IMG/VR virus record: IMGVR_UViG_3300031673_000148
Coordinates: 1 to 42,161 of that record
Direction: 5' to 3' (one strand)
DNA length: 42,161 bases
From: a virus
In this document: one piece after another, positions 1-42,161 of the stretch
How the letters are laid out: each line of letters starts with the position of its first letter
Numbering within the stretch: position 1 is the first letter of the stretch
Notes under the pieces: generated by a model
Databases searched by the model: none
Told to the model about the DNA's origin: nothing
What the model saw: the letters and a program-made list of their open reading frames with translations, nothing else
Translations under genes and position numbers: made by a program

Positions 1-2019
1 TTTTAGGTCCAACTTGCCGGAATTATGGACAAAAACGCCGCCCGTGATCGCAAAGTTATGATACTCGGCAACATCGAGGTTGTAGACATCCTCGTAGCCC
101 TCGAACACCACCGAGATGACCTTGTGATTCGTGGGCCCCTGACCCTTGGCCCTCGTCGGAGCCCCGCCGTAGGTCCGATTCTTCCAGCGGACTTCCCCCG
201 TCTTCGCTCTCTTGAACTCTTTGAACCCCGCGAAGCCCTGCCTCTTCAGAAAGGCGTGGAATGTCCCCGTCGTGATCGAAGACTTCGTGGTCGTCGGCAG
301 CGCTGCGTAAATCTCAGTAAATGCCGGATTGGCATTCAGCCTGTCCACCAGCTCGTCAACAACCACCAACGGGTCTCGCACGACCTCAGACGTGATAATT
401 CCCATCAATGCAGCCTGGCCATCCGCTGCGGCCACCTTCCTCCGACGCATGATCTCTTTGCCATGCGTCGAGAAAAATGCCGAAGCCTCCTCAGGCTTGT
501 TCTGCCGCCAGCCCTCCAGCCGCTTGACAACCGATGCACGAAATTCTTCGTCTGCCTTGACCCGCTTCACGTAAGCAGCCCTGCCAGCGGCGTGCCGCTC
601 AGGATGACGTTCGGCGTGTTCGCTGGCAGTCAGCAGCTCAAGATTCTCCGGCGTGTTGTTCGCCTTGTCATGATCGATATGATGAACATGCATGCCACGC
701 TTCTTGGCTCGCACAGGTTCCATCGACTCCGCGACCATCTTGTGAACCGGGCGGCGCTTATTGGTGCTGGGCTCCTGGAACATCCAGTACCCCTGCGTCC
801 CAGCTGAGCCGCGCGACATGTAGAGCGGCATCAACGAGTCGCCTGCCTCCAGCGTGTTGGCAGCCTTGTACTGGCCATCCCTCATCATGAAGGGGTGGTT
901 TCCGGTGCAGCGAACGACCGCACCGTTGTCCAGAACGATCCTCCACACGGGCTCCCGCTCCCCCGTAAGCCTGGGTTTGGATGCCTTGCCCGGAACAATC
1001 TTGCCCGACTCAAGGTCATACGAGAACACCCAGAACTCCTTGTCCGCGTAGTCGCGGGCAAGCTCTGCCATGCTCCGATCGGTGCCATCAAGCAGGGTGA
1101 CGCACGTCTCGCCCGTGAGACATTGAGGGTTATAGAACTTAGTCTTTTTGTATTGTTGGCGAATCTTGTGAAGATACGCCAAGGCTTCCTTAGGCGGAAG
1201 GTCTCCCACGTCAATATAGAAGGCGTAGCGCTGGGGGGCTCGCTGCAGGCGATAGACCATTGCCGCGTCTTCGAGCAGCGCTAACCTCTTGTATATCCAG
1301 CGAGCTGGCTCAAGGACTGAACTTCCGTACAGTGATCGACGTTGTTTAGCGCGCAGGCGGAAGTGGACGACTTCCCAGTCTTCGAGCGCGGCGTACTTGT
1401 TTTGGCCGGGGCCTGAGGCGGCGGCGGACATGCGCTGCGTCAAAAGCTGTTTGAACTCGTCGGGCGAGTAGCTAAAGCGGCCCTTGAAGTCTTGAACAAA
1501 GCCGAACAGCTCACCACGACGGCCTTCGATACGGCGGACAGTGGGGGCAGGCAGGAAGTTCAGGCCAACGACGCCGTCCTGAGTGACCAGCAGCTCTTCG
1601 TAGTCATTCCCGTACTTGACGAGGGACCGGGCGATTTCCCAGATTTCCTCATCGAGGCGAAGGCGTCGCCAGAAGACGTCTTCTAAGATCGACTGGATAG
1701 TTTTGTCGGGCGAGTCGAACCAAACGGACTTGCCCTGAAGGGCATCCACCTGGGTAGCGTCATCGGCAAAAATATCGATCGCACTCGACAGGAGCGGATC
1801 GTCGTCCATTTCTTCGTAATCTACGTAGCGGCTCATGATGTCCTGTTCGAGCTTTAGGTAATCGCTCAGAACATCGAAGCCGTACGACTGAAGAAGGTCG
1901 AAACCGCTTTGCGGGTAGCTCGACGAAGTCGAGCCCTTCGCGAGGTTCAGGACAATTTGTTCTTTGTCCCACCGAAGCAGTCCACGAACACGGCCAGAGA
2001 CGTCACCCCAGAATCCCAT
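1..2019 (-). CDS. Phage portal protein (T4 gp20-like), intein-containing, 3' end beyond window
   Basis: The frame is open from ATG 2019 to the window edge (673 codons), so the C-terminal part of the gene is missing. The portal is the dodecameric ring at the head vertex through which DNA is packaged. The N-extein (residues 1-299) has portal hallmarks: a YEEMDDDPLLSSAIDIF segment near residue 68, and RAPQRYAFYIDVGDLP followed by a KIRQQYKK stretch near residue 285, both typical of gp20-family portals. An intein interrupts the gene between YNPQ and SGKLDLK; only seven C-extein residues are visible. A GAGG-type ribosome site lies upstream (AAGAGGTTG). It is the last gene of the leftward packaging block after terminase. 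The family call is confident; the full length is unknown. Confidence 0.88.
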   Translation of the reverse strand, partial: MGFWGDVSGRVRGLLRWDKEQIVLNLAKGSTSSSYPQSGFDLLQSYGFDVLSDYLKLEQDIMSRYVDYEEMDDDPLLSSAIDIFADDATQVDALQGKSVWFDSPDKTIQSILEDVFWRRLRLDEEIWEIARSLVKYGNDYEELLVTQDGVVGLNFLPAPTVRRIEGRRGELFGFVQDFKGRFSYSPDEFKQLLTQRMSAAASGPGQNKYAALEDWEVVHFRLRAKQRRSLYGSSVLEPARWIYKRLALLEDAAMVYRLQRAPQRYAFYIDVGDLPPKEALAYLHKIRQQYKKTKFYNPQCLTGETCVTLLDGTDRSMAELARDYADKEFWVFSYDLESGKIVPGKASKPRLTGEREPVWRIVLDNGAVVRCTGNHPFMMRDGQYKAANTLEAGDSLMPLYMSRGSAGTQGYWMFQEPSTNKRRPVHKMVAESMEPVRAKKRGMHVHHIDHDKANNTPENLELLTASEHAERHPERHAAGRAAYVKRVKADEEFRASVVKRLEGWRQNKPEEASAFFSTHGKEIMRRRKVAAADGQAALMGIITSEVVRDPLVVVDELVDRLNANPAFTEIYAALPTTTKSSITTGTFHAFLKRQGFAGFKEFKRAKTGEVRWKNRTYGGAPTRAKGQGPTNHKVISVVFEGYEDVYNLDVAEYHNFAITGGVFVHNSGKLDLK
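22..1122 (-). mobile_element. Intein in the portal gene with an HNH homing endonuclease (367 aa)
   Basis: Starts at Cys (CLTGETCVTLLDG, codon 1122-1120) and ends in VFVHN (codon 24-22), followed by Ser as the +1 nucleophile, so all canonical splicing residues are present. A block-B-like CTGNHPFMM is followed by a LEAGD stretch. The middle carries an HNH nuclease signature (HVHHIDHDKANNTPENLELL, then SEHAERH) instead of the LAGLIDADG type seen in the other inteins here. The frame is unbroken, so splicing and homing are both plausible. The insertion point is at a conserved portal segment, as expected for a homing element that targets essential sequence. Confidence 0.9.
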
Positions 2020-2033
2020 ACTATTTCAACCTC

Positions 2034-2342
2034 TTACAGCTCATCTTCGCCGAGACGGAACAAGGCTACGCGCATGATCCAACAGAACGCACTAGCAATC
2101 GCGCCTGAAGCCGCAGCATCAAACGGGAGGTACAGCCCGGTCCCTGGGCTAAGCCCAACGAGGCACCATCCTGCGCCTACGGGGACGGAAAAGCACATGG
2201 GACATTGGATCCAATACCCCAACATGGGTACAGGCTTCAACGCGTCACGCAGCGGCTGATACAGCTTGCTGGCGACCACGATATTGGTCACGCCGTACGA
2301 AGCGAGCAAAAAACAGAGAAACTGCACCATCGTGGAACTCAT
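2034..2342 (-). CDS. Small membrane protein with a CPMC motif
   Basis: About 102 residues from ATG 2342 (an ATG at 2330 is possible; neither has a strong ribosome site). A hydrophobic N-terminal segment (FLCFLLASYGVTNIVV) and a second apolar stretch after CPMC (FSVPVGAGWCLVGLSP) suggest two to three membrane passes. The pattern of a hydrophobic helix, then SKLYQPLRD, then a CxxC followed by another helix resembles small phage and bacterial membrane proteins of the DUF1360 type; that resemblance is an impression only. A role at lysis or in the membrane is possible given the holin candidate about 1 kb upstream. It follows directly behind a transcription terminator. Confidence 0.55.
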   Translation of the reverse strand: MSSTMVQFLCFLLASYGVTNIVVASKLYQPLRDALKPVPMLGYWIQCPMCFSVPVGAGWCLVGLSPGTGLYLPFDAAASGAIASAFCWIMRVALFRLGEDEL

Positions 2343-2353
2343 CAACGAAAAGC

Positions 2354-2379
2354 GCCGAAGGCCCCGAAGGGCCTCCGGC
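2354..2379 (-). terminator. Rho-independent terminator, TTCG tetraloop
   Basis: On the minus strand an 11-bp stem (GCCGGAGGCCC / GGGCCTTCGGC, one G-T pair) closes a TTCG loop and is followed by GCTTTTCG. It lies between the 2428-2784 gene and the 2034-2342 gene and would end the upstream leftward transcript, or attenuate it. Confidence 0.8.
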
Positions 2380-2438
2380 TAGCGTATGCAGCCGCCTTTG
2401 CAGCGGCGCACGGGACGCAGAAGTCTCTTACGCTTCAT
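2379..2438 (-). CDS. Tiny basic peptide (19 aa), tentative
   Basis: A 19-codon frame begins at ATG 2438 with a good ribosome site (AAGGAGAAGGGTC) and overlaps the end of the upstream gene. The product is very basic (starts MKRKRLLRP) with two cysteines four residues apart. The stop codon abuts the terminator stem. The strong ribosome site is the only real support; it may be fortuitous. Confidence 0.25.
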   Translation of the reverse strand: MKRKRLLRPVRRCKGGCIR

Positions 2439-2784
2439 GACCCTTCTCCTTTCCTTCCAACCAAGACGTCCATACGCAGGACCTGGTCTTCCGGGGTTTT
2501 GCTTCGACCGGCAGCGCGATGATGGTGTCTTCCGGGATTGGCTTATGATCGCCAAAGTCGGCAGGCTTCGCAGGGTACTTGCCCCGGGCGTCCATCCAGC
2601 GAGTCTCAGAGTCGGTCACGAGGGGCTTTGCTGCAGCGATGAGCTGCGCCTCGAATGCAGAGGTCTGTATCTGCTCGACAAAGGATGGGCCGGAGGACGT
2701 CATCAGATCAGGCTCCCCTGTCTTGTTGCCATCCTCGACGGCCTTGTTTGCATCAGATCCCTTGCTGGTCATCGAAGGGACCAT
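2428..2784 (-). CDS. Hypothetical protein (118 aa)
   Basis: A hydrophilic, Lys/Glu/Asp-rich protein with no recognised domain, translated from ATG 2784 (an internal ATG at 2772 is possible; the ribosome site is weak). The last part (WTSWLEGKEKGHEA) overlaps the tiny ORF at 2438. It sits among structural and lysis genes, so a virion-associated or lysis-accessory role is possible but unsupported. Confidence 0.6.
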   Translation of the reverse strand: MVPSMTSKGSDANKAVEDGNKTGEPDLMTSSGPSFVEQIQTSAFEAQLIAAAKPLVTDSETRWMDARGKYPAKPADFGDHKPIPEDTIIALPVEAKPRKTRSCVWTSWLEGKEKGHEA

Positions 2785-2834
2785 AACACACTGGCTCAGA
2801 TCCGCTTTACACGGAAAAGGCTGAACTTACTGCT

Positions 2835-3149
2835 TTACCAGGCTTCTACGTAGAACGTAGCGCCAACTCCGCGCACAGCAATTCCGCCTTCGTAGCGGTT
2901 TCTGTAGGTCGTGACCTCTCCAGCGGGGATGTAGCCGTGAACATTGGTGCCGTCGAAGGAGATTTCTACGGCTGCCGACACGGCGCGGACAAGGATAGTT
3001 CCCGCCCACCCTTGGTCCGAGGGGGACGACCCAGCGATTTCGAACGCGAACTCGTTGTCGACGAAGTTCGCTGTTGCAGCTCCGGTTGCATAAAACCGGA
3101 GGCTCTTGACGCTCGACGGGGAAGGTGCTGGAAATGCTGGAGTCGCCAT
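2835..3149 (-). CDS. Small phage protein, possibly structural (104 aa)
   Basis: Begins MATPAFPAPSP at ATG 3149 with an AGGGG ribosome site. The predicted protein is rich in beta-type sequence (VEISFDGTNVHGYIPAGE, then GATFYVEAW at the C terminus). Proteins with an FDG...G...VEAW pattern are common among small phage capsid or tail accessory proteins; I cannot name a family. It is co-directional with the holin candidate immediately upstream. Confidence 0.65.
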   Translation of the reverse strand: MATPAFPAPSPSSVKSLRFYATGAATANFVDNEFAFEIAGSSPSDQGWAGTILVRAVSAAVEISFDGTNVHGYIPAGEVTTYRNRYEGGIAVRGVGATFYVEAW

Positions 3150-3161
3150 GGGATACCCCTA

Positions 3162-3587
3162 TTACACTTGCGGTGTTGGAGCAACAACGACGGGAGCAGG
3201 GGCCGGATCGGCAGGGGGCGGTAGCAGCGGCTTTTCCTTCGCCCCTTCAAACAGCTTCGCTTCGACGAGCATCGACAGCTGCTCACCAGCCTTTTCAGGC
3301 AACTTCATCGCGACCAGCTGGCTGTTGACGAAGTCGAGCACCATCCGCAGCTTCTCTTCGCCCGGCGTATCAGGCTGATCCTTATGAACCTTGCTAATGC
3401 TCTTCTGCTCGGCGGCCCGGATCCCCTTGAGGATCAGGTCTTCTACCTTGTCTTCATAGACCAAAGCCTCTTCGAGCTTCCACTTGCTCGCCGCTAAATG
3501 CAGGACCTTGTTCACGAAAACGAGCAGCACGGGGGTGATAACCGCGAACACCAGCGGAATCAAATTCTCCAATATGATCTGCCACAT
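3162..3587 (-). CDS. Holin candidate, LLH/superfamily 6-like (141 aa)
   Basis: One N-terminal membrane helix (IPLVFAVITPVLLVFVNKVL, residues about 10-30) is followed by a soluble helical domain with GEEKLRMVLDFVNSQL and a LVEAKLFEG segment. That order matches the phage holin superfamily 6 (LLH) pattern, in which a conserved GEEKL...V...L and an (I/V)EA...F follow the helix. The C terminus is Pro/Ala/Val-rich. Holins form the inner-membrane lesions that start lysis. A strong AAAGGAG ribosome site precedes ATG 3587. Without a search the family assignment is probable, not certain; it could be another single-pass accessory protein. Confidence 0.6.
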   Translation of the reverse strand: MWQIILENLIPLVFAVITPVLLVFVNKVLHLAASKWKLEEALVYEDKVEDLILKGIRAAEQKSISKVHKDQPDTPGEEKLRMVLDFVNSQLVAMKLPEKAGEQLSMLVEAKLFEGAKEKPLLPPPADPAPAPVVVAPTPQV

Positions 3588-3851
3588 CTATCGACTCCTT
3601 TTCCGAACGACAATGTCCGGCTCTGGTCGCGGGGGCTGCTCATCAACCGCTTCTCCCCCTACGGCGGATCGAATATACTGCATTAGCGCCTTCTGAAACA
3701 CCTCGCCCACAGAGCACCCCTGCTCACGGGCCAGCTGCGAGACCATCGAATAGGCCTCTACAGGCACCAGCAAAAACGTGAACTCGCCCTCCCCAGGGGC
3801 CCCAAGCACCGACTCCGCTTCCTGTACCGGGTCTGGCTTTATTCGCGCCAT
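3588..3851 (-). CDS. Hypothetical protein, possible ribbon-helix-helix-like (87 aa)
   Basis: ATG 3851 (MARIKPDPV) is chosen because a CGAGGG ribosome site precedes it and longer forms would overlap the upstream gene. The central part (LVPVEAYSMVSQLAREQG, then VGEVFQKALMQYIRSA) resembles a short strand followed by two helices as in ribbon-helix-helix proteins. The tail is basic (VVRKRSR). The stop abuts the start of the holin candidate. Confidence 0.6.
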   Translation of the reverse strand: MARIKPDPVQEAESVLGAPGEGEFTFLLVPVEAYSMVSQLAREQGCSVGEVFQKALMQYIRSAVGGEAVDEQPPRPEPDIVVRKRSR

Positions 3852-3876
3852 ACAACCCTCGTATTCATCCAGATAC

Positions 3877-4656
3877 TCATGGGGCTCCACGCCCGCCGGC
3901 CCAACCGCCGCCCGTGTGACCGCCGCTGCCAGGTGGCATTGACCCTCCCGTACGCTTCGCAGCGAGCGCTCCGGGGTCAGACAGGTACCATTCAATGCCC
4001 ATCTCAATGAGCCGCAGTTCTGCTGGGTCAATCTGGCCGCGATGAAGGTTGGCCTTGGCGGAGGCCCTCATTAAGATCTCCTGCTTGTTCAGGGTCTTGT
4101 CCGTGCTCATGATGTCCAGGGCTTTGTCCCAGATCATCCACGCGGCTTCCGACCTGAACCCAAGCCCTGGCGATTTCCTGAAATTGTAGACACCACCCTC
4201 GCCGTGGCCATCGTGCTGGAAGCCGGGTCCGCCGATGGTCGGCCCTCCTCCTCGCATCTGCATCTGACCCAGGTTAGGGATCGAGAACCCGCCCCAGCCC
4301 GGGTCTAGCTTGCTCGCCGTGCCGCCCTGGCTATCCTCGGACAGGCGCCTGAAGAACTTCGAGAAGATGCTGCGCACGACAGCGCTCTCACCCGCCATGT
4401 CACCGCCTCCGGCCCCTCCGCCATTCCCGTCACCGCCGTAGCCTCCACCGTCCGCTGTGCCCATCCTGTAGCCTCGTGGTGTGCCCATCCTCGATGGGTA
4501 CAGCATCGGGAAGACGACACGCTCTCGCCGGTTGCCCTTGCGGCACTCAGGCCTCTTGTCGCCCTTCTTGCACCCACGCTTGCGCTCACGTGCCTTGGAC
4601 ATGGCCAGCGACAAGTCCATGACATCGAAGCCCACAGGTCGCTCGTAGCCGGCCAC
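3877..4656 (-). CDS. Gly-rich hypothetical protein (259 aa)
   Basis: Begins MAGYERPVGFDVM. A basic Cys-containing N-terminal part (KARERKRGCKKGDKR) is followed by a long glycine-rich, probably disordered region (residues 65-90 and 130-160), a helical segment near residues 165-225 (KALDIMSTDKTLNKQEILMR), and another Gly-rich tail. No catalytic motif was recognised. It is placed directly behind the 91-aa gene after TerL, so a virion or assembly role is a reasonable guess. Confidence 0.6.
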   Translation of the reverse strand: MAGYERPVGFDVMDLSLAMSKARERKRGCKKGDKRPECRKGNRRERVVFPMLYPSRMGTPRGYRMGTADGGGYGGDGNGGGAGGGDMAGESAVVRSIFSKFFRRLSEDSQGGTASKLDPGWGGFSIPNLGQMQMRGGGPTIGGPGFQHDGHGEGGVYNFRKSPGLGFRSEAAWMIWDKALDIMSTDKTLNKQEILMRASAKANLHRGQIDPAELRLIEMGIEWYLSDPGALAAKRTGGSMPPGSGGHTGGGWAGGRGAP

Positions 4657-4931
4657 TAGCCCTGCTCCCTTTCGAGTCGCTCCATCTCGTGCAAGGCCTG
4701 GTCGAGGCGGCGGTACAGCGCGCGCAGCTTCACGCGGGCGCTACGGATATTCCCCTTCGCCAACGCCGATGAGACCTGCATCATCATCGATGAGTTGATC
4801 ATCATCATGCTGTTGAGCGCTGCCAGCTTCGTCTTCGGGCGCGACCGCGTCGGCATAGGAGGCTGCCAAGCCTCGCCCAGGACTCGCACATGGTCGTGCA
4901 GCGACTTGATGTTGGTAAGGGAAAAGTTCAT
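4656..4931 (-). CDS. Hypothetical helical protein (91 aa)
   Basis: A mainly helical small protein (RSARVKLRALYRRLDQALHE near the C terminus) with a methionine-rich patch (NSMMMINSSMMMQ). It starts at ATG 4931, four bases after the terminase stop, and its stop overlaps the next start by one base, so it is translated as part of the packaging operon. Function unknown. Confidence 0.6.
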   Translation of the reverse strand: MNFSLTNIKSLHDHVRVLGEAWQPPMPTRSRPKTKLAALNSMMMINSSMMMQVSSALAKGNIRSARVKLRALYRRLDQALHEMERLEREQG

Positions 4932-4934
4932 GGA

Positions 4935-7900
4935 TCACCCTTGCAAAAACGGCAGCATGAAGTCATCCGAGTCGACCATCTCCGTCTGCTCCGCCGTCGC
5001 CGGATCAGACGTTCGCGAGAGTCCCTTCACGATACCCATCGGAGGGCCATGATACCTCGTGGAGAGCGTATACACGATCCCACACAAGGCGTCCGCGCAA
5101 TCCTTCGTGCCTCCCTGCGGGTGGTCAACCTTGTTCTTGATATTGTCCTTCTGAAGGGCACGCAACTCACGGAGCAACGGCTCGTACTCGTATACGAAGA
5201 TGCGCTCTTCGTAGATCGCAGATTTGAGCGTGTCATAAGCATCCATCGGCTTGTCCACCGACATCCGCTCCGCCGTCATACCCTTGGCTTGAAACTTCTG
5301 TAAACTGGATGCCGAATTATATTGGTCCATTGTGATCAGACCAATATGAAACCCGTGCTTCTGAAACTGATACACAATGCCGCGAATCATCCCCTGATCG
5401 ATCTCTCCACCGACCGGCGGGTTTACACGCAACACGAAATCAATCCAGATGATAGGCGCAGGCTCGGTGTACTCCTCCTGCGTCTCCTTGTCACGACGAC
5501 GGATCTGCTTATACCCAAGCACGCACCCCACAGCAATTCCAGTAGAGTCCGTATTCAACGACGGATCAATATGGACATGCCGCGCAAGCCCAGGATGATG
5601 CTTGGGCTGCCACGTGACAATCTTCTCAGCCCCATCACGAATCTCAATCTGGTGTGCAAGCTTGGTCCAGTTGATACCCCCGCCCTCGGTCTGCACCCAC
5701 TCCTCCGTGCTAAAGGGGTGCGTACGGGTCTCGTCAATGCACTTAACAATCCGATCGCGCTGCTGAATGAACGGCGATATTGACACCGTCGCGCAACCCG
5801 CAATGTCTCGGATACTACCGTCTAGATCTTCATCGAAGTCACGCCTAAAGTCGTCGGGAACTTCGATGACAACCATACCATCTTGCAGCTTGCCCTTGAC
5901 TAGCTCGACCTCATCCGGTTCCAAAATCTTCGAGGGGGTCGTGTCATTGCCGACCAATACGTGGAACTTCTTCTCGGAAAAGACACCCTCTTTGACATGC
6001 CAGACAGCGTAGTCACGAACGAATACAGTCGGATCGTCCTTAGACTGATTGACTCGCTTAGCCGTGAAGTCCTCATGCGTCTTCTTTGAAGACACGATAA
6101 TCATCATGCCAGGCAGCTTCCCGTGCCGCTGGAAGCGCGACTTCATACGACGAAGAAGCTGCGAGTAGAGAAACTCTGCGCGGTTCTCTACATCAGCCTT
6201 GTTCGCCGTGTTCTTCTTTTTCATCGGGGCAAGGAAATTGCTCTCATCGATCACGCATCCAAAAACGTTAAGGCCAAGGGCTGCACTGTCTGTCGATGCA
6301 CGGGCTGCTACCCAAATATTTCCCGGGAACGTCAGCTCACGCTTCGTCGGCTTGCACTCAAAGTTCTCGTGAAAGTATGGGCTCGCTTCGATCTTATTCG
6401 CGATGTTCTCAAACACGACCTTGATCGCAAGCGGCTCCGACACTGACAGCGCAACAAAAGCAATGTTCGTCCCCTGTCCAATGCCAAAGCTGCGGTGCGG
6501 GTCTTTCATGCACGACAGCTCGTAGATGATCCTACACACGGCAATTGAAGCAAAAAAGGTGTTATGAACAATGATACCGTTAGCAACAACATTCTCTGTC
6601 TCTGGGACAGTTAGATCGTAAACGTCGTGCCATCCAATATCCTCAATAGAGCTAATACGTTCCCAGACAACGTCCATCTCCGCAAACTTACGATACTTCC
6701 CCTCGTAGCCCACATTGCGACACAGTCTCCTGAACTTCTCACGACCTAGTCGCGACCCTTCCGCAAGGGCGCCGCCCGCGGACTTCCATTCCGCGTTCGT
6801 ATGTGGCCCGGTCTCTTTGCGGATCTCTTTCAGCTCCTCTGTCGTAATCGGCGCGATGTCCCAATTTGGGTTTGACTTAACCAGTTGAGCTTGCCGCAGA
6901 AGCTCCGCGCACTGATCCTCGTTGCCGAAGATTGGCCCAATAAATTCCAGGAACCGAATCTGCATCAAAGCATCGGCGATTTGCAGCCGCCATGCATCGT
7001 AATATTTCTTTGATCCATCGGCTTGCTTGATGGATTTCTGCTTGTAGCTCTTCCGTGCCACAATCCCAAACCGACGCAAAAGGTACTGGACGTCGTCGAT
7101 CAGGCCCTCGCTAGCAAGCGTTAGCTCGATCTTTCTCGGCGACCCCGTGTAGACGCTGCCATCTGTAAGAACGCGATTCAGAAACAGCGCCAGCTGTCGA
7201 TTGCTAAGCCCGAAGAATGACGCAGGAACACGCTTGTCCCTGGACAGGCAGTTGATCCCATAGCGATCGGTCCAAGGCTGAATTCCTTTTACCCCAACAT
7301 ACCAGGCCCCTCGCTCAAATTTCTCGCTGGATATACTGTCAAATCCTGGGACCTGGCTGACCGTTAAGATGAACTCGTCTACGAGCTTGCGATTGCCTTT
7401 GCAGTATTGACGGTTGCTGTAAGCAGTCGAACCGTCAGCAATTAAATACGCCGCCGTAATAACCTCGGCGTCTGTGATTTCAAGAACATTCTCAGGACAC
7501 GGTACCGACCGGGCGGTCGCAACCAGGTCGCCGGGTTTTAGGTCTAAGATCGGGACATACCCTGCGGGGGTAAGAACAGGATGATCTTTGCTGGCTCCGA
7601 TGTGCTGCCCCGACGCCAACGTCATACGGAAGCACTGCTTGTGGCCGCATTTCCAAATACGAGAAGGGGGCCGATGCTTGATCTCCACACCGTCCAACGA
7701 CGGAACCAGGATGTCTCGGCCGACCGCCTCCTTAACCGTCATCCGACGACCTGTTATACCGTCAACCGTTACAGTGTCTCCTGTAAGGCTCTTTCCCCAG
7801 CCGATCGAACCCGAAAGCACTGCTTCTCGGTAGTTACCGCTGAACAGCTCCTTCATGTCCTCCAAGAGCTTCGGATACAGGACATCGCACGTCGCGCCGA

Positions 7901-8168
7901 GGTAGTAGGGGTCCTTAACGAACGTCTCGATATCGACAGGCTGGCGCTTGTACTCGCTGTCCTGCAGGACATCGTAGATCCTGGTGGGAGGGGTTTCTCC
8001 GGCCTCTGCTAGCTCACGAAACGCCGGGTCATCCATCTCTCGCAAGCAAAGGCGGACCGCCTCCTGCTCCTGCGGGGAGAGGCTCGCGAACTCCTTCTTG
8101 AGCATCTTCGCAAGCTCTTGCGGCGTCTGCTCACTCTGGAGTCGACCTCCCAGATCTTTAATTGCCAT
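4935..8168 (-). CDS. terL: Terminase large subunit (ATPase/nuclease) with intein
   Basis: 1077 codons; about 667 residues remain after removal of a 410-residue intein, a normal size for a T4-type large terminase. TerL pumps DNA into the prohead and cuts it. The Walker A motif GSIGWGK-T (residues 120-126 plus the first C-extein residue) is split by the intein. Downstream are Walker B with catalytic acid (VFGCVIDESN) and an RNase H-type nuclease domain with three acidic motifs (HVHIDPSLNTDSTG, ITMDQYNS, KDCADALCG). The ATG at 8168 follows AGGCGGT. It lies between the TerS candidate and small structural genes. No extein motif looks damaged. Confidence 0.95.
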   Translation of the reverse strand: MAIKDLGGRLQSEQTPQELAKMLKKEFASLSPQEQEAVRLCLREMDDPAFRELAEAGETPPTRIYDVLQDSEYKRQPVDIETFVKDPYYLGATCDVLYPKLLEDMKELFSGNYREAVLSGSIGWGKSLTGDTVTVDGITGRRMTVKEAVGRDILVPSLDGVEIKHRPPSRIWKCGHKQCFRMTLASGQHIGASKDHPVLTPAGYVPILDLKPGDLVATARSVPCPENVLEITDAEVITAAYLIADGSTAYSNRQYCKGNRKLVDEFILTVSQVPGFDSISSEKFERGAWYVGVKGIQPWTDRYGINCLSRDKRVPASFFGLSNRQLALFLNRVLTDGSVYTGSPRKIELTLASEGLIDDVQYLLRRFGIVARKSYKQKSIKQADGSKKYYDAWRLQIADALMQIRFLEFIGPIFGNEDQCAELLRQAQLVKSNPNWDIAPITTEELKEIRKETGPHTNAEWKSAGGALAEGSRLGREKFRRLCRNVGYEGKYRKFAEMDVVWERISSIEDIGWHDVYDLTVPETENVVANGIIVHNTFFASIAVCRIIYELSCMKDPHRSFGIGQGTNIAFVALSVSEPLAIKVVFENIANKIEASPYFHENFECKPTKRELTFPGNIWVAARASTDSAALGLNVFGCVIDESNFLAPMKKKNTANKADVENRAEFLYSQLLRRMKSRFQRHGKLPGMMIIVSSKKTHEDFTAKRVNQSKDDPTVFVRDYAVWHVKEGVFSEKKFHVLVGNDTTPSKILEPDEVELVKGKLQDGMVVIEVPDDFRRDFDEDLDGSIRDIAGCATVSISPFIQQRDRIVKCIDETRTHPFSTEEWVQTEGGGINWTKLAHQIEIRDGAEKIVTWQPKHHPGLARHVHIDPSLNTDSTGIAVGCVLGYKQIRRRDKETQEEYTEPAPIIWIDFVLRVNPPVGGEIDQGMIRGIVYQFQKHGFHIGLITMDQYNSASSLQKFQAKGMTAERMSVDKPMDAYDTLKSAIYEERIFVYEYEPLLRELRALQKDNIKNKVDHPQGGTKDCADALCGIVYTLSTRYHGPPMGIVKGLSRTSDPATAEQTEMVDSDDFMLPFLQG
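6561..7790 (-). mobile_element. Intein in the terminase P-loop, LAGLIDADG type (410 aa)
   Basis: Begins with Ser rather than Cys (SLTGDTVTVDG, codon 7790-7788), ends NGIIVHN (codon 6563-6561), and Thr is the +1 residue. Block B is present (ASKDHPVLTPAG). Two LAGLIDADG-type motifs (AAYLIADGS near intein residue 113, LNRVLTDGSV near 204) mark an embedded homing endonuclease. Excision restores GSIGWGKT, so the ATPase is inactive until splicing. The frame is intact. Confidence 0.93.
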
Positions 8169-8173
8169 ACCGC

Positions 8174-8953
8174 CTAATCCTCGCTGTCACCGTCACTGTC
8201 GTCGCTGTCGCTGCTGTCACCGCTGTCGTCGCCATCGGCCGTCCGCTCCCGCGATTCAACATCAATGACATCGGCGCCAGACACGCTCACGGCGCTATTG
8301 ATGATCTCCCCTGCGTCGATATGAGCCTTGCTGGCAACCGACATCAGCGATTCCACCATGGAAAGAACTTTTCGACGACTGTCGGGATCCGTCAAGACCT
8401 GGCCGACTCCGCCGTTGTAGCGATTGGAGATCTGAACTGCCGACTGGCCGGCCAGTGACACCTCTCCAAGCTGGCGCGTCGCGAGACCGAGGTCCATCTT
8501 CAGGTCCGAGGACTGCTTCAGCAGCTTCATCGCATAGAAGATTTCACGGCCCGTGGTCGGGAGAAGCTTGTTTATTTTCTCCTCGTTGCCAACGTCGATC
8601 TCAATACGCTTCATCTGAAGCTGGTAGAGCTTTTCCAGCTCTTCCAGCTCGTTGAAGCCTTCTGCCGCGCGGCGATTCGCCTTCTGCTGCGCCAAAAAGT
8701 TCTGCGATGTCAACGCAAGCTCTGACGGCGGGATGGTCTTGCGGTACTCGTCGATCATCTTCCGCAAAGAAGAGATCGGTACATCTACAAGCTCCCCGGC
8801 GTCATTCTGAATGTATTCAGCAATCTTCTGGCTCGCCCAGCCAAGCCGGAGCCGGCGCTCCACCTCGTCCAGGCACGAGCACTCATTCAGCCGCCGAACC
8901 TTGCGCGTATTCCTACTAACAGGACGAATGGATGGTTTTCGATCGTTTGCCAT
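8174..8953 (-). CDS. Probable terminase small subunit (259 aa)
   Basis: Five bases upstream of terL. The N-terminal part looks like a helix-turn-helix (LGWASQKIAEYIQND, then SSLRKMIDEYRK). A central helical, coiled-coil-like section (FNELEELEKLYQLQMKRIEI) would suit oligomerisation, and the tail is extremely acidic (Ser/Asp repeats). Small terminases bind the packaging site and form rings; this architecture and position fit, but sequence proof is lacking. It is preceded by a promoter of its own (8982-9010) and an AGTGGTGA ribosome site. Confidence 0.6.
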   Translation of the reverse strand: MANDRKPSIRPVSRNTRKVRRLNECSCLDEVERRLRLGWASQKIAEYIQNDAGELVDVPISSLRKMIDEYRKTIPPSELALTSQNFLAQQKANRRAAEGFNELEELEKLYQLQMKRIEIDVGNEEKINKLLPTTGREIFYAMKLLKQSSDLKMDLGLATRQLGEVSLAGQSAVQISNRYNGGVGQVLTDPDSRRKVLSMVESLMSVASKAHIDAGEIINSAVSVSGADVIDVESRERTADGDDSGDSSDSDDSDGDSED

Positions 8954-8981
8954 TAGGTCACCACTTTAGGCGCTGATCGTG

Positions 8982-9010
8982 ATGCTAACGCAAAACCAAA
9001 CCTCCAGCAA
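8982..9010 (-). promoter_or_regulatory. Sigma70-like promoter for the packaging block
   Basis: On the minus strand TTGCTG (9010-9005), 17 bases, then TAGCAT (8987-8982). It lies 29 bases before the TerS start with a ribosome site between. It is the only clear promoter between 9065 and terL. Confidence 0.5.
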
Positions 9011-9030
9011 AGATCGGAAACCATATTCTT

Positions 9031-9059
9031 CGAGGCACGCAAATGTTTGCGCAGCCTCG
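9031..9059. promoter_or_regulatory. Long inverted repeat, candidate operator
   Basis: CGAGGCA-CGCAAA-TG-TTTGCG-CAGCCTCG: a nested palindrome (inner 6+6, outer 6+6 bases) just after the stop of the 9065-10297 gene and upstream of the TerS promoter. No T-run follows on either strand, so it is not an ordinary terminator. The core resembles sites at 14240 and 34810. Confidence 0.45.
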
Positions 9060-9064
9060 GGGCT

Positions 9065-10297
9065 CTACGACTGCATCATCTTGGCAAAGTCGAACGGCTT
9101 GCCTAGCGCCGCCGTCATGATGCCGTTAACGCCTTCGACGACTGTGGCTCCAGCGGTGCCTTGCTCCACAAAGCCACGACGAAGCGGCACAAGCACGCTT
9201 TGGACGTACTCGAACGGCTTGCTCATCATCGTGTCTGCATTGTCATGTAGGTACAGAAATCTGCCCCACAGGCCGGCAATGTTCTCTTTTGGCGCGCCGA
9301 TGTCGAGGAGCACTTGCGACAGCAGCACCGACAGGTCTTCCTTGACTGCACGGGTGATCTGCTTGGCGGTCTGCATCCATTCAGACTTCTCTCGATCTCC
9401 CATCGTATCCATGAACCGAATCAGGTCATTGCTGCTCGCCGGAACGCCTGGTTTGGCGGTGCCTCCCACGGAGCTTGGCGGCCTACCCCATCCCTGGGCT
9501 CTTGAGTTCAGGTACCAATCTGCGGTTCGTGCTGGATGCGGGAGCACGACCTCTGTCGAGTAGAAGACTGGAACGTCGGACGCCTTCGAGTGGAACAAGC
9601 TCGACAGGCTTCGCAGGGCCGTGCCCATTAGGATGTCTAAGATCATCGCACGGTAAAGTCCGTGCCTCATCTTGTCCGACGCCGCAGCCCATCTATCTTT
9701 CGTCGTTGCGGCGAGAAATGCCCAGTATTCGAGGAAGTTGCGCCCCGTGGTCGGCAGGACTTGTAAGATCGCAGTTTCGCCGAACGCCTTTGCTACTTTG
9801 CTGGCCGGCACACCCATTGCCTTCGAGAATCTGCTGCGCCGTGAGATCGAAAGCAGGTCACTCAGGTTTACGAGTCGAACTGCGAGCGGCGGCACCATGT
9901 CTTCCATGCCGAACGCTTTTGACGACTCGTAAAACGCCTGCTGGCGCTTGAGAATGTCGTTCCTTTCGGGGCGCAGAGAGTATTCCTCTCCCCATACGGC
10001 GTAGATCAGCCCTCCCCGAACTCCTCCGAGCGACAGGAGCCCCGACCTTGTGTCGCCTGAAAATCCTGCGTACTGGACCAGAAGATTGCCGCTCAAAATG
10101 TCGACGAAGTCCTCGTCGACGCCATGGATTTCCGCCTGGCGCAGGTGATCCCACAGCATCGGCTCCGGCACGTTCCACGGCGGATCTTCAGTAGAGCCAT
10201 CGACCCTCCTTGCCGGGGTTAGCATCATCCCCTGCTGATGATAGACAGGCTTCGGGGCCAAGGCCGCCACAGCGCCACCAACCTCTTCTGCAGCCAT
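9065..10297 (-). CDS. Divergent kinase-fold protein, paralog of 10538-12136 (410 aa)
   Basis: Shares with the 532-aa neighbour an AFYESSKAFGMEDMVPPLA segment (residues 121-139), an MILDILMGTALRS segment (218-230), a FYSTEVVLPHP segment (245-255), and a C-terminal VLLDIGAP...AG...R block. That order (aaYel.k..Gl.d.VPPt, then D.l..N.dR, then D.el.lP) is what HipA-like and PI3/PI4-kinase-like folds show. Here the catalytic Asn and Asp are absent (MGTALRS, STEV), so it is probably a non-catalytic homolog. The fold call is inference. ATG 10297 overlaps the stop of the preceding gene (TAATG). Confidence 0.5.
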   Translation of the reverse strand: MAAEEVGGAVAALAPKPVYHQQGMMLTPARRVDGSTEDPPWNVPEPMLWDHLRQAEIHGVDEDFVDILSGNLLVQYAGFSGDTRSGLLSLGGVRGGLIYAVWGEEYSLRPERNDILKRQQAFYESSKAFGMEDMVPPLAVRLVNLSDLLSISRRSRFSKAMGVPASKVAKAFGETAILQVLPTTGRNFLEYWAFLAATTKDRWAAASDKMRHGLYRAMILDILMGTALRSLSSLFHSKASDVPVFYSTEVVLPHPARTADWYLNSRAQGWGRPPSSVGGTAKPGVPASSNDLIRFMDTMGDREKSEWMQTAKQITRAVKEDLSVLLSQVLLDIGAPKENIAGLWGRFLYLHDNADTMMSKPFEYVQSVLVPLRRGFVEQGTAGATVVEGVNGIMTAALGKPFDFAKMMQS

Positions 10298-10554
10298 TAC
10301 TCAATCACCTCGACGCGCACCAGGGACGATTGACGGACCATCTCTACGGACCACTCCAAAGGAGACAAGCCGAGCTTGCTGGCCTGGATGCGGATGTCAT
10401 CAGGGGCCTGCACCAGGTCGCTCCAAAGACCTTCGACGATGATGCCGCCATCCTCGGTTTGCCGAAGCGTTCCCGCGTAATCTCGCACCGGCGCGCCATC
10501 CACCAGCCGCAGCTGATACACGAGGGCTCTCCTTGCATCAGGCTTCACTTGCAT
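10297..10554 (-). CDS. Hypothetical protein (85 aa)
   Basis: An acidic, probably beta-rich small protein (YQLRLVDGAPVRDYAGTL, then GGIIVEGLWSDLV). It lies between and overlaps the two kinase-fold paralogs (17 bases into the upstream gene, one base into the downstream one), so the three are translationally coupled and may form a complex. No family recognised. Confidence 0.6.
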   Translation of the reverse strand: MQVKPDARRALVYQLRLVDGAPVRDYAGTLRQTEDGGIIVEGLWSDLVQAPDDIRIQASKLGLSPLEWSVEMVRQSSLVRVEVIE

Positions 10555-12136
10555 GATCGTCGTCCTTCGCCTTCATCGCCTTCAAGAAATCGAATTCGTG
10601 AACCATCGATTTTGACATGGTCATATTGACGAATTCGACAACGCCGACCATGTCTTCGCGCTTCTGCCCGGTCCTGAACGCTGCAAGAAGGTCAGCGATC
10701 ATGTACGGGTCCGCCGCGATATCCTTGGCATGCGTCTTCATCAGCCAAATGCGCGCCAAGGCGCCTGCGACATGCAAAGGGGGCAGTTTGTAGTCCAGCA
10801 AGGCCCTGGCCAGCTCCAGGGGTCGGTCGGACGTCATACGGTCGGACACGACATGGCCAAGCGCCTCAAAGTCTGCAATCTCGCCCTCTCCGCCTTCCGA
10901 CACAAGACGCGAGACAGCCTCGCTCAACATCAGCGGCATGCCCGCGCCTGGATCTTCAGCAACCTCCACAAAAGACTTAGACGACGATGCGATATACGCA
11001 TCCGCCATCGCACGAGGGCATGGAAGGCTTAGCTCGTTACCTGTTGCGATCACTGGATGTCGCGGCTCATCTGAAAAAGCCAGGTCTCCAATAGTTCTGC
11101 ACATATTCCATGCCAGCAGATCAAACATCGCGACCCTGAGAAACGACGCCCGGACCTCAGGCCCCATCGCCGTCCAAAAAGGAGCCAGACCCTTGGACTC
11201 CACCCGGTCGCGATACCAAAGCTGCTTCGCGATAGTTGTCCAGGTACCACGCTTGAACTGAACAGCAGACGCGCCACCCGCCTGCCGCCGAACATCGTCG
11301 ACCGCCTTGCCAGTCTCCTGCGAGACCCACTCCAGAAACGCCTCGCGGCGCTCTGCCAGACTTGACGGGATTAGGCGATACAGGTCGCCTCGCTCATCAA
11401 AGCGCCTTACCGTAGGAGGGACGACATCGTCCAGGCCGCACGCCTTCGCCAGCTCATAGGCCGCAGCGGCATGCCTGCCGTAGGCAGGGAAGTCCTCTTC
11501 TTTCGACAGGAACTTGCCCCACACCCTGTCAGTCGACGGGTCGCGAAGCTCGTCCATCCACAACAGGACATCGTACGATCCTGCGATCTGATCTTTAATC
11601 CTGCCCACCAGGAGCCCCGTGCGACCCCCACCCACGCGGAGCCAGTCGATAAATCCAGACCGCATCGCCGACAGCAACCGGCGCTCATCCACGCTCCACA
11701 GGACAGGGTCGGTTGGCGCTACGCCCAGAACAGCAACGTCGCCCGGCCTCGGGTTCGTCGCCCTCAGATGCTTGTTGTCGCCGTCAAACCGCTTCCTCAC
11801 ATCCTTCGGGATGACATCGACCTCAGCCGCCTTCTTGGCTTCGTCCTCTTTTTTCTTCCACGGAGGCTCGTGGTACCGCACTGCCACCCGCACCGTGGGC
11901 TCCTTCTGAGGAGCGTCCGCCTGAGGCTCCTCGGCCCCTAGCCCCACAGCCGCCCCCGCCGGCCCAGCCGTTGCTGCAACAGCATCGGGTGTCATATGAG
12001 CGTAATGATCACCAGGGTCGGCGCTCTTGACATGGTACGCCTGCTTGACAATCTTCATCTTGCCATCAGCGCCACGTTTTCTAACGTGCTTGATGACTCG
12101 GACCAGATTTCCGCCAAAGCTACCGATTGCAGGCAT
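10538..12136 (-). CDS. Divergent kinase-fold protein, larger paralog (532 aa)
   Basis: The N-terminal 110 residues are basic or low-complexity (VIKHVRKRGADGKMKIVKQ). The core has GGGRTGLLVGRIKD (169-182), AYELAKACGLDDVVPPTVRR (226-245), FDLLAWNMCRTIGDLAF (338-354) and ATGNELSLPCP (364-374). These line up with the Gly-rich/Lys region, the aaYrL..lLGl..VPPt helix, the D.l..N.DRh.gN catalytic loop and the (I/V)D.glsf metal motif of HipA-like or PI3K-like kinases. One Asn is kept, but Asp and His of the loop and the metal-binding Asp are replaced (Cys, Thr, Gly). The C-terminal ALLDYKLPPLHVAG block matches the smaller paralog. Likely a pseudokinase or strongly diverged enzyme; the substrate is unknown. 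Confidence 0.5.
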   Translation of the reverse strand: MPAIGSFGGNLVRVIKHVRKRGADGKMKIVKQAYHVKSADPGDHYAHMTPDAVAATAGPAGAAVGLGAEEPQADAPQKEPTVRVAVRYHEPPWKKKEDEAKKAAEVDVIPKDVRKRFDGDNKHLRATNPRPGDVAVLGVAPTDPVLWSVDERRLLSAMRSGFIDWLRVGGGRTGLLVGRIKDQIAGSYDVLLWMDELRDPSTDRVWGKFLSKEEDFPAYGRHAAAAYELAKACGLDDVVPPTVRRFDERGDLYRLIPSSLAERREAFLEWVSQETGKAVDDVRRQAGGASAVQFKRGTWTTIAKQLWYRDRVESKGLAPFWTAMGPEVRASFLRVAMFDLLAWNMCRTIGDLAFSDEPRHPVIATGNELSLPCPRAMADAYIASSSKSFVEVAEDPGAGMPLMLSEAVSRLVSEGGEGEIADFEALGHVVSDRMTSDRPLELARALLDYKLPPLHVAGALARIWLMKTHAKDIAADPYMIADLLAAFRTGQKREDMVGVVEFVNMTMSKSMVHEFDFLKAMKAKDDDHASEA

Positions 12137-12429
12137 TACGACTCCACGAACTCCGCTCTAAAGAATGCGCTGCGCGCGATCGAGGCATGGAAAAATTCCA
12201 GCGTAGACATATCGAGATGCATGGCGCCGGCACGCAAATGCTTCGCATAAACCGGATCAGACAGGATGCCACCGGTCATCGCCAGCAGACCATCCTCCCC
12301 CTGGAACGCCTCGCCGATCGCCACCTCGTCGTCGCCGCTCTCAGGGTCGACGGCAAAGACACGAAGGCGCCGCTCGTCTCCGACGACGTCTCCAAACGCC
12401 AACCCCGCTCCTGCGTTCGCTTCTTCCAC
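12136..12429 (-). CDS. Hypothetical protein (97 aa)
   Basis: GTG 12429 is chosen because AAGGAAC lies at proper spacing and it begins just past the stop of the upstream ParB-domain gene; longer forms would overlap that gene by more than 100 bases. The sequence (GLAFGDVVGDERRLRVFAVD, later MSTLEFFHASIARSAFF) is acidic with no recognised domain. The stop overlaps the start of the kinase-fold gene (TAATG). Confidence 0.6.
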   Translation of the reverse strand: MEEANAGAGLAFGDVVGDERRLRVFAVDPESGDDEVAIGEAFQGEDGLLAMTGGILSDPVYAKHLRAGAMHLDMSTLEFFHASIARSAFFRAEFVES

Positions 12430-12431
12430 GG

Positions 12432-13199
12432 TCAGTTCCTTAGTCTCGCGGCGGCATCCTCCACCGCGTCTGTCAGTAGATCGTTGATATCCACGACGTT
12501 CTGCCGGCAGGCGTTCATGATGATGTCCATCGCCTGCTTGAGACGCGGACCCATGGCGACATACACATGATCCTTCCCTCCCCAAGAGAAGATCATGAAG
12601 TTGTAGTCAACCGTCTCCCCGTGCTCAGACATAATCTCAGATACGATCCTGCCTATGTCCCCGGACGTCTTCGCCGTCTTCGCTCGACTTTCAAAATCAG
12701 CCGCCTTCTCAGCCCCCATCGTCCCGCGAAGCCCGTCAGACACTTGCTTGACCATCTTCTTGATGCCGTCTTCGTTCGTATAGCCCAGCATCCTCGTGGC
12801 TTCGTGCCCGTACTTCTTCACCATCTCATTGTAGAGCGACACCATCTTTTCCGGGTTCATCCGGCCATGCAGCACGTTCAACCGAACAGCCTGCAGCTTG
12901 CGCAGGTCTTCCTCCTGCCATTTGTCGCCCTGTAGCACGTCAACAGGAATTTTCTTTAGGCCAAGCGCCTTGGCCGCCGCTGCGCGATTATGCCCGCCTA
13001 CGATCTCATAGTAGGTGCGCCCATCCTTCGCTTCCACGGCGGCGACAGTCGGCGGATCGATGAACCCAACCTGAGTTATTTGCTCTTTCAGAAGCGAGAA
13101 TTCGGCCTCTGTCATCTCGTTGGGGTTCCAGTCGGCCCCAATAAGCTCGCCAGGGTCAAGTTCAGCACGGGCGACGTCCATCGCCTGCCTCTTCTTCAC
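12432..13199 (-). CDS. ParB/sulfiredoxin-fold domain protein (255 aa)
   Basis: The N-terminal half has the ParB-domain layout: a leading strand region (LIGADWNPNEMTEAEFSLLK), then YEIVGGHNRAAAAKALGLKK, equivalent to the GERRyrAa box of ParB, and IPVDVL. The C-terminal half is helical and lacks the ParB central helix-turn-helix I would expect, so a segregation role is doubtful. ParB-fold domains can bind CTP or ATP, and some act as nucleases or kinases. ATG 13199 overlaps the previous stop (ATGA). It is part of the 14207-9065 operon. Confidence 0.75.
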   Translation of the reverse strand: MKKRQAMDVARAELDPGELIGADWNPNEMTEAEFSLLKEQITQVGFIDPPTVAAVEAKDGRTYYEIVGGHNRAAAAKALGLKKIPVDVLQGDKWQEEDLRKLQAVRLNVLHGRMNPEKMVSLYNEMVKKYGHEATRMLGYTNEDGIKKMVKQVSDGLRGTMGAEKAADFESRAKTAKTSGDIGRIVSEIMSEHGETVDYNFMIFSWGGKDHVYVAMGPRLKQAMDIIMNACRQNVVDINDLLTDAVEDAAARLRN

Positions 13200-13411
13200 G
13201 ACTCAATCACTTCAGCAAGAGCCATCAGCCGCTCAGCCGCTAGATAGATTTCACCTCGCAACTGATACTGAAATATTTCAGCATTCATCTCGTTCGCGGG
13301 TATCTCATCTCCAGGGACGCCTTCCTCTAACCTAGACTTCCACCTGTCTAAGATCGCTATCACTTGAACAATCTCATCTCGCAACGTATCAGGCTTCAAT
13401 CGCATCGTCAC
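13196..13411 (-). CDS. Hypothetical helical protein (71 aa)
   Basis: A small helical protein (LRDEIVQVIAILDRWKSRLE, then AAERLMALAEVIES) beginning at GTG 13411 (GAGGTG upstream) or ATG 13405, with ATGA overlap to the ParB-domain gene. A perfect 14-base CTGAAATATTTCAG palindrome falls inside it but is explained by coding. Function unknown. Confidence 0.6.
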   Translation of the reverse strand: MTMRLKPDTLRDEIVQVIAILDRWKSRLEEGVPGDEIPANEMNAEIFQYQLRGEIYLAAERLMALAEVIES

Positions 13412-13418
13412 AGCGCAA

Positions 13419-14207
13419 TCACCTCACTGCAAAATCGCCAACTTGAGACAGTGTCGAACGACGCTCGACTGTTACATCAACCCTTATGCGGAGCCTCCAG
13501 ACGTCCTCGGTCAAGGTCACCATCTGTCCCTCCCGCAACGTCTTCTCCACCCTCGTCCTAGCATGCCGCCTTCGATCCCAACACGACTTGCACAGCCCGT
13601 CGCCCGAATGCCGCGTCTTCTCATCATCCCCCGACACACCACACTTAACACACTGATCCAACCCGTAGTGAAGCGACCACTTCCGCCGCTCATCTCGTAA
13701 GTAAGCAATGATCTCATTCACTTGGTCAAACGTGATCATGTACTTCCTCAGACCGTACCTCTTCCACGTCTGCCCCAAATTATCCCGGGCACGCTGAATC
13801 TGGCGCCAGTCGTAACCCGTGTCTCGTTCGATCTGAAGCCTTGTATACGTCCCCTGCGTAGGAGAGAACCCAAGCTCGTAACACCTACGCTCTATCGCTA
13901 GCCGATTCCTCCCGGGAAGCTGGTCGATTAACTCGAAAATATTCAAGTGACCGACATTCTTCACGAGGACCAGATCCTCCTCCTTGCGCCAAGGATACGT
14001 GACCTTCCCAGGGCGACAGCCTGCGCGACGCCCCTTCTTATCCCTCAACCTCAGCTCAGTCGCCTTCGTCCGTATCGACTGAATGCTCTTGCCAATCTTC
14101 TTCGCGACGTCAGCATCCCGAGCAGTGCCCCATAGCTCGGTCAGTCGGATCACCTGGTCATCAGTCCAGCGATTGCGCTTACCGTTCCCCGATGCGGTAT
14201 CGCCCAT
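13419..14207 (-). CDS. Myb/SANT-like DNA-binding protein with zinc ribbon (262 aa)
   Basis: Two Trp-containing helical repeats at the N terminus (NRWTDDQVIRLTELWG; then YPWRKEEDLVLVKNVG) look like Myb/SANT or GcrA-like DNA-binding units. They are followed by a third helix-turn-helix-like part (LQIERDTGYDWRQIQRARDN) and a CVKCG...CKSC zinc ribbon. This suggests a transcription regulator heading the operon down to 9065. ATG 14207 lies seven bases from the promoter -10 element with no ribosome site, suggesting a leaderless message; an upstream TTG at 14243 would fall inside the promoter. Confidence 0.75.
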   Translation of the reverse strand: MGDTASGNGKRNRWTDDQVIRLTELWGTARDADVAKKIGKSIQSIRTKATELRLRDKKGRRAGCRPGKVTYPWRKEEDLVLVKNVGHLNIFELIDQLPGRNRLAIERRCYELGFSPTQGTYTRLQIERDTGYDWRQIQRARDNLGQTWKRYGLRKYMITFDQVNEIIAYLRDERRKWSLHYGLDQCVKCGVSGDDEKTRHSGDGLCKSCWDRRRHARTRVEKTLREGQMVTLTEDVWRLRIRVDVTVERRSTLSQVGDFAVR

Positions 14208-14214
14208 GTCGCGA

Positions 14215-14243
14215 ATTCTATGCCGAATACGGATCACGTGCAA
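14215..14243 (-). promoter_or_regulatory. Sigma70-like promoter, probably giving a leaderless mRNA
   Basis: TTGCAC (14243-14238), 17 bases, TAGAAT (14220-14215). Seven bases then separate TAGAAT from ATG 14207, so transcription would start at or next to the A of the start codon. The -35 element overlaps the palindrome at 14240-14251. Confidence 0.65.
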
Positions 14244-14251
14244 ATATTTGC
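14240..14251. promoter_or_regulatory. Perfect palindrome GCAAATATTTGC, candidate operator
   Basis: A 12-base perfect palindrome overlapping the -35 element of the 14207 promoter. GTGCAAATATTT recurs at 34810-34823 and a near copy, CGCAAATGTTTGCG, at 9038-9051, all upstream of leftward genes. A repressor binding here would block the promoter. Confidence 0.5.
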
Positions 14252-14260
14252 GCGGCTCCG

Positions 14261-14301
14261 AAAAAAGAAATCCGTTGCGAAACCCGGGGCTCGCAACGGA
14301 T
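14261..14301 (-). terminator. Rho-independent terminator ending the recombination block
   Basis: An 11-bp perfect stem (ATCCGTTGCGA / TCGCAACGGAT) with a 10-base loop, followed on the minus strand by TTCTTTTTT. It lies 41 bases past the stop of the 14342 gene and just before the next promoter. Confidence 0.9.
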
Positions 14302-14341
14302 CTTGTCGAAATGAGCTACCGCCGACCCGACGGCAGAATCG

Positions 14342-14911
14342 TCAGGGAAGCTGTTCGCGGTATCGCGTCAGGATCTCAGCACGGGCAATCTCGTTTCCCG
14401 AGATCACTCCAAGGCACGCCGTCCACGCCCATTCGCTCTGAAACTCAGTGGGCGCGAACGTATCCTTCCAGAACTTGGCGATCTCCCTCTCCCTATCGCT
14501 CGCGTACGCCAGCATCACGCCCTTATGAGCCGTCGGCATCGCATCGCCCATCATCCGAATGGCCTCCAGCGCCATCAGGTTACACATGGCGATATACGGG
14601 CCCATGTCACAGGCTGTACCGGGCGTCTTCTTAGGATCGCCCAGTTCATAGGCTTCAATGCCATTCAGCTGGCGGCCTTCCACTGTGCGATTGAAGTAAA
14701 TCGGCTTCCAGAAAGAAACCGCTTCTTCTAGCTCCTTTTTCGAAACGCTGACCCGCTTAGCAATAGAAGCCTCCTCTGCACGAGAGGCCTTGGCCTGCAG
14801 CGTCGCCTCATAGAGTCGCGCCAGCTCAAACGGGTCCATCGAATTGGGATCAGAACCAGCAACGCTCTCTCCCACCCTGCCAATCGGAAGCTTGTCCATT
14901 CCGCTACTCAT
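14342..14911 (-). CDS. Hypothetical protein (189 aa)
   Basis: ATG 14911 has a GAGGTG ribosome site and ATGA overlap with the preceding gene; a GTG two codons upstream is less likely. The protein is helical with an N-terminal coiled-coil-like stretch (YEATLQAKASRAEEASIAKR), a WKPIYFNRT patch and a Trp-rich C-terminal part (SEWAWTACLG). No family recognised. Last gene before the terminator of the recombination operon. Confidence 0.65.
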   Translation of the reverse strand: MSSGMDKLPIGRVGESVAGSDPNSMDPFELARLYEATLQAKASRAEEASIAKRVSVSKKELEEAVSFWKPIYFNRTVEGRQLNGIEAYELGDPKKTPGTACDMGPYIAMCNLMALEAIRMMGDAMPTAHKGVMLAYASDREREIAKFWKDTFAPTEFQSEWAWTACLGVISGNEIARAEILTRYREQLP

Positions 14912-15354
14912 CCACACCTCGCCCCCGGCTTACGCCGGTTGATTCCATCATCAATATTTTCAAACTGGCCACACCTGTAGTGATCGGCCATTGTATCGAC
15001 CCTGAACTTCTCAAGACGTTTCTTGACGTCGAGCGCTTCAGGGGTCTCGTTCTCAACGGCTGCATTTAGAACGGCCACGACGCTCTCCACCGTGTCACGG
15101 CCGCGGACCTTTGCCGCCTTCGCAGCGTTCCTCACCAGGGCGGCAAGCATCGGATACTCACGATCCATCCGGCCGTGATGAATCATCCGGCAGCTCTCCG
15201 TGCGCGAGCAAATGTCCCTGCACGTCGACTTGGACCTCAGTGCCTCAGCGCCATACTCTGCAGCCGACCGACCCTGTCCGTACCCGAAGTATCCGAAGCA
15301 GTTCCAGTCGGCAATCGAATCCCGAACTCTACGCTTATGCTTGCCGTACCCCAT
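14908..15354 (-). CDS. Hypothetical protein with Cys cluster (148 aa)
   Basis: Aromatic and Gly-rich N terminus (DWNCFGYFGYGQGR), then a CRDICSRTESC cluster that could bind metal, a helical middle, and a C-terminal HYRCGQFENID segment. The start ATG 15354 has an AGGCGGC ribosome site. I cannot assign a family; the spacing of cysteines hints at a zinc or iron-sulfur site. Confidence 0.65.
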   Translation of the reverse strand: MGYGKHKRRVRDSIADWNCFGYFGYGQGRSAAEYGAEALRSKSTCRDICSRTESCRMIHHGRMDREYPMLAALVRNAAKAAKVRGRDTVESVVAVLNAAVENETPEALDVKKRLEKFRVDTMADHYRCGQFENIDDGINRRKPGARCG

Positions 15355-15366
15355 GGGATTCGCCGC

Positions 15367-16353
15367 CTACTGAGCCTTGGCCTCCTGAATGAGTCGCCAC
15401 AGCAGGTCTGCCCCGTGGATGGGCTTGCCCGTATTGGGATCAACAGCGATGATCATGACCCCCAGGCGACGCTCCGCCTTGGCCAGGTACGCGCCACGGT
15501 CCTTTTCCTGGCTGTCGGAGAAGTCGTTGTTCGTCAGGAAGTCCTGGCAGATCAGCTCCAGGTTGTGGTTCATCTTCTCCGACTTGGAGATCTTCTTCGC
15601 GCGGTCAAGCGCCGATTGAACCGTATCCCACTGAGGGTCGTAGAAGCTCGTCTGAAACGAGTGCATCTCCTCAGGCTTCGGCAACGACTTATGGTCGGCC
15701 TGCCCCGCCGACACCGCCGCCTTAGCCTGGGTCCCTAGCGAGGTGATATCGATCGAATCAGCAGGCGAACCCGAAAAGGCCTGAACCGGCTCCTCATCAT
15801 CCAAGCTGCGACCGGCGATGACAGCCTTGGCAGCCTTGATCGACTTCTTGAGCTGCTCGAACGTCAAATCCTGCGCCTTCTCAATCCACAAGGGGACAGA
15901 GTCGCGCGTAGCGAACCCAGACAGCAGGTAAACCTTCGATCGACCCAGGGCGACCAGCTTGTCGATCACTGTGTCCGGCATCTCCTCCTGCACGGAGAAC
16001 CACCAGTATGCATAGCGAAGGTTCTCGCCCGTTCGCTTGCGAATGCCGACTTCGCTCTCACAATAGTCGCCAAAATCGGAGTAGCCCCACTTCCGAAACA
16101 ACGACTGGCGCTCGTCCATGGACCCGCGGCCACTCATCAGCGCGCGGTACCCGCCCGGAACCCCATCATAAACCTCGTACAAGACCCGACCCAAGTCCCA
16201 ATACTTGTGCTCGATCTCGCAGACAAGGTTGCGCGCATGCTCTCTCAGCTCATTCTCAGCCTCAATGAGCTTTGCCTCGTCAAGCTTCGCATCGGCCGAC
16301 GCGACAACCTTTCGCTCAACTCCATTCACTACGCGCAGAGTCGTTGCTTCCAT
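15367..16353 (-). CDS. Hypothetical protein, possible DNA-binding (328 aa)
   Basis: Starts at ATG 16353 (MEATTLRVVNG); an upstream extension would reach into the SSB gene. Residues about 45-130 form a helical unit (YWDLGRVLYEVYDGV, then WGYSDFGDYCESEVGIRKRT and ENLRYAYWW) reminiscent of the WGF..F..Y.e.elG...r(T/S)a pattern found in DUF3102-like and plasmid/phage regulatory proteins. The middle (FEQLKKSIKAAKAVIAG) is helical and a Ser/Ala-rich linker precedes a C-terminal ALDRAKKISKSEKM region. Role unknown; co-transcribed with SSB and RuvC. Confidence 0.65.
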   Translation of the reverse strand: MEATTLRVVNGVERKVVASADAKLDEAKLIEAENELREHARNLVCEIEHKYWDLGRVLYEVYDGVPGGYRALMSGRGSMDERQSLFRKWGYSDFGDYCESEVGIRKRTGENLRYAYWWFSVQEEMPDTVIDKLVALGRSKVYLLSGFATRDSVPLWIEKAQDLTFEQLKKSIKAAKAVIAGRSLDDEEPVQAFSGSPADSIDITSLGTQAKAAVSAGQADHKSLPKPEEMHSFQTSFYDPQWDTVQSALDRAKKISKSEKMNHNLELICQDFLTNNDFSDSQEKDRGAYLAKAERRLGVMIIAVDPNTGKPIHGADLLWRLIQEAKAQ

Positions 16354-16396
16354 GGGAACCCCATATATCCTTTTGTAAACCCCGGCAGCCAGCACT

Positions 16397-16741
16397 CTAT
16401 TCGAGATCTGCAGTATCCCCTGAGATATTGTCAACCTCTGGGAAGAACTCGACTTCCTTGGCCCTGATCTCAACCAGTTTGCTGTACTTGCCAGGACGGT
16501 TCATGATTTCGCCGACAACGCTACAAAACACGCCCTGCGAAGCCATGTCATTACACGACTCCGCCACCCTATCATACCCGTTAACACGGATCCTAGCGAG
16601 CTTCCCACCGCTATCTACAACCGCCAACGAGAACGAAAACGCAGGCTCCCCCTCGTGCGTTGTCCCCGACACGAGCCTCCCATCCACGTACCCGCTCAGA
16701 AAGACATGGTTATGCCCTCTTAGCCTTCTTCTTGGCATCAT
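16397..16741 (-). CDS. ssb: Single-stranded DNA-binding protein, OB-fold (114 aa)
   Basis: The order HNHVFLSGYVDGR...FSFSLAVVDSGG...RIRVNGYDRVAESC...GVFCSVVGEIMNRP...LVEIRAKEVEFF matches a bacterial-type SSB OB-fold: first strand with G-x-(L/V), central strand, (V)xxYDRxAE helix and the closing strand V-x-A-x-x-(V/I)xF. It is shorter than cellular SSB (about 175 aa) and has only a short acidic tail (SGDTADLE) without the DDDIPF tip. The start (ATG 16741 or 16738) overlaps the RuvC gene. A second, different ssDNA-binding protein lies at 23657. Confidence 0.75.
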   Translation of the reverse strand: MMPRRRLRGHNHVFLSGYVDGRLVSGTTHEGEPAFSFSLAVVDSGGKLARIRVNGYDRVAESCNDMASQGVFCSVVGEIMNRPGKYSKLVEIRAKEVEFFPEVDNISGDTADLE

Positions 16742-17342
16742 CAGAACCGCATCCTGGCAAGCCGATCACGGTGTCCCAGCAAAACCTTGCCGCGACGTAT
16801 GCATCCATCTCGTCCTGGGACGGGAACTGCAATCCTCTATCCCGTAGACGTATCTCGATAACATCTTTTACCGTGGCGCGTCTTGGCTTGCCCGATGCTC
16901 CGATCACCTTGCCGTACGAAGCCCGCTTCACCTCCTTGCCCTTCTTGTTCACGACCGTCTCCGTCACTCGCTCCAGCTTCCCCACCACATGACGCCGCAT
17001 CTGCGTCGCTTCTTTAACCAAGGGAACGATGCCCGTCGCCAAAAACAGCTGAACCTTGATTACCCCGTGCACTTCGCCGATCGCCGCCGCCTGCCACTGC
17101 TGGTTCTTGGCCGGCGCCTCAATGATCGCATGGTCCGGCTTCTCGCATTTTGCAAGCCCCACAATTTGCTCAGCAATCGCTATCAGCCGCTTTATCGAGG
17201 CTTCCACGCCCGAAACTTTAGGCTGATCAAATCTTTCCGTATGCATGCTCGGCTCACCATGTCGCGAGCCATACAACATGCACAGCCCCGTCCCACGCAG
17301 GCTAAGATCAAGGCCTAGTACCTTGAGTTCATGCTCGCTCAC
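16710..17342 (-). CDS. ruvC: RuvC-like Holliday junction resolvase (210 aa)
   Basis: An RNase H-type nuclease that would cut recombination junctions or branched replication DNA before packaging. Motifs: VLGLDLSLRGTG (first catalytic Asp near residue 12), HAIIEAPA (Glu), VHGVIKVQLF in the helix of the DNA-binding groove, and the closing DEMDAYVAARF with acidic residues. The Lys-rich tail (DDAKKKAKRA) overlaps the SSB start. GTG 17342 follows AAGGCAGACGGG and overlaps the previous stop. Confidence 0.85.
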   Translation of the reverse strand: MSEHELKVLGLDLSLRGTGLCMLYGSRHGEPSMHTERFDQPKVSGVEASIKRLIAIAEQIVGLAKCEKPDHAIIEAPAKNQQWQAAAIGEVHGVIKVQLFLATGIVPLVKEATQMRRHVVGKLERVTETVVNKKGKEVKRASYGKVIGASGKPRRATVKDVIEIRLRDRGLQFPSQDEMDAYVAARFCWDTVIGLPGCGSDDAKKKAKRA

Positions 17343-17674
17343 CCCGTCTGCCTTTTTGCAGCCGCAAGCCTAGATACGATAACGATCGACGACAGCACAC
17401 GATCAGAATGCTCTGGCAGCACGACCCCGTCAGCAGAGATCGGATACCCAAGGTCTTCCTCTACCGCCCCCACCAGCTGTCGTATACGCTCTGCCTGATC
17501 CTTGCCCCAAGGGCTGCTGATCAAGAAACAGAAGGCGCAAGACACGTAATCGTTGGGCTCAGCTCCTACGCGCCAACGCCCCTCGCGGAGCATGCAGCCC
17601 ATGCAATGGACGGTAGGGCCGTCAGCTGCCATAGGCCTAACATAGTGGGCTCCAACAATGATCGGACGGTCCAC
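17339..17674 (-). CDS. Small zinc-finger-like protein (111 aa)
   Basis: Contains CMGCM and CAFCF pairs about 25 residues apart, a plausible zinc-binding set, followed by a helical C-terminal half (AERIRQLVGAVEEDLGYP). GTG 17674 is the only early start. It overlaps the RuvC gene by four bases. Function unknown. Confidence 0.6.
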   Translation of the reverse strand: MDRPIIVGAHYVRPMAADGPTVHCMGCMLREGRWRVGAEPNDYVSCAFCFLISSPWGKDQAERIRQLVGAVEEDLGYPISADGVVLPEHSDRVLSSIVIVSRLAAAKRQTG

Positions 17675-17677
17675 GAT

Positions 17678-18565
17678 TCACTCACCAAAGCATTGTTTTG
17701 AGACGTTGCACATGCGAGCCCGCTCGCAATCGAGCTTGGAACAGGCAACACGAGGCGGCGCCTCAAGCGTGCGAAGGCCAGCCCTAAGCTGTTCAATTTC
17801 GCCAAGTATACGATCAACAATCGACTTGTCGTATTCGATGTCGTGCTCAGCGAGGCCGGCCATCCCAAATTGGCCCTTGTCAATATACAAGATCTTGGCC
17901 CGGCTGTATCCAGTCAGCCACATATAGCACTGCACCTGGATGACGTGAACAAAGTCGGGGACTTCTTTGTATTTGAAGAACGTGCGTGCGCTCGCGCTCT
18001 TGAACTCTAAGATCACAACGTCGGACTTGGCAAAGTTGTGGGGGTCTCCGTCGACGTAAAACCCGTCGGGATGCCCGCCAATCCTGACGTCATGGTCACC
18101 GATCCACTGTTCCACATACAAGAACGCATTTGCGCGGATGTCATAGTTGGGCTTGTTTTGCAGTCGCGGCACTTCGCCTGGAATCGCCCCGCACCGCAGG
18201 CACTCATCCGGTCGCGGCTGCAAGTCTTCCATGGAGCCGTACGTCTCGCCGCACCAAGTGCACCGCCACGTTCCAACGATCCTGTCCGCCGCGGTCATGA
18301 CGCGATTCTGCATGACCCAGTGCAGTGCATGGCCAACCTCGAAGACTAGGCCCAGATCTGGACTGATGCCTTCGCGTTTGACCACCTCGAACTTGCTCCG
18401 AAGAACCTCCTCGCGAGAACACAGCGAGCCCACTGACGACACGCGAAGCCAGTCCGACGACCGCATCGGGCGCTCTTCGCGCGCCTCGCGCCGCAGCCCA
18501 CGCTCTATTGCTTCAACAAGGCTTGGCGTTTTCTTGTGGCGCCGAATAAGGTCCTCAAGCGCCAC
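17678..18565 (-). CDS. Cas4/RecB-like PD-(D/E)XK exonuclease with iron-sulfur Cys set (295 aa)
   Basis: GTG 18565 (MALEDLIRRHKK) is chosen for a very strong AAGGGAAGGGG ribosome site. Signature residues occur in the Cas4/AddB order: a Cys near the N terminus (SLCSREEV), the His of FEVGHALHWVM, Asp of IGGHPDGFYV, E-x-K in VILEFKSA, QVQCYMWLTG, and three or four C-terminal cysteines (ACSKLDCERARMCNVSKQC) that would ligate a 4Fe-4S cluster with the first. An inserted zinc ribbon (CTWCGE...CLRCG, residues about 105-135) is unusual. Expected role: 5'-end resection of DNA for the phage RecA. No cas1 or CRISPR array is present. Confidence 0.82.
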   Translation of the reverse strand: MALEDLIRRHKKTPSLVEAIERGLRREAREERPMRSSDWLRVSSVGSLCSREEVLRSKFEVVKREGISPDLGLVFEVGHALHWVMQNRVMTAADRIVGTWRCTWCGETYGSMEDLQPRPDECLRCGAIPGEVPRLQNKPNYDIRANAFLYVEQWIGDHDVRIGGHPDGFYVDGDPHNFAKSDVVILEFKSASARTFFKYKEVPDFVHVIQVQCYMWLTGYSRAKILYIDKGQFGMAGLAEHDIEYDKSIVDRILGEIEQLRAGLRTLEAPPRVACSKLDCERARMCNVSKQCFGE

Positions 18566-18843
18566 AGGAACCCCTTCCCTTCCCACGGCCTTGGTACCCC
18601 AAACCGATCGAGGATCGCATACGCATATCGTCTTGCAAGCTCAACGCTCTCATTATTTGTCACCTCGATCCCGCACTCACGGCACTCGTTCAGCTCGCTA
18701 CCATCATCGTGGATCATTTCAAAATTGCACGCAGCACAGTAGAGCCCGACAACTGCCTCATCACCCGAGAAAGATACCTCGATCTCTGCCAGGCCCACCG
18801 CGGACACGAACAGCTTATCCCTGTGCTCAGCGAGGTATGCCAC
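18505..18843 (-). CDS. Zinc-ribbon protein (112 aa)
   Basis: GTG 18843 with GGGAGTTC upstream. A beta-type N-terminal part (LAEIEVSFSGDEAVVGLY) leads into CAACNFEM...CRECGIEV, a four-Cys zinc ribbon, then a helical C terminus. The last 60 bases overlap the nuclease gene. It may be a small DNA- or protein-binding partner of the recombination enzymes. Confidence 0.65.
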   Translation of the reverse strand: MAYLAEHRDKLFVSAVGLAEIEVSFSGDEAVVGLYCAACNFEMIHDDGSELNECRECGIEVTNNESVELARRYAYAILDRFGVPRPWEGKGFLWRLRTLFGATRKRQALLKQ

Positions 18844-19117
18844 CTGAACTCCCGATCGTCAAAACCACCACCTCTCTCGGCACAAAATCTTCATCATCAC
18901 CGTACAGCGACACAAGGCCATCCATGATGTTCGCGTGCACGTTGTAGCCGTACGCCTTGCTCACCGCCCCAACGAACGTCCTCAGCGAGGGCTCCCCACC
19001 GATGTCATCAGCCCTGAATTGAAAGACGTTGCTATCAGAGAGCGTATCGGCGGCAACTTTCACCACGGCCTTGACCTTCCTACGCTGTCTGGCCTGAGCC
19101 CTCCGCTTCGCGAACAT
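18827..19117 (-). CDS. Hypothetical protein (96 aa)
   Basis: ATG 19117 is preceded by GGAGGAAGGC, a near-ideal ribosome site; upstream in-frame codons would overlap the previous gene further. The basic N terminus (MFAKRRAQARQRRKVK) resembles an RNA- or DNA-contacting tail; the rest is a mixed alpha/beta sequence (FRADDIGGEPSLRTFVGAVS). No family recognised. Confidence 0.65.
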   Translation of the reverse strand: MFAKRRAQARQRRKVKAVVKVAADTLSDSNVFQFRADDIGGEPSLRTFVGAVSKAYGYNVHANIMDGLVSLYGDDEDFVPREVVVLTIGSSGGIPR

Positions 19118-19373
19118 TGCCTTCCTCCATGAGAAGACGGGCCTTCGACGCATCCACAGGGCGCACGTACAGAACCTGCTCGCAATGCCCCGGCTGCCTC
19201 TCGTCCACCTCGAACGCCACCTGCTTTACCGAAAGCGCGTCCACGCTCCCATCCTTCCTGAGGATTGAGATCCGCATGCCAGGAACGCCTGAGAGCATTG
19301 GCATCTCGCCGCTCCAGAACACGCGATCTGTACTGCCGTACTCTACTCCAGCTAACTGAAATCTCGTTTTCAT
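19080..19373 (-). CDS. Hypothetical protein (97 aa)
   Basis: Beta-rich small protein (RISILRKDGSVDALSVKQVA, then EQVLYVRPVDASKARLL). It overlaps the next gene by 38 bases and the previous by four, so it is embedded in the recombination operon. Unknown function. Confidence 0.6.
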   Translation of the reverse strand: MKTRFQLAGVEYGSTDRVFWSGEMPMLSGVPGMRISILRKDGSVDALSVKQVAFEVDERQPGHCEQVLYVRPVDASKARLLMEEGNVREAEGSGQTA

Positions 19374-19777
19374 CGCTTTGTCAGTCCTCGTGCCCGCAAC
19401 TCTGCGAGAGCTTGTTGCTTCGTCAGGCCTGCCACCTGAATCTTGTCGCCCTGAAACGAGCCGCGGTACGCAGACAGATAGGTCATCGAGTCAAGGAATC
19501 GGCTGAACACCACCTGCAACACGCTGCGGCTTCGATCTCCCGGCCAATCATCCACGTTTTTCCACATGTATACCAGCATCTTCTCTGCCGGATCCTTGGG
19601 GATATTCACGCGAACCTGGACCAACGTGCTCAGGATCAACTTGTCAACTTCTCTTGCTAGCTCGCCCGGAAAGTCAGACCTGATCGAATCGACATCGATA
19701 CGAGACCGCTTCCCTGCCTTGGCCATCATCTCCATCGCCTCACCAAGCACCGACACTTCATCAGGCGTCAGTTCCAC
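19370..19777 (-). CDS. Hypothetical helical protein (135 aa)
   Basis: GTG 19777 with a GGAGGCTG ribosome site. Largely helical (VSVLGEAMEMMAKAGKRSRI; LAREVDKLILSTLVQVRVNI) with a C-terminal GLTKQQALAELRARG that resembles a small helix-turn-helix. Co-transcribed with the resolvase upstream. Unknown. Confidence 0.6.
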   Translation of the reverse strand: MELTPDEVSVLGEAMEMMAKAGKRSRIDVDSIRSDFPGELAREVDKLILSTLVQVRVNIPKDPAEKMLVYMWKNVDDWPGDRSRSVLQVVFSRFLDSMTYLSAYRGSFQGDKIQVAGLTKQQALAELRARGLTKR

Positions 19778-20147
19778 GAGCAGCCTCCAGCAGGTCCTTA
19801 AGAAACCCAGATGGCACGAGCACCCAGTCCCTACTCACAAACCTCGGAGGATCGCCTATCTCAATCGACAACGCCGGGACCTTGCCCGTTCCGCTCGCCT
19901 CTTCGGTGATTTTACGAAGGTACTCGATCTCAATGCGGATGCTCTTTTTGTCCGTCCTCTTGCACTCGATCAATAGTTCAGGAACGTCAACGTCCCCGCG
20001 CCTGCCAGGTAACGCACCCGAGGCGGCCTGCCGACGACCGCCTAGCTCTTTTGCCAGGCGGTCCTCCTGCTTCATCGACTTGCGGCGACGCTTCTTGGTG
20101 TCCCGGTAGAAATACGAAGGCAGATTGCCCCCGTCTTCATCACTCAC
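19761..20147 (-). CDS. PD-(D/E)XK nuclease, Hjc-like resolvase candidate (128 aa)
   Basis: Motif order typical of archaeal-type Holliday junction resolvases and related phage nucleases: KQEDRLAKELGG (Glu), ASGALPGRRGDVDVP (Asp after a SG...GD strand), and LLIECKRTDKKS (E-x-K with a basic follow-on). The size (about 130 aa) fits. GTG 20147 with GAGGCC upstream overlaps the recA start. Together with RuvC this gives two unrelated junction-cutting folds in one operon; one may instead act as a repair or packaging nuclease. Confidence 0.72.
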   Translation of the reverse strand: MSDEDGGNLPSYFYRDTKKRRRKSMKQEDRLAKELGGRRQAASGALPGRRGDVDVPELLIECKRTDKKSIRIEIEYLRKITEEASGTGKVPALSIEIGDPPRFVSRDWVLVPSGFLKDLLEAARGTDA

Positions 20148-21316
20148 AAAGAGGCCTCGTGCTCATACACATCGCTCAGCAAGTGCTGCAAAAGCTTGGT
20201 CTTGAAGTCCTCGTAGTCTTGCTGTTCGGACATCCAGTGCTCCACCAGGTGAGCCTTGGTCTCATATTCGAAGCCGTCGCAGACCGTAGGCTGCTTCCCT
20301 CGGCCAACATTCACAAGCCCTACCTGCTGGCCAAGCTTGACCGCGTAATTCTCGTCTGCGATCTCGCCCGTGTGCTTGAACTCCGTCTCCTTGAGAACAA
20401 GAATGTACTCACCCTCCATCTTGGCAGGACCGCACTTGTTCTTCTCATTGCGGATCTTCATCGTCACGCTCTTGGTCCGCCCCGTCTCGTCCTTCTCGTA
20501 TTTGCCAGGAGACATCCTCGTCTCAGTGGACGTCGCGAACCCCTGGGCAAACCCTCCCGGCACCGTCTCAGGAGATCCAAACATGACACCCACCTTGTGT
20601 CGGATCTGATTCGTAAACCAGACCGTCGGGCGCCGACCGTCGCGCGCTGCCAAGGCGTTGATTCCGCTCACCACTTTGCGGAACATCTTGCCCAGCAACC
20701 TAGCCTGCTCGCCCATCGTCGACTCGCCGGCCGATTTCTCGATCTCTGCTATAGGCTCCATGAATGCCACGGAGTCAATCACGATCACGTCCACAGCGCC
20801 CGACCTGAGCAGCGAGTCGGTGATGTCGCAGGCCTGCTCTCCCGTCTCCGGCTGAGATAGGATCAGATGGTCCACGTTCATGAACCTGGAGGACCAAGTA
20901 TGGTCCCACACACCCTCAACATCTAGCCATGCAACATTCGCCTGCCGATAGTTTCCGCATGCACACGACGGCTCACGCTGCTCGTACCTGGGCGTCCAGA
21001 TGGGATACGCAGGCGTCCAGCAACTGCTGCACATGCGCTGCGCGCGCCCAGCCGCCCGCAGGAAAGCCGTCGTCTTACTGCTCGATTTCGGTCCGTAAAA
21101 CAGTGAGACGCGTCCGACGGGCAGTCCTCCTCCGAGGATGTAGTCGAGAGCTAAGATCCCCGTGGTAATCCTTGTCACTTCTTTGTACGAGAAGTCTCGC
21201 GCGAACTGGACCATGCCTTTGCCATAGTTCTTCGCTGCATGCTTGAACAGCAAAGCCAGCTGCTCCTCTCGGTCGTCCACGGCCGCCACAACTTCTTCGC
21301 TCTTCGCCTTCGACAT
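20144..21316 (-). CDS. recA: RecA/UvsX-like recombinase (390 aa)
   Basis: Core motifs: ITTGILALDYILGGGLPVGR at the start of the ATPase, a Walker A of GPKSSSKTT (75-83), LDVEG with the catalytic Glu, Walker B VIVIDSVAF, an NQIRHK segment, and VPGGFAQGFAT equivalent to the end of loop 2. It forms presynaptic filaments for recombination-dependent replication and repair. A Cys-rich insert (CSSC near 96-99, CACG near 118-121) between Walker A and the catalytic Glu probably binds zinc and is not in bacterial RecA, but is seen in some phage RecA-like proteins. Bracketed by nucleases and SSB. Confidence 0.9.
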   Translation of the reverse strand: MSKAKSEEVVAAVDDREEQLALLFKHAAKNYGKGMVQFARDFSYKEVTRITTGILALDYILGGGLPVGRVSLFYGPKSSSKTTAFLRAAGRAQRMCSSCWTPAYPIWTPRYEQREPSCACGNYRQANVAWLDVEGVWDHTWSSRFMNVDHLILSQPETGEQACDITDSLLRSGAVDVIVIDSVAFMEPIAEIEKSAGESTMGEQARLLGKMFRKVVSGINALAARDGRRPTVWFTNQIRHKVGVMFGSPETVPGGFAQGFATSTETRMSPGKYEKDETGRTKSVTMKIRNEKNKCGPAKMEGEYILVLKETEFKHTGEIADENYAVKLGQQVGLVNVGRGKQPTVCDGFEYETKAHLVEHWMSEQQDYEDFKTKLLQHLLSDVYEHEASL

Positions 21317-21328
21317 GGTCCGCCTTTT

Positions 21329-21655
21329 TCAGAATCTGGTATTCGAATCAGATTTCGCGCCCTGGATCAAATCACGCTCTTCGCCAACACGCTTCGCGAC
21401 CCATGACTGCGCATAGGCATACGCGTCATCGATCTCCTCAGCATAACAGGGCACACGCACTGATACGCCAACCCTGGCCGACTCAAAGTTCCCAAGGTTG
21501 ATCGTCAGCGAGTAATCAACCTGAACATGGGCCGGCTCTGTCCGAAACTTGTGAACAGAAATAATATCGTCGTCTTCCGACGATTCTTCGCGTCCATCCT
21601 TTTTGATCGAGCGAGTGACAAAGATTACCGAGTTCTCGACTCTTTTGTCATCCAT
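21329..21655 (-). CDS. Conserved phage-type hypothetical protein (108 aa)
   Basis: The second half (VDYSLTINLGNFESARVGVS, then VPCYAEEIDDAYAYAQSWVA) is a pattern I recognise from small phage proteins near recombination genes, where a strand pair of the form TINLGNFES is followed by an acidic helix; no function is established that I can cite. ATG 21655 overlaps the stop of the previous gene. Confidence 0.65.
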   Translation of the reverse strand: MDDKRVENSVIFVTRSIKKDGREESSEDDDIISVHKFRTEPAHVQVDYSLTINLGNFESARVGVSVRVPCYAEEIDDAYAYAQSWVAKRVGEERDLIQGAKSDSNTRF

Positions 21656-22217
21656 CTATATTGACCCCAGCAGATCTCCATCGATCCGCTATATCGCTGT
21701 AAATAGACTTGTCAGAGAGCGAAACGTAGGAATTTCGCTCCTCCAGTACAGCCTTCACAGCATCCACCATCGATCGGGCGTACAGCCGGTACCCGCCTTG
21801 AGAAGAAAACGGCGTCTTCGGCAGGACGCCATGGCGCTCCCATTGGTACACGCACTGGACGCTTCTTCCAATGCCGCGGGCGAGGTCTCCGACATAGACC
21901 AGCTCGCTCTCCACCAACCTCCCAAAGATGGGAACATCCATGACGACAGGCGCCCGCCCAGGCTTCGCTACAGGAGACTCATCATCAGGCGCATCGACCT
22001 TTCGATCATCACGCCACTCTTTTACCGAGAACCCATTCTGCTCCTTAATCCTCCTCCTGTACTCACGGTTGCGCTCAAGTACACGATCCTTATACTCAGG
22101 ATCTGAGTGGTACTTGGCTCGCCTTCGTTCCGCAACCGCGTCCCTGTTCTCTTCATACCATCGCTTGTAGCTCCAATCAGAGTCGCCGCTCAAATCAGCA
22201 TCATCAGAACCATTCAC
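21648..22217 (-). CDS. MerR-like helix-turn-helix protein (189 aa)
   Basis: GTG 22217 is selected for its AAGAGGGGGA ribosome site (a TTG six codons upstream has none). The N-terminal half is charged and helical (YKRWYEENRDAVAERRRAKY, repeated YHSDPEYKDRVLERNREYRR), likely a coiled coil or RNA/DNA-binding arm. The C-terminal half carries a MerR/excisionase-type winged helix: VGDLARGIGRSVQCVYQWER followed by GYRLYARSMVDAV. Probably a transcription regulator or DNA architectural factor of the recombination operon. Confidence 0.7.
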   Translation of the reverse strand: MNGSDDADLSGDSDWSYKRWYEENRDAVAERRRAKYHSDPEYKDRVLERNREYRRRIKEQNGFSVKEWRDDRKVDAPDDESPVAKPGRAPVVMDVPIFGRLVESELVYVGDLARGIGRSVQCVYQWERHGVLPKTPFSSQGGYRLYARSMVDAVKAVLEERNSYVSLSDKSIYSDIADRWRSAGVNIDG

Positions 22218-22238
22218 GGATCCCCCTCTTAGCAATCG

Positions 22239-23567
22239 TTATCCTCCAAATCTCGCTGCGTACACCTCGTCGCGAACGTTGCCAGCCTCCCTCGTGGCTG
22301 GCAACGAATCACATCGGACATCAACGATCATTGGGCCCTTGCCCGTCTCTTCATTATGCGAGAGCAGGCCAAAAACAACGGACGGATCTTCTACCGGAGA
22401 CGCCAGGAATGCAGTATCGAAACTTACGATCGATGAAATATTAGAACAGAACCCGTATGTCGTCATGACGATCTGAGCCCTGCAGGCCTCTGCCAGAGCC
22501 TCCCCCAAGACTCCGTGCACAGCAAAGTCGAACGACACGTCGTGCCCATCCAGCTCACACCCAATGCGACGCAGATGATCGACAGAGTCGCTGCACACCA
22601 TGACCCTCCGCCCTGCGCCAACCGCCCGCAACAGCTGACCAACAATCCTACCGTTGTAAACGGTGCTCGATGAAAGCAACTTGGAGATGTGCTCCAAGGA
22701 CAAGAACGCTGGATTCACACGCCCCACCGGAGGCGTCCACGACATCTCGAAGCGACTTACCGCCACGGCGGCAACCGGGTCAACGCTGTCCAAGAAGACC
22801 ACCGGCGGTCCCAGGTGGAACGAAAATATTTTCGCAGCTCCAACGTCGTGCTGAAACCCGGGAGATCCAAACCCAAGCATTTTCGACGGTTTGAGCATCA
22901 GCATGCTCCTGGACCAGAGGCCTGGATCGATACGCTCCAAGCCCAGGCTGACCACCATGCCAAATGCCTCGACGCCAAGCTCCGCGCTGCTCAGGCCCTG
23001 CGCGATGTCCGCAACGCATGCAACCGTGACGTGAGCGTCCTTCTCGTCGACCTCGCCATACTTGAGCGACCCGACAATAACCTCCGGCATGTAGCGCGCT
23101 ACGCTATCCCTGCAAACCTTCTCCATCGACAGGTCTGGAATGACCAAGAGGGTTCTCAGCTGAACAGACCGGATCAATAATGACAAGATCTTAAATGTAA
23201 GACCTTGATCTCGTACCAGCGCAAACGCTTGCGTCGCTTTATCATGGTACAGCTGCTTGAGGAGTGACTCGCACGCCTCCCGGAACTCACCCGACTCCGA
23301 CTGCTCTATCAAGGCATCGCTAGCATCGTCGGAGACGACCTCCCTTAGCGGCGGCCACGGCAGCCCGTAGGTGACCTCCAGGCTCTTCGCCGTGCTGCCG
23401 CGAAAGAAGCCACGAGGCACGCCAACCTCACCGTCTCGATCGCTGTAGATCCTATACAGCACAGGCTCTCCGTCCTTCGTGGCCGAAATCGTCAGCTTGC
23501 GTCTTATCTTCTCCGCCCACAGACGATCGGAAGCAGTAACCCATACCCAAGATTCCGCATTTTCCAT
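22239..23567 (-). CDS. Degenerate SF2 (UvsW-like) helicase, probably ATPase-dead (442 aa)
   Basis: The overall frame follows phage SF2 helicases: QLYHDKATQ, a helix at motif I, RTLLVIPDLSMEKV (motif Ia), VTVACVADIAQGL, a motif II region, LGFGSPGFQHDVGAAKIFSF then HLGPPVVF, and a second RecA-like domain with GRRVMVCSDS, QIVMTTYGFCSNI and GPMIVDV. Yet the key residues are gone: GxGKT reads DQGLTFK, DEAH reads SLGLE, SAT reads FGSPG, and the QxxGRxxR of motif VI is replaced by FGLLSHN. The frame is intact over 442 codons, which argues for a conserved non-catalytic role such as DNA binding or complex scaffolding. ATG 23567 has GGTGGG upstream. Confidence 0.7.
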   Translation of the reverse strand: MENAESWVWVTASDRLWAEKIRRKLTISATKDGEPVLYRIYSDRDGEVGVPRGFFRGSTAKSLEVTYGLPWPPLREVVSDDASDALIEQSESGEFREACESLLKQLYHDKATQAFALVRDQGLTFKILSLLIRSVQLRTLLVIPDLSMEKVCRDSVARYMPEVIVGSLKYGEVDEKDAHVTVACVADIAQGLSSAELGVEAFGMVVSLGLERIDPGLWSRSMLMLKPSKMLGFGSPGFQHDVGAAKIFSFHLGPPVVFLDSVDPVAAVAVSRFEMSWTPPVGRVNPAFLSLEHISKLLSSSTVYNGRIVGQLLRAVGAGRRVMVCSDSVDHLRRIGCELDGHDVSFDFAVHGVLGEALAEACRAQIVMTTYGFCSNISSIVSFDTAFLASPVEDPSVVFGLLSHNEETGKGPMIVDVRCDSLPATREAGNVRDEVYAARFGG

Positions 23568-23580
23568 GATACCCACCGTC

Positions 23581-23628
23581 CAAAAAGAAAAGGGGGGCCA
23601 AAGCGATGCCGCCTGCGCCCCCCTTTTT
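23581..23628 (-). terminator. Terminator after the gp32-like gene, roughly symmetric
   Basis: An 11-bp AAAAGGGGGGC / GCCCCCCTTTT stem with an 18-base loop; on the minus strand it is followed by CTTTTTG. The A/T flanks make it near-symmetric, so it could work in both directions. It separates the replication and recombination blocks. Confidence 0.85.
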
Positions 23629-23630
23629 GC

Positions 23631-23645
23631 AACCTGTTACAGGTT
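23631..23645. repeat. Inverted repeat AACCTGTTACAGGTT
   Basis: Perfect 7+7 inverted repeat around one base, located between the stop of the 23657 gene and the terminator. It may add a second hairpin to the terminator or be a protein-binding site. Confidence 0.4.
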
Positions 23646-23656
23646 ACAGTTGAGAT

Positions 23657-24469
23657 CTAGAAAGGGATATCATCAGAGCCCGAAGAGGCTCCGCCGCCGC
23701 CGGTCTTCGCGCCGTACGGCTGAACGTCGGCAGCTGCAGCCCGGATGTCGGCTGACTCCATGGGAGCTAGGATCGACGGGTAGTTGAAGACAGGCAGCTG
23801 CGCCGGAATCTCACCTTCATCTGGCAGGCGGAAGAAGTGGGACAGGTACTTCCTGACCCGCAAGCCTTCAGGTCCAGGGGCGTTTGCCTTTGAGATCATC
23901 TCTGCGAGAGGCTTCCCCTTGAAGGTCGCCACATCGAACAGTCCCTTGAGGTTGATCTCACGAACGTGGTCCAGGTCGTCGCCTGTCGACGCCGTGTTGG
24001 AGTCCGCCCGGCTAAGGTTCCAGAGCTGACCCGTGAGGGTGCCGCGGTTCTCCTTCTTCTGCTTGAACTTGTTGAGAACCTTCGTCTTGGCGGGGCACAA
24101 GATCATACGATACTTGTTCTCCTCGCCATCGCGCGTCACATAGCCAGAGACGTCAACCAGCGTGTAGTAGCCAACATACGCGGCGTGCCCAATCGGCTTC
24201 TTCTCGCAAGCAGGACAACCCTGCTCGGAGATCTTGGCAATACACGTGGCCCAATGCCAGCGACCGTTCGAGTCGCGCCATTGATGCTCCCGGATGCAAA
24301 AGGGAGCGTCGTCTACAAAAACGACCTCTTTTGTGTTCCCTCCGGGCTGCCAGAGTCGATCGGGCGGCTGACCAAACGACTGGCGCTCCGCTTCCCTCTC
24401 GGCGCCCTCGTACCCAGTCTCATACCAATGTGCTGTAGAACCCATCTTAGATCCATCCTTCTGGCCCAT
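23657..24469 (-). CDS. gp32-like ssDNA-binding protein with acidic tip (270 aa)
   Basis: Pattern of phage replication SSBs: an aromatic-rich core (REHQWRDSNGRWHWATCIAK), a GCPACEKK zinc-type Cys pair, YVGYYTLVDVSGYV, a basic strip (KVLNKFKQKKENRGTLTGQ), and a TASTGDDLDHVREI loop. The C terminus is low-complexity then acidic, ending SGSDDIPF, the same tip that cellular SSBs use to recruit partners. It would coat ssDNA at forks and present DNA to RecA. ATG 24469 has AAGG; ATG 24445 is an alternative with AGAAGGATGG. Confidence 0.75.
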   Translation of the reverse strand: MGQKDGSKMGSTAHWYETGYEGAEREAERQSFGQPPDRLWQPGGNTKEVVFVDDAPFCIREHQWRDSNGRWHWATCIAKISEQGCPACEKKPIGHAAYVGYYTLVDVSGYVTRDGEENKYRMILCPAKTKVLNKFKQKKENRGTLTGQLWNLSRADSNTASTGDDLDHVREINLKGLFDVATFKGKPLAEMISKANAPGPEGLRVRKYLSHFFRLPDEGEIPAQLPVFNYPSILAPMESADIRAAAADVQPYGAKTGGGGASSGSDDIPF

Positions 24470-24548
24470 TTTCGGTGCCTTGTCACCTACGTCGTCACCG
24501 CTGCAACGACAGGCGTAGTCAAAGCGTTATCAGCGGCCTAGGTAATAG

Positions 24549-25628
24549 TCAACCAAGAAAGCGCACCTTGAGATCATTGATCTCATCATCAGTCATTTCA
24601 TTCGGATCTCTGCCGTCGGGGACGAGATACGTGTCTACATGGATCTGCTGGCTCAACCTATCAAAGAGGCGCTTGCTCGCATCAACCCCCGCCTGGTCTC
24701 CGTCCATGACCAGTACGACGCGGTCGAACCACCTCAAAATCTTGTCCACCTGCGCTTTATTGACGTAGGAGCCGTTGATCGCTCCTACGTTGGGGATTCC
24801 ACTTTGGCAAAGGTAGATCACGTCGAAGGCGCCTTCCGCCAGAAACACCGTGCCGCGACCGTCATCGCTCACAGAAAACCGATCCTCGCCGAACAAGTAG
24901 AACTCGCGTTTGAACCCCTTGCCGTGCATCCACTTCGGCCTTCGATCTTCCCATCCGCCAGGAAGGCACTGCGGATGCAGATCCAGAAGTCTACCCGCAA
25001 TGTTCACAAGCCGACCGATGTGGTCGTACTGAGGGATGCTGATTCTGCTCGCCCCTGGATGCCAGCCAAGCCTCCAACTCTTGATCGTCTCGTCGGTCAG
25101 TCGCCTCTCCGGGCCCCTCAGGTACTCCAGGACGTCCTCGTTTAGGAGATCTACCATCTCCTGCACTCGAACCTCGTCCTCCTCTGGAAGGGCCGGGTAC
25201 GCCTTCGCAAGCACTGCCGGGTCGGAGTAATCCTTGCCCTCGGTCCATACAAGGTCGGACGACGCGGATTTTGAGGGGGTCGAGTACATCCCCCCTTGTG
25301 CGTCCACTTTCTTGAACGCCTTGTCGAGATCCGACTGGTTGTTGCTGCTGATGAAAAAATGAAGGTCTGGAAGCTTGTTTCGAGACAAGATCTCGAATTT
25401 AGAAACCAGATCCCTCAGACTCCCATGAAAATTGCAGCGCACTCCATAGCAATTGGCACCGCTCGCATCCGCGTCCTTAACAAAGACCGCAAACGATGGC
25501 TGCTTATCCCGACCTCCAGAGTGCCTCCACGGGGCAAGCGGACAGGTGCTAATCACCTTGGCGCCGCTCTGCTTTATCCGGTCACAGCCAAGAGACCGGA
25601 GCACGTATTCAATGTTGCTTGCGTTCAA
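24549..25628 (-). CDS. DNA primase, DnaG/TOPRIM type (359 aa)
   Basis: Makes RNA primers at the fork. A zinc-binding N terminus (CPLAPWRHSGG, then CYGVRCNFHGSL), a RISIPQYDHIGRLVNIAGR strand region, and a TOPRIM domain with VFLAEGAFDVIYL (Glu) and VVLVMDGDQAGVDAS (Asp-x-Asp) are all present; GINGSY-like AINGSYV lies between them. Shorter than DnaG because the C-terminal helicase-interaction domain seems reduced. The only suitable start is TTG 25628 with a weak ribosome site. Upstream is a small unknown gene, then the gene block starting at the 26607 promoter. Confidence 0.9.
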   Translation of the reverse strand: MNASNIEYVLRSLGCDRIKQSGAKVISTCPLAPWRHSGGRDKQPSFAVFVKDADASGANCYGVRCNFHGSLRDLVSKFEILSRNKLPDLHFFISSNNQSDLDKAFKKVDAQGGMYSTPSKSASSDLVWTEGKDYSDPAVLAKAYPALPEEDEVRVQEMVDLLNEDVLEYLRGPERRLTDETIKSWRLGWHPGASRISIPQYDHIGRLVNIAGRLLDLHPQCLPGGWEDRRPKWMHGKGFKREFYLFGEDRFSVSDDGRGTVFLAEGAFDVIYLCQSGIPNVGAINGSYVNKAQVDKILRWFDRVVLVMDGDQAGVDASKRLFDRLSQQIHVDTYLVPDGRDPNEMTDDEINDLKVRFLG

Positions 25629-25651
25629 GATCTAACCCGGCGTTATCGCGG

Positions 25652-26080
25652 CTATTTCCGCCTCGCCGGAGGGTACGCTGGGCCAGCCCTATCGTCAAAT
25701 TGGATCTTAACTTCCTCCGGCCCCTCACGCTCTTGCTGCGTCTGAACGTTCTTGGGAGGCTGTTTGCCTCCAGGCCCGTCCAGCTCCCAGAGACGCGGCT
25801 CAATCGTCTTCCACAGCCGCGCGAACTCCAGGTCTTTCTGAGACCCCTCGAACCCCTCAGCCAGGTGCCGCTGGTTCCGAACCCACCCCTTGCCCGTGAG
25901 CCGAATATCCTGCAACACAGCCAGGTTCGCCCCATGGTAGACGTACCCGTGCTTGGCCAGCGTGTCGCGCGCAACGCGCAACGAGCGGATGAACCCATCA
26001 GGGGTCCCCGCGAATGACTTGTAGTAAATCGCTACGGCGCTATGGCGCACGAGCGCGGGCACGCTCTGCCAGCCAGGCAT
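25652..26080 (-). CDS. Hypothetical protein (142 aa)
   Basis: ATG 26080 with TGAGGTC. Mixed helical protein (PDGFIRSLRVARDTLAKHGY, YHGANLAVLQDIRLTGKGWV) with a charged, Pro-rich tail. No motif recognised. It lies between the 26527 gene and primase in the same transcription unit. Confidence 0.6.
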   Translation of the reverse strand: MPGWQSVPALVRHSAVAIYYKSFAGTPDGFIRSLRVARDTLAKHGYVYHGANLAVLQDIRLTGKGWVRNQRHLAEGFEGSQKDLEFARLWKTIEPRLWELDGPGGKQPPKNVQTQQEREGPEEVKIQFDDRAGPAYPPARRK

Positions 26081-26104
26081 GACCTCAGACTACCACAGCA
26101 AGCC

Positions 26105-26527
26105 CTAGGCCGGCTCCTTCTCCTTGCGAGGCCTGCCGCGCGTCTCCTTCTGTGCCTCCTTCACGCGCGTCCAGATGCCCCCAGGAAGGTCCGCCGCCTC
26201 TCGGTGCGTCAGAATCTCCTCGCGGGTCAACGAGCTGCTGTGGTCCGGGCAGACCATCTGGTACCGCGGAGTCGCCTTACCCGTGCAGCCAGGAACAGGG
26301 CATGGCCGAATCATCCCAATACCTGCTCGCTTTTTCTTTTTCCTCGAAACAGGAGCCGAGACTGCGACAGCGGGCGCGTCCGGGGCCCTGCGTCGACCCA
26401 ACCCGAAGTCCACGTTTTCAATCGCTTTTGTGAACTCGCCGACCAGGTCAGCTCGAACCTCTTCACGCAGCGCTTCCGTCAACCGCTGCGTGAATTCCTC
26501 TACGATCGCCCTGATTTTCTCAGACAT
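26105..26527 (-). CDS. Hypothetical protein with small Cys/His finger (140 aa)
   Basis: ATG 26527 (MSEKIRAIVEEF) is favoured by GGGAGAAGAAGG; longer forms would enter the promoter. A helical N-terminal third (EEFTQRLTEALREEVRADLV), a basic linker (SRKKKKRAG), a CPVPGC...CPDH metal-binding unit, and a basic AT-hook-like tail (TRGRPRKEKEPA). The build suggests a nucleic-acid-binding protein, perhaps nucleoid-associated. Preceded by its own promoter. Confidence 0.65.
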   Translation of the reverse strand: MSEKIRAIVEEFTQRLTEALREEVRADLVGEFTKAIENVDFGLGRRRAPDAPAVAVSAPVSRKKKKRAGIGMIRPCPVPGCTGKATPRYQMVCPDHSSSLTREEILTHREAADLPGGIWTRVKEAQKETRGRPRKEKEPA

Positions 26528-26578
26528 GCCTTCTTCTCCCACAACCCGCACAAGCAATGATAGCAAGCAAGTGCTTAA

Positions 26579-26607
26579 AATATGAGGCGTATCACCAGAA
26601 TTGTCAA
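26579..26607 (-). promoter_or_regulatory. Sigma70-like promoter (TTGACA, 17 bases, CATATT)
   Basis: A consensus -35 TTGACA at 26607-26602, spacer of 17, CATATT at 26584-26579. It starts the transcript for the 26527 gene, the 142-aa gene, primase and the gp32-like SSB, ending at the 23581 terminator. The -35 is followed by AT, as in other promoters here. Confidence 0.75.
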
Positions 26608-26613
26608 GGTGCA

Positions 26614-26883
26614 TTACAGTTGCCTCAAAAAAGTCTCAGGAATATGCTCGGGAGACCCCAGTTCTTCAATTATTTTGCCAATGAATCCAGACATTTCCGA
26701 GCGACATTCACGGTCACCCCGCACATGCAAAACCGTGCTGTCCGCCTGGATATTTGACGTCCGCACAATATCGTGACGAATGCCTGGACCCTCCACCCAA
26801 ACACGCAGACACCACACCGAGTCTTCTTTGTACACAGGCCGCCCACATCGGCGACATGTCGGCTCAGAAGGGGACGTCGTCAT
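26614..26883 (-). CDS. Small zinc-ribbon protein (89 aa)
   Basis: Contains CRRCGRPVYKED near the N terminus with further cysteines (VWCLRVW, RECRS). ATGs at 26895, 26892 and 26883 all overlap the end of the dnaB gene; a GGAGG lies immediately before the first and 12 bases before the last, so the exact start is uncertain. Function unknown. Confidence 0.55.
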   Translation of the reverse strand: MTTSPSEPTCRRCGRPVYKEDSVWCLRVWVEGPGIRHDIVRTSNIQADSTVLHVRGDRECRSEMSGFIGKIIEELGSPEHIPETFLRQL

Positions 26884-29800
26884 AGGACTCATCATCCTCC
26901 GCGAATTGCGCGTCTGCCCCACTGGGGGCGCCAGGATTGTAGTCGGCCCCCGTAGGCTGACCAGCGTCTACCTCAGAAAAGTCCATGGCCTGATGATTCC
27001 AGTTGATCTCAAACGTGCCTGGCTCACCCTCTCTGATCTTAAGCGCCTTGACCGAGAGCTTGAGCTGTTCACGCTGCTCTTCTGTCTGAATCAGACCATA
27101 GGCCGCATTGCTGTTATGAACCAGCAAGCCATCCGCTACAAAGCAACGCTCTGACTCATCGTCGGTGGTTACTGATATGTCGAACATATGGACACTTGAG
27201 GGAGCATCTTCCATAGAAACAACAGGCACCCACACCCAGTGCTCACCGCCCAGCCAGGGCCTTCCAAAGCTAGCCGTGTTCCTTTTGTGCCTCGCAGCCA
27301 GCCTGGCCCTAGCTTCATCACTCTTCCTGGAAGACATGAACCCTATACGGTCCATGTATCTATTGGCTTCCTCTCCATTCACTCTGATCCGATAGCCGCC
27401 GTCACGGGCCTGGTTGATACTCGCCGTCCGGGTGGTACAGCCCACACCAACGGACCAAAGCAACATATGCACGCCACGCGCAAGGCTCTCAGATACGGTG
27501 CTAAGCGTAATACTCCCGCTTTCCTCAACGCTGCCATCCGCATCAAACAACCCTCGCAAAAAAGCGCAGCGCACTGCTATATCTGACTCAAAAATCCCAG
27601 AAGGAACTTTCTTGTCAGCAGAAAGCTCGCGTCCGACGCCGAAGCGCCTCAGCTCTCGGATGATCTTCACAGAGTTCAAGTGGAGCTGGTCACAGGTTAT
27701 ACCCCCGTGCTGTCCCTTGGCCTTCAGCTTCGGCTCATATCCGAACTCATCTTTGATCGTCTTCGCTATTTTTGTCCGTGAATCCAGATCCCTTCCGTCA
27801 AATGCAATCTGCCAGCAATTGTCTCGCGCAATCCACCCGTCTCCAATCGCAACTCCAATCAGCTCTGCTACCCCGTCCGATATTTCACGCGCGCCAATCT
27901 CTAGACTCACGGCCCGCATCAGAAGATCTCCCGGCCGAATGTCTCCAGATCTTACCCACCGAGGAGATGCGCTGTCACCACGAAATGTCCACAGCCTGTG
28001 ATCGTGGCTTGATGTAAACGTCGAGCCGTCCGCAAGGGTAACGATGTTCTGCGATTTTTCCCCTGTCGCAACCGCTACAGCGGGGCGAAGCCCGGACGGC
28101 GTCATAACTTCAAACGAAGCAGACACCAGATCAGAAATCTTGCGGTACCCGCCCGACGTCGCAATCATCGAATCAGCAGGCAGGCAGTTCCAGCCTGCAA
28201 CGTCCGTGATCCCAATATTTTCCGCAACAACCGTCTGAGCCTGTCCTGTCTTGGCAGACCGATTGAACTGCAGGTTCGTCAAGACGGCGGCCCCCGTGCG
28301 CTTGCCTATCTTCTTGAAGTCGTCGAAGTTGTTCGACACTCTCTCGTGCCGATCTTTTCCGGTGTTCTTGATCAAGTACGGACCGTCAACGCACAGCAGC
28401 TCCGGCTTTTCATCCGTCACAAGAGCGCTCAGATTGTCGATCGAATAGTCGAAATCGCCGGCAACGATGTTGATACCGTCTTCCTCCAGCATCTCCTTCA
28501 CGCCCGCGTAGAGCTTGCTCTCGACGAACTCACCGAGCTTACCCGTACGCATCTCCCCGTAAGGCAGGCGCAGATGGAGTGCAAAGAACCGGCGGGCCAT
28601 CTGGCTCACGTTCATCTCCGTGGAGATCACAAGCACCTTCCGGCCCGCTGACCATGCCTTGTGAGCGCACTGAACAAGTGTCCAAGTATTGTGAACAAGG
28701 ACGTCGTTTGCGACGTAGCACGACGTAGGCTCTACGGTCAGATCGTATATCTTCTGCTCGCCAACGCTCTCGACAGATTCGACCGTGTCCCAGAAAAGCC
28801 CTGAGTCATACAGCCAGCGGTACTCGTCCTCGCAGCCGTACACCTCGCAAAACACCTTGAACCGGCTCAGGAGGAGCGAGTCATGCTGACCGAACAAGCT
28901 CCTCGTCATGAACTTGCTCGACCAGCCAAGCCTTATTCCTACCTCTTTCAGTAGGCCGCCCTGCCAGCGGCCAATGCGAGCCCGTGACAGCTTCTCGATT
29001 TCAGCACGCATCTCTTTCGAGAGTCGCGGAAATCCGACATTCGAGTTACGGCTTTTCGCAGCCACACGCTCCAGTGCAGCGCGTTTATCGCCCCACAGAT
29101 CGAACTCTTTGAGGAAGGTCTCATGACAAAACGAGTAGACCCTCAGGCGCCATGCGGCGAAGGTCTTACCGTTGCACTTACTGAGCTTGTCGGACAGCTT
29201 GCTCTGAATGCCGAAGCGCAAGAGTAGGCTCTGGACCTGCTCCAGCATCTTGCGCGAACCCAGGACCATTTCGGGTCCGTTGCTGTCAACGTACCCATCA
29301 CACATCCAAAACACAGTCAAAAATCTTGCCAGCTGATCCTTGGGCAACTTGAAAATGTCGTCAGGAATGGCCTTGTCGACGGACTTCTTGCCGTGAACTC
29401 CCTGCTTACGCAGCATCGTCGTCACTGGGTTGAGGTGCTGATCCTCGCATCGGATGCCGTACGTGTCTTCGGATCCATTGCGCAGCACCACTTCAGCTCC
29501 TAGCTCCTCGGCCGCCTCGCTGGCAATCCTCACGACTTCACGATCAGCCTTCGTGAACTCAACATTCCCATGAGTAAGCGAGCCGTCGGCCAGCAAGATA
29601 GCTAGCAAGTCAACTTCCGCCCCATGCATCGGCGTGGGCGCAAGTGCGAACGGCATACTTGCCGGAATAGCGACCGAGCCACCTGGCTCAATCTCATCTG
29701 CCCGCTTCCAGCCCATGGGGGTCAAGAACGGATGCTCAGGCGTCACGTCGACCGTACGCCCAGTGCCCAGCGTGAACCGGAAGCACTCCTTGTAGCCCGT

Positions 29801-30508
29801 ATCTACCTTCGCCGTGATCTCAGCGGGATGTATCGCCCTGTCCTTGCCCCAGGTCGTAACCATCGACAGGTCAGGATTTCGGTAGACTTCTTCGATCGTT
29901 CGCTGTACACCAGTCTTCGGATCCTGGATTAAAGTCAATGATTCTAGGCATTTGCCGACGCCCAAACGGCCCACTATAATGACCAGATCTTCAGGCCACC
30001 AACCCAACGTCTGCTCATCCATTGTAGGCCAGGGCGTAGGGATCCCACGTTTGCCTGCCTTAGCGTCCTCGTACTCCAAGAGGACCTGACGCCCAAGAGC
30101 CAGAAGCGACTCAACCCGCCGAACCGTGAGCGACTCCTTCTGAATCTTGCGATGGATCTCCGTCCAAGCCTCAGCAGCCCCCTTCGGATCCCTCTTTTCT
30201 AGGGACTCCTTGACCAGGTCAATGCCTTCACGCTGCACGCGCCAAAGGCGCCGGTTGCGTATCTCGCTCCAGAAGAATGCGAAGGGCTCGCTCTGCTGGG
30301 ATTCGATCGGCTTGTTCAGCTTCGCCTGAACAACCTCAAGCGAGGGGACGTCGCCGTACTCTCGGTAATATTCGCCAACGAAGAGGAACGCCTCTTTCCC
30401 GTCGCCGAAGAGATACTCGTCGGGGTCGATGCCCTGGTTGAGGACCTCCGCGAAGGCGTCCTTGCCTTCACGGACGATGGCGCAGACTAGCTCTTTGTCC
30501 AGATCCAT
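26864..30508 (-). CDS. dnaB: Replicative DNA helicase DnaB-like with two inteins
   Basis: 1214 codons; removing inteins of 421 and 358 residues leaves about 435, a typical DnaB size. The hexameric helicase unwinds the fork. N-extein: the helical N-terminal domain (LVCAIVREGKDAFAEVLNQG), linker helix, then Walker A GRLGVGK-T, split by intein 1. The middle extein has LVISTEMNVSQMARRF, Walker B LLCVDGPYL, and LTNLQFNRS. Intein 2 lies between ITDVAGWN and SNAAYGLIQ. The C terminus ends AEDDESYDDVPF, an SSB-like acidic tip unusual for a helicase. The start abuts the loader gene stop. Confidence 0.93.
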   Translation of the reverse strand: MDLDKELVCAIVREGKDAFAEVLNQGIDPDEYLFGDGKEAFLFVGEYYREYGDVPSLEVVQAKLNKPIESQQSEPFAFFWSEIRNRRLWRVQREGIDLVKESLEKRDPKGAAEAWTEIHRKIQKESLTVRRVESLLALGRQVLLEYEDAKAGKRGIPTPWPTMDEQTLGWWPEDLVIIVGRLGVGKCLESLTLIQDPKTGVQRTIEEVYRNPDLSMVTTWGKDRAIHPAEITAKVDTGYKECFRFTLGTGRTVDVTPEHPFLTPMGWKRADEIEPGGSVAIPASMPFALAPTPMHGAEVDLLAILLADGSLTHGNVEFTKADREVVRIASEAAEELGAEVVLRNGSEDTYGIRCEDQHLNPVTTMLRKQGVHGKKSVDKAIPDDIFKLPKDQLARFLTVFWMCDGYVDSNGPEMVLGSRKMLEQVQSLLLRFGIQSKLSDKLSKCNGKTFAAWRLRVYSFCHETFLKEFDLWGDKRAALERVAAKSRNSNVGFPRLSKEMRAEIEKLSRARIGRWQGGLLKEVGIRLGWSSKFMTRSLFGQHDSLLLSRFKVFCEVYGCEDEYRWLYDSGLFWDTVESVESVGEQKIYDLTVEPTSCYVANDVLVHNTWTLVQCAHKAWSAGRKVLVISTEMNVSQMARRFFALHLRLPYGEMRTGKLGEFVESKLYAGVKEMLEEDGINIVAGDFDYSIDNLSALVTDEKPELLCVDGPYLIKNTGKDRHERVSNNFDDFKKIGKRTGAAVLTNLQFNRSAKTGQAQTVVAENIGITDVAGWNCLPADSMIATSGGYRKISDLVSASFEVMTPSGLRPAVAVATGEKSQNIVTLADGSTFTSSHDHRLWTFRGDSASPRWVRSGDIRPGDLLMRAVSLEIGAREISDGVAELIGVAIGDGWIARDNCWQIAFDGRDLDSRTKIAKTIKDEFGYEPKLKAKGQHGGITCDQLHLNSVKIIRELRRFGVGRELSADKKVPSGIFESDIAVRCAFLRGLFDADGSVEESGSITLSTVSESLARGVHMLLWSVGVGCTTRTASINQARDGGYRIRVNGEEANRYMDRIGFMSSRKSDEARARLAARHKRNTASFGRPWLGGEHWVWVPVVSMEDAPSSVHMFDISVTTDDESERCFVADGLLVHNSNAAYGLIQTEEQREQLKLSVKALKIREGEPGTFEINWNHQAMDFSEVDAGQPTGADYNPGAPSGADAQFAEDDESYDDVPF
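27113..28186 (-). mobile_element. DnaB intein 2, LAGLIDADG type (358 aa)
   Basis: Starts CLPADSMIATSGG (codon 28186-28184), has a block-B SSHDHRLWTF, two LAGLIDADG-type motifs (ELIGVAIGDGWI; LRGLFDADGSVEE), and ends DGLLVHN (codon 27115-27113) before Ser. All splice residues are present and the frame is intact. Confidence 0.93.
28688..29950 (-). mobile_element. DnaB intein 1 in the Walker A motif, LAGLIDADG type (421 aa)
   Basis: Starts CLESLTLIQDPKTG (codon 29950-29948), carries DVTPEHPFLTPMGW (block B), two endonuclease motifs (LLAILLADGSLTHG; FLTVFWMCDGYVDS), and ends NDVLVHN (codon 28690-28688) before Thr. Excision joins GRLGVGK to TWTLVQ, restoring the P-loop. The site is equivalent to that of the terminase intein. 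Confidence 0.93.
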
Positions 30509-31171
30509 CTAGTCATCACCCATGATGACCGATTGCATCTGCGCACGCTTGTCACCGTACATGTTAGCCCCGTCAACATGGATGGCCTGCATCGCGGCGC
30601 CTATCTCGTGCTTAAGATCAGAATACTCATCCCTGTCCATGATTCTGCCAAACGACCCAGTCAATATGGTTGACAGCAGATTTTGCCGCCGCTCGGAGAT
30701 GAGGGCCGCCAGCTTCGCTGGCCCAAATACGTTGTCCGTAAAGAACTCCAGATTGATCCCATCAATCACCAGCAGCGACGTCTCCATGATCTTCTGCCGA
30801 ATGGTAACCCCGTCGGTTCCATCTCCGTACAGCGCATTTTTGCCCTCGAACTGCAAGTCACGGAGCCTGGGGTACGTGATGAAGTACCCAGAGACGTATC
30901 TGCGAATCGCCTCTTTTAGGATGATCGCAGCGCAACTGGTTTTGCCTACGCCTCGCGCTCCCATGATGACAAGTCCGTACCCGTTCTCGACCATCGTGTC
31001 GATCTTCTTGCAAAACCTAGACACGATCGGGCGTACGTCGTCGTCCTGAATCTTCTCAACCTTCGCACCCCAATGCTCACGCGGAAGCGTGATTCTGGTC
31101 AGGTCTTTCTCTGTAATCCGGCGTCGAACATTCTTGACGTACTTGCCATCGCCATCCTGATCAATCGTCAT
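30509..31171 (-). CDS. DnaC-like helicase loader, AAA+ ATPase (220 aa)
   Basis: Walker A GARGVGKTS (71-79), Walker B LLVIDG (133-138), a sensor-like STILTGSFG, and a C-terminal LKHEIGAAMQAIHVDG. The size and position, directly between initiator and DnaB, fit a DnaC/lambda-P-type loader that places DnaB on origin DNA. Overlaps the initiator stop by four bases (ATGA) and its own stop abuts the dnaB start, so loader and helicase are translationally coupled. Other small AAA+ proteins such as IstB share this fold, but context favours the loader. Confidence 0.82.
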   Translation of the reverse strand: MTIDQDGDGKYVKNVRRRITEKDLTRITLPREHWGAKVEKIQDDDVRPIVSRFCKKIDTMVENGYGLVIMGARGVGKTSCAAIILKEAIRRYVSGYFITYPRLRDLQFEGKNALYGDGTDGVTIRQKIMETSLLVIDGINLEFFTDNVFGPAKLAALISERRQNLLSTILTGSFGRIMDRDEYSDLKHEIGAAMQAIHVDGANMYGDKRAQMQSVIMGDD

Positions 31172-32733
31172 AGCTCAAACTTTCCCTTACCCGACCTATC
31201 CATGATCTCACGGGCGTTTGATTTTACGTCCTGGACCATTGCCATGATCCTGGACCGGTAGCCAAACAGAAACCCTATCGTCGGGTAGCTCGTATCGAGC
31301 TTCAGCTTCTTTTTCAAGTGATCCCAGTTCTCACAGCAGAAGTCCCAGGCTTTCGCGACCAAATCCAGATCACCCCCGTAGACCTCCAGCAGCTGCTTCG
31401 CCTGAGATCGCTCCTGCGTCAGCCACTTCCCCCACGGAACCTCCGGGAAGTACCTCTCGAATGAAGCCTGGCAGTGATCGTGAAGCTTGCTCCCAGCCGT
31501 CTGCCGCTTCTTCTTCGCCGCTGCCTTTTCCTTCGCATGCTCTGCAGCCTCACCAGACGCCTCCTGAGCGGCTTTCCGCTTCCGGCGGCGCGCTGCCCTA
31601 GCCTCACCCACATCCGCCGCCCTGCGGCCCGCTGAGCGCGTCAGAGCCCTCGCCTGCTCCCGCCGTCGGTCGGCCTCGATTTCAGCCGGCGTGCGCGGGC
31701 CGTCGTCGGCCGAGGTGTCCACATCCTCCTCGCGACCAAGCTCGGCTTGCTCTCGCATCGGCACGAGGGTGTCTCGCGCCAGCGAGATGCCCTCGGTCTC
31801 CCGCGAGGCGCCGAGGCCGAAGGCCGAGGTGCCCCTTGTCCCTCGCGAGGACCCCGGGTCCGAGCGAGGTGTCGTTTCTTCCCCACGAGGAGCCGAGGCC
31901 GAAGGCCGAGGTGACTTCGTGGTCGCACGAGGGCCTTGGCCCGAGGGCGAGGTGTCCTGGTCTTCCACGACGAGCCCCGGCTCAGCATGAGCCTGTGCCG
32001 GGCGGACCTCGGCGAAGCCGGGTTCGCCCCGAGCGCAGCGAGGGCTTTCTGAATCCCATTCTACTTCTCCATATTCTAAGTCTATACATATGCGGCCACT
32101 TTTGGCCGGCGGAGTGCGGCCACTTTTGGCCGCCATCGTGCGGCCATTTTTGGCCGGTCGACGGCCATCATCATTACAGCTACTTACGTCGTTCGATCGT
32201 CGCGCTTCGGCCGGTCGACGACCATCCTCATTACAGTCACTTACGCCATCCTCCTCGTCGTCGACTTCGCCCTTCTGAGCCTCGTTCACTTCCAGATCAA
32301 GGCTCCTGATCAGCCTCACCTTCTCCTCGGATCTCTTGCCTGCGATCAGCCTATCGAAGTGCACGAAGGTGTCCGGGTTGTAGTTGGCAGAAGGCCGCAC
32401 GATGATCTTGACGTGGCTCCTCCCTAGACCCCGCGAAGAGCACCTGATAAAACCAAGCCTCCTCAGACTCGCCACCCTCCTTCGCAACGTCCTCAGGGGT
32501 TCCCCGACCTCCTCAGAAAGTCGCCCCCAGGACATGATCGTCTCACCCGTGTCATTCTTTGATCCGCCGCGAAATGTGTTACAACACCTGTATCTCAGGT
32601 ACCAAAGGATCCCCTTCTCAGCCCAGGTCAATCGCGCATCGGTAAGCTCAGCCCCATATACGCATACAAATCTTGCATCTAACTCGGGAACTACTTCATT
32701 CTCAAAATCAGCAAGAGATCCCATGCTTTTCAT
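31168..32733 (-). CDS. Replication initiator candidate (lambda O-like layout, 521 aa)
   Basis: ATG 32733 (MKSMGSLADFENE) has GGAAGGAATTC upstream. Residues about 30-120 form a winged helix (WAEKGILWYLRYRC, then MSWGRLSEEVGEPLRTLRRR and LGFIRCSSRGLGRS). A long low-complexity linker (about 150-400) contains the DGRRPA and AKSGRT repeats encoded by the DNA repeats at 32093-32245. The C-terminal domain (SFERYFPEVPWGKWLTQERS ... YPTIGFLFGYRSRIM) resembles the helicase-contact domains of phage initiators. Next to a DnaC-like loader and DnaB, this matches an O-P-B arrangement. The initiator role is inferred. Confidence 0.7.
   Translation of the reverse strand: MKSMGSLADFENEVVPELDARFVCVYGAELTDARLTWAEKGILWYLRYRCCNTFRGGSKNDTGETIMSWGRLSEEVGEPLRTLRRRVASLRRLGFIRCSSRGLGRSHVKIIVRPSANYNPDTFVHFDRLIAGKRSEEKVRLIRSLDLEVNEAQKGEVDDEEDGVSDCNEDGRRPAEARRSNDVSSCNDDGRRPAKNGRTMAAKSGRTPPAKSGRICIDLEYGEVEWDSESPRCARGEPGFAEVRPAQAHAEPGLVVEDQDTSPSGQGPRATTKSPRPSASAPRGEETTPRSDPGSSRGTRGTSAFGLGASRETEGISLARDTLVPMREQAELGREEDVDTSADDGPRTPAEIEADRRREQARALTRSAGRRAADVGEARAARRRKRKAAQEASGEAAEHAKEKAAAKKKRQTAGSKLHDHCQASFERYFPEVPWGKWLTQERSQAKQLLEVYGGDLDLVAKAWDFCCENWDHLKKKLKLDTSYPTIGFLFGYRSRIMAMVQDVKSNAREIMDRSGKGKFEL
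31810..31913. repeat. Direct repeat (22 bases, two identical copies) in the initiator gene, read in two frames
   Basis: A 22-base GC-rich unit (core GCCGAGGCCGAAGGCCGAGG) occurs at 31810-31831 and 31892-31913. The 82-base offset is not a multiple of three, so one copy encodes TSAFGLG and the other PRPSASA. Related CGAGGTG words surround them. Repetition is therefore at the DNA level. Confidence 0.8.
32048..32092. other. AT-rich stretch beside iterons, candidate unwinding element
   Basis: About 45 bases rich in A/T (for example CCATATTCTAAGTCTATACA) stand out in otherwise GC-rich coding sequence and directly adjoin the three palindromic repeats. This is the arrangement of lambdoid and plasmid origins; the function is inferred. 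Confidence 0.5.
32093..32156. repeat. Three iteron-like palindromic repeats at 24-base spacing, candidate origin
   Basis: CGGCCACTTTTGGCCG at 32093-32108 and 32117-32132, and CGGCCATTTTTGGCCG at 32141-32156. Each is an inverted repeat (CGGCCA...TGGCCG), and starts are exactly 24 bases apart (eight codons, encoding AKSGRT-like repeats). Regularly spaced dyads inside an initiator gene beside AT-rich DNA are typical of O-type origins. Confidence 0.75.
32152..32245. repeat. Two 37-base direct repeats next to the iterons
   Basis: Copies at 32152-32188 and 32209-32245 begin GGCCGGTCGACG and share ATTACAG and ACTTACG, with about four differences; 57 bases apart (19 codons, encoding a DGRRPA repeat). 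Within each copy, GGTCGACG is partly palindromic. Confidence 0.75.
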
Positions 32734-32748
32734 ATGAATTCCTTCCGG

Positions 32749-32789
32749 GAATGAGAGGGGCGCGTCCGTGCAAGACGCCCCTCTCATTC
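32749..32789 (-). promoter_or_regulatory. Strong mRNA hairpin directly before the initiator ribosome site
   Basis: A perfect 14-bp stem (GAATGAGAGGGGCG / CGCCCCTCTCATTC) with a 13-base loop. No T-run follows on either strand. On the minus strand it ends five bases before GGAAGGA of the initiator gene, so it may control initiator translation or protect the mRNA 5' end. Confidence 0.6.
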
Positions 32790-32853
32790 TGCTCAGACCT
32801 GAACCACGTGTATCAAGGATGACATCATCAGTAGTGACCCTTCGCCTAACGTG

Positions 32854-33198
32854 TCACCGATCGCCCTTGCTGTTTTTTGCAACATTAATTGTCTTGATGG
32901 CCGTTTGGCCATATCCACGAGGCGTGCAAGCGATGTAACCAAGCCTCTCCAATGAGCGCATACGCCTTGCCGCGGTCTTCGTATGGACACCAAGCTCTAC
33001 TGCAATGGCAGTCAGTCCGGCATCTGTCCTAACAGCATCTGGCGCGATAGATCTCAACGCAAGTAGTTGCCTTAGCTCTCCGTCTGAGATATCTTTGTCG
33101 AAGATCTCGGAGCGCAATACGTAGACGCAGTCCACGTTGTCGAGCCCGTCCTGGCTCAAGTCTTCAGGGATTTCTGACTCATCGATCGACATCATCAT
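32854..33198 (-). CDS. Winged-helix protein, paralog of the initiator DNA-binding domain (114 aa)
   Basis: The segment ELRQLLALRS...LTAIAVELGVHTKTAARRMR and LERLGYIACTPRGYGQTAIK parallels the initiator's ILWYLRYRC...LSEEVGEPLRTLRRR and LRRLGFIRCSSRGLGRSHVK in order and spacing. It probably arose by duplication and could compete for or help occupy origin sites. Three ATGs stand in a row at 33198-33190, overlapping the previous stop; the distance to a terminator-like hairpin on the other strand is short. Confidence 0.7.
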   Translation of the reverse strand: MMMSIDESEIPEDLSQDGLDNVDCVYVLRSEIFDKDISDGELRQLLALRSIAPDAVRTDAGLTAIAVELGVHTKTAARRMRSLERLGYIACTPRGYGQTAIKTINVAKNSKGDR

Positions 33199-33377
33199 CC
33201 TGTATGGGTCAGTGAAGGGGGCGCTGTTGCCAAGCGTCCCCTTCTTTTTTTTGGCAAATCAAATGACAACTCTTGCCCGTGACAGATAGTGGCCGCGATG
33301 CAGCCATCCACCTGATATCTAAGGACCTGGAACGCTATTCCAGTGCCATACATATTGTCAATGTCGATCCTGTGCAC
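33195..33377 (-). CDS. Small hypothetical protein (about 60 aa), tentative
   Basis: Frame from GTG 33377 or ATG 33353 (MYGTGIAFQVLRYQVDGC) to an ATGA overlap with the winged-helix gene. The GTG start lies in the T-run of the preceding terminator, and the C-terminal third (PKKRRGRLATAPP) coincides with a plus-strand terminator. The overlap with the next start supports translation; the rest is uncertain. Confidence 0.4.
   Translation of the reverse strand: MHRIDIDNMYGTGIAFQVLRYQVDGCIAATICHGQELSFDLPKKRRGRLATAPPSLTHTG
33214..33252 (+). terminator. Plus-strand Rho-independent terminator, antisense to minus-strand genes
   Basis: GAAGGGGGCGCT / AGCGTCCCCTTC stem (12 bp, one G-T), 7-base loop, then eight T on the plus strand. 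The minus strand has A-run before, not T-run after, the stem. It would stop rightward transcription coming from the origin side. Confidence 0.7.
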
Positions 33378-33410
33378 AAACGAAAAGGCGAGCGCTTTCG
33401 CACTCGCCTT
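33378..33410 (-). terminator. Terminator after the phosphatase gene, GAAA tetraloop
   Basis: On the minus strand AAGGCGAGTGC-GAAA-GCGCTCGCCTT (11 bp, one T-G pair) followed by TTCGTTTG, 24 bases past the phosphatase stop. Confidence 0.8.
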
Positions 33411-33434
33411 CGTGAAAATCGATATTGATCCGGA

Positions 33435-34040
33435 TCAGTATATGAAGTCAGATCCTATGTCGCGCACCAGAGATCTATACAAGTGCGGATGGGGATTCAC
33501 GCAAGGCCGCTGGCGGCGTAGCCGAGTAACCCCGTCGGCCCAGCCGATCTTCTCGTAAACATTCAGGTATGCCAACACCGCCGTGGCGCTCCGGCTTACC
33601 CCCGCCGCGCAGTGTACGAACACACGGCCGCTTGGCAACGACTCGTGAATGACCTCGGCAGCCTTGCGGAACACACCGCTCCTCGCCAGCCTGCCATCCT
33701 CAATCCCAATCTTTACAAGACGAACGCCAGGGATGTCGATCCGATAGTCGCACTCAACCGCCATGTTGACGACTGTCGAGATCTCACGGCTGCCCAAAAA
33801 TTGCTCGTCCTTGGCAACCGAATACCCGCCCAGCCAGATATCTGGAAACACATGATCTGCGTTGAGGAATTCTGAAAAAGGCAGCTCAAGGTTTTGTTTG
33901 AGCTTCACATCCCATGCCTCTTCATAGGCTGCCATCGTGTGCCGGGCTTCATCAGGCATCTCGCTCACTCCCTCCTTTCGCCCGCCAAATTCATCAGTGT
34001 AATCACGGCAGATCGAAGGAAAGGCAAGCAAAGCACCCAT
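33435..34040 (-). CDS. Dual-specificity protein phosphatase (201 aa)
   Basis: Signature FVHCAAGVSRSATAVLAYL (nucleophile Cys144, Arg150), the general-acid Asp in VKIGIEDGR (about 115), the substrate-loop strand DIWLGGYSVAKDEQFL near 67-82, and the late LRRQRPCVNPHPHL. This is the compact DUSP fold that removes phosphate from Ser/Thr/Tyr or RNA 5' ends. ATG 34040 has AAGGGAG; a second start (GTG 33968 or ATG 33959) also has AGGAGGGAG. All catalytic residues are present. Phage-encoded DUSPs are uncommon. Confidence 0.88.
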   Translation of the reverse strand: MGALLAFPSICRDYTDEFGGRKEGVSEMPDEARHTMAAYEEAWDVKLKQNLELPFSEFLNADHVFPDIWLGGYSVAKDEQFLGSREISTVVNMAVECDYRIDIPGVRLVKIGIEDGRLARSGVFRKAAEVIHESLPSGRVFVHCAAGVSRSATAVLAYLNVYEKIGWADGVTRLRRQRPCVNPHPHLYRSLVRDIGSDFIY

Positions 34041-34169
34041 GTCGCTCCCTTAGCTGTAGACGCATCAAATCATGCCCCAGCAAGACGCTGTGCGTCATGG
34101 TCTTGCAGGGTAGCACCCTTGCGGATCGAGTCTCACGACCCAGCAGGCACAGCTACCCAGTATGCCGCA
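34041..34169. other. Intergenic region with weak promoter for the phosphatase gene
   Basis: 129 bases hold a GACGC-TGT-GCGTC hairpin (34093-34105) and, on the minus strand, TTGCTG with TCTACA 17 bases on. The -10 is weak. No other gene is convincing. Confidence 0.35.
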
Positions 34170-34421
34170 TCAGCCAAGAAGAACAACCCATGCGGACTGC
34201 TGACATGCCCCGCAATCGAGCACCTGGTACCTCACGCCCCCTCGGTACTCGCTCTCAATTGTTCTGATCATCTCCACGCTTTGCTCCCGACAAAGCGGGC
34301 AAGCAAGCTCACTTTTCGGCGGGAATGTATCGATAACGAGCAGCCTTTGCCTAGTAAACGGGTGCCTGACGTACTCGTCCTTCACCACCTTGCGCGGTTT
34401 CCTCATCGTGGATCGATTCAT
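34170..34421 (-). CDS. Small zinc-ribbon protein (83 aa)
   Basis: ATG 34421 (MNRSTMRKPRK) or 34406; both lie just past the stop of the preceding gene. Contains VRHPFTRQRLLVIDTFPPKS, CPLCREQ and CGACQQ, a typical four-Cys ribbon, ending in a hydrophobic AWVVLLG. Unknown function. Confidence 0.6.
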   Translation of the reverse strand: MNRSTMRKPRKVVKDEYVRHPFTRQRLLVIDTFPPKSELACPLCREQSVEMIRTIESEYRGGVRYQVLDCGACQQSAWVVLLG

Positions 34422-34440
34422 CCATCGATGATCGGCTGTG

Positions 34441-34800
34441 TCAATCCGCCAGACGTCGAAGCAAGTCAACCGCCGACTGCACCCATGCTCGGTCGAGGAC
34501 CCCATCCTCCTCGGCACCTGCCAGCATCTGGTCCAACACCGTGCGAGGCTCACCCAGCGCCGGGCGCCCAGCGCTACTAATCAGCGCCCTTACGACCCGG
34601 TAACGCTCCGTCGTCGCCTCCCAGCGGGCTGCGCCCTTGCGCCCTGAGTCAGCCATCTCAACCGCTGCCACGCGAAGATGCCCAGGCAGCCGCGCGCCCC
34701 CACGCTCCAGTACCGCAACCCGATCCTCCGTCACCTGCCACGACCCGGCATATTCAGCCAGCATCGCAGCAGCAACCTCCACATCGTTGGCGATACTCAT
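34441..34800 (-). CDS. Hypothetical helical protein (119 aa)
   Basis: Mostly helical, Ala/Arg/Glu-rich (MSIANDVEVAAAMLAEYAGS; RYRVVRALISSAGRPALGEP; WVQSAVDLLRRLAD). ATG 34800 has no clear ribosome site; the GTGCAAATATTT palindrome lies ten bases upstream. No family recognised. Confidence 0.6.
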   Translation of the reverse strand: MSIANDVEVAAAMLAEYAGSWQVTEDRVAVLERGGARLPGHLRVAAVEMADSGRKGAARWEATTERYRVVRALISSAGRPALGEPRTVLDQMLAGAEEDGVLDRAWVQSAVDLLRRLAD

Positions 34801-34809
34801 GGAAGGCCC

Positions 34810-34823
34810 GTAAATATTTGCAC
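34810..34823. promoter_or_regulatory. GTAAATATTTGCAC near-palindrome, candidate operator
   Basis: Minus-strand GTGCAAATATTTAC shares its first 12 bases with the operator candidate at 14238-14251. It lies between the RlpA-like gene stop and the start of the 34800 gene. Confidence 0.45.
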
Positions 34824-34836
34824 GAAGATCGATTAT

Positions 34837-35433
34837 TTAGTTCAGATATCTGGCAAGCCTGCGATGCATCGCAGCCCTAATCATCGCCAGATTCCAAACG
34901 GTTATGCGCTCGAAGCCGTTATGGCCGAGCGCGTCGCTGACCGCCGGGCTTAGGTCGATCATGCTTCTCCAGCGCCCAACACAGTCGTGCGAGGGACACA
35001 GCCCTGCTGGAGGACGCTGATACCTGGTCTTCATCACGTACCAACCGAGGGAACCCGATGAGACGTACGACGTATCGCCCTTGCTGCCAGTACCCGCGAA
35101 AACGTTTGCGCCGTACGGGCCTCGGTCCGTTACCTCGCACCAGGTGATCCGGTGCGTTCGAGGATTTCTTAGGATAAGGATCGACCCGCATGGATAGCTC
35201 CTGTGAGCACACATGTGCTCATCAGCGTTGACGTACTCATCGGGTCGACACTTGAGCGTGCCGCCTATCCATCGATCGCCTTCATCACCGAACCGCGTCG
35301 CATTACCATGCTGGGATGGATTTGGCAATGCCTCGGGAGACATAAAGCTCATTGCCAGGGCAGCAATGGCGCCTTGCCATCCAGGTGGGCCCTTGACCGC
35401 CAAGGCGGCCCACTGGAGCAGTCCATCAAGCAT
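34837..35433 (-). CDS. RlpA-like double-psi beta-barrel protein (198 aa)
   Basis: Core: NATRFGDEGDRWIGGTLKC, PCGSILILRNPRTHRITWCE, VTDRGPYG with the conserved Asp, later MIDLSPAVSDALG and GFERITVW. This is the RlpA/expansin-type barrel, which in RlpA acts on peptidoglycan as a lytic transglycosylase and in other proteins only binds it. The N terminus has an apolar run (GAIAALAMSFMSPEALP) that could be a signal or anchor. It may be the endolysin or a wall-remodelling factor. Starts inside the ParB gene end (eight-base overlap). Confidence 0.75.
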   Translation of the reverse strand: MLDGLLQWAALAVKGPPGWQGAIAALAMSFMSPEALPNPSQHGNATRFGDEGDRWIGGTLKCRPDEYVNADEHMCAHRSYPCGSILILRNPRTHRITWCEVTDRGPYGANVFAGTGSKGDTSYVSSGSLGWYVMKTRYQRPPAGLCPSHDCVGRWRSMIDLSPAVSDALGHNGFERITVWNLAMIRAAMHRRLARYLN

Positions 35434-36280
35434 CAGCTACCACTTGTTGAAGCGTCTTGCGCTCGCCCAGCGTCCATTCCAACGCGACAAGGATGCCGAG
35501 AGCGAAGCTGTCGTCCTTCAGCGCCTCTCCGTTGTTGGCCCTTAGCCGGTCGATCTCATAGCGAACCTCTGTCGACGTAGGGCGGATGATGCGGCCCGAA
35601 CTCTCGCGGACCTTCTTCCGAACAATCGCCTCTTCAATGTCAGCAGGCTCTCCCGAAATCCCAGCAACTCGCCCGTTCTCTCCGTTTGCCCCGTTCGCCG
35701 CCCCAGCTATCAGCCGGTCGACCTGCTCGACCTGGTCCGTATCGGGAAGGGTGGCGATGTTCCGAGCAAAGCCGTAGGATACGGCACCCGCTTCAACGGC
35801 CTGGGTGAGCTGTGGCGTCGCCTGCCGGCGAAACTGCATCGCCGATGAAACCCAACTCTGGGATTTCCCAATCTTCTCGGCGACATCCTTTTGTTTGTAG
35901 CCAAGGTTGAGCAAGATCTCAACACCTCGACATACCTCCAGGGGAGACAGCTCCGAGCGCTGGACGTTCTCCGTGATGTTCAAGACCTGCGCCTCAGCAA
36001 CCGAGCCCTTGAACTTTTTGACCTCGACTGTCTGAAACGCATTCGGATCGACGTCACGGATGCGTCGAATCGCCTCATGGCGCCGGAACCCCACGACGAG
36101 ATAGTAGTGGTCCGTGTGCTCCCCGTTCCTAACCTCGGACTGCAACACAGTCAAGGGCACCTGCAGCCCCACGGACCGTATCGATGCCATCAGGTCATCA
36201 ATGTCCTTCAGCTCCTCACGGGGATTCTTAATACCCTCGTGAAATTCGATCTCATCAAAGCGAACCTGTGCAGTGCTCAT
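35426..36280 (-). CDS. ParB/RepB/Spo0J-family protein (284 aa)
   Basis: N-terminal ParB domain (FHEGIKNPREELKDIDDLMA, LVVGFRRHEAIRRI, the GERR-equivalent box; VLNITENVQRSELSPLE) and a central helix-turn-helix (YKQKDVAEKIGKSQSWVSSA). Domain order matches true ParB, unlike the 12432 protein. A C-terminal acidic/helical region follows. No ParA is in the window, so it may regulate transcription or organise DNA rather than segregate it. ATG 36280 with AAGGAATAAC. Confidence 0.85.
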   Translation of the reverse strand: MSTAQVRFDEIEFHEGIKNPREELKDIDDLMASIRSVGLQVPLTVLQSEVRNGEHTDHYYLVVGFRRHEAIRRIRDVDPNAFQTVEVKKFKGSVAEAQVLNITENVQRSELSPLEVCRGVEILLNLGYKQKDVAEKIGKSQSWVSSAMQFRRQATPQLTQAVEAGAVSYGFARNIATLPDTDQVEQVDRLIAGAANGANGENGRVAGISGEPADIEEAIVRKKVRESSGRIIRPTSTEVRYEIDRLRANNGEALKDDSFALGILVALEWTLGERKTLQQVVADA

Positions 36281-36284
36281 CGAG

Positions 36285-36506
36285 TTATTCCTTGTATCCA
36301 CGGTGCTCGCGCATGACGCGCTTGGTCAAGTCGCAGAACTCAAATACCGGACACTCAGAACACGTCATGAGGCCTCGCAGCTCTCGACACTTGGTGACCT
36401 GGGCCTGGCGCATCCGGCGCTCGTATGCCTCCGTGTCGGGCTGAAACCCCTCAATCTCGACAAGCTTGCGTAGCTGGCCGAGAACGCTTTTATCATCGTC
36501 AGACAT
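36285..36506 (-). CDS. Small Cys-cluster protein, WhiB-like spacing (73 aa)
   Basis: ATG 36506 (MSDDDKSVLGQLRK) with AGGGCTT. The cluster KCRELRGLMTCSECPVFEFC has spacing C-x8-C-x2-C-x5-C; the last three match the C-x2-C-x5-C of WhiB iron-sulfur regulators and the CPV after the third is also WhiB-like, but the first spacing is much shorter. A basic helix follows (DLTKRVMREHRG). It may bind a cluster or zinc. Confidence 0.6.
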   Translation of the reverse strand: MSDDDKSVLGQLRKLVEIEGFQPDTEAYERRMRQAQVTKCRELRGLMTCSECPVFEFCDLTKRVMREHRGYKE

Positions 36507-36582
36507 AAGCCCTACCCCTGCCACCAGGGTACGACACGTCCACGATGAAAGCTAACGACACGGGAATACATTCGATCCAGCA

Positions 36583-36612
36583 GATATACCCACTGGCCGT
36601 GCCTATTGTCAA
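36583..36612 (-). promoter_or_regulatory. Sigma70-like promoter (TTGACA, 18 bases, TATATC)
   Basis: TTGACA at 36612-36607 and TATATC at 36588-36583, 77 bases before ATG 36506; drives the Cys-cluster, ParB and RlpA-like genes. The space 36525-36658 holds nothing else I can support. Confidence 0.75.
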
Positions 36613-36658
36613 ATTCTCCTGCGCCTCAGCCGTGGCTAGTAGCGCGCTTTGCCTCTGG

Positions 36659-36832
36659 TCAGATCACTCCACAGGCCCATCCGCAGTCCGGCCGCACACA
36701 GATATCGTAGATGACGTAGTCCGCATACGCCCACCGCAGGATGTCCTCGTGGCGCAAGGTTCGAGGCTGCACAGAGCGCCGCTCTAGGCGATGAAGCCCT
36801 AGCACGCAGAGCAGCCGACCCGACATGGACAT
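36659..36832 (-). CDS. Hypothetical protein (57 aa)
   Basis: ATG 36832 (MSMSGRLLCVLGLHRLERRS) to TGA 36661-36659. The LLCVLGLHR start and later CVRPDCGWACG look like small phage zinc-binding proteins. It begins four bases after the stop of the upstream gene with an AGGCG site and ends before the 36612 promoter. Confidence 0.6.
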   Translation of the reverse strand: MSMSGRLLCVLGLHRLERRSVQPRTLRHEDILRWAYADYVIYDICVRPDCGWACGVI

Positions 36833-36835
36833 CGC

Positions 36836-37060
36836 CTAGGCCCCTGAAGCACGCACAGACGGCAGCTCAGGCTCGTCTGAGCCTTCTTCATCCCCCTGGT
36901 CGCCAGTGACAAGCCCAGCGCGCAGCACTACCCGTGCGCCCTCTCGGAACTTGTCCTGCATGGCCGGAACGGCCGTTTCCCACTTCCTCCCCGGGAACTG
37001 CCACGCCAACCAGGCCCTTGCGGCTGCCTCTACCTGCTTCTCTTGGATTCGCAACGACAT
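36836..37060 (-). CDS. Hypothetical protein (74 aa)
   Basis: MSLRIQEKQVEAAARAWLAW start with a helical core and an acidic tail (GDQGDEEGSDEPELP). The start codon lies two bases after a strong hairpin and lacks a ribosome site. Function unknown; small phage proteins with an AAARA...W pattern are common. Confidence 0.6.
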   Translation of the reverse strand: MSLRIQEKQVEAAARAWLAWQFPGRKWETAVPAMQDKFREGARVVLRAGLVTGDQGDEEGSDEPELPSVRASGA

Positions 37061-37062
37061 AC

Positions 37063-37089
37063 AGCCCGGGTTTGCCGCAAATCCGGGCT
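37063..37089 (-). promoter_or_regulatory. Hairpin immediately before a start codon
   Basis: AGCCCGG / CCGGGCT (7 bp) plus an inner TTTG / CAAA on the minus strand, ending two bases before ATG 37060, and starting five bases after the preceding stop. No T-run follows, so it is not a standard terminator; it may control translation. Confidence 0.5.
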
Positions 37090-37094
37090 ATTGT

Positions 37095-37550
37095 CTAGTC
37101 CTCGTCTTCGTCGCTATCGCTCACCGGAGGGAACGCCCCCGCGGCCTGCTCCGCCTCTTCTTCCTCGTCCATCATCGACGTAATCAACTCGTCCCGCTCC
37201 TTAGCCGACATCGACCGCGGAAACAGCATCGAGTCCTCCAGCTTCACCTCGTTCTCGCGCACGATGTTGCCGATGCGGAACGTGTACGTCTTGACCGACG
37301 AGTAGGGGACCTCCTCCAAGTCTCCGTGCGTCATGCACAGAAACTGCTCTTTGCCGCTCGCATCCTCGTACGACAGCGTGCTGTGCTCGGGGCCCTTCTC
37401 CTCGATGCAAAGAATGCAGCCGACAGGCTCCTTGCTCCATGAGCGCCCCTTGAACACGTGCATGGCGCCGTTTTCGAGCCGCCACTTGTGCAAGGGAACG
37501 CCGTCAAGGTCGATGATTTTACGGGGACCGGACATGTTTGGTAGTGCCAT
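37095..37550 (-). CDS. Hypothetical acidic-tail protein (151 aa)
   Basis: MALPNMSGPRKIIDLDGVPL start; contains CILCIEEKG and FLCMTHGDLEE, a Cys/His set that could bind zinc, and ends in an acidic tail (PPVSDSDEDED). ATG 37550 lies six bases after a -10 element, so the mRNA is probably leaderless; an alternative ATG at 37535 also lacks a ribosome site. Confidence 0.65.
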   Translation of the reverse strand: MALPNMSGPRKIIDLDGVPLHKWRLENGAMHVFKGRSWSKEPVGCILCIEEKGPEHSTLSYEDASGKEQFLCMTHGDLEEVPYSSVKTYTFRIGNIVRENEVKLEDSMLFPRSMSAKERDELITSMMDEEEEAEQAAGAFPPVSDSDEDED

Positions 37551-37556
37551 GGACTT

Positions 37557-37584
37557 AGAATATATCAAGCCCAGCGATTGTCAA
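37557..37584 (-). promoter_or_regulatory. Sigma70-like promoter, leaderless arrangement
   Basis: TTGACA (37584-37579), 16 bases, TATTCT (37562-37557), then AAGTCC and ATG 37550. A TGATATATTCT context also gives an extended -10. Confidence 0.65.
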
Positions 37585-37751
37585 TGATGGTTTTTTAGAC
37601 GGACTTCTCTATCAAATAAATCCTCGTGCATCGCTGAAATCATTGAGGAATTAATTGTGTCTTTTATCTCGTCCAGAACCAATATTCCGTGCTCAGACAC
37701 CATTCTGTGAACGAACTCCTCAATGACCTTCTGTCGCTGCGTGTCGTCCAC
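37581..37751 (-). CDS. Small hypothetical protein (56 aa), coupled to the IHF-like gene
   Basis: GTG 37751 overlaps the stop of the upstream IHF-like gene by one base (TAGTG), with TAGGATA upstream. Helical, charged product (VIEEFVHRMVSEHGILVLDE; INSSMISAMHEDLFDREVRL). Its last codons overlap the -35 of the next promoter. No family recognised. Confidence 0.6.
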   Translation of the reverse strand: MDDTQRQKVIEEFVHRMVSEHGILVLDEIKDTINSSMISAMHEDLFDREVRLKNHH

Positions 37752-38059
37752 TATCCTACTAGCTGGCTGTTGAGCGTATCTCGGAGCGTAGGGCTAACCT
37801 GGAAACGGACCACACGCCTAGCACCGATCAGAATCTCCTCTCCCGTCTGAGGGTTCCGGCCCTTGCGGGGGGACTTTTCCTGAATCGTGAACTTGCCGAA
37901 GCCGGAGATCTTAACCTCCTCGCCCTCCATGAACTTCTCAGAAAAGCAGGTGACGATGCTGTCGACGAGACCTGACGCCTGCCGATTGGAAAGATGCGGC
38001 AAAGACACCAGCAACTCGCCAGCGATCGTATTGCGATTGACGGATTCACCCCTGGCCAT
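37751..38059 (-). CDS. HU/IHF-family DNA-binding protein, first of a pair (102 aa)
   Basis: Helical N terminus then the beta-arm region EVKISGFGKFTIQEKSPRKG and RNPQTGEEI, with RRVVRFQVSPTLRD closing. These match IHF/HU, which bend DNA. Only two bases separate it from the second family member, so the two probably form a heterodimer like IHF alpha/beta. Possible uses: origin architecture, recombination or packaging. Confidence 0.9.
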   Translation of the reverse strand: MARGESVNRNTIAGELLVSLPHLSNRQASGLVDSIVTCFSEKFMEGEEVKISGFGKFTIQEKSPRKGRNPQTGEEILIGARRVVRFQVSPTLRDTLNSQLVG

Positions 38060-38061
38060 GA

Positions 38062-38346
38062 CTAGTTCCCCTTCTCGTTCATCTCGGCCAACATCTTGCG
38101 CGCCAACTTGAAGAACGGCAGCCTCTTAGGAGGTACCGCAACGGGCTCGCCAGTTCGCGGGTTCCTGCCCATGTACCCATCGTAGTCTCGGATTGAAAAC
38201 GACCCGAACCCTCGAATCTCAATCCGCTTCCCTAACACAAGACCGCTGGTCATGCTGTCAAAGAACGAGTTCACGGCGATCTCAGCCTCCCCTAGGGAGA
38301 TCTTCTCTCTATCGGCAACCCATGTCACCATCTCAGACTTCGTCAT
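38062..38346 (-). CDS. HU/IHF-family DNA-binding protein, second of a pair (94 aa)
   Basis: MTKSEMVTWVADREKISLGE start typical of HU (cf. TKxELI), RIEIRGFGSFSIRDYDG and GRNPRTGEPVAVPPKRLPFF. AAGGAAGCC precedes GTG 38349/ATG 38346. Closer to the IHF beta/HU pattern (PPKRxPxFK) than its neighbour. Confidence 0.92.
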   Translation of the reverse strand: MTKSEMVTWVADREKISLGEAEIAVNSFFDSMTSGLVLGKRIEIRGFGSFSIRDYDGYMGRNPRTGEPVAVPPKRLPFFKLARKMLAEMNEKGN

Positions 38347-38365
38347 CACGGCTTCCTTTGTCGAA

Positions 38366-38983
38366 TCAAACGAGTGGGATCTGACCTGTCATCACGAACC
38401 CTACAATGCGTTCGGGTAGTTGATCAACAAGATCAAACGCCTCCTTTCGAAATCGCCCCGCAGAGACCAGCTTGAACGACAGATCTTCAATCGCCACAGA
38501 CCCGCCTTTGTCTACAAGAACCTTGTCTACGTACACCGCAAACGCTGGCGAATACGCACCACCCGTCTGAAGGAACGACAGCGCCTGTGCCGACACGTGG
38601 TACGTCTTCCGAGCACCATCCTGGAACGATCGAATCAACCCAAGGTCCTCCAGCCTCGTCACGACAAGCGGACTCATCTCCAAGCACCGATCGAACTCAC
38701 CAGGCGGCAGCCGGTCCTTTGGGTTGTCCTTGTTGACCAAAATGACCGACTTGGACACCTGCATAGCTTTTACGATCCGCAAAAGCTCACGCAGCAAGTC
38801 CTCGCCTAGGTCAACAACGACCTCCTTGGAGAGGCGCTTGCCACAGCAGGGACAGCTCTTGTGCGCCTTGCGAGTCTCGCGATCGAGCGTATAGACGCTC
38901 AAGAACGAACGGGCAGACAGCGCCTCGATCAAGGAGGCAGCCTTGTCCTCGTCGACTTCTAGGACGAATACCTTGCGCGCCAC
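38366..38983 (-). CDS. Hypothetical protein with zinc pair and winged-helix-like region (205 aa)
   Basis: Begins MARKVFVLEVDEDKAASLIE; CPCCGKRL near residue 44 may bind metal; the middle (MSPLVVTRLEDLGLIRSFQD, TYHVSAQALSFL) looks like a winged helix; the rest is helical. Might be a regulator. The stop lies 19 bases before the HU-like gene. Confidence 0.6.
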   Translation of the reverse strand: MARKVFVLEVDEDKAASLIEALSARSFLSVYTLDRETRKAHKSCPCCGKRLSKEVVVDLGEDLLRELLRIVKAMQVSKSVILVNKDNPKDRLPPGEFDRCLEMSPLVVTRLEDLGLIRSFQDGARKTYHVSAQALSFLQTGGAYSPAFAVYVDKVLVDKGGSVAIEDLSFKLVSAGRFRKEAFDLVDQLPERIVGFVMTGQIPLV

Positions 38984-39262
38984 TCAGTTCTTCAGCCTGG
39001 GCTCGGCCGAGTCCATCCTAGCGCCATCGCCGGGCGAGAGCAGGGGCCCTTGCCGAACCTCGTGTGCTTCCAGGTTCTTCAAGATCTGGATGAGTTCATC
39101 ACGGCTTGGCGTATTCGCAAGCTGCATCAGGACCAAAACGAGCAGCAGGAGCAGCGTGGCACTGCCTACGTAGGCAAACCATTCCGGCCCTCCCCCCGCG
39201 AGCCCTATCGTGGCAATGACAAGCCACCCGCCCACGGCTAGGCTGCGTAAACCATTGATCAT
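38984..39262 (-). CDS. Small two-helix membrane protein (92 aa)
   Basis: ATG 39262 with GGGAAGAC. Two hydrophobic segments (LAVGGWLVIATIGLAGG; YVGSATLLLLLVLVLMQLA) then a charged cytoplasmic tail (SRDELIQILKNLEAHEVRQG). Could be an antiholin, superinfection-exclusion or envelope protein; no motif distinguishes these. The 39263-39325 gap holds no gene. Confidence 0.6.
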   Translation of the reverse strand: MINGLRSLAVGGWLVIATIGLAGGGPEWFAYVGSATLLLLLVLVLMQLANTPSRDELIQILKNLEAHEVRQGPLLSPGDGARMDSAEPRLKN

Positions 39263-39325
39263 ATGTCTTCCCACCCAAAGACGCTACCCGCAAGCCCTTT
39301 GATTGTCTAGATGACGCTCCGCAAA

Positions 39326-39367
39326 CACGAAGAGGAGCGACTGCGCAAAGCAGTGCCCCTCTTCGTG
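39326..39367 (-). terminator. Terminator-like hairpin after the 39387 gene
   Basis: CACGAAGAGG / CCTCTTCGTG (10 bp) enclosing an inner ACTGC / GCAGT stem; on the minus strand only TTTG follows, so termination may be weak. Confidence 0.6.
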
Positions 39368-39386
39368 AAGTATGGACGTGAAAGGT

Positions 39387-39713
39387 CTAGCCGGCGAGGT
39401 TCCTCAGCGGAGCTGCACGGCTCTCGCTTGGGTCGGACATGTTCGCAATGAACTGCCCGATGTGCGCGCACCGGTAGCATTCGTACAGGTGCTCGCGCTC
39501 GTCGTGCGAGAACTTGCCGCTGTCGCCTGAGTAGATCAGCGCCTTGTAGCTCAAGCACACGGGTGTTGCGGGAACTTCGTCCAAAGCGACAAGTTCCCTA
39601 AGCGTTTCGGCGGTCTTCGGATCGCTTCTCGCCTGACGGTTGACCCAAAAGGCCTCGTCTTCCGTGCCGACGCTGAAAGCAACCTTCGCTAGAACAACCC
39701 TGGAACAACGCAT
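39387..39713 (-). CDS. Hypothetical protein (108 aa)
   Basis: ATG 39713 with GCAGGAGA. Contains SVGTEDEAFWVNRQARSDPK, VCLSYKALIYS and YECYRCAHIGQF, with cysteines that might bind metal. First leftward gene after the strand switch; own promoter at 39749-39776. Unknown function. Confidence 0.65.
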   Translation of the reverse strand: MRCSRVVLAKVAFSVGTEDEAFWVNRQARSDPKTAETLRELVALDEVPATPVCLSYKALIYSGDSGKFSHDEREHLYECYRCAHIGQFIANMSDPSESRAAPLRNLAG

Positions 39714-39748
39714 AGTCTCCTGCCTCGGCTAAGTGGCACCGAGCTACC

Positions 39749-39776
39749 ATTATGTATGATCGAATTGACAATGCAA
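39749..39776 (-). promoter_or_regulatory. Leftward promoter (TTGCAT, 16 bases, CATAAT)
   Basis: TTGCAT at 39776-39771 and CATAAT at 39754-39749, 36 bases before ATG 39713 with a ribosome site between. It overlaps a plus-strand TTGACA (39765-39770), giving a divergent promoter region. Confidence 0.55.
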
Positions 39777-39799
39777 GCCTTATCACGGCTGTAGCAACT

Positions 39800-39918
39800 T
39801 GTCACCTTGGCCAGGCCTTGTCGACATAGGGCGAAACGTTGCGCCGAGTCAAGAATCGCGAAGGCTGTCGGATCGTATTGAGACTTCAGGGGAGGCCTTC
39901 GGGGCTCCACTTTTTTTT
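39800..39918 (+). ncRNA. Candidate small RNA with terminator, tentative
   Basis: Downstream of a plus-strand TTGACA (39765-39770; the -10 GCTGTA at 39788 is weak), the region ends in GGAGGCC-TTCG-GGGCTCC (39891-39908, one G-G mismatch) followed by AC and eight T, a good terminator. No convincing gene lies between. It could be a small RNA or the end of a leader. Confidence 0.35.
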
Positions 39919-39929
39919 CGAATTCCCGG

Positions 39930-39959
39930 TTGCCATCGCGAAGCGCCCGTGCTTAGAAT
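39930..39959 (+). promoter_or_regulatory. Promoter of the tRNA cluster (TTGCCA, 18 bases, TAGAAT)
   Basis: TTGCCA at 39930-39935, TAGAAT at 39954-39959; the start would be within a few bases of the tRNA-Met 5' end (39967). Confidence 0.65.
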
Positions 39960-39966
39960 GGTGGTC

Positions 39967-40040
39967 TGCGGGATAGAGCAGTCCGGTAACTCGTTGGCCT
40001 CATAAGCCAAAGGTCGCAGGTTCGAATCCTGTTCCCGCTA
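39967..40040 (+). tRNA. tRNA-Met(CAT), initiator-like
   Basis: Cloverleaf: acceptor TGCGGGA/TCCCGCT with a T-T mismatch at 1:72, D-stem GAGC/ACTC including A11-U24, anticodon loop CTCATAA with stem TTGGC/GCCAA, T-arm GCAGG/CCTGT. The 1:72 mismatch and A11-U24 are hallmarks of bacterial initiator tRNA; the GGG/CCC run in the anticodon stem is only partly kept (GGC/GCC). CCA is not encoded. Confidence 0.88.
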
Positions 40041-40071
40041 CTACGAAGAGAACGACACCAAAGAATCCACA

Positions 40072-40242
40072 ATGATTTCGCGCACGAACACGTTGAAGGC
40101 CGCCAAACCCGCAGGGACGCCCTGCTGGTTCGCCGGCTCTTTTGCGTCCAGCGTGCGCCATATTTCGGGTCTGGAATCCCTGTCGTATCAGCCGCTTACC
40201 GTCCAGACCCTCATCAATGATACAGGTGGCTTCCTGATGTAG
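40072..40242 (+). CDS. Possible 56-aa leader-like ORF, low support
   Basis: ATG 40072 to TAG 40242 (MISRTNTLKAAKPAG start). No clear ribosome site. It ends within segment A of the pairing array at 40225-40329, which is why it is noted. Confidence 0.2.
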   Translation: MISRTNTLKAAKPAGTPCWFAGSFASSVRHISGLESLSYQPLTVQTLINDTGGFLM

Positions 40243-40305
40243 GGTCTTCAACCAAGACCTCATACGGAAGCCACCCGGTCGAAAGACCCGGTGGCTTCTT
40301 TGTTT
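40225..40305 (+). terminator. Terminator with competing upstream arm (attenuator-like)
   Basis: GGAAGCCACC (40266-40275) can pair with the upstream GGTGGCTTCC (40225-40234) or the downstream GGTGGCTTC (40290-40298). The second hairpin, with a GGTC-GAAA-GACC top and TTTGTTT after it, is a terminator. Only one can form at a time. Confidence 0.6.
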
Positions 40306-40307
40306 CT

Positions 40308-40378
40308 GGGGGTAATCCAGGGAGAAGCCGCGCCTGTAAAGCGTCTGCTGGAAGGTTCAAGTCCTTCTACCCCCACCA
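40308..40378 (+). tRNA. tRNA-Tyr(GTA)-like gene with abnormal D-arm
   Basis: Acceptor GGGGGTA/TACCCCC, discriminator A, encoded CCA, T-arm GAAGG-TTCAAGT-CCTTC and a Tyr-type loop CTGTAAA are good. But no normal D-stem can be drawn, the 27:43 pair is C-C, and the long variable arm of bacterial tRNA-Tyr is missing; total length without CCA is 68. It may be a decayed tRNA or a tRNA-like element. Confidence 0.5.
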
Positions 40379-40611
40379 TGGAGAATGCTGTGCTCGACGA
40401 ACGAAAACGCAAGCTACGGGAACGGTTCGTGGATCGGTTCCTTGAGTTCGCACGCAAGGTCGGCCCTGCGCCGGTGTCCATGCTCGCGACTCGATACGCC
40501 TCCGTAGCTCAGTCGGCAGATGATAGTCTGCTGCGCGATGGCCAGCGATCGAGAGTACATGAGAAAATACATGCTCAGCCGTTACCGGAGGCAACGCCAG
40601 GCGGCAATTGA
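40378..40611 (+). CDS. Small ORF overlapping a tRNA fragment, low support
   Basis: MENAVLDERKRKLRERFVDR start (ATG within the CCA of the Tyr-like gene), about 40 plausible residues, then it reads through the tRNA fragment and into the HNH gene in another frame. No ribosome site. Possibly the remnant of a gene truncated at its 3' end. Confidence 0.3.
   Translation: MENAVLDERKRKLRERFVDRFLEFARKVGPAPVSMLATRYASVAQSADDSLLRDGQRSRVHEKIHAQPLPEATPGGN
40498..40537 (+). pseudogene. tRNA 5'-half fragment truncated at the HNH gene
   Basis: GCCTCCG-TA-GCTC-AGTCGGCAGA has the acceptor 5' strand, bases 8-9, D-stem 5' strand and D-loop of a normal tRNA, then diverges about 15 bases before the HNH start codon (ATG 40538). 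No matching 3' half with a T-arm was found; a CGGAGGC at 40586-40592 lies inside the HNH gene and lacks a T-arm. Confidence 0.6.
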
Positions 40612-40924
40612 CTCGCTCGGAGGACGCTGTGCAGCATGCGGGTCTACAGGAGATCTTCACCTTGACCATATAGACAGGAGCACGAAATCTTTTGATATAA
40701 GCAAGAAATGGTCAGTGAAGTTAGCGGTCTTCTGGGAAGAAGTGGCAAAATGTCAAGTGCTATGCATGGAATGTCACCAGAAAAAGACACTTATTGATCT
40801 CGGCCAGCAGCAAGCCAAAGGTAAGCACGGCACGCTTTCCTCCTACCGCTACTGCCGGTGTGACCTGTGTAAGCGAGCAAAAAGCGAACACAGCAAGGAA
40901 TATCGACGACGCAAGGGTCGGTAG
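40538..40924 (+). CDS. HNH homing endonuclease, free-standing (128 aa)
   Basis: Motifs: CAACGSTGDLHLDHIDRSTK (CxxC, then HxxH-type DHID) and AKCQVLCMECHQKKT (second CxxC and final His), a zinc-stabilised HNH nuclease. A basic N terminus (MRKYMLSRYRRQRQ) and a DNA-contact tail (RRRKGR). ATG 40538 or 40559. The stop TAG is inside the first bases of tRNA-Lys, and a broken tRNA half precedes the start, consistent with a mobile gene inserted in the tRNA cluster. Confidence 0.85.
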   Translation: MASDREYMRKYMLSRYRRQRQAAIDSLGGRCAACGSTGDLHLDHIDRSTKSFDISKKWSVKLAVFWEEVAKCQVLCMECHQKKTLIDLGQQQAKGKHGTLSSYRYCRCDLCKRAKSEHSKEYRRRKGR

Positions 40925-40989
40925 CAAATGCTGGCTTTGCAATGGTCTTTTAAGCCATTTAAACACAGGTTCGATTCCTGTTCGACCCA
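40915..40989 (+). tRNA. tRNA-Lys(TTT)
   Basis: Acceptor GGGTCGG/TCGACCC, D-stem GCAA/TTGC, anticodon stem ATGGT/GCCAT with loop CTTTTAA, T-arm ACAGG-TTCGATT-CCTGT, discriminator A. CCA not encoded. Its first ten bases overlap the end of the HNH gene. Confidence 0.9.
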
Positions 40990-41002
40990 CGACGGCACCC
41001 AG

Positions 41003-41215
41003 TTAGACGAAGCACTTGTCCGGCAAGCGGTCCCAGATGTACTCACGAAAGAATTCAACGAACTTGAGCAGATCTTCCTCGCGCTTACCCGTCGCTCGGT
41101 CGACCGCAAGCTCGATAGGCTGCCCCCTGAGAAACGAGGTTCCATAGAGACGGTCGAATTCCCTAAGCAGCTCTTTGTTCTCAAACGCGGCCTGGCAGGC
41201 CTCGGCGAAGTCCAT
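41003..41215 (-). CDS. Hypothetical protein (70 aa)
   Basis: A leftward gene inside the rightward tRNA cluster. MDFAEACQAAFENKELLREF start and an aromatic helix (LLKFVEFFREYIWDRL). ATG 41215 lies six bases after an extended -10 (TG-A-TACAAT), with no ribosome site. Unknown. Confidence 0.6.
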   Translation of the reverse strand: MDFAEACQAAFENKELLREFDRLYGTSFLRGQPIELAVDRATGKREEDLLKFVEFFREYIWDRLPDKCFV

Positions 41216-41221
41216 GCGTCC

Positions 41222-41231
41222 ATTGTATCAT
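41222..41231. promoter_or_regulatory. Overlapping divergent -10 elements, leaderless arrangement
   Basis: Minus strand TACAAT (41227-41222) then GGACGC and ATG 41215; plus strand TATCAT (41226-41231) then GGGCCCC and ATG 41239. No -35 consensus was seen on either side, so the evidence rests on the -10 elements and spacing. Confidence 0.4.
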
Positions 41232-41238
41232 GGGCCCC

Positions 41239-41628
41239 ATGGCACATGACCGCATCGCGTACTGGAACAAGACAAGCCCCACCCCCAAGATGCTCGTCAA
41301 CCAAATCGAGCAATACGGACGCGGCCTCTTCGCGTCCGTCGAGGATGAAGGAGATCGGATCTTTGTTGTATTGCCCGGCCTAACCTCCACCCCTGAGGAG
41401 AGAAAGGTCGAGGAGCCCCGCGAGCGTTGGATTGAGGTCTGGAAGAGCCCAACGTCTTTCGATGTGATCACTCGCATGATGGACGACATCACCAACGACA
41501 TCGCGGACGGCCTGTACGAACTACTCGTGCGAACGCACCAGGCCATCCGAGAAGAAGACCACGATCCGGGTTCGTCTAACGGCAGGACCGCAGTCTCTGA
41601 ATCTGCTAATCAAAGTTCGAATCTTTGA
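41239..41628 (+). CDS. Hypothetical protein (129 aa), 3' end overlapping tRNA-Gln
   Basis: MAHDRIAYWNKTSPTPKMLV start; acidic, with ERWIEVWKSPTSFDVITRMM and a long helix (DDITNDIADGLYELLVRTHQ). An ATG at 41230 is an alternative. The last 20 residues are read from tRNA-Gln sequence and are probably not conserved; the natural end may have been lost when the genes became juxtaposed. Unknown function. Confidence 0.6.
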   Translation: MAHDRIAYWNKTSPTPKMLVNQIEQYGRGLFASVEDEGDRIFVVLPGLTSTPEERKVEEPRERWIEVWKSPTSFDVITRMMDDITNDIADGLYELLVRTHQAIREEDHDPGSSNGRTAVSESANQSSNL

Positions 41629-41635
41629 CCCGGAA
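41565..41635 (+). tRNA. tRNA-Gln(CTG)
   Basis: Acceptor TCCGGGT/ACCCGGA, anticodon loop CTCTGAA, T-arm CAAAG-TTCGAAT-CTTTG, discriminator A. The 31:39 pair is T-T. CCA not encoded. The sequence closely follows bacterial/phage tRNA-Gln(CTG) layout. Confidence 0.88.
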
Positions 41636-41636
41636 C

Positions 41637-41784
41637 TAATCGCTACGCCTGCTCAAGGGCTTGAATACTTGAGACGAATCCCTGACCCGGAACCAGACCT
41701 AGCACGTCGCCCGCATTTGGCGGGCGAGATCCTGATAACTGAATAGTTTCACGAAGCGGGGGCGCTAGCCACGCCCCCAGATAT
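41637..41784. other. Spacer with tRNA 3'-end copy and two hairpins
   Basis: Holds an imperfect copy of the tRNA-Gln 3' end (41675-41693), a CGCCCGC/GCGGGCG hairpin (41708-41726) and a GGGGGCG/CGCCCCC hairpin (41758-41778) without T-runs. These may be RNA-processing signals. No gene is seen. Confidence 0.5.
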
Positions 41785-41857
41785 GCCACCCAAGCTAACC
41801 TGGTGGAAGCGCCTGCCTGAAAAGCAGGAGGGCCCGGTTCGATACCGGGGGGTGGCA
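41785..41857 (+). tRNA. tRNA-Phe(GAA)
   Basis: Acceptor GCCACCC/GGGTGGC, D-stem GCT/AGC, anticodon stem CCTGC/GCAGG with loop CTGAAAA, T-arm CCCGG-TTCGATA-CCGGG, discriminator A. Confidence 0.93.
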
Positions 41858-41866
41858 CCTATACAT

Positions 41867-41949
41867 GCGATCGTGGCGGAACGGTAGACGCGCTGCGCTC
41901 AGAACGCAGTGGGCGCAAGCCCGTGGGAGTTCGACTCTCCCCGATCGCA
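41867..41949 (+). tRNA. tRNA-Leu(CAG)
   Basis: Acceptor GCGATCG/CGATCGC, anticodon stem CTGCG/CGCAG with loop CTCAGAA, long variable arm (GGGC...GCCC), T-arm with GTTCGACTC, discriminator A. Confidence 0.93.
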
Positions 41950-41954
41950 CGAAG

Positions 41955-42030
41955 GCCCCCGTAACTCAATTGGCAGAGTACCTGATTCTTAATCAGTTAG
42001 TTGCTGGTTCGACTCCAGCTGGGGGCACCA
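41955..42030 (+). tRNA. tRNA-Lys(CTT)
   Basis: Acceptor GCCCCCG/TGGGGGC, D-arm with CAATTGGCAGAG, anticodon loop TTCTTAA, T-arm GCTGG-TTCGACT-CCAGC, discriminator A and encoded CCA. A second Lys isoacceptor beside Lys(TTT). Confidence 0.92.
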
Positions 42031-42161
42031 TGGCACTGTGATACACTGAGGGAGCAACAGAAAGGGGGCTCTCCATGGGGATACGCGGCATCCATTAGCC
42101 GTTGCTACATTCGGCGAACGGCGCCGAATCGTAGAGGTCGTCGGCCCAGCCGACAGAAACG
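42031..42161 (+). other. Right edge: ribosome site with minimal ORF, and hairpins
   Basis: AGAAAGGGGG is followed by ATG 42075 and a seven-codon frame (MGIRGIH). Hairpins ATTCGGCG/CGCCGAAT and GTCGGC/GCCGAC follow. It may be a leader or the start of the next unit; the edge prevents a decision. Confidence 0.3.

Follow-up and report, generated by a model that had tools for sequence, protein, structure and literature searches.

A segment of tandem dyads and adjoining AT-rich DNA at positions 32047-32156 of a phage fragment, perhaps reaching to about 32245, is very probably a theta-type replication origin located inside its own initiator gene, in the stretch that encodes the protein linker. The fragment, referred to here as the window, comprises 42,161 nt (IMGVR_UViG_3300031673_000148, positions 1-42,161) and is not a complete genome. 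The high confidence in this assignment is due to the conserved anatomy of the region, and the best reading, drawn by analogy with described systems, is an in-gene origin in the style of lambda, SPP1 and the RepA_N plasmids. A candidate and testable replication origin is thereby placed in a family of uncultivated phages with contigs of up to 200 kb. It is also favoured, with appreciably less confidence, that this family relies on one lambda-type origin, placed within the initiator gene, in which the iterons turn over fully between relatives, the pitch, place and unwinding tract stay fixed, and orthogonal initiator-origin pairs co-evolve through the recognition helix.

Tandem dyads within the initiator gene

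The initiator matches two PHROGs described as 'replication initiation protein' (phrog_428 and phrog_8102, E 6e-4) and has an N-terminal winged helix and a C-terminal helical part joined by a long linker of low complexity. Translation probably begins at the ATG at 32733, which is preceded by GGAAGG and, on direct reading of the sequence, is better than the annotated ATG. The preliminary description placed a winged-helix initiator before a DnaC-like loader and DnaB, and this gene order holds (Table 1); the loader and initiator genes overlap by 4 nt, at the initiator stop. The inteins of DnaB carry LAGLIDADG domains, one of them sitting at the P-loop, and DnaB of one relative (L024) is an intein-free protein of 445 aa. 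Across the annotated initiator ATG there is a perfect 14-bp inverted repeat with a 13-nt loop (32749-32789). Directly upstream of the initiator, the minus strand encodes a small winged-helix protein (32854-33198) with 41% identity to initiator residues 89-129, possibly a truncated paralogue or a regulator, and this gene is likewise preceded by a comparable hairpin. A dual-specificity phosphatase-like gene lies at 33435-34040 (minus strand; DSPc E 1.4e-16), and in five of the six relatives described below a similar phosphatase-like ORF sits just ahead of the initiator.

As the preliminary description stated, three dyads occur at an exact start-to-start distance of 24 bp; they are perfect 6+4+6 dyads of the form CGGCCA-[CT]TTT-TGGCCG and are found some 630 bp into the gene. 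Along the coding (minus) strand the 37-bp repeats come first, followed by three iterons GGCCAAAA[AG]TGGCC and next by the AT-rich, purine-rich tract ATATGTATAGACTTAGAATATGGAGAAGTAGAATGG. The pair of 37-base repeats noted previously is present as a 40-nt pair with 88% identity, without a repeated counterpart in the relatives, which hold a single fourth dyad instead. The window has at most a degenerate remnant of such a dyad; its candidate is placed like the isolated fourth dyad of the relatives, 57 bp upstream of dyad 1. Further along the same linker is a second tandem repeat (31781-31976), which is GC-rich, has a period of 82 bp, contains CCGAGGCCGAAGGCCGAGGTG and sits in a linker stretch absent from the relatives.

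The array is far from what chance would provide. Synonymous codons were shuffled within the gene so that the protein stayed unchanged, and the observed tandem-dyad array score was never reached in 1000 such shuffles; it was 49 for the window initiator against 23-30 for fourteen other window genes. Given the peptide and the codon usage of the gene, three perfect dyads are expected with a probability of about 5e-6 (1 in 200,000 draws). The dyad motif, with up to 3 mismatches allowed, was found nowhere else in the 42 kb window, and none of 100 shuffles gave as many matches.

The roughly 45 bases of AT-rich DNA reported beside the dyads are also borne out: positions 32048-32091 are 68% AT in a window that is 43% AT overall, and the adjoining unstable, purine-rich tract is kept in the relatives. 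Of all 45-mers in the 1620-bp gene, the least stable one starts, in the coding direction, 2 bp beyond the last dyad, and it is the putative unwinding element; the most AT-rich place of the whole window is elsewhere.

Table 1. Positions of the candidate origin and associated genes in the window, and dyad consensus sequences (coding strand) of the relatives.
Feature	Position	Strand	Sequence	Remarks
Replication initiator gene	31168-32787	minus		539 aa as longest ORF, 1620 bp
Winged-helix DNA-binding domain	32383-32670	minus		residues about 40-135
C-terminal helical domain of initiator	31174-31515	minus		residues 425-538
DnaC-like AAA+ helicase loader	30509-31171	minus		phrog_50 E 1.2e-16, IstB_IS21 E 1.2e-6
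DnaB-family replicative helicase, two inteins	26864-30508	minus		phrog_19 E 3e-34, Intein_splicing E 1.7e-25 in two stretches
Phage primase	24549-25628
RecA-like gene	20144-21316
Dyad (iteron) 1	32141-32156		CGGCCATTTTTGGCCG	farthest from AT-rich tract
Dyad (iteron) 2	32117-32132		CGGCCACTTTTGGCCG
Dyad (iteron) 3	32093-32108		CGGCCACTTTTGGCCG	adjoins AT-rich tract
37-40 bp repeat, copy A	32206-32245
37-40 bp repeat, copy B	32149-32188			overlaps dyad 1; holds inverted half-site pair TGGCCG-TCGAC-CGGCCA
Candidate degenerate fourth dyad	32198-32213			10/16 identity to dyads, 3/6 arm pairs; tentative
Putative DNA-unwinding element	32047-32091			least stable 45-mer of initiator gene; 69% AT, 69% purine on coding strand
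Dyad consensus, G005			TAGGGKCAAAAATGCCCCTA
Dyad consensus, G002			GGGGACAAAWWTGKCMCC
Dyad consensus, G004			GTACACCTGCGTGTAC
Dyad consensus, L024			CGGACADATTTGTCC
Dyad consensus, G006			GGGAGYGAAAACGCTCCC
Dyad consensus, G007			CACGCGATCGNGTG

Arrays in related phages

Close kin were not found by look-ups in INPHARED and IMG/VR with the initiator or loader, and the replication module has no DNA-level match among 50,697 phage records. Entry to the family was obtained through the RecA-like gene, which led to five IMG/VR contigs, and more were recovered by scans with loader and RecA alignments; a scan of GTDB genomes with the loader alignment returned nothing, and one with the winged-helix alignment returned no further relatives. 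Initiator homologues were present in seven records (G002, G003, G004, G005, G006, G007 and the L024 contig, also designated G010), of which G002 and G003 are near-identical and were counted once, leaving six relatives besides the window. All are metagenomic contigs of uncultivated phages, 55-200 kb in length, and their initiators are 27-29% identical to that of the window over the full protein alignment. The DnaC-like loader is kept in all six, as is its adjacency to the initiator, and the winged-helix domain of each scores above the Pfam cut-off for HTH_36.

All six relatives carry tandem dyads at the place that corresponds to the window array, in the stretch of the initiator gene that codes for the linker, and the dyad sequences are mostly unrelated (Table 1). 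The pitch is 23 bp in five relatives; in G007 it is 24 bp with one 23-bp step, and in the window it is 24 bp. An isolated fourth dyad lies upstream of the array at 50 bp in G002, L024 and G006, 62 bp in G005, 41 bp in G004 and 39 bp in G007. A score combining dyad symmetry and repeat identity was significant against codon shuffles in six of the seven genes (p<=0.001) and reached 0.03 in G007 (L042), whose array is weak (p 0.07 with a wider choice of spacer). The combined score was used for G005 (L020) and G007, for which a palindrome-only score, without repeat identity, was not significant. G002 and L024 have a common dyad core and also similar recognition helices, which is at most suggestive.

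The position of the unstable tract is shared as well. Measured from the array end, the start of the least stable 45-mer in the entire gene ranges from 10 bp before to 9 bp beyond in six of the seven genes, and in G006 the 45-mer at the array end is second least stable, tied to two decimals with the first. A rough binomial estimate for this placement is about 1e-10, a value that overstates independence because the genes are related. The 45 bp just past the array have a purine fraction of 0.62-0.80 on the coding strand across the window and relatives. Just past the tract of G005 (L020 1889-1913) there is a perfect 10-bp inverted repeat, GCGAATCAGC-ATGAA-GCTGATTCGC, which might form a single-strand hairpin at the origin; G004 (L023) has a similar inverted repeat, and it is not clear in all relatives.

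In the window each dyad unit is translated, as previously noted, into an in-frame eight-residue repeat (PAKNGRTM, AAKSGRTP and PAKSGRIC). The units could accordingly be read as a functional peptide repeat, with basic AK[S/N]GR motifs in a disordered linker and the dyads as a by-product, and the 24-bp pitch and the similarity of the three octapeptides agree with this. The relatives contradict it. Because a step of 23 bp does not correspond to a whole number of codons, consecutive copies are read in codon phases 0, 1 and 2 and their peptides differ; those of G006, for example, are the unrelated RERKRSLV, VGSENAPS and EGVKTLPE, and no peptide repeat survives in any of the five relatives with this pitch. 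Moreover, the linker is the least conserved segment of the initiator, with a mean pairwise identity of 21% against 49% for the winged-helix domain and 41% for the C-terminal domain, and the low probability of three perfect dyads given the peptide also speaks against a by-product. This explanation is thus very improbable. The preliminary description would have been undermined by relatives that conserve the peptide repeat and not the DNA dyads; the opposite was found in the six homologues, where the dyads are kept in place and geometry. As far as comparison of these genes can tell, the relatives show cleanly that the in-gene origin is selected as DNA and not as a protein repeat, and that its geometry, namely the 23/24-bp pitch and adjacent unwinding tract, outlasts the DNA motif as well as the peptide it encodes. 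This persistence of geometry provides a rule by which in-gene origins can be sought elsewhere among phages.

Comparison with known origins and a proposed mechanism

The origin of lambda lies in the middle of the initiator gene and consists of dyad iterons with an A-rich centre and an AT-rich tract (PMC5043065, PMC7466680). The likeness to the lambda O origin that was proposed at the outset applies to the layout: A-centred dyads mid-gene, a pitch of 23-24 bp (the annotated iterons of lambda O follow one another at 20, 24 and 23 bp) and an AT-rich tract of about 40-45 bp 3' of the array. With lambda O as a control, the same script gave the same picture: none of 500 shuffles scored as high as the array, and the least stable 45-mer lay 11 bp beyond its last iteron. 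The likeness does not extend to the protein, which is not detectably Phage_rep_O: PF04492 gave no match at E 0.1 in the seven initiators, compared with 5.7e-36 for lambda O itself, and hhalign of A4 against lambda O gave a probability of 0.1%, with some relatives scoring weakly against O-like PHROGs (phrog_391, phrog_678). Set against the lambda O family (PF04492 / phrog_277), the in-gene tandem dyads and AT-rich tract are therefore present and the sequence match is absent. The relatives have four iterons, the number expected for that family; the window has three perfect ones and a degenerate candidate for the fourth. In contrast to lambda, this phage encodes its own DnaB, and its loader belongs to the DnaC-like AAA+ proteins.

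In SPP1, oriL lies within gene 38, with direct repeats and an AT-rich unwinding element, and is followed by the loader and helicase genes (PMC6316719). On gene order and this published description, the arrangement of initiator (with origin), loader and DnaB helicase resembles gp38-gp39-gp40. Another origin exists in SPP1 outside this gene, whereas in all contigs tested here the motif is confined to the initiator gene, and a second copy of the origin repeats was absent from G005 and G006 (about 200 kb each; the records may be incomplete). In RepA_N plasmids such as pSK41 and pTZ2162, the origin is central in rep, semi-palindromic direct repeats converge on a poly-A tract, and the protein linker encoded by the origin is dispensable (PMC5703833, PMC7145576). 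The A-centred dyads inside the initiator gene resemble this layout, and the winged-helix region gave weak wHTH fold matches, plasmid RepA-DNA included, among them the Rep/initiator structures 4pql, 5kbj and 4pt7 at E about 0.01 in a low-confidence region of the model. The differences are that this is a phage and not a plasmid, that it has its own helicase and loader, and that its C-terminal domain has no DnaD-like match in the PDB; RepA_N PF06970 gave no match at E 0.1 in the seven initiators. The C-terminal domain is modelled as helical (mean pLDDT 79; the full-length model is poor beyond it, pLDDT 52), shares weak fold similarity with other phage HTH or initiator proteins, and had no PDB match with E below 1 and no DnaD/RepA-CTD relative. 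Judged from these profile and fold searches, the initiator is an HTH_36-type winged-helix protein with a C-terminal domain of its own. It matched neither Phage_rep_O nor RepA_N. The region would work like a lambda or SPP1 origin, with membership in either family not established. No literature on iterons in jumbo phages was found.

A plausible course of initiation can be outlined. Initiator dimers would bind each dyad, presumably through the N-terminal winged-helix domain, and adjacent dimers at a pitch of 23-24 bp could form an O-some-like complex that strains the DNA. The neighbouring AT-rich, purine-strand tract would then melt, and the C-terminal domain of the initiator, the presumed site of loader and helicase recruitment, would bring the DnaC-like loader, which would set the phage DnaB on the opened strand. 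The phage primase and the replisome would follow.

Alternative functions of the dyads and other features of the window

Dyads are commonly bound by winged-helix proteins acting as dimeric repressors. The sites may thus be operators at which the initiator, or the small winged-helix protein encoded next to it, represses or attenuates the replication operon, and the adjacency of this second gene is in keeping with such a role. Several observations make this improbable. The dyads lie deep within the gene and away from the promoter, and in nearly every relative three to four tandem sites abut the least stable DNA of the gene. Motif copies are absent near promoters in the contigs tested, and in these five contigs (window, G004, G005, G006 and G010) the motif occurs solely in the contig's own array: four sites in 194 kb of G006, three in 200 kb of G005, two exact sites in 110 kb of G004, and the array only in the 55 kb of L024/G010. 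This confinement argues against a dispersed operator. Furthermore, known initiators with such a layout use these sites as the origin (PMC7466680, PMC5703833, PMC6316719).

Another explanation is that the dyads act in mRNA as stem-loops for attenuation, translational pausing or RNA stability, since the transcript of the segment folds far better than shuffled sequences (z -4.56). RNA folding is common to any dyad, and this explanation is rejected as highly unlikely on the fixed 23/24-bp pitch, the adjacency to unstable duplex and the match to the lambda layout, all of which it leaves unexplained. Finally, a functionless tract of recent tandem duplication or slippage, to which the near-identity of the window units and the 82-bp-period repeat in the same gene might point, has almost no chance of being correct, as it is contradicted by six relatives with independent arrays of different sequence in the same place and by the internal dyad symmetry of each unit.

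The GC-skew check that had been suggested for locating an origin in this phage was uninformative because skew follows gene orientation, and it was dropped as a marker. Skew in the window is negative nearly throughout, and in G005 and G006 it switches sign about 8-10 kb upstream of the array, at the point where gene orientation flips.

Elsewhere in the window, the terminase large subunit ORF (4935-8168, minus strand, 1077 aa) has an apparent internal intein-like stretch; its terminase match is spread over residues 73-1045, with matches to intein-bearing families in between. The fragment also encodes two different ParB-like proteins, at 12432-13199 and 35426-36301 (minus strand).
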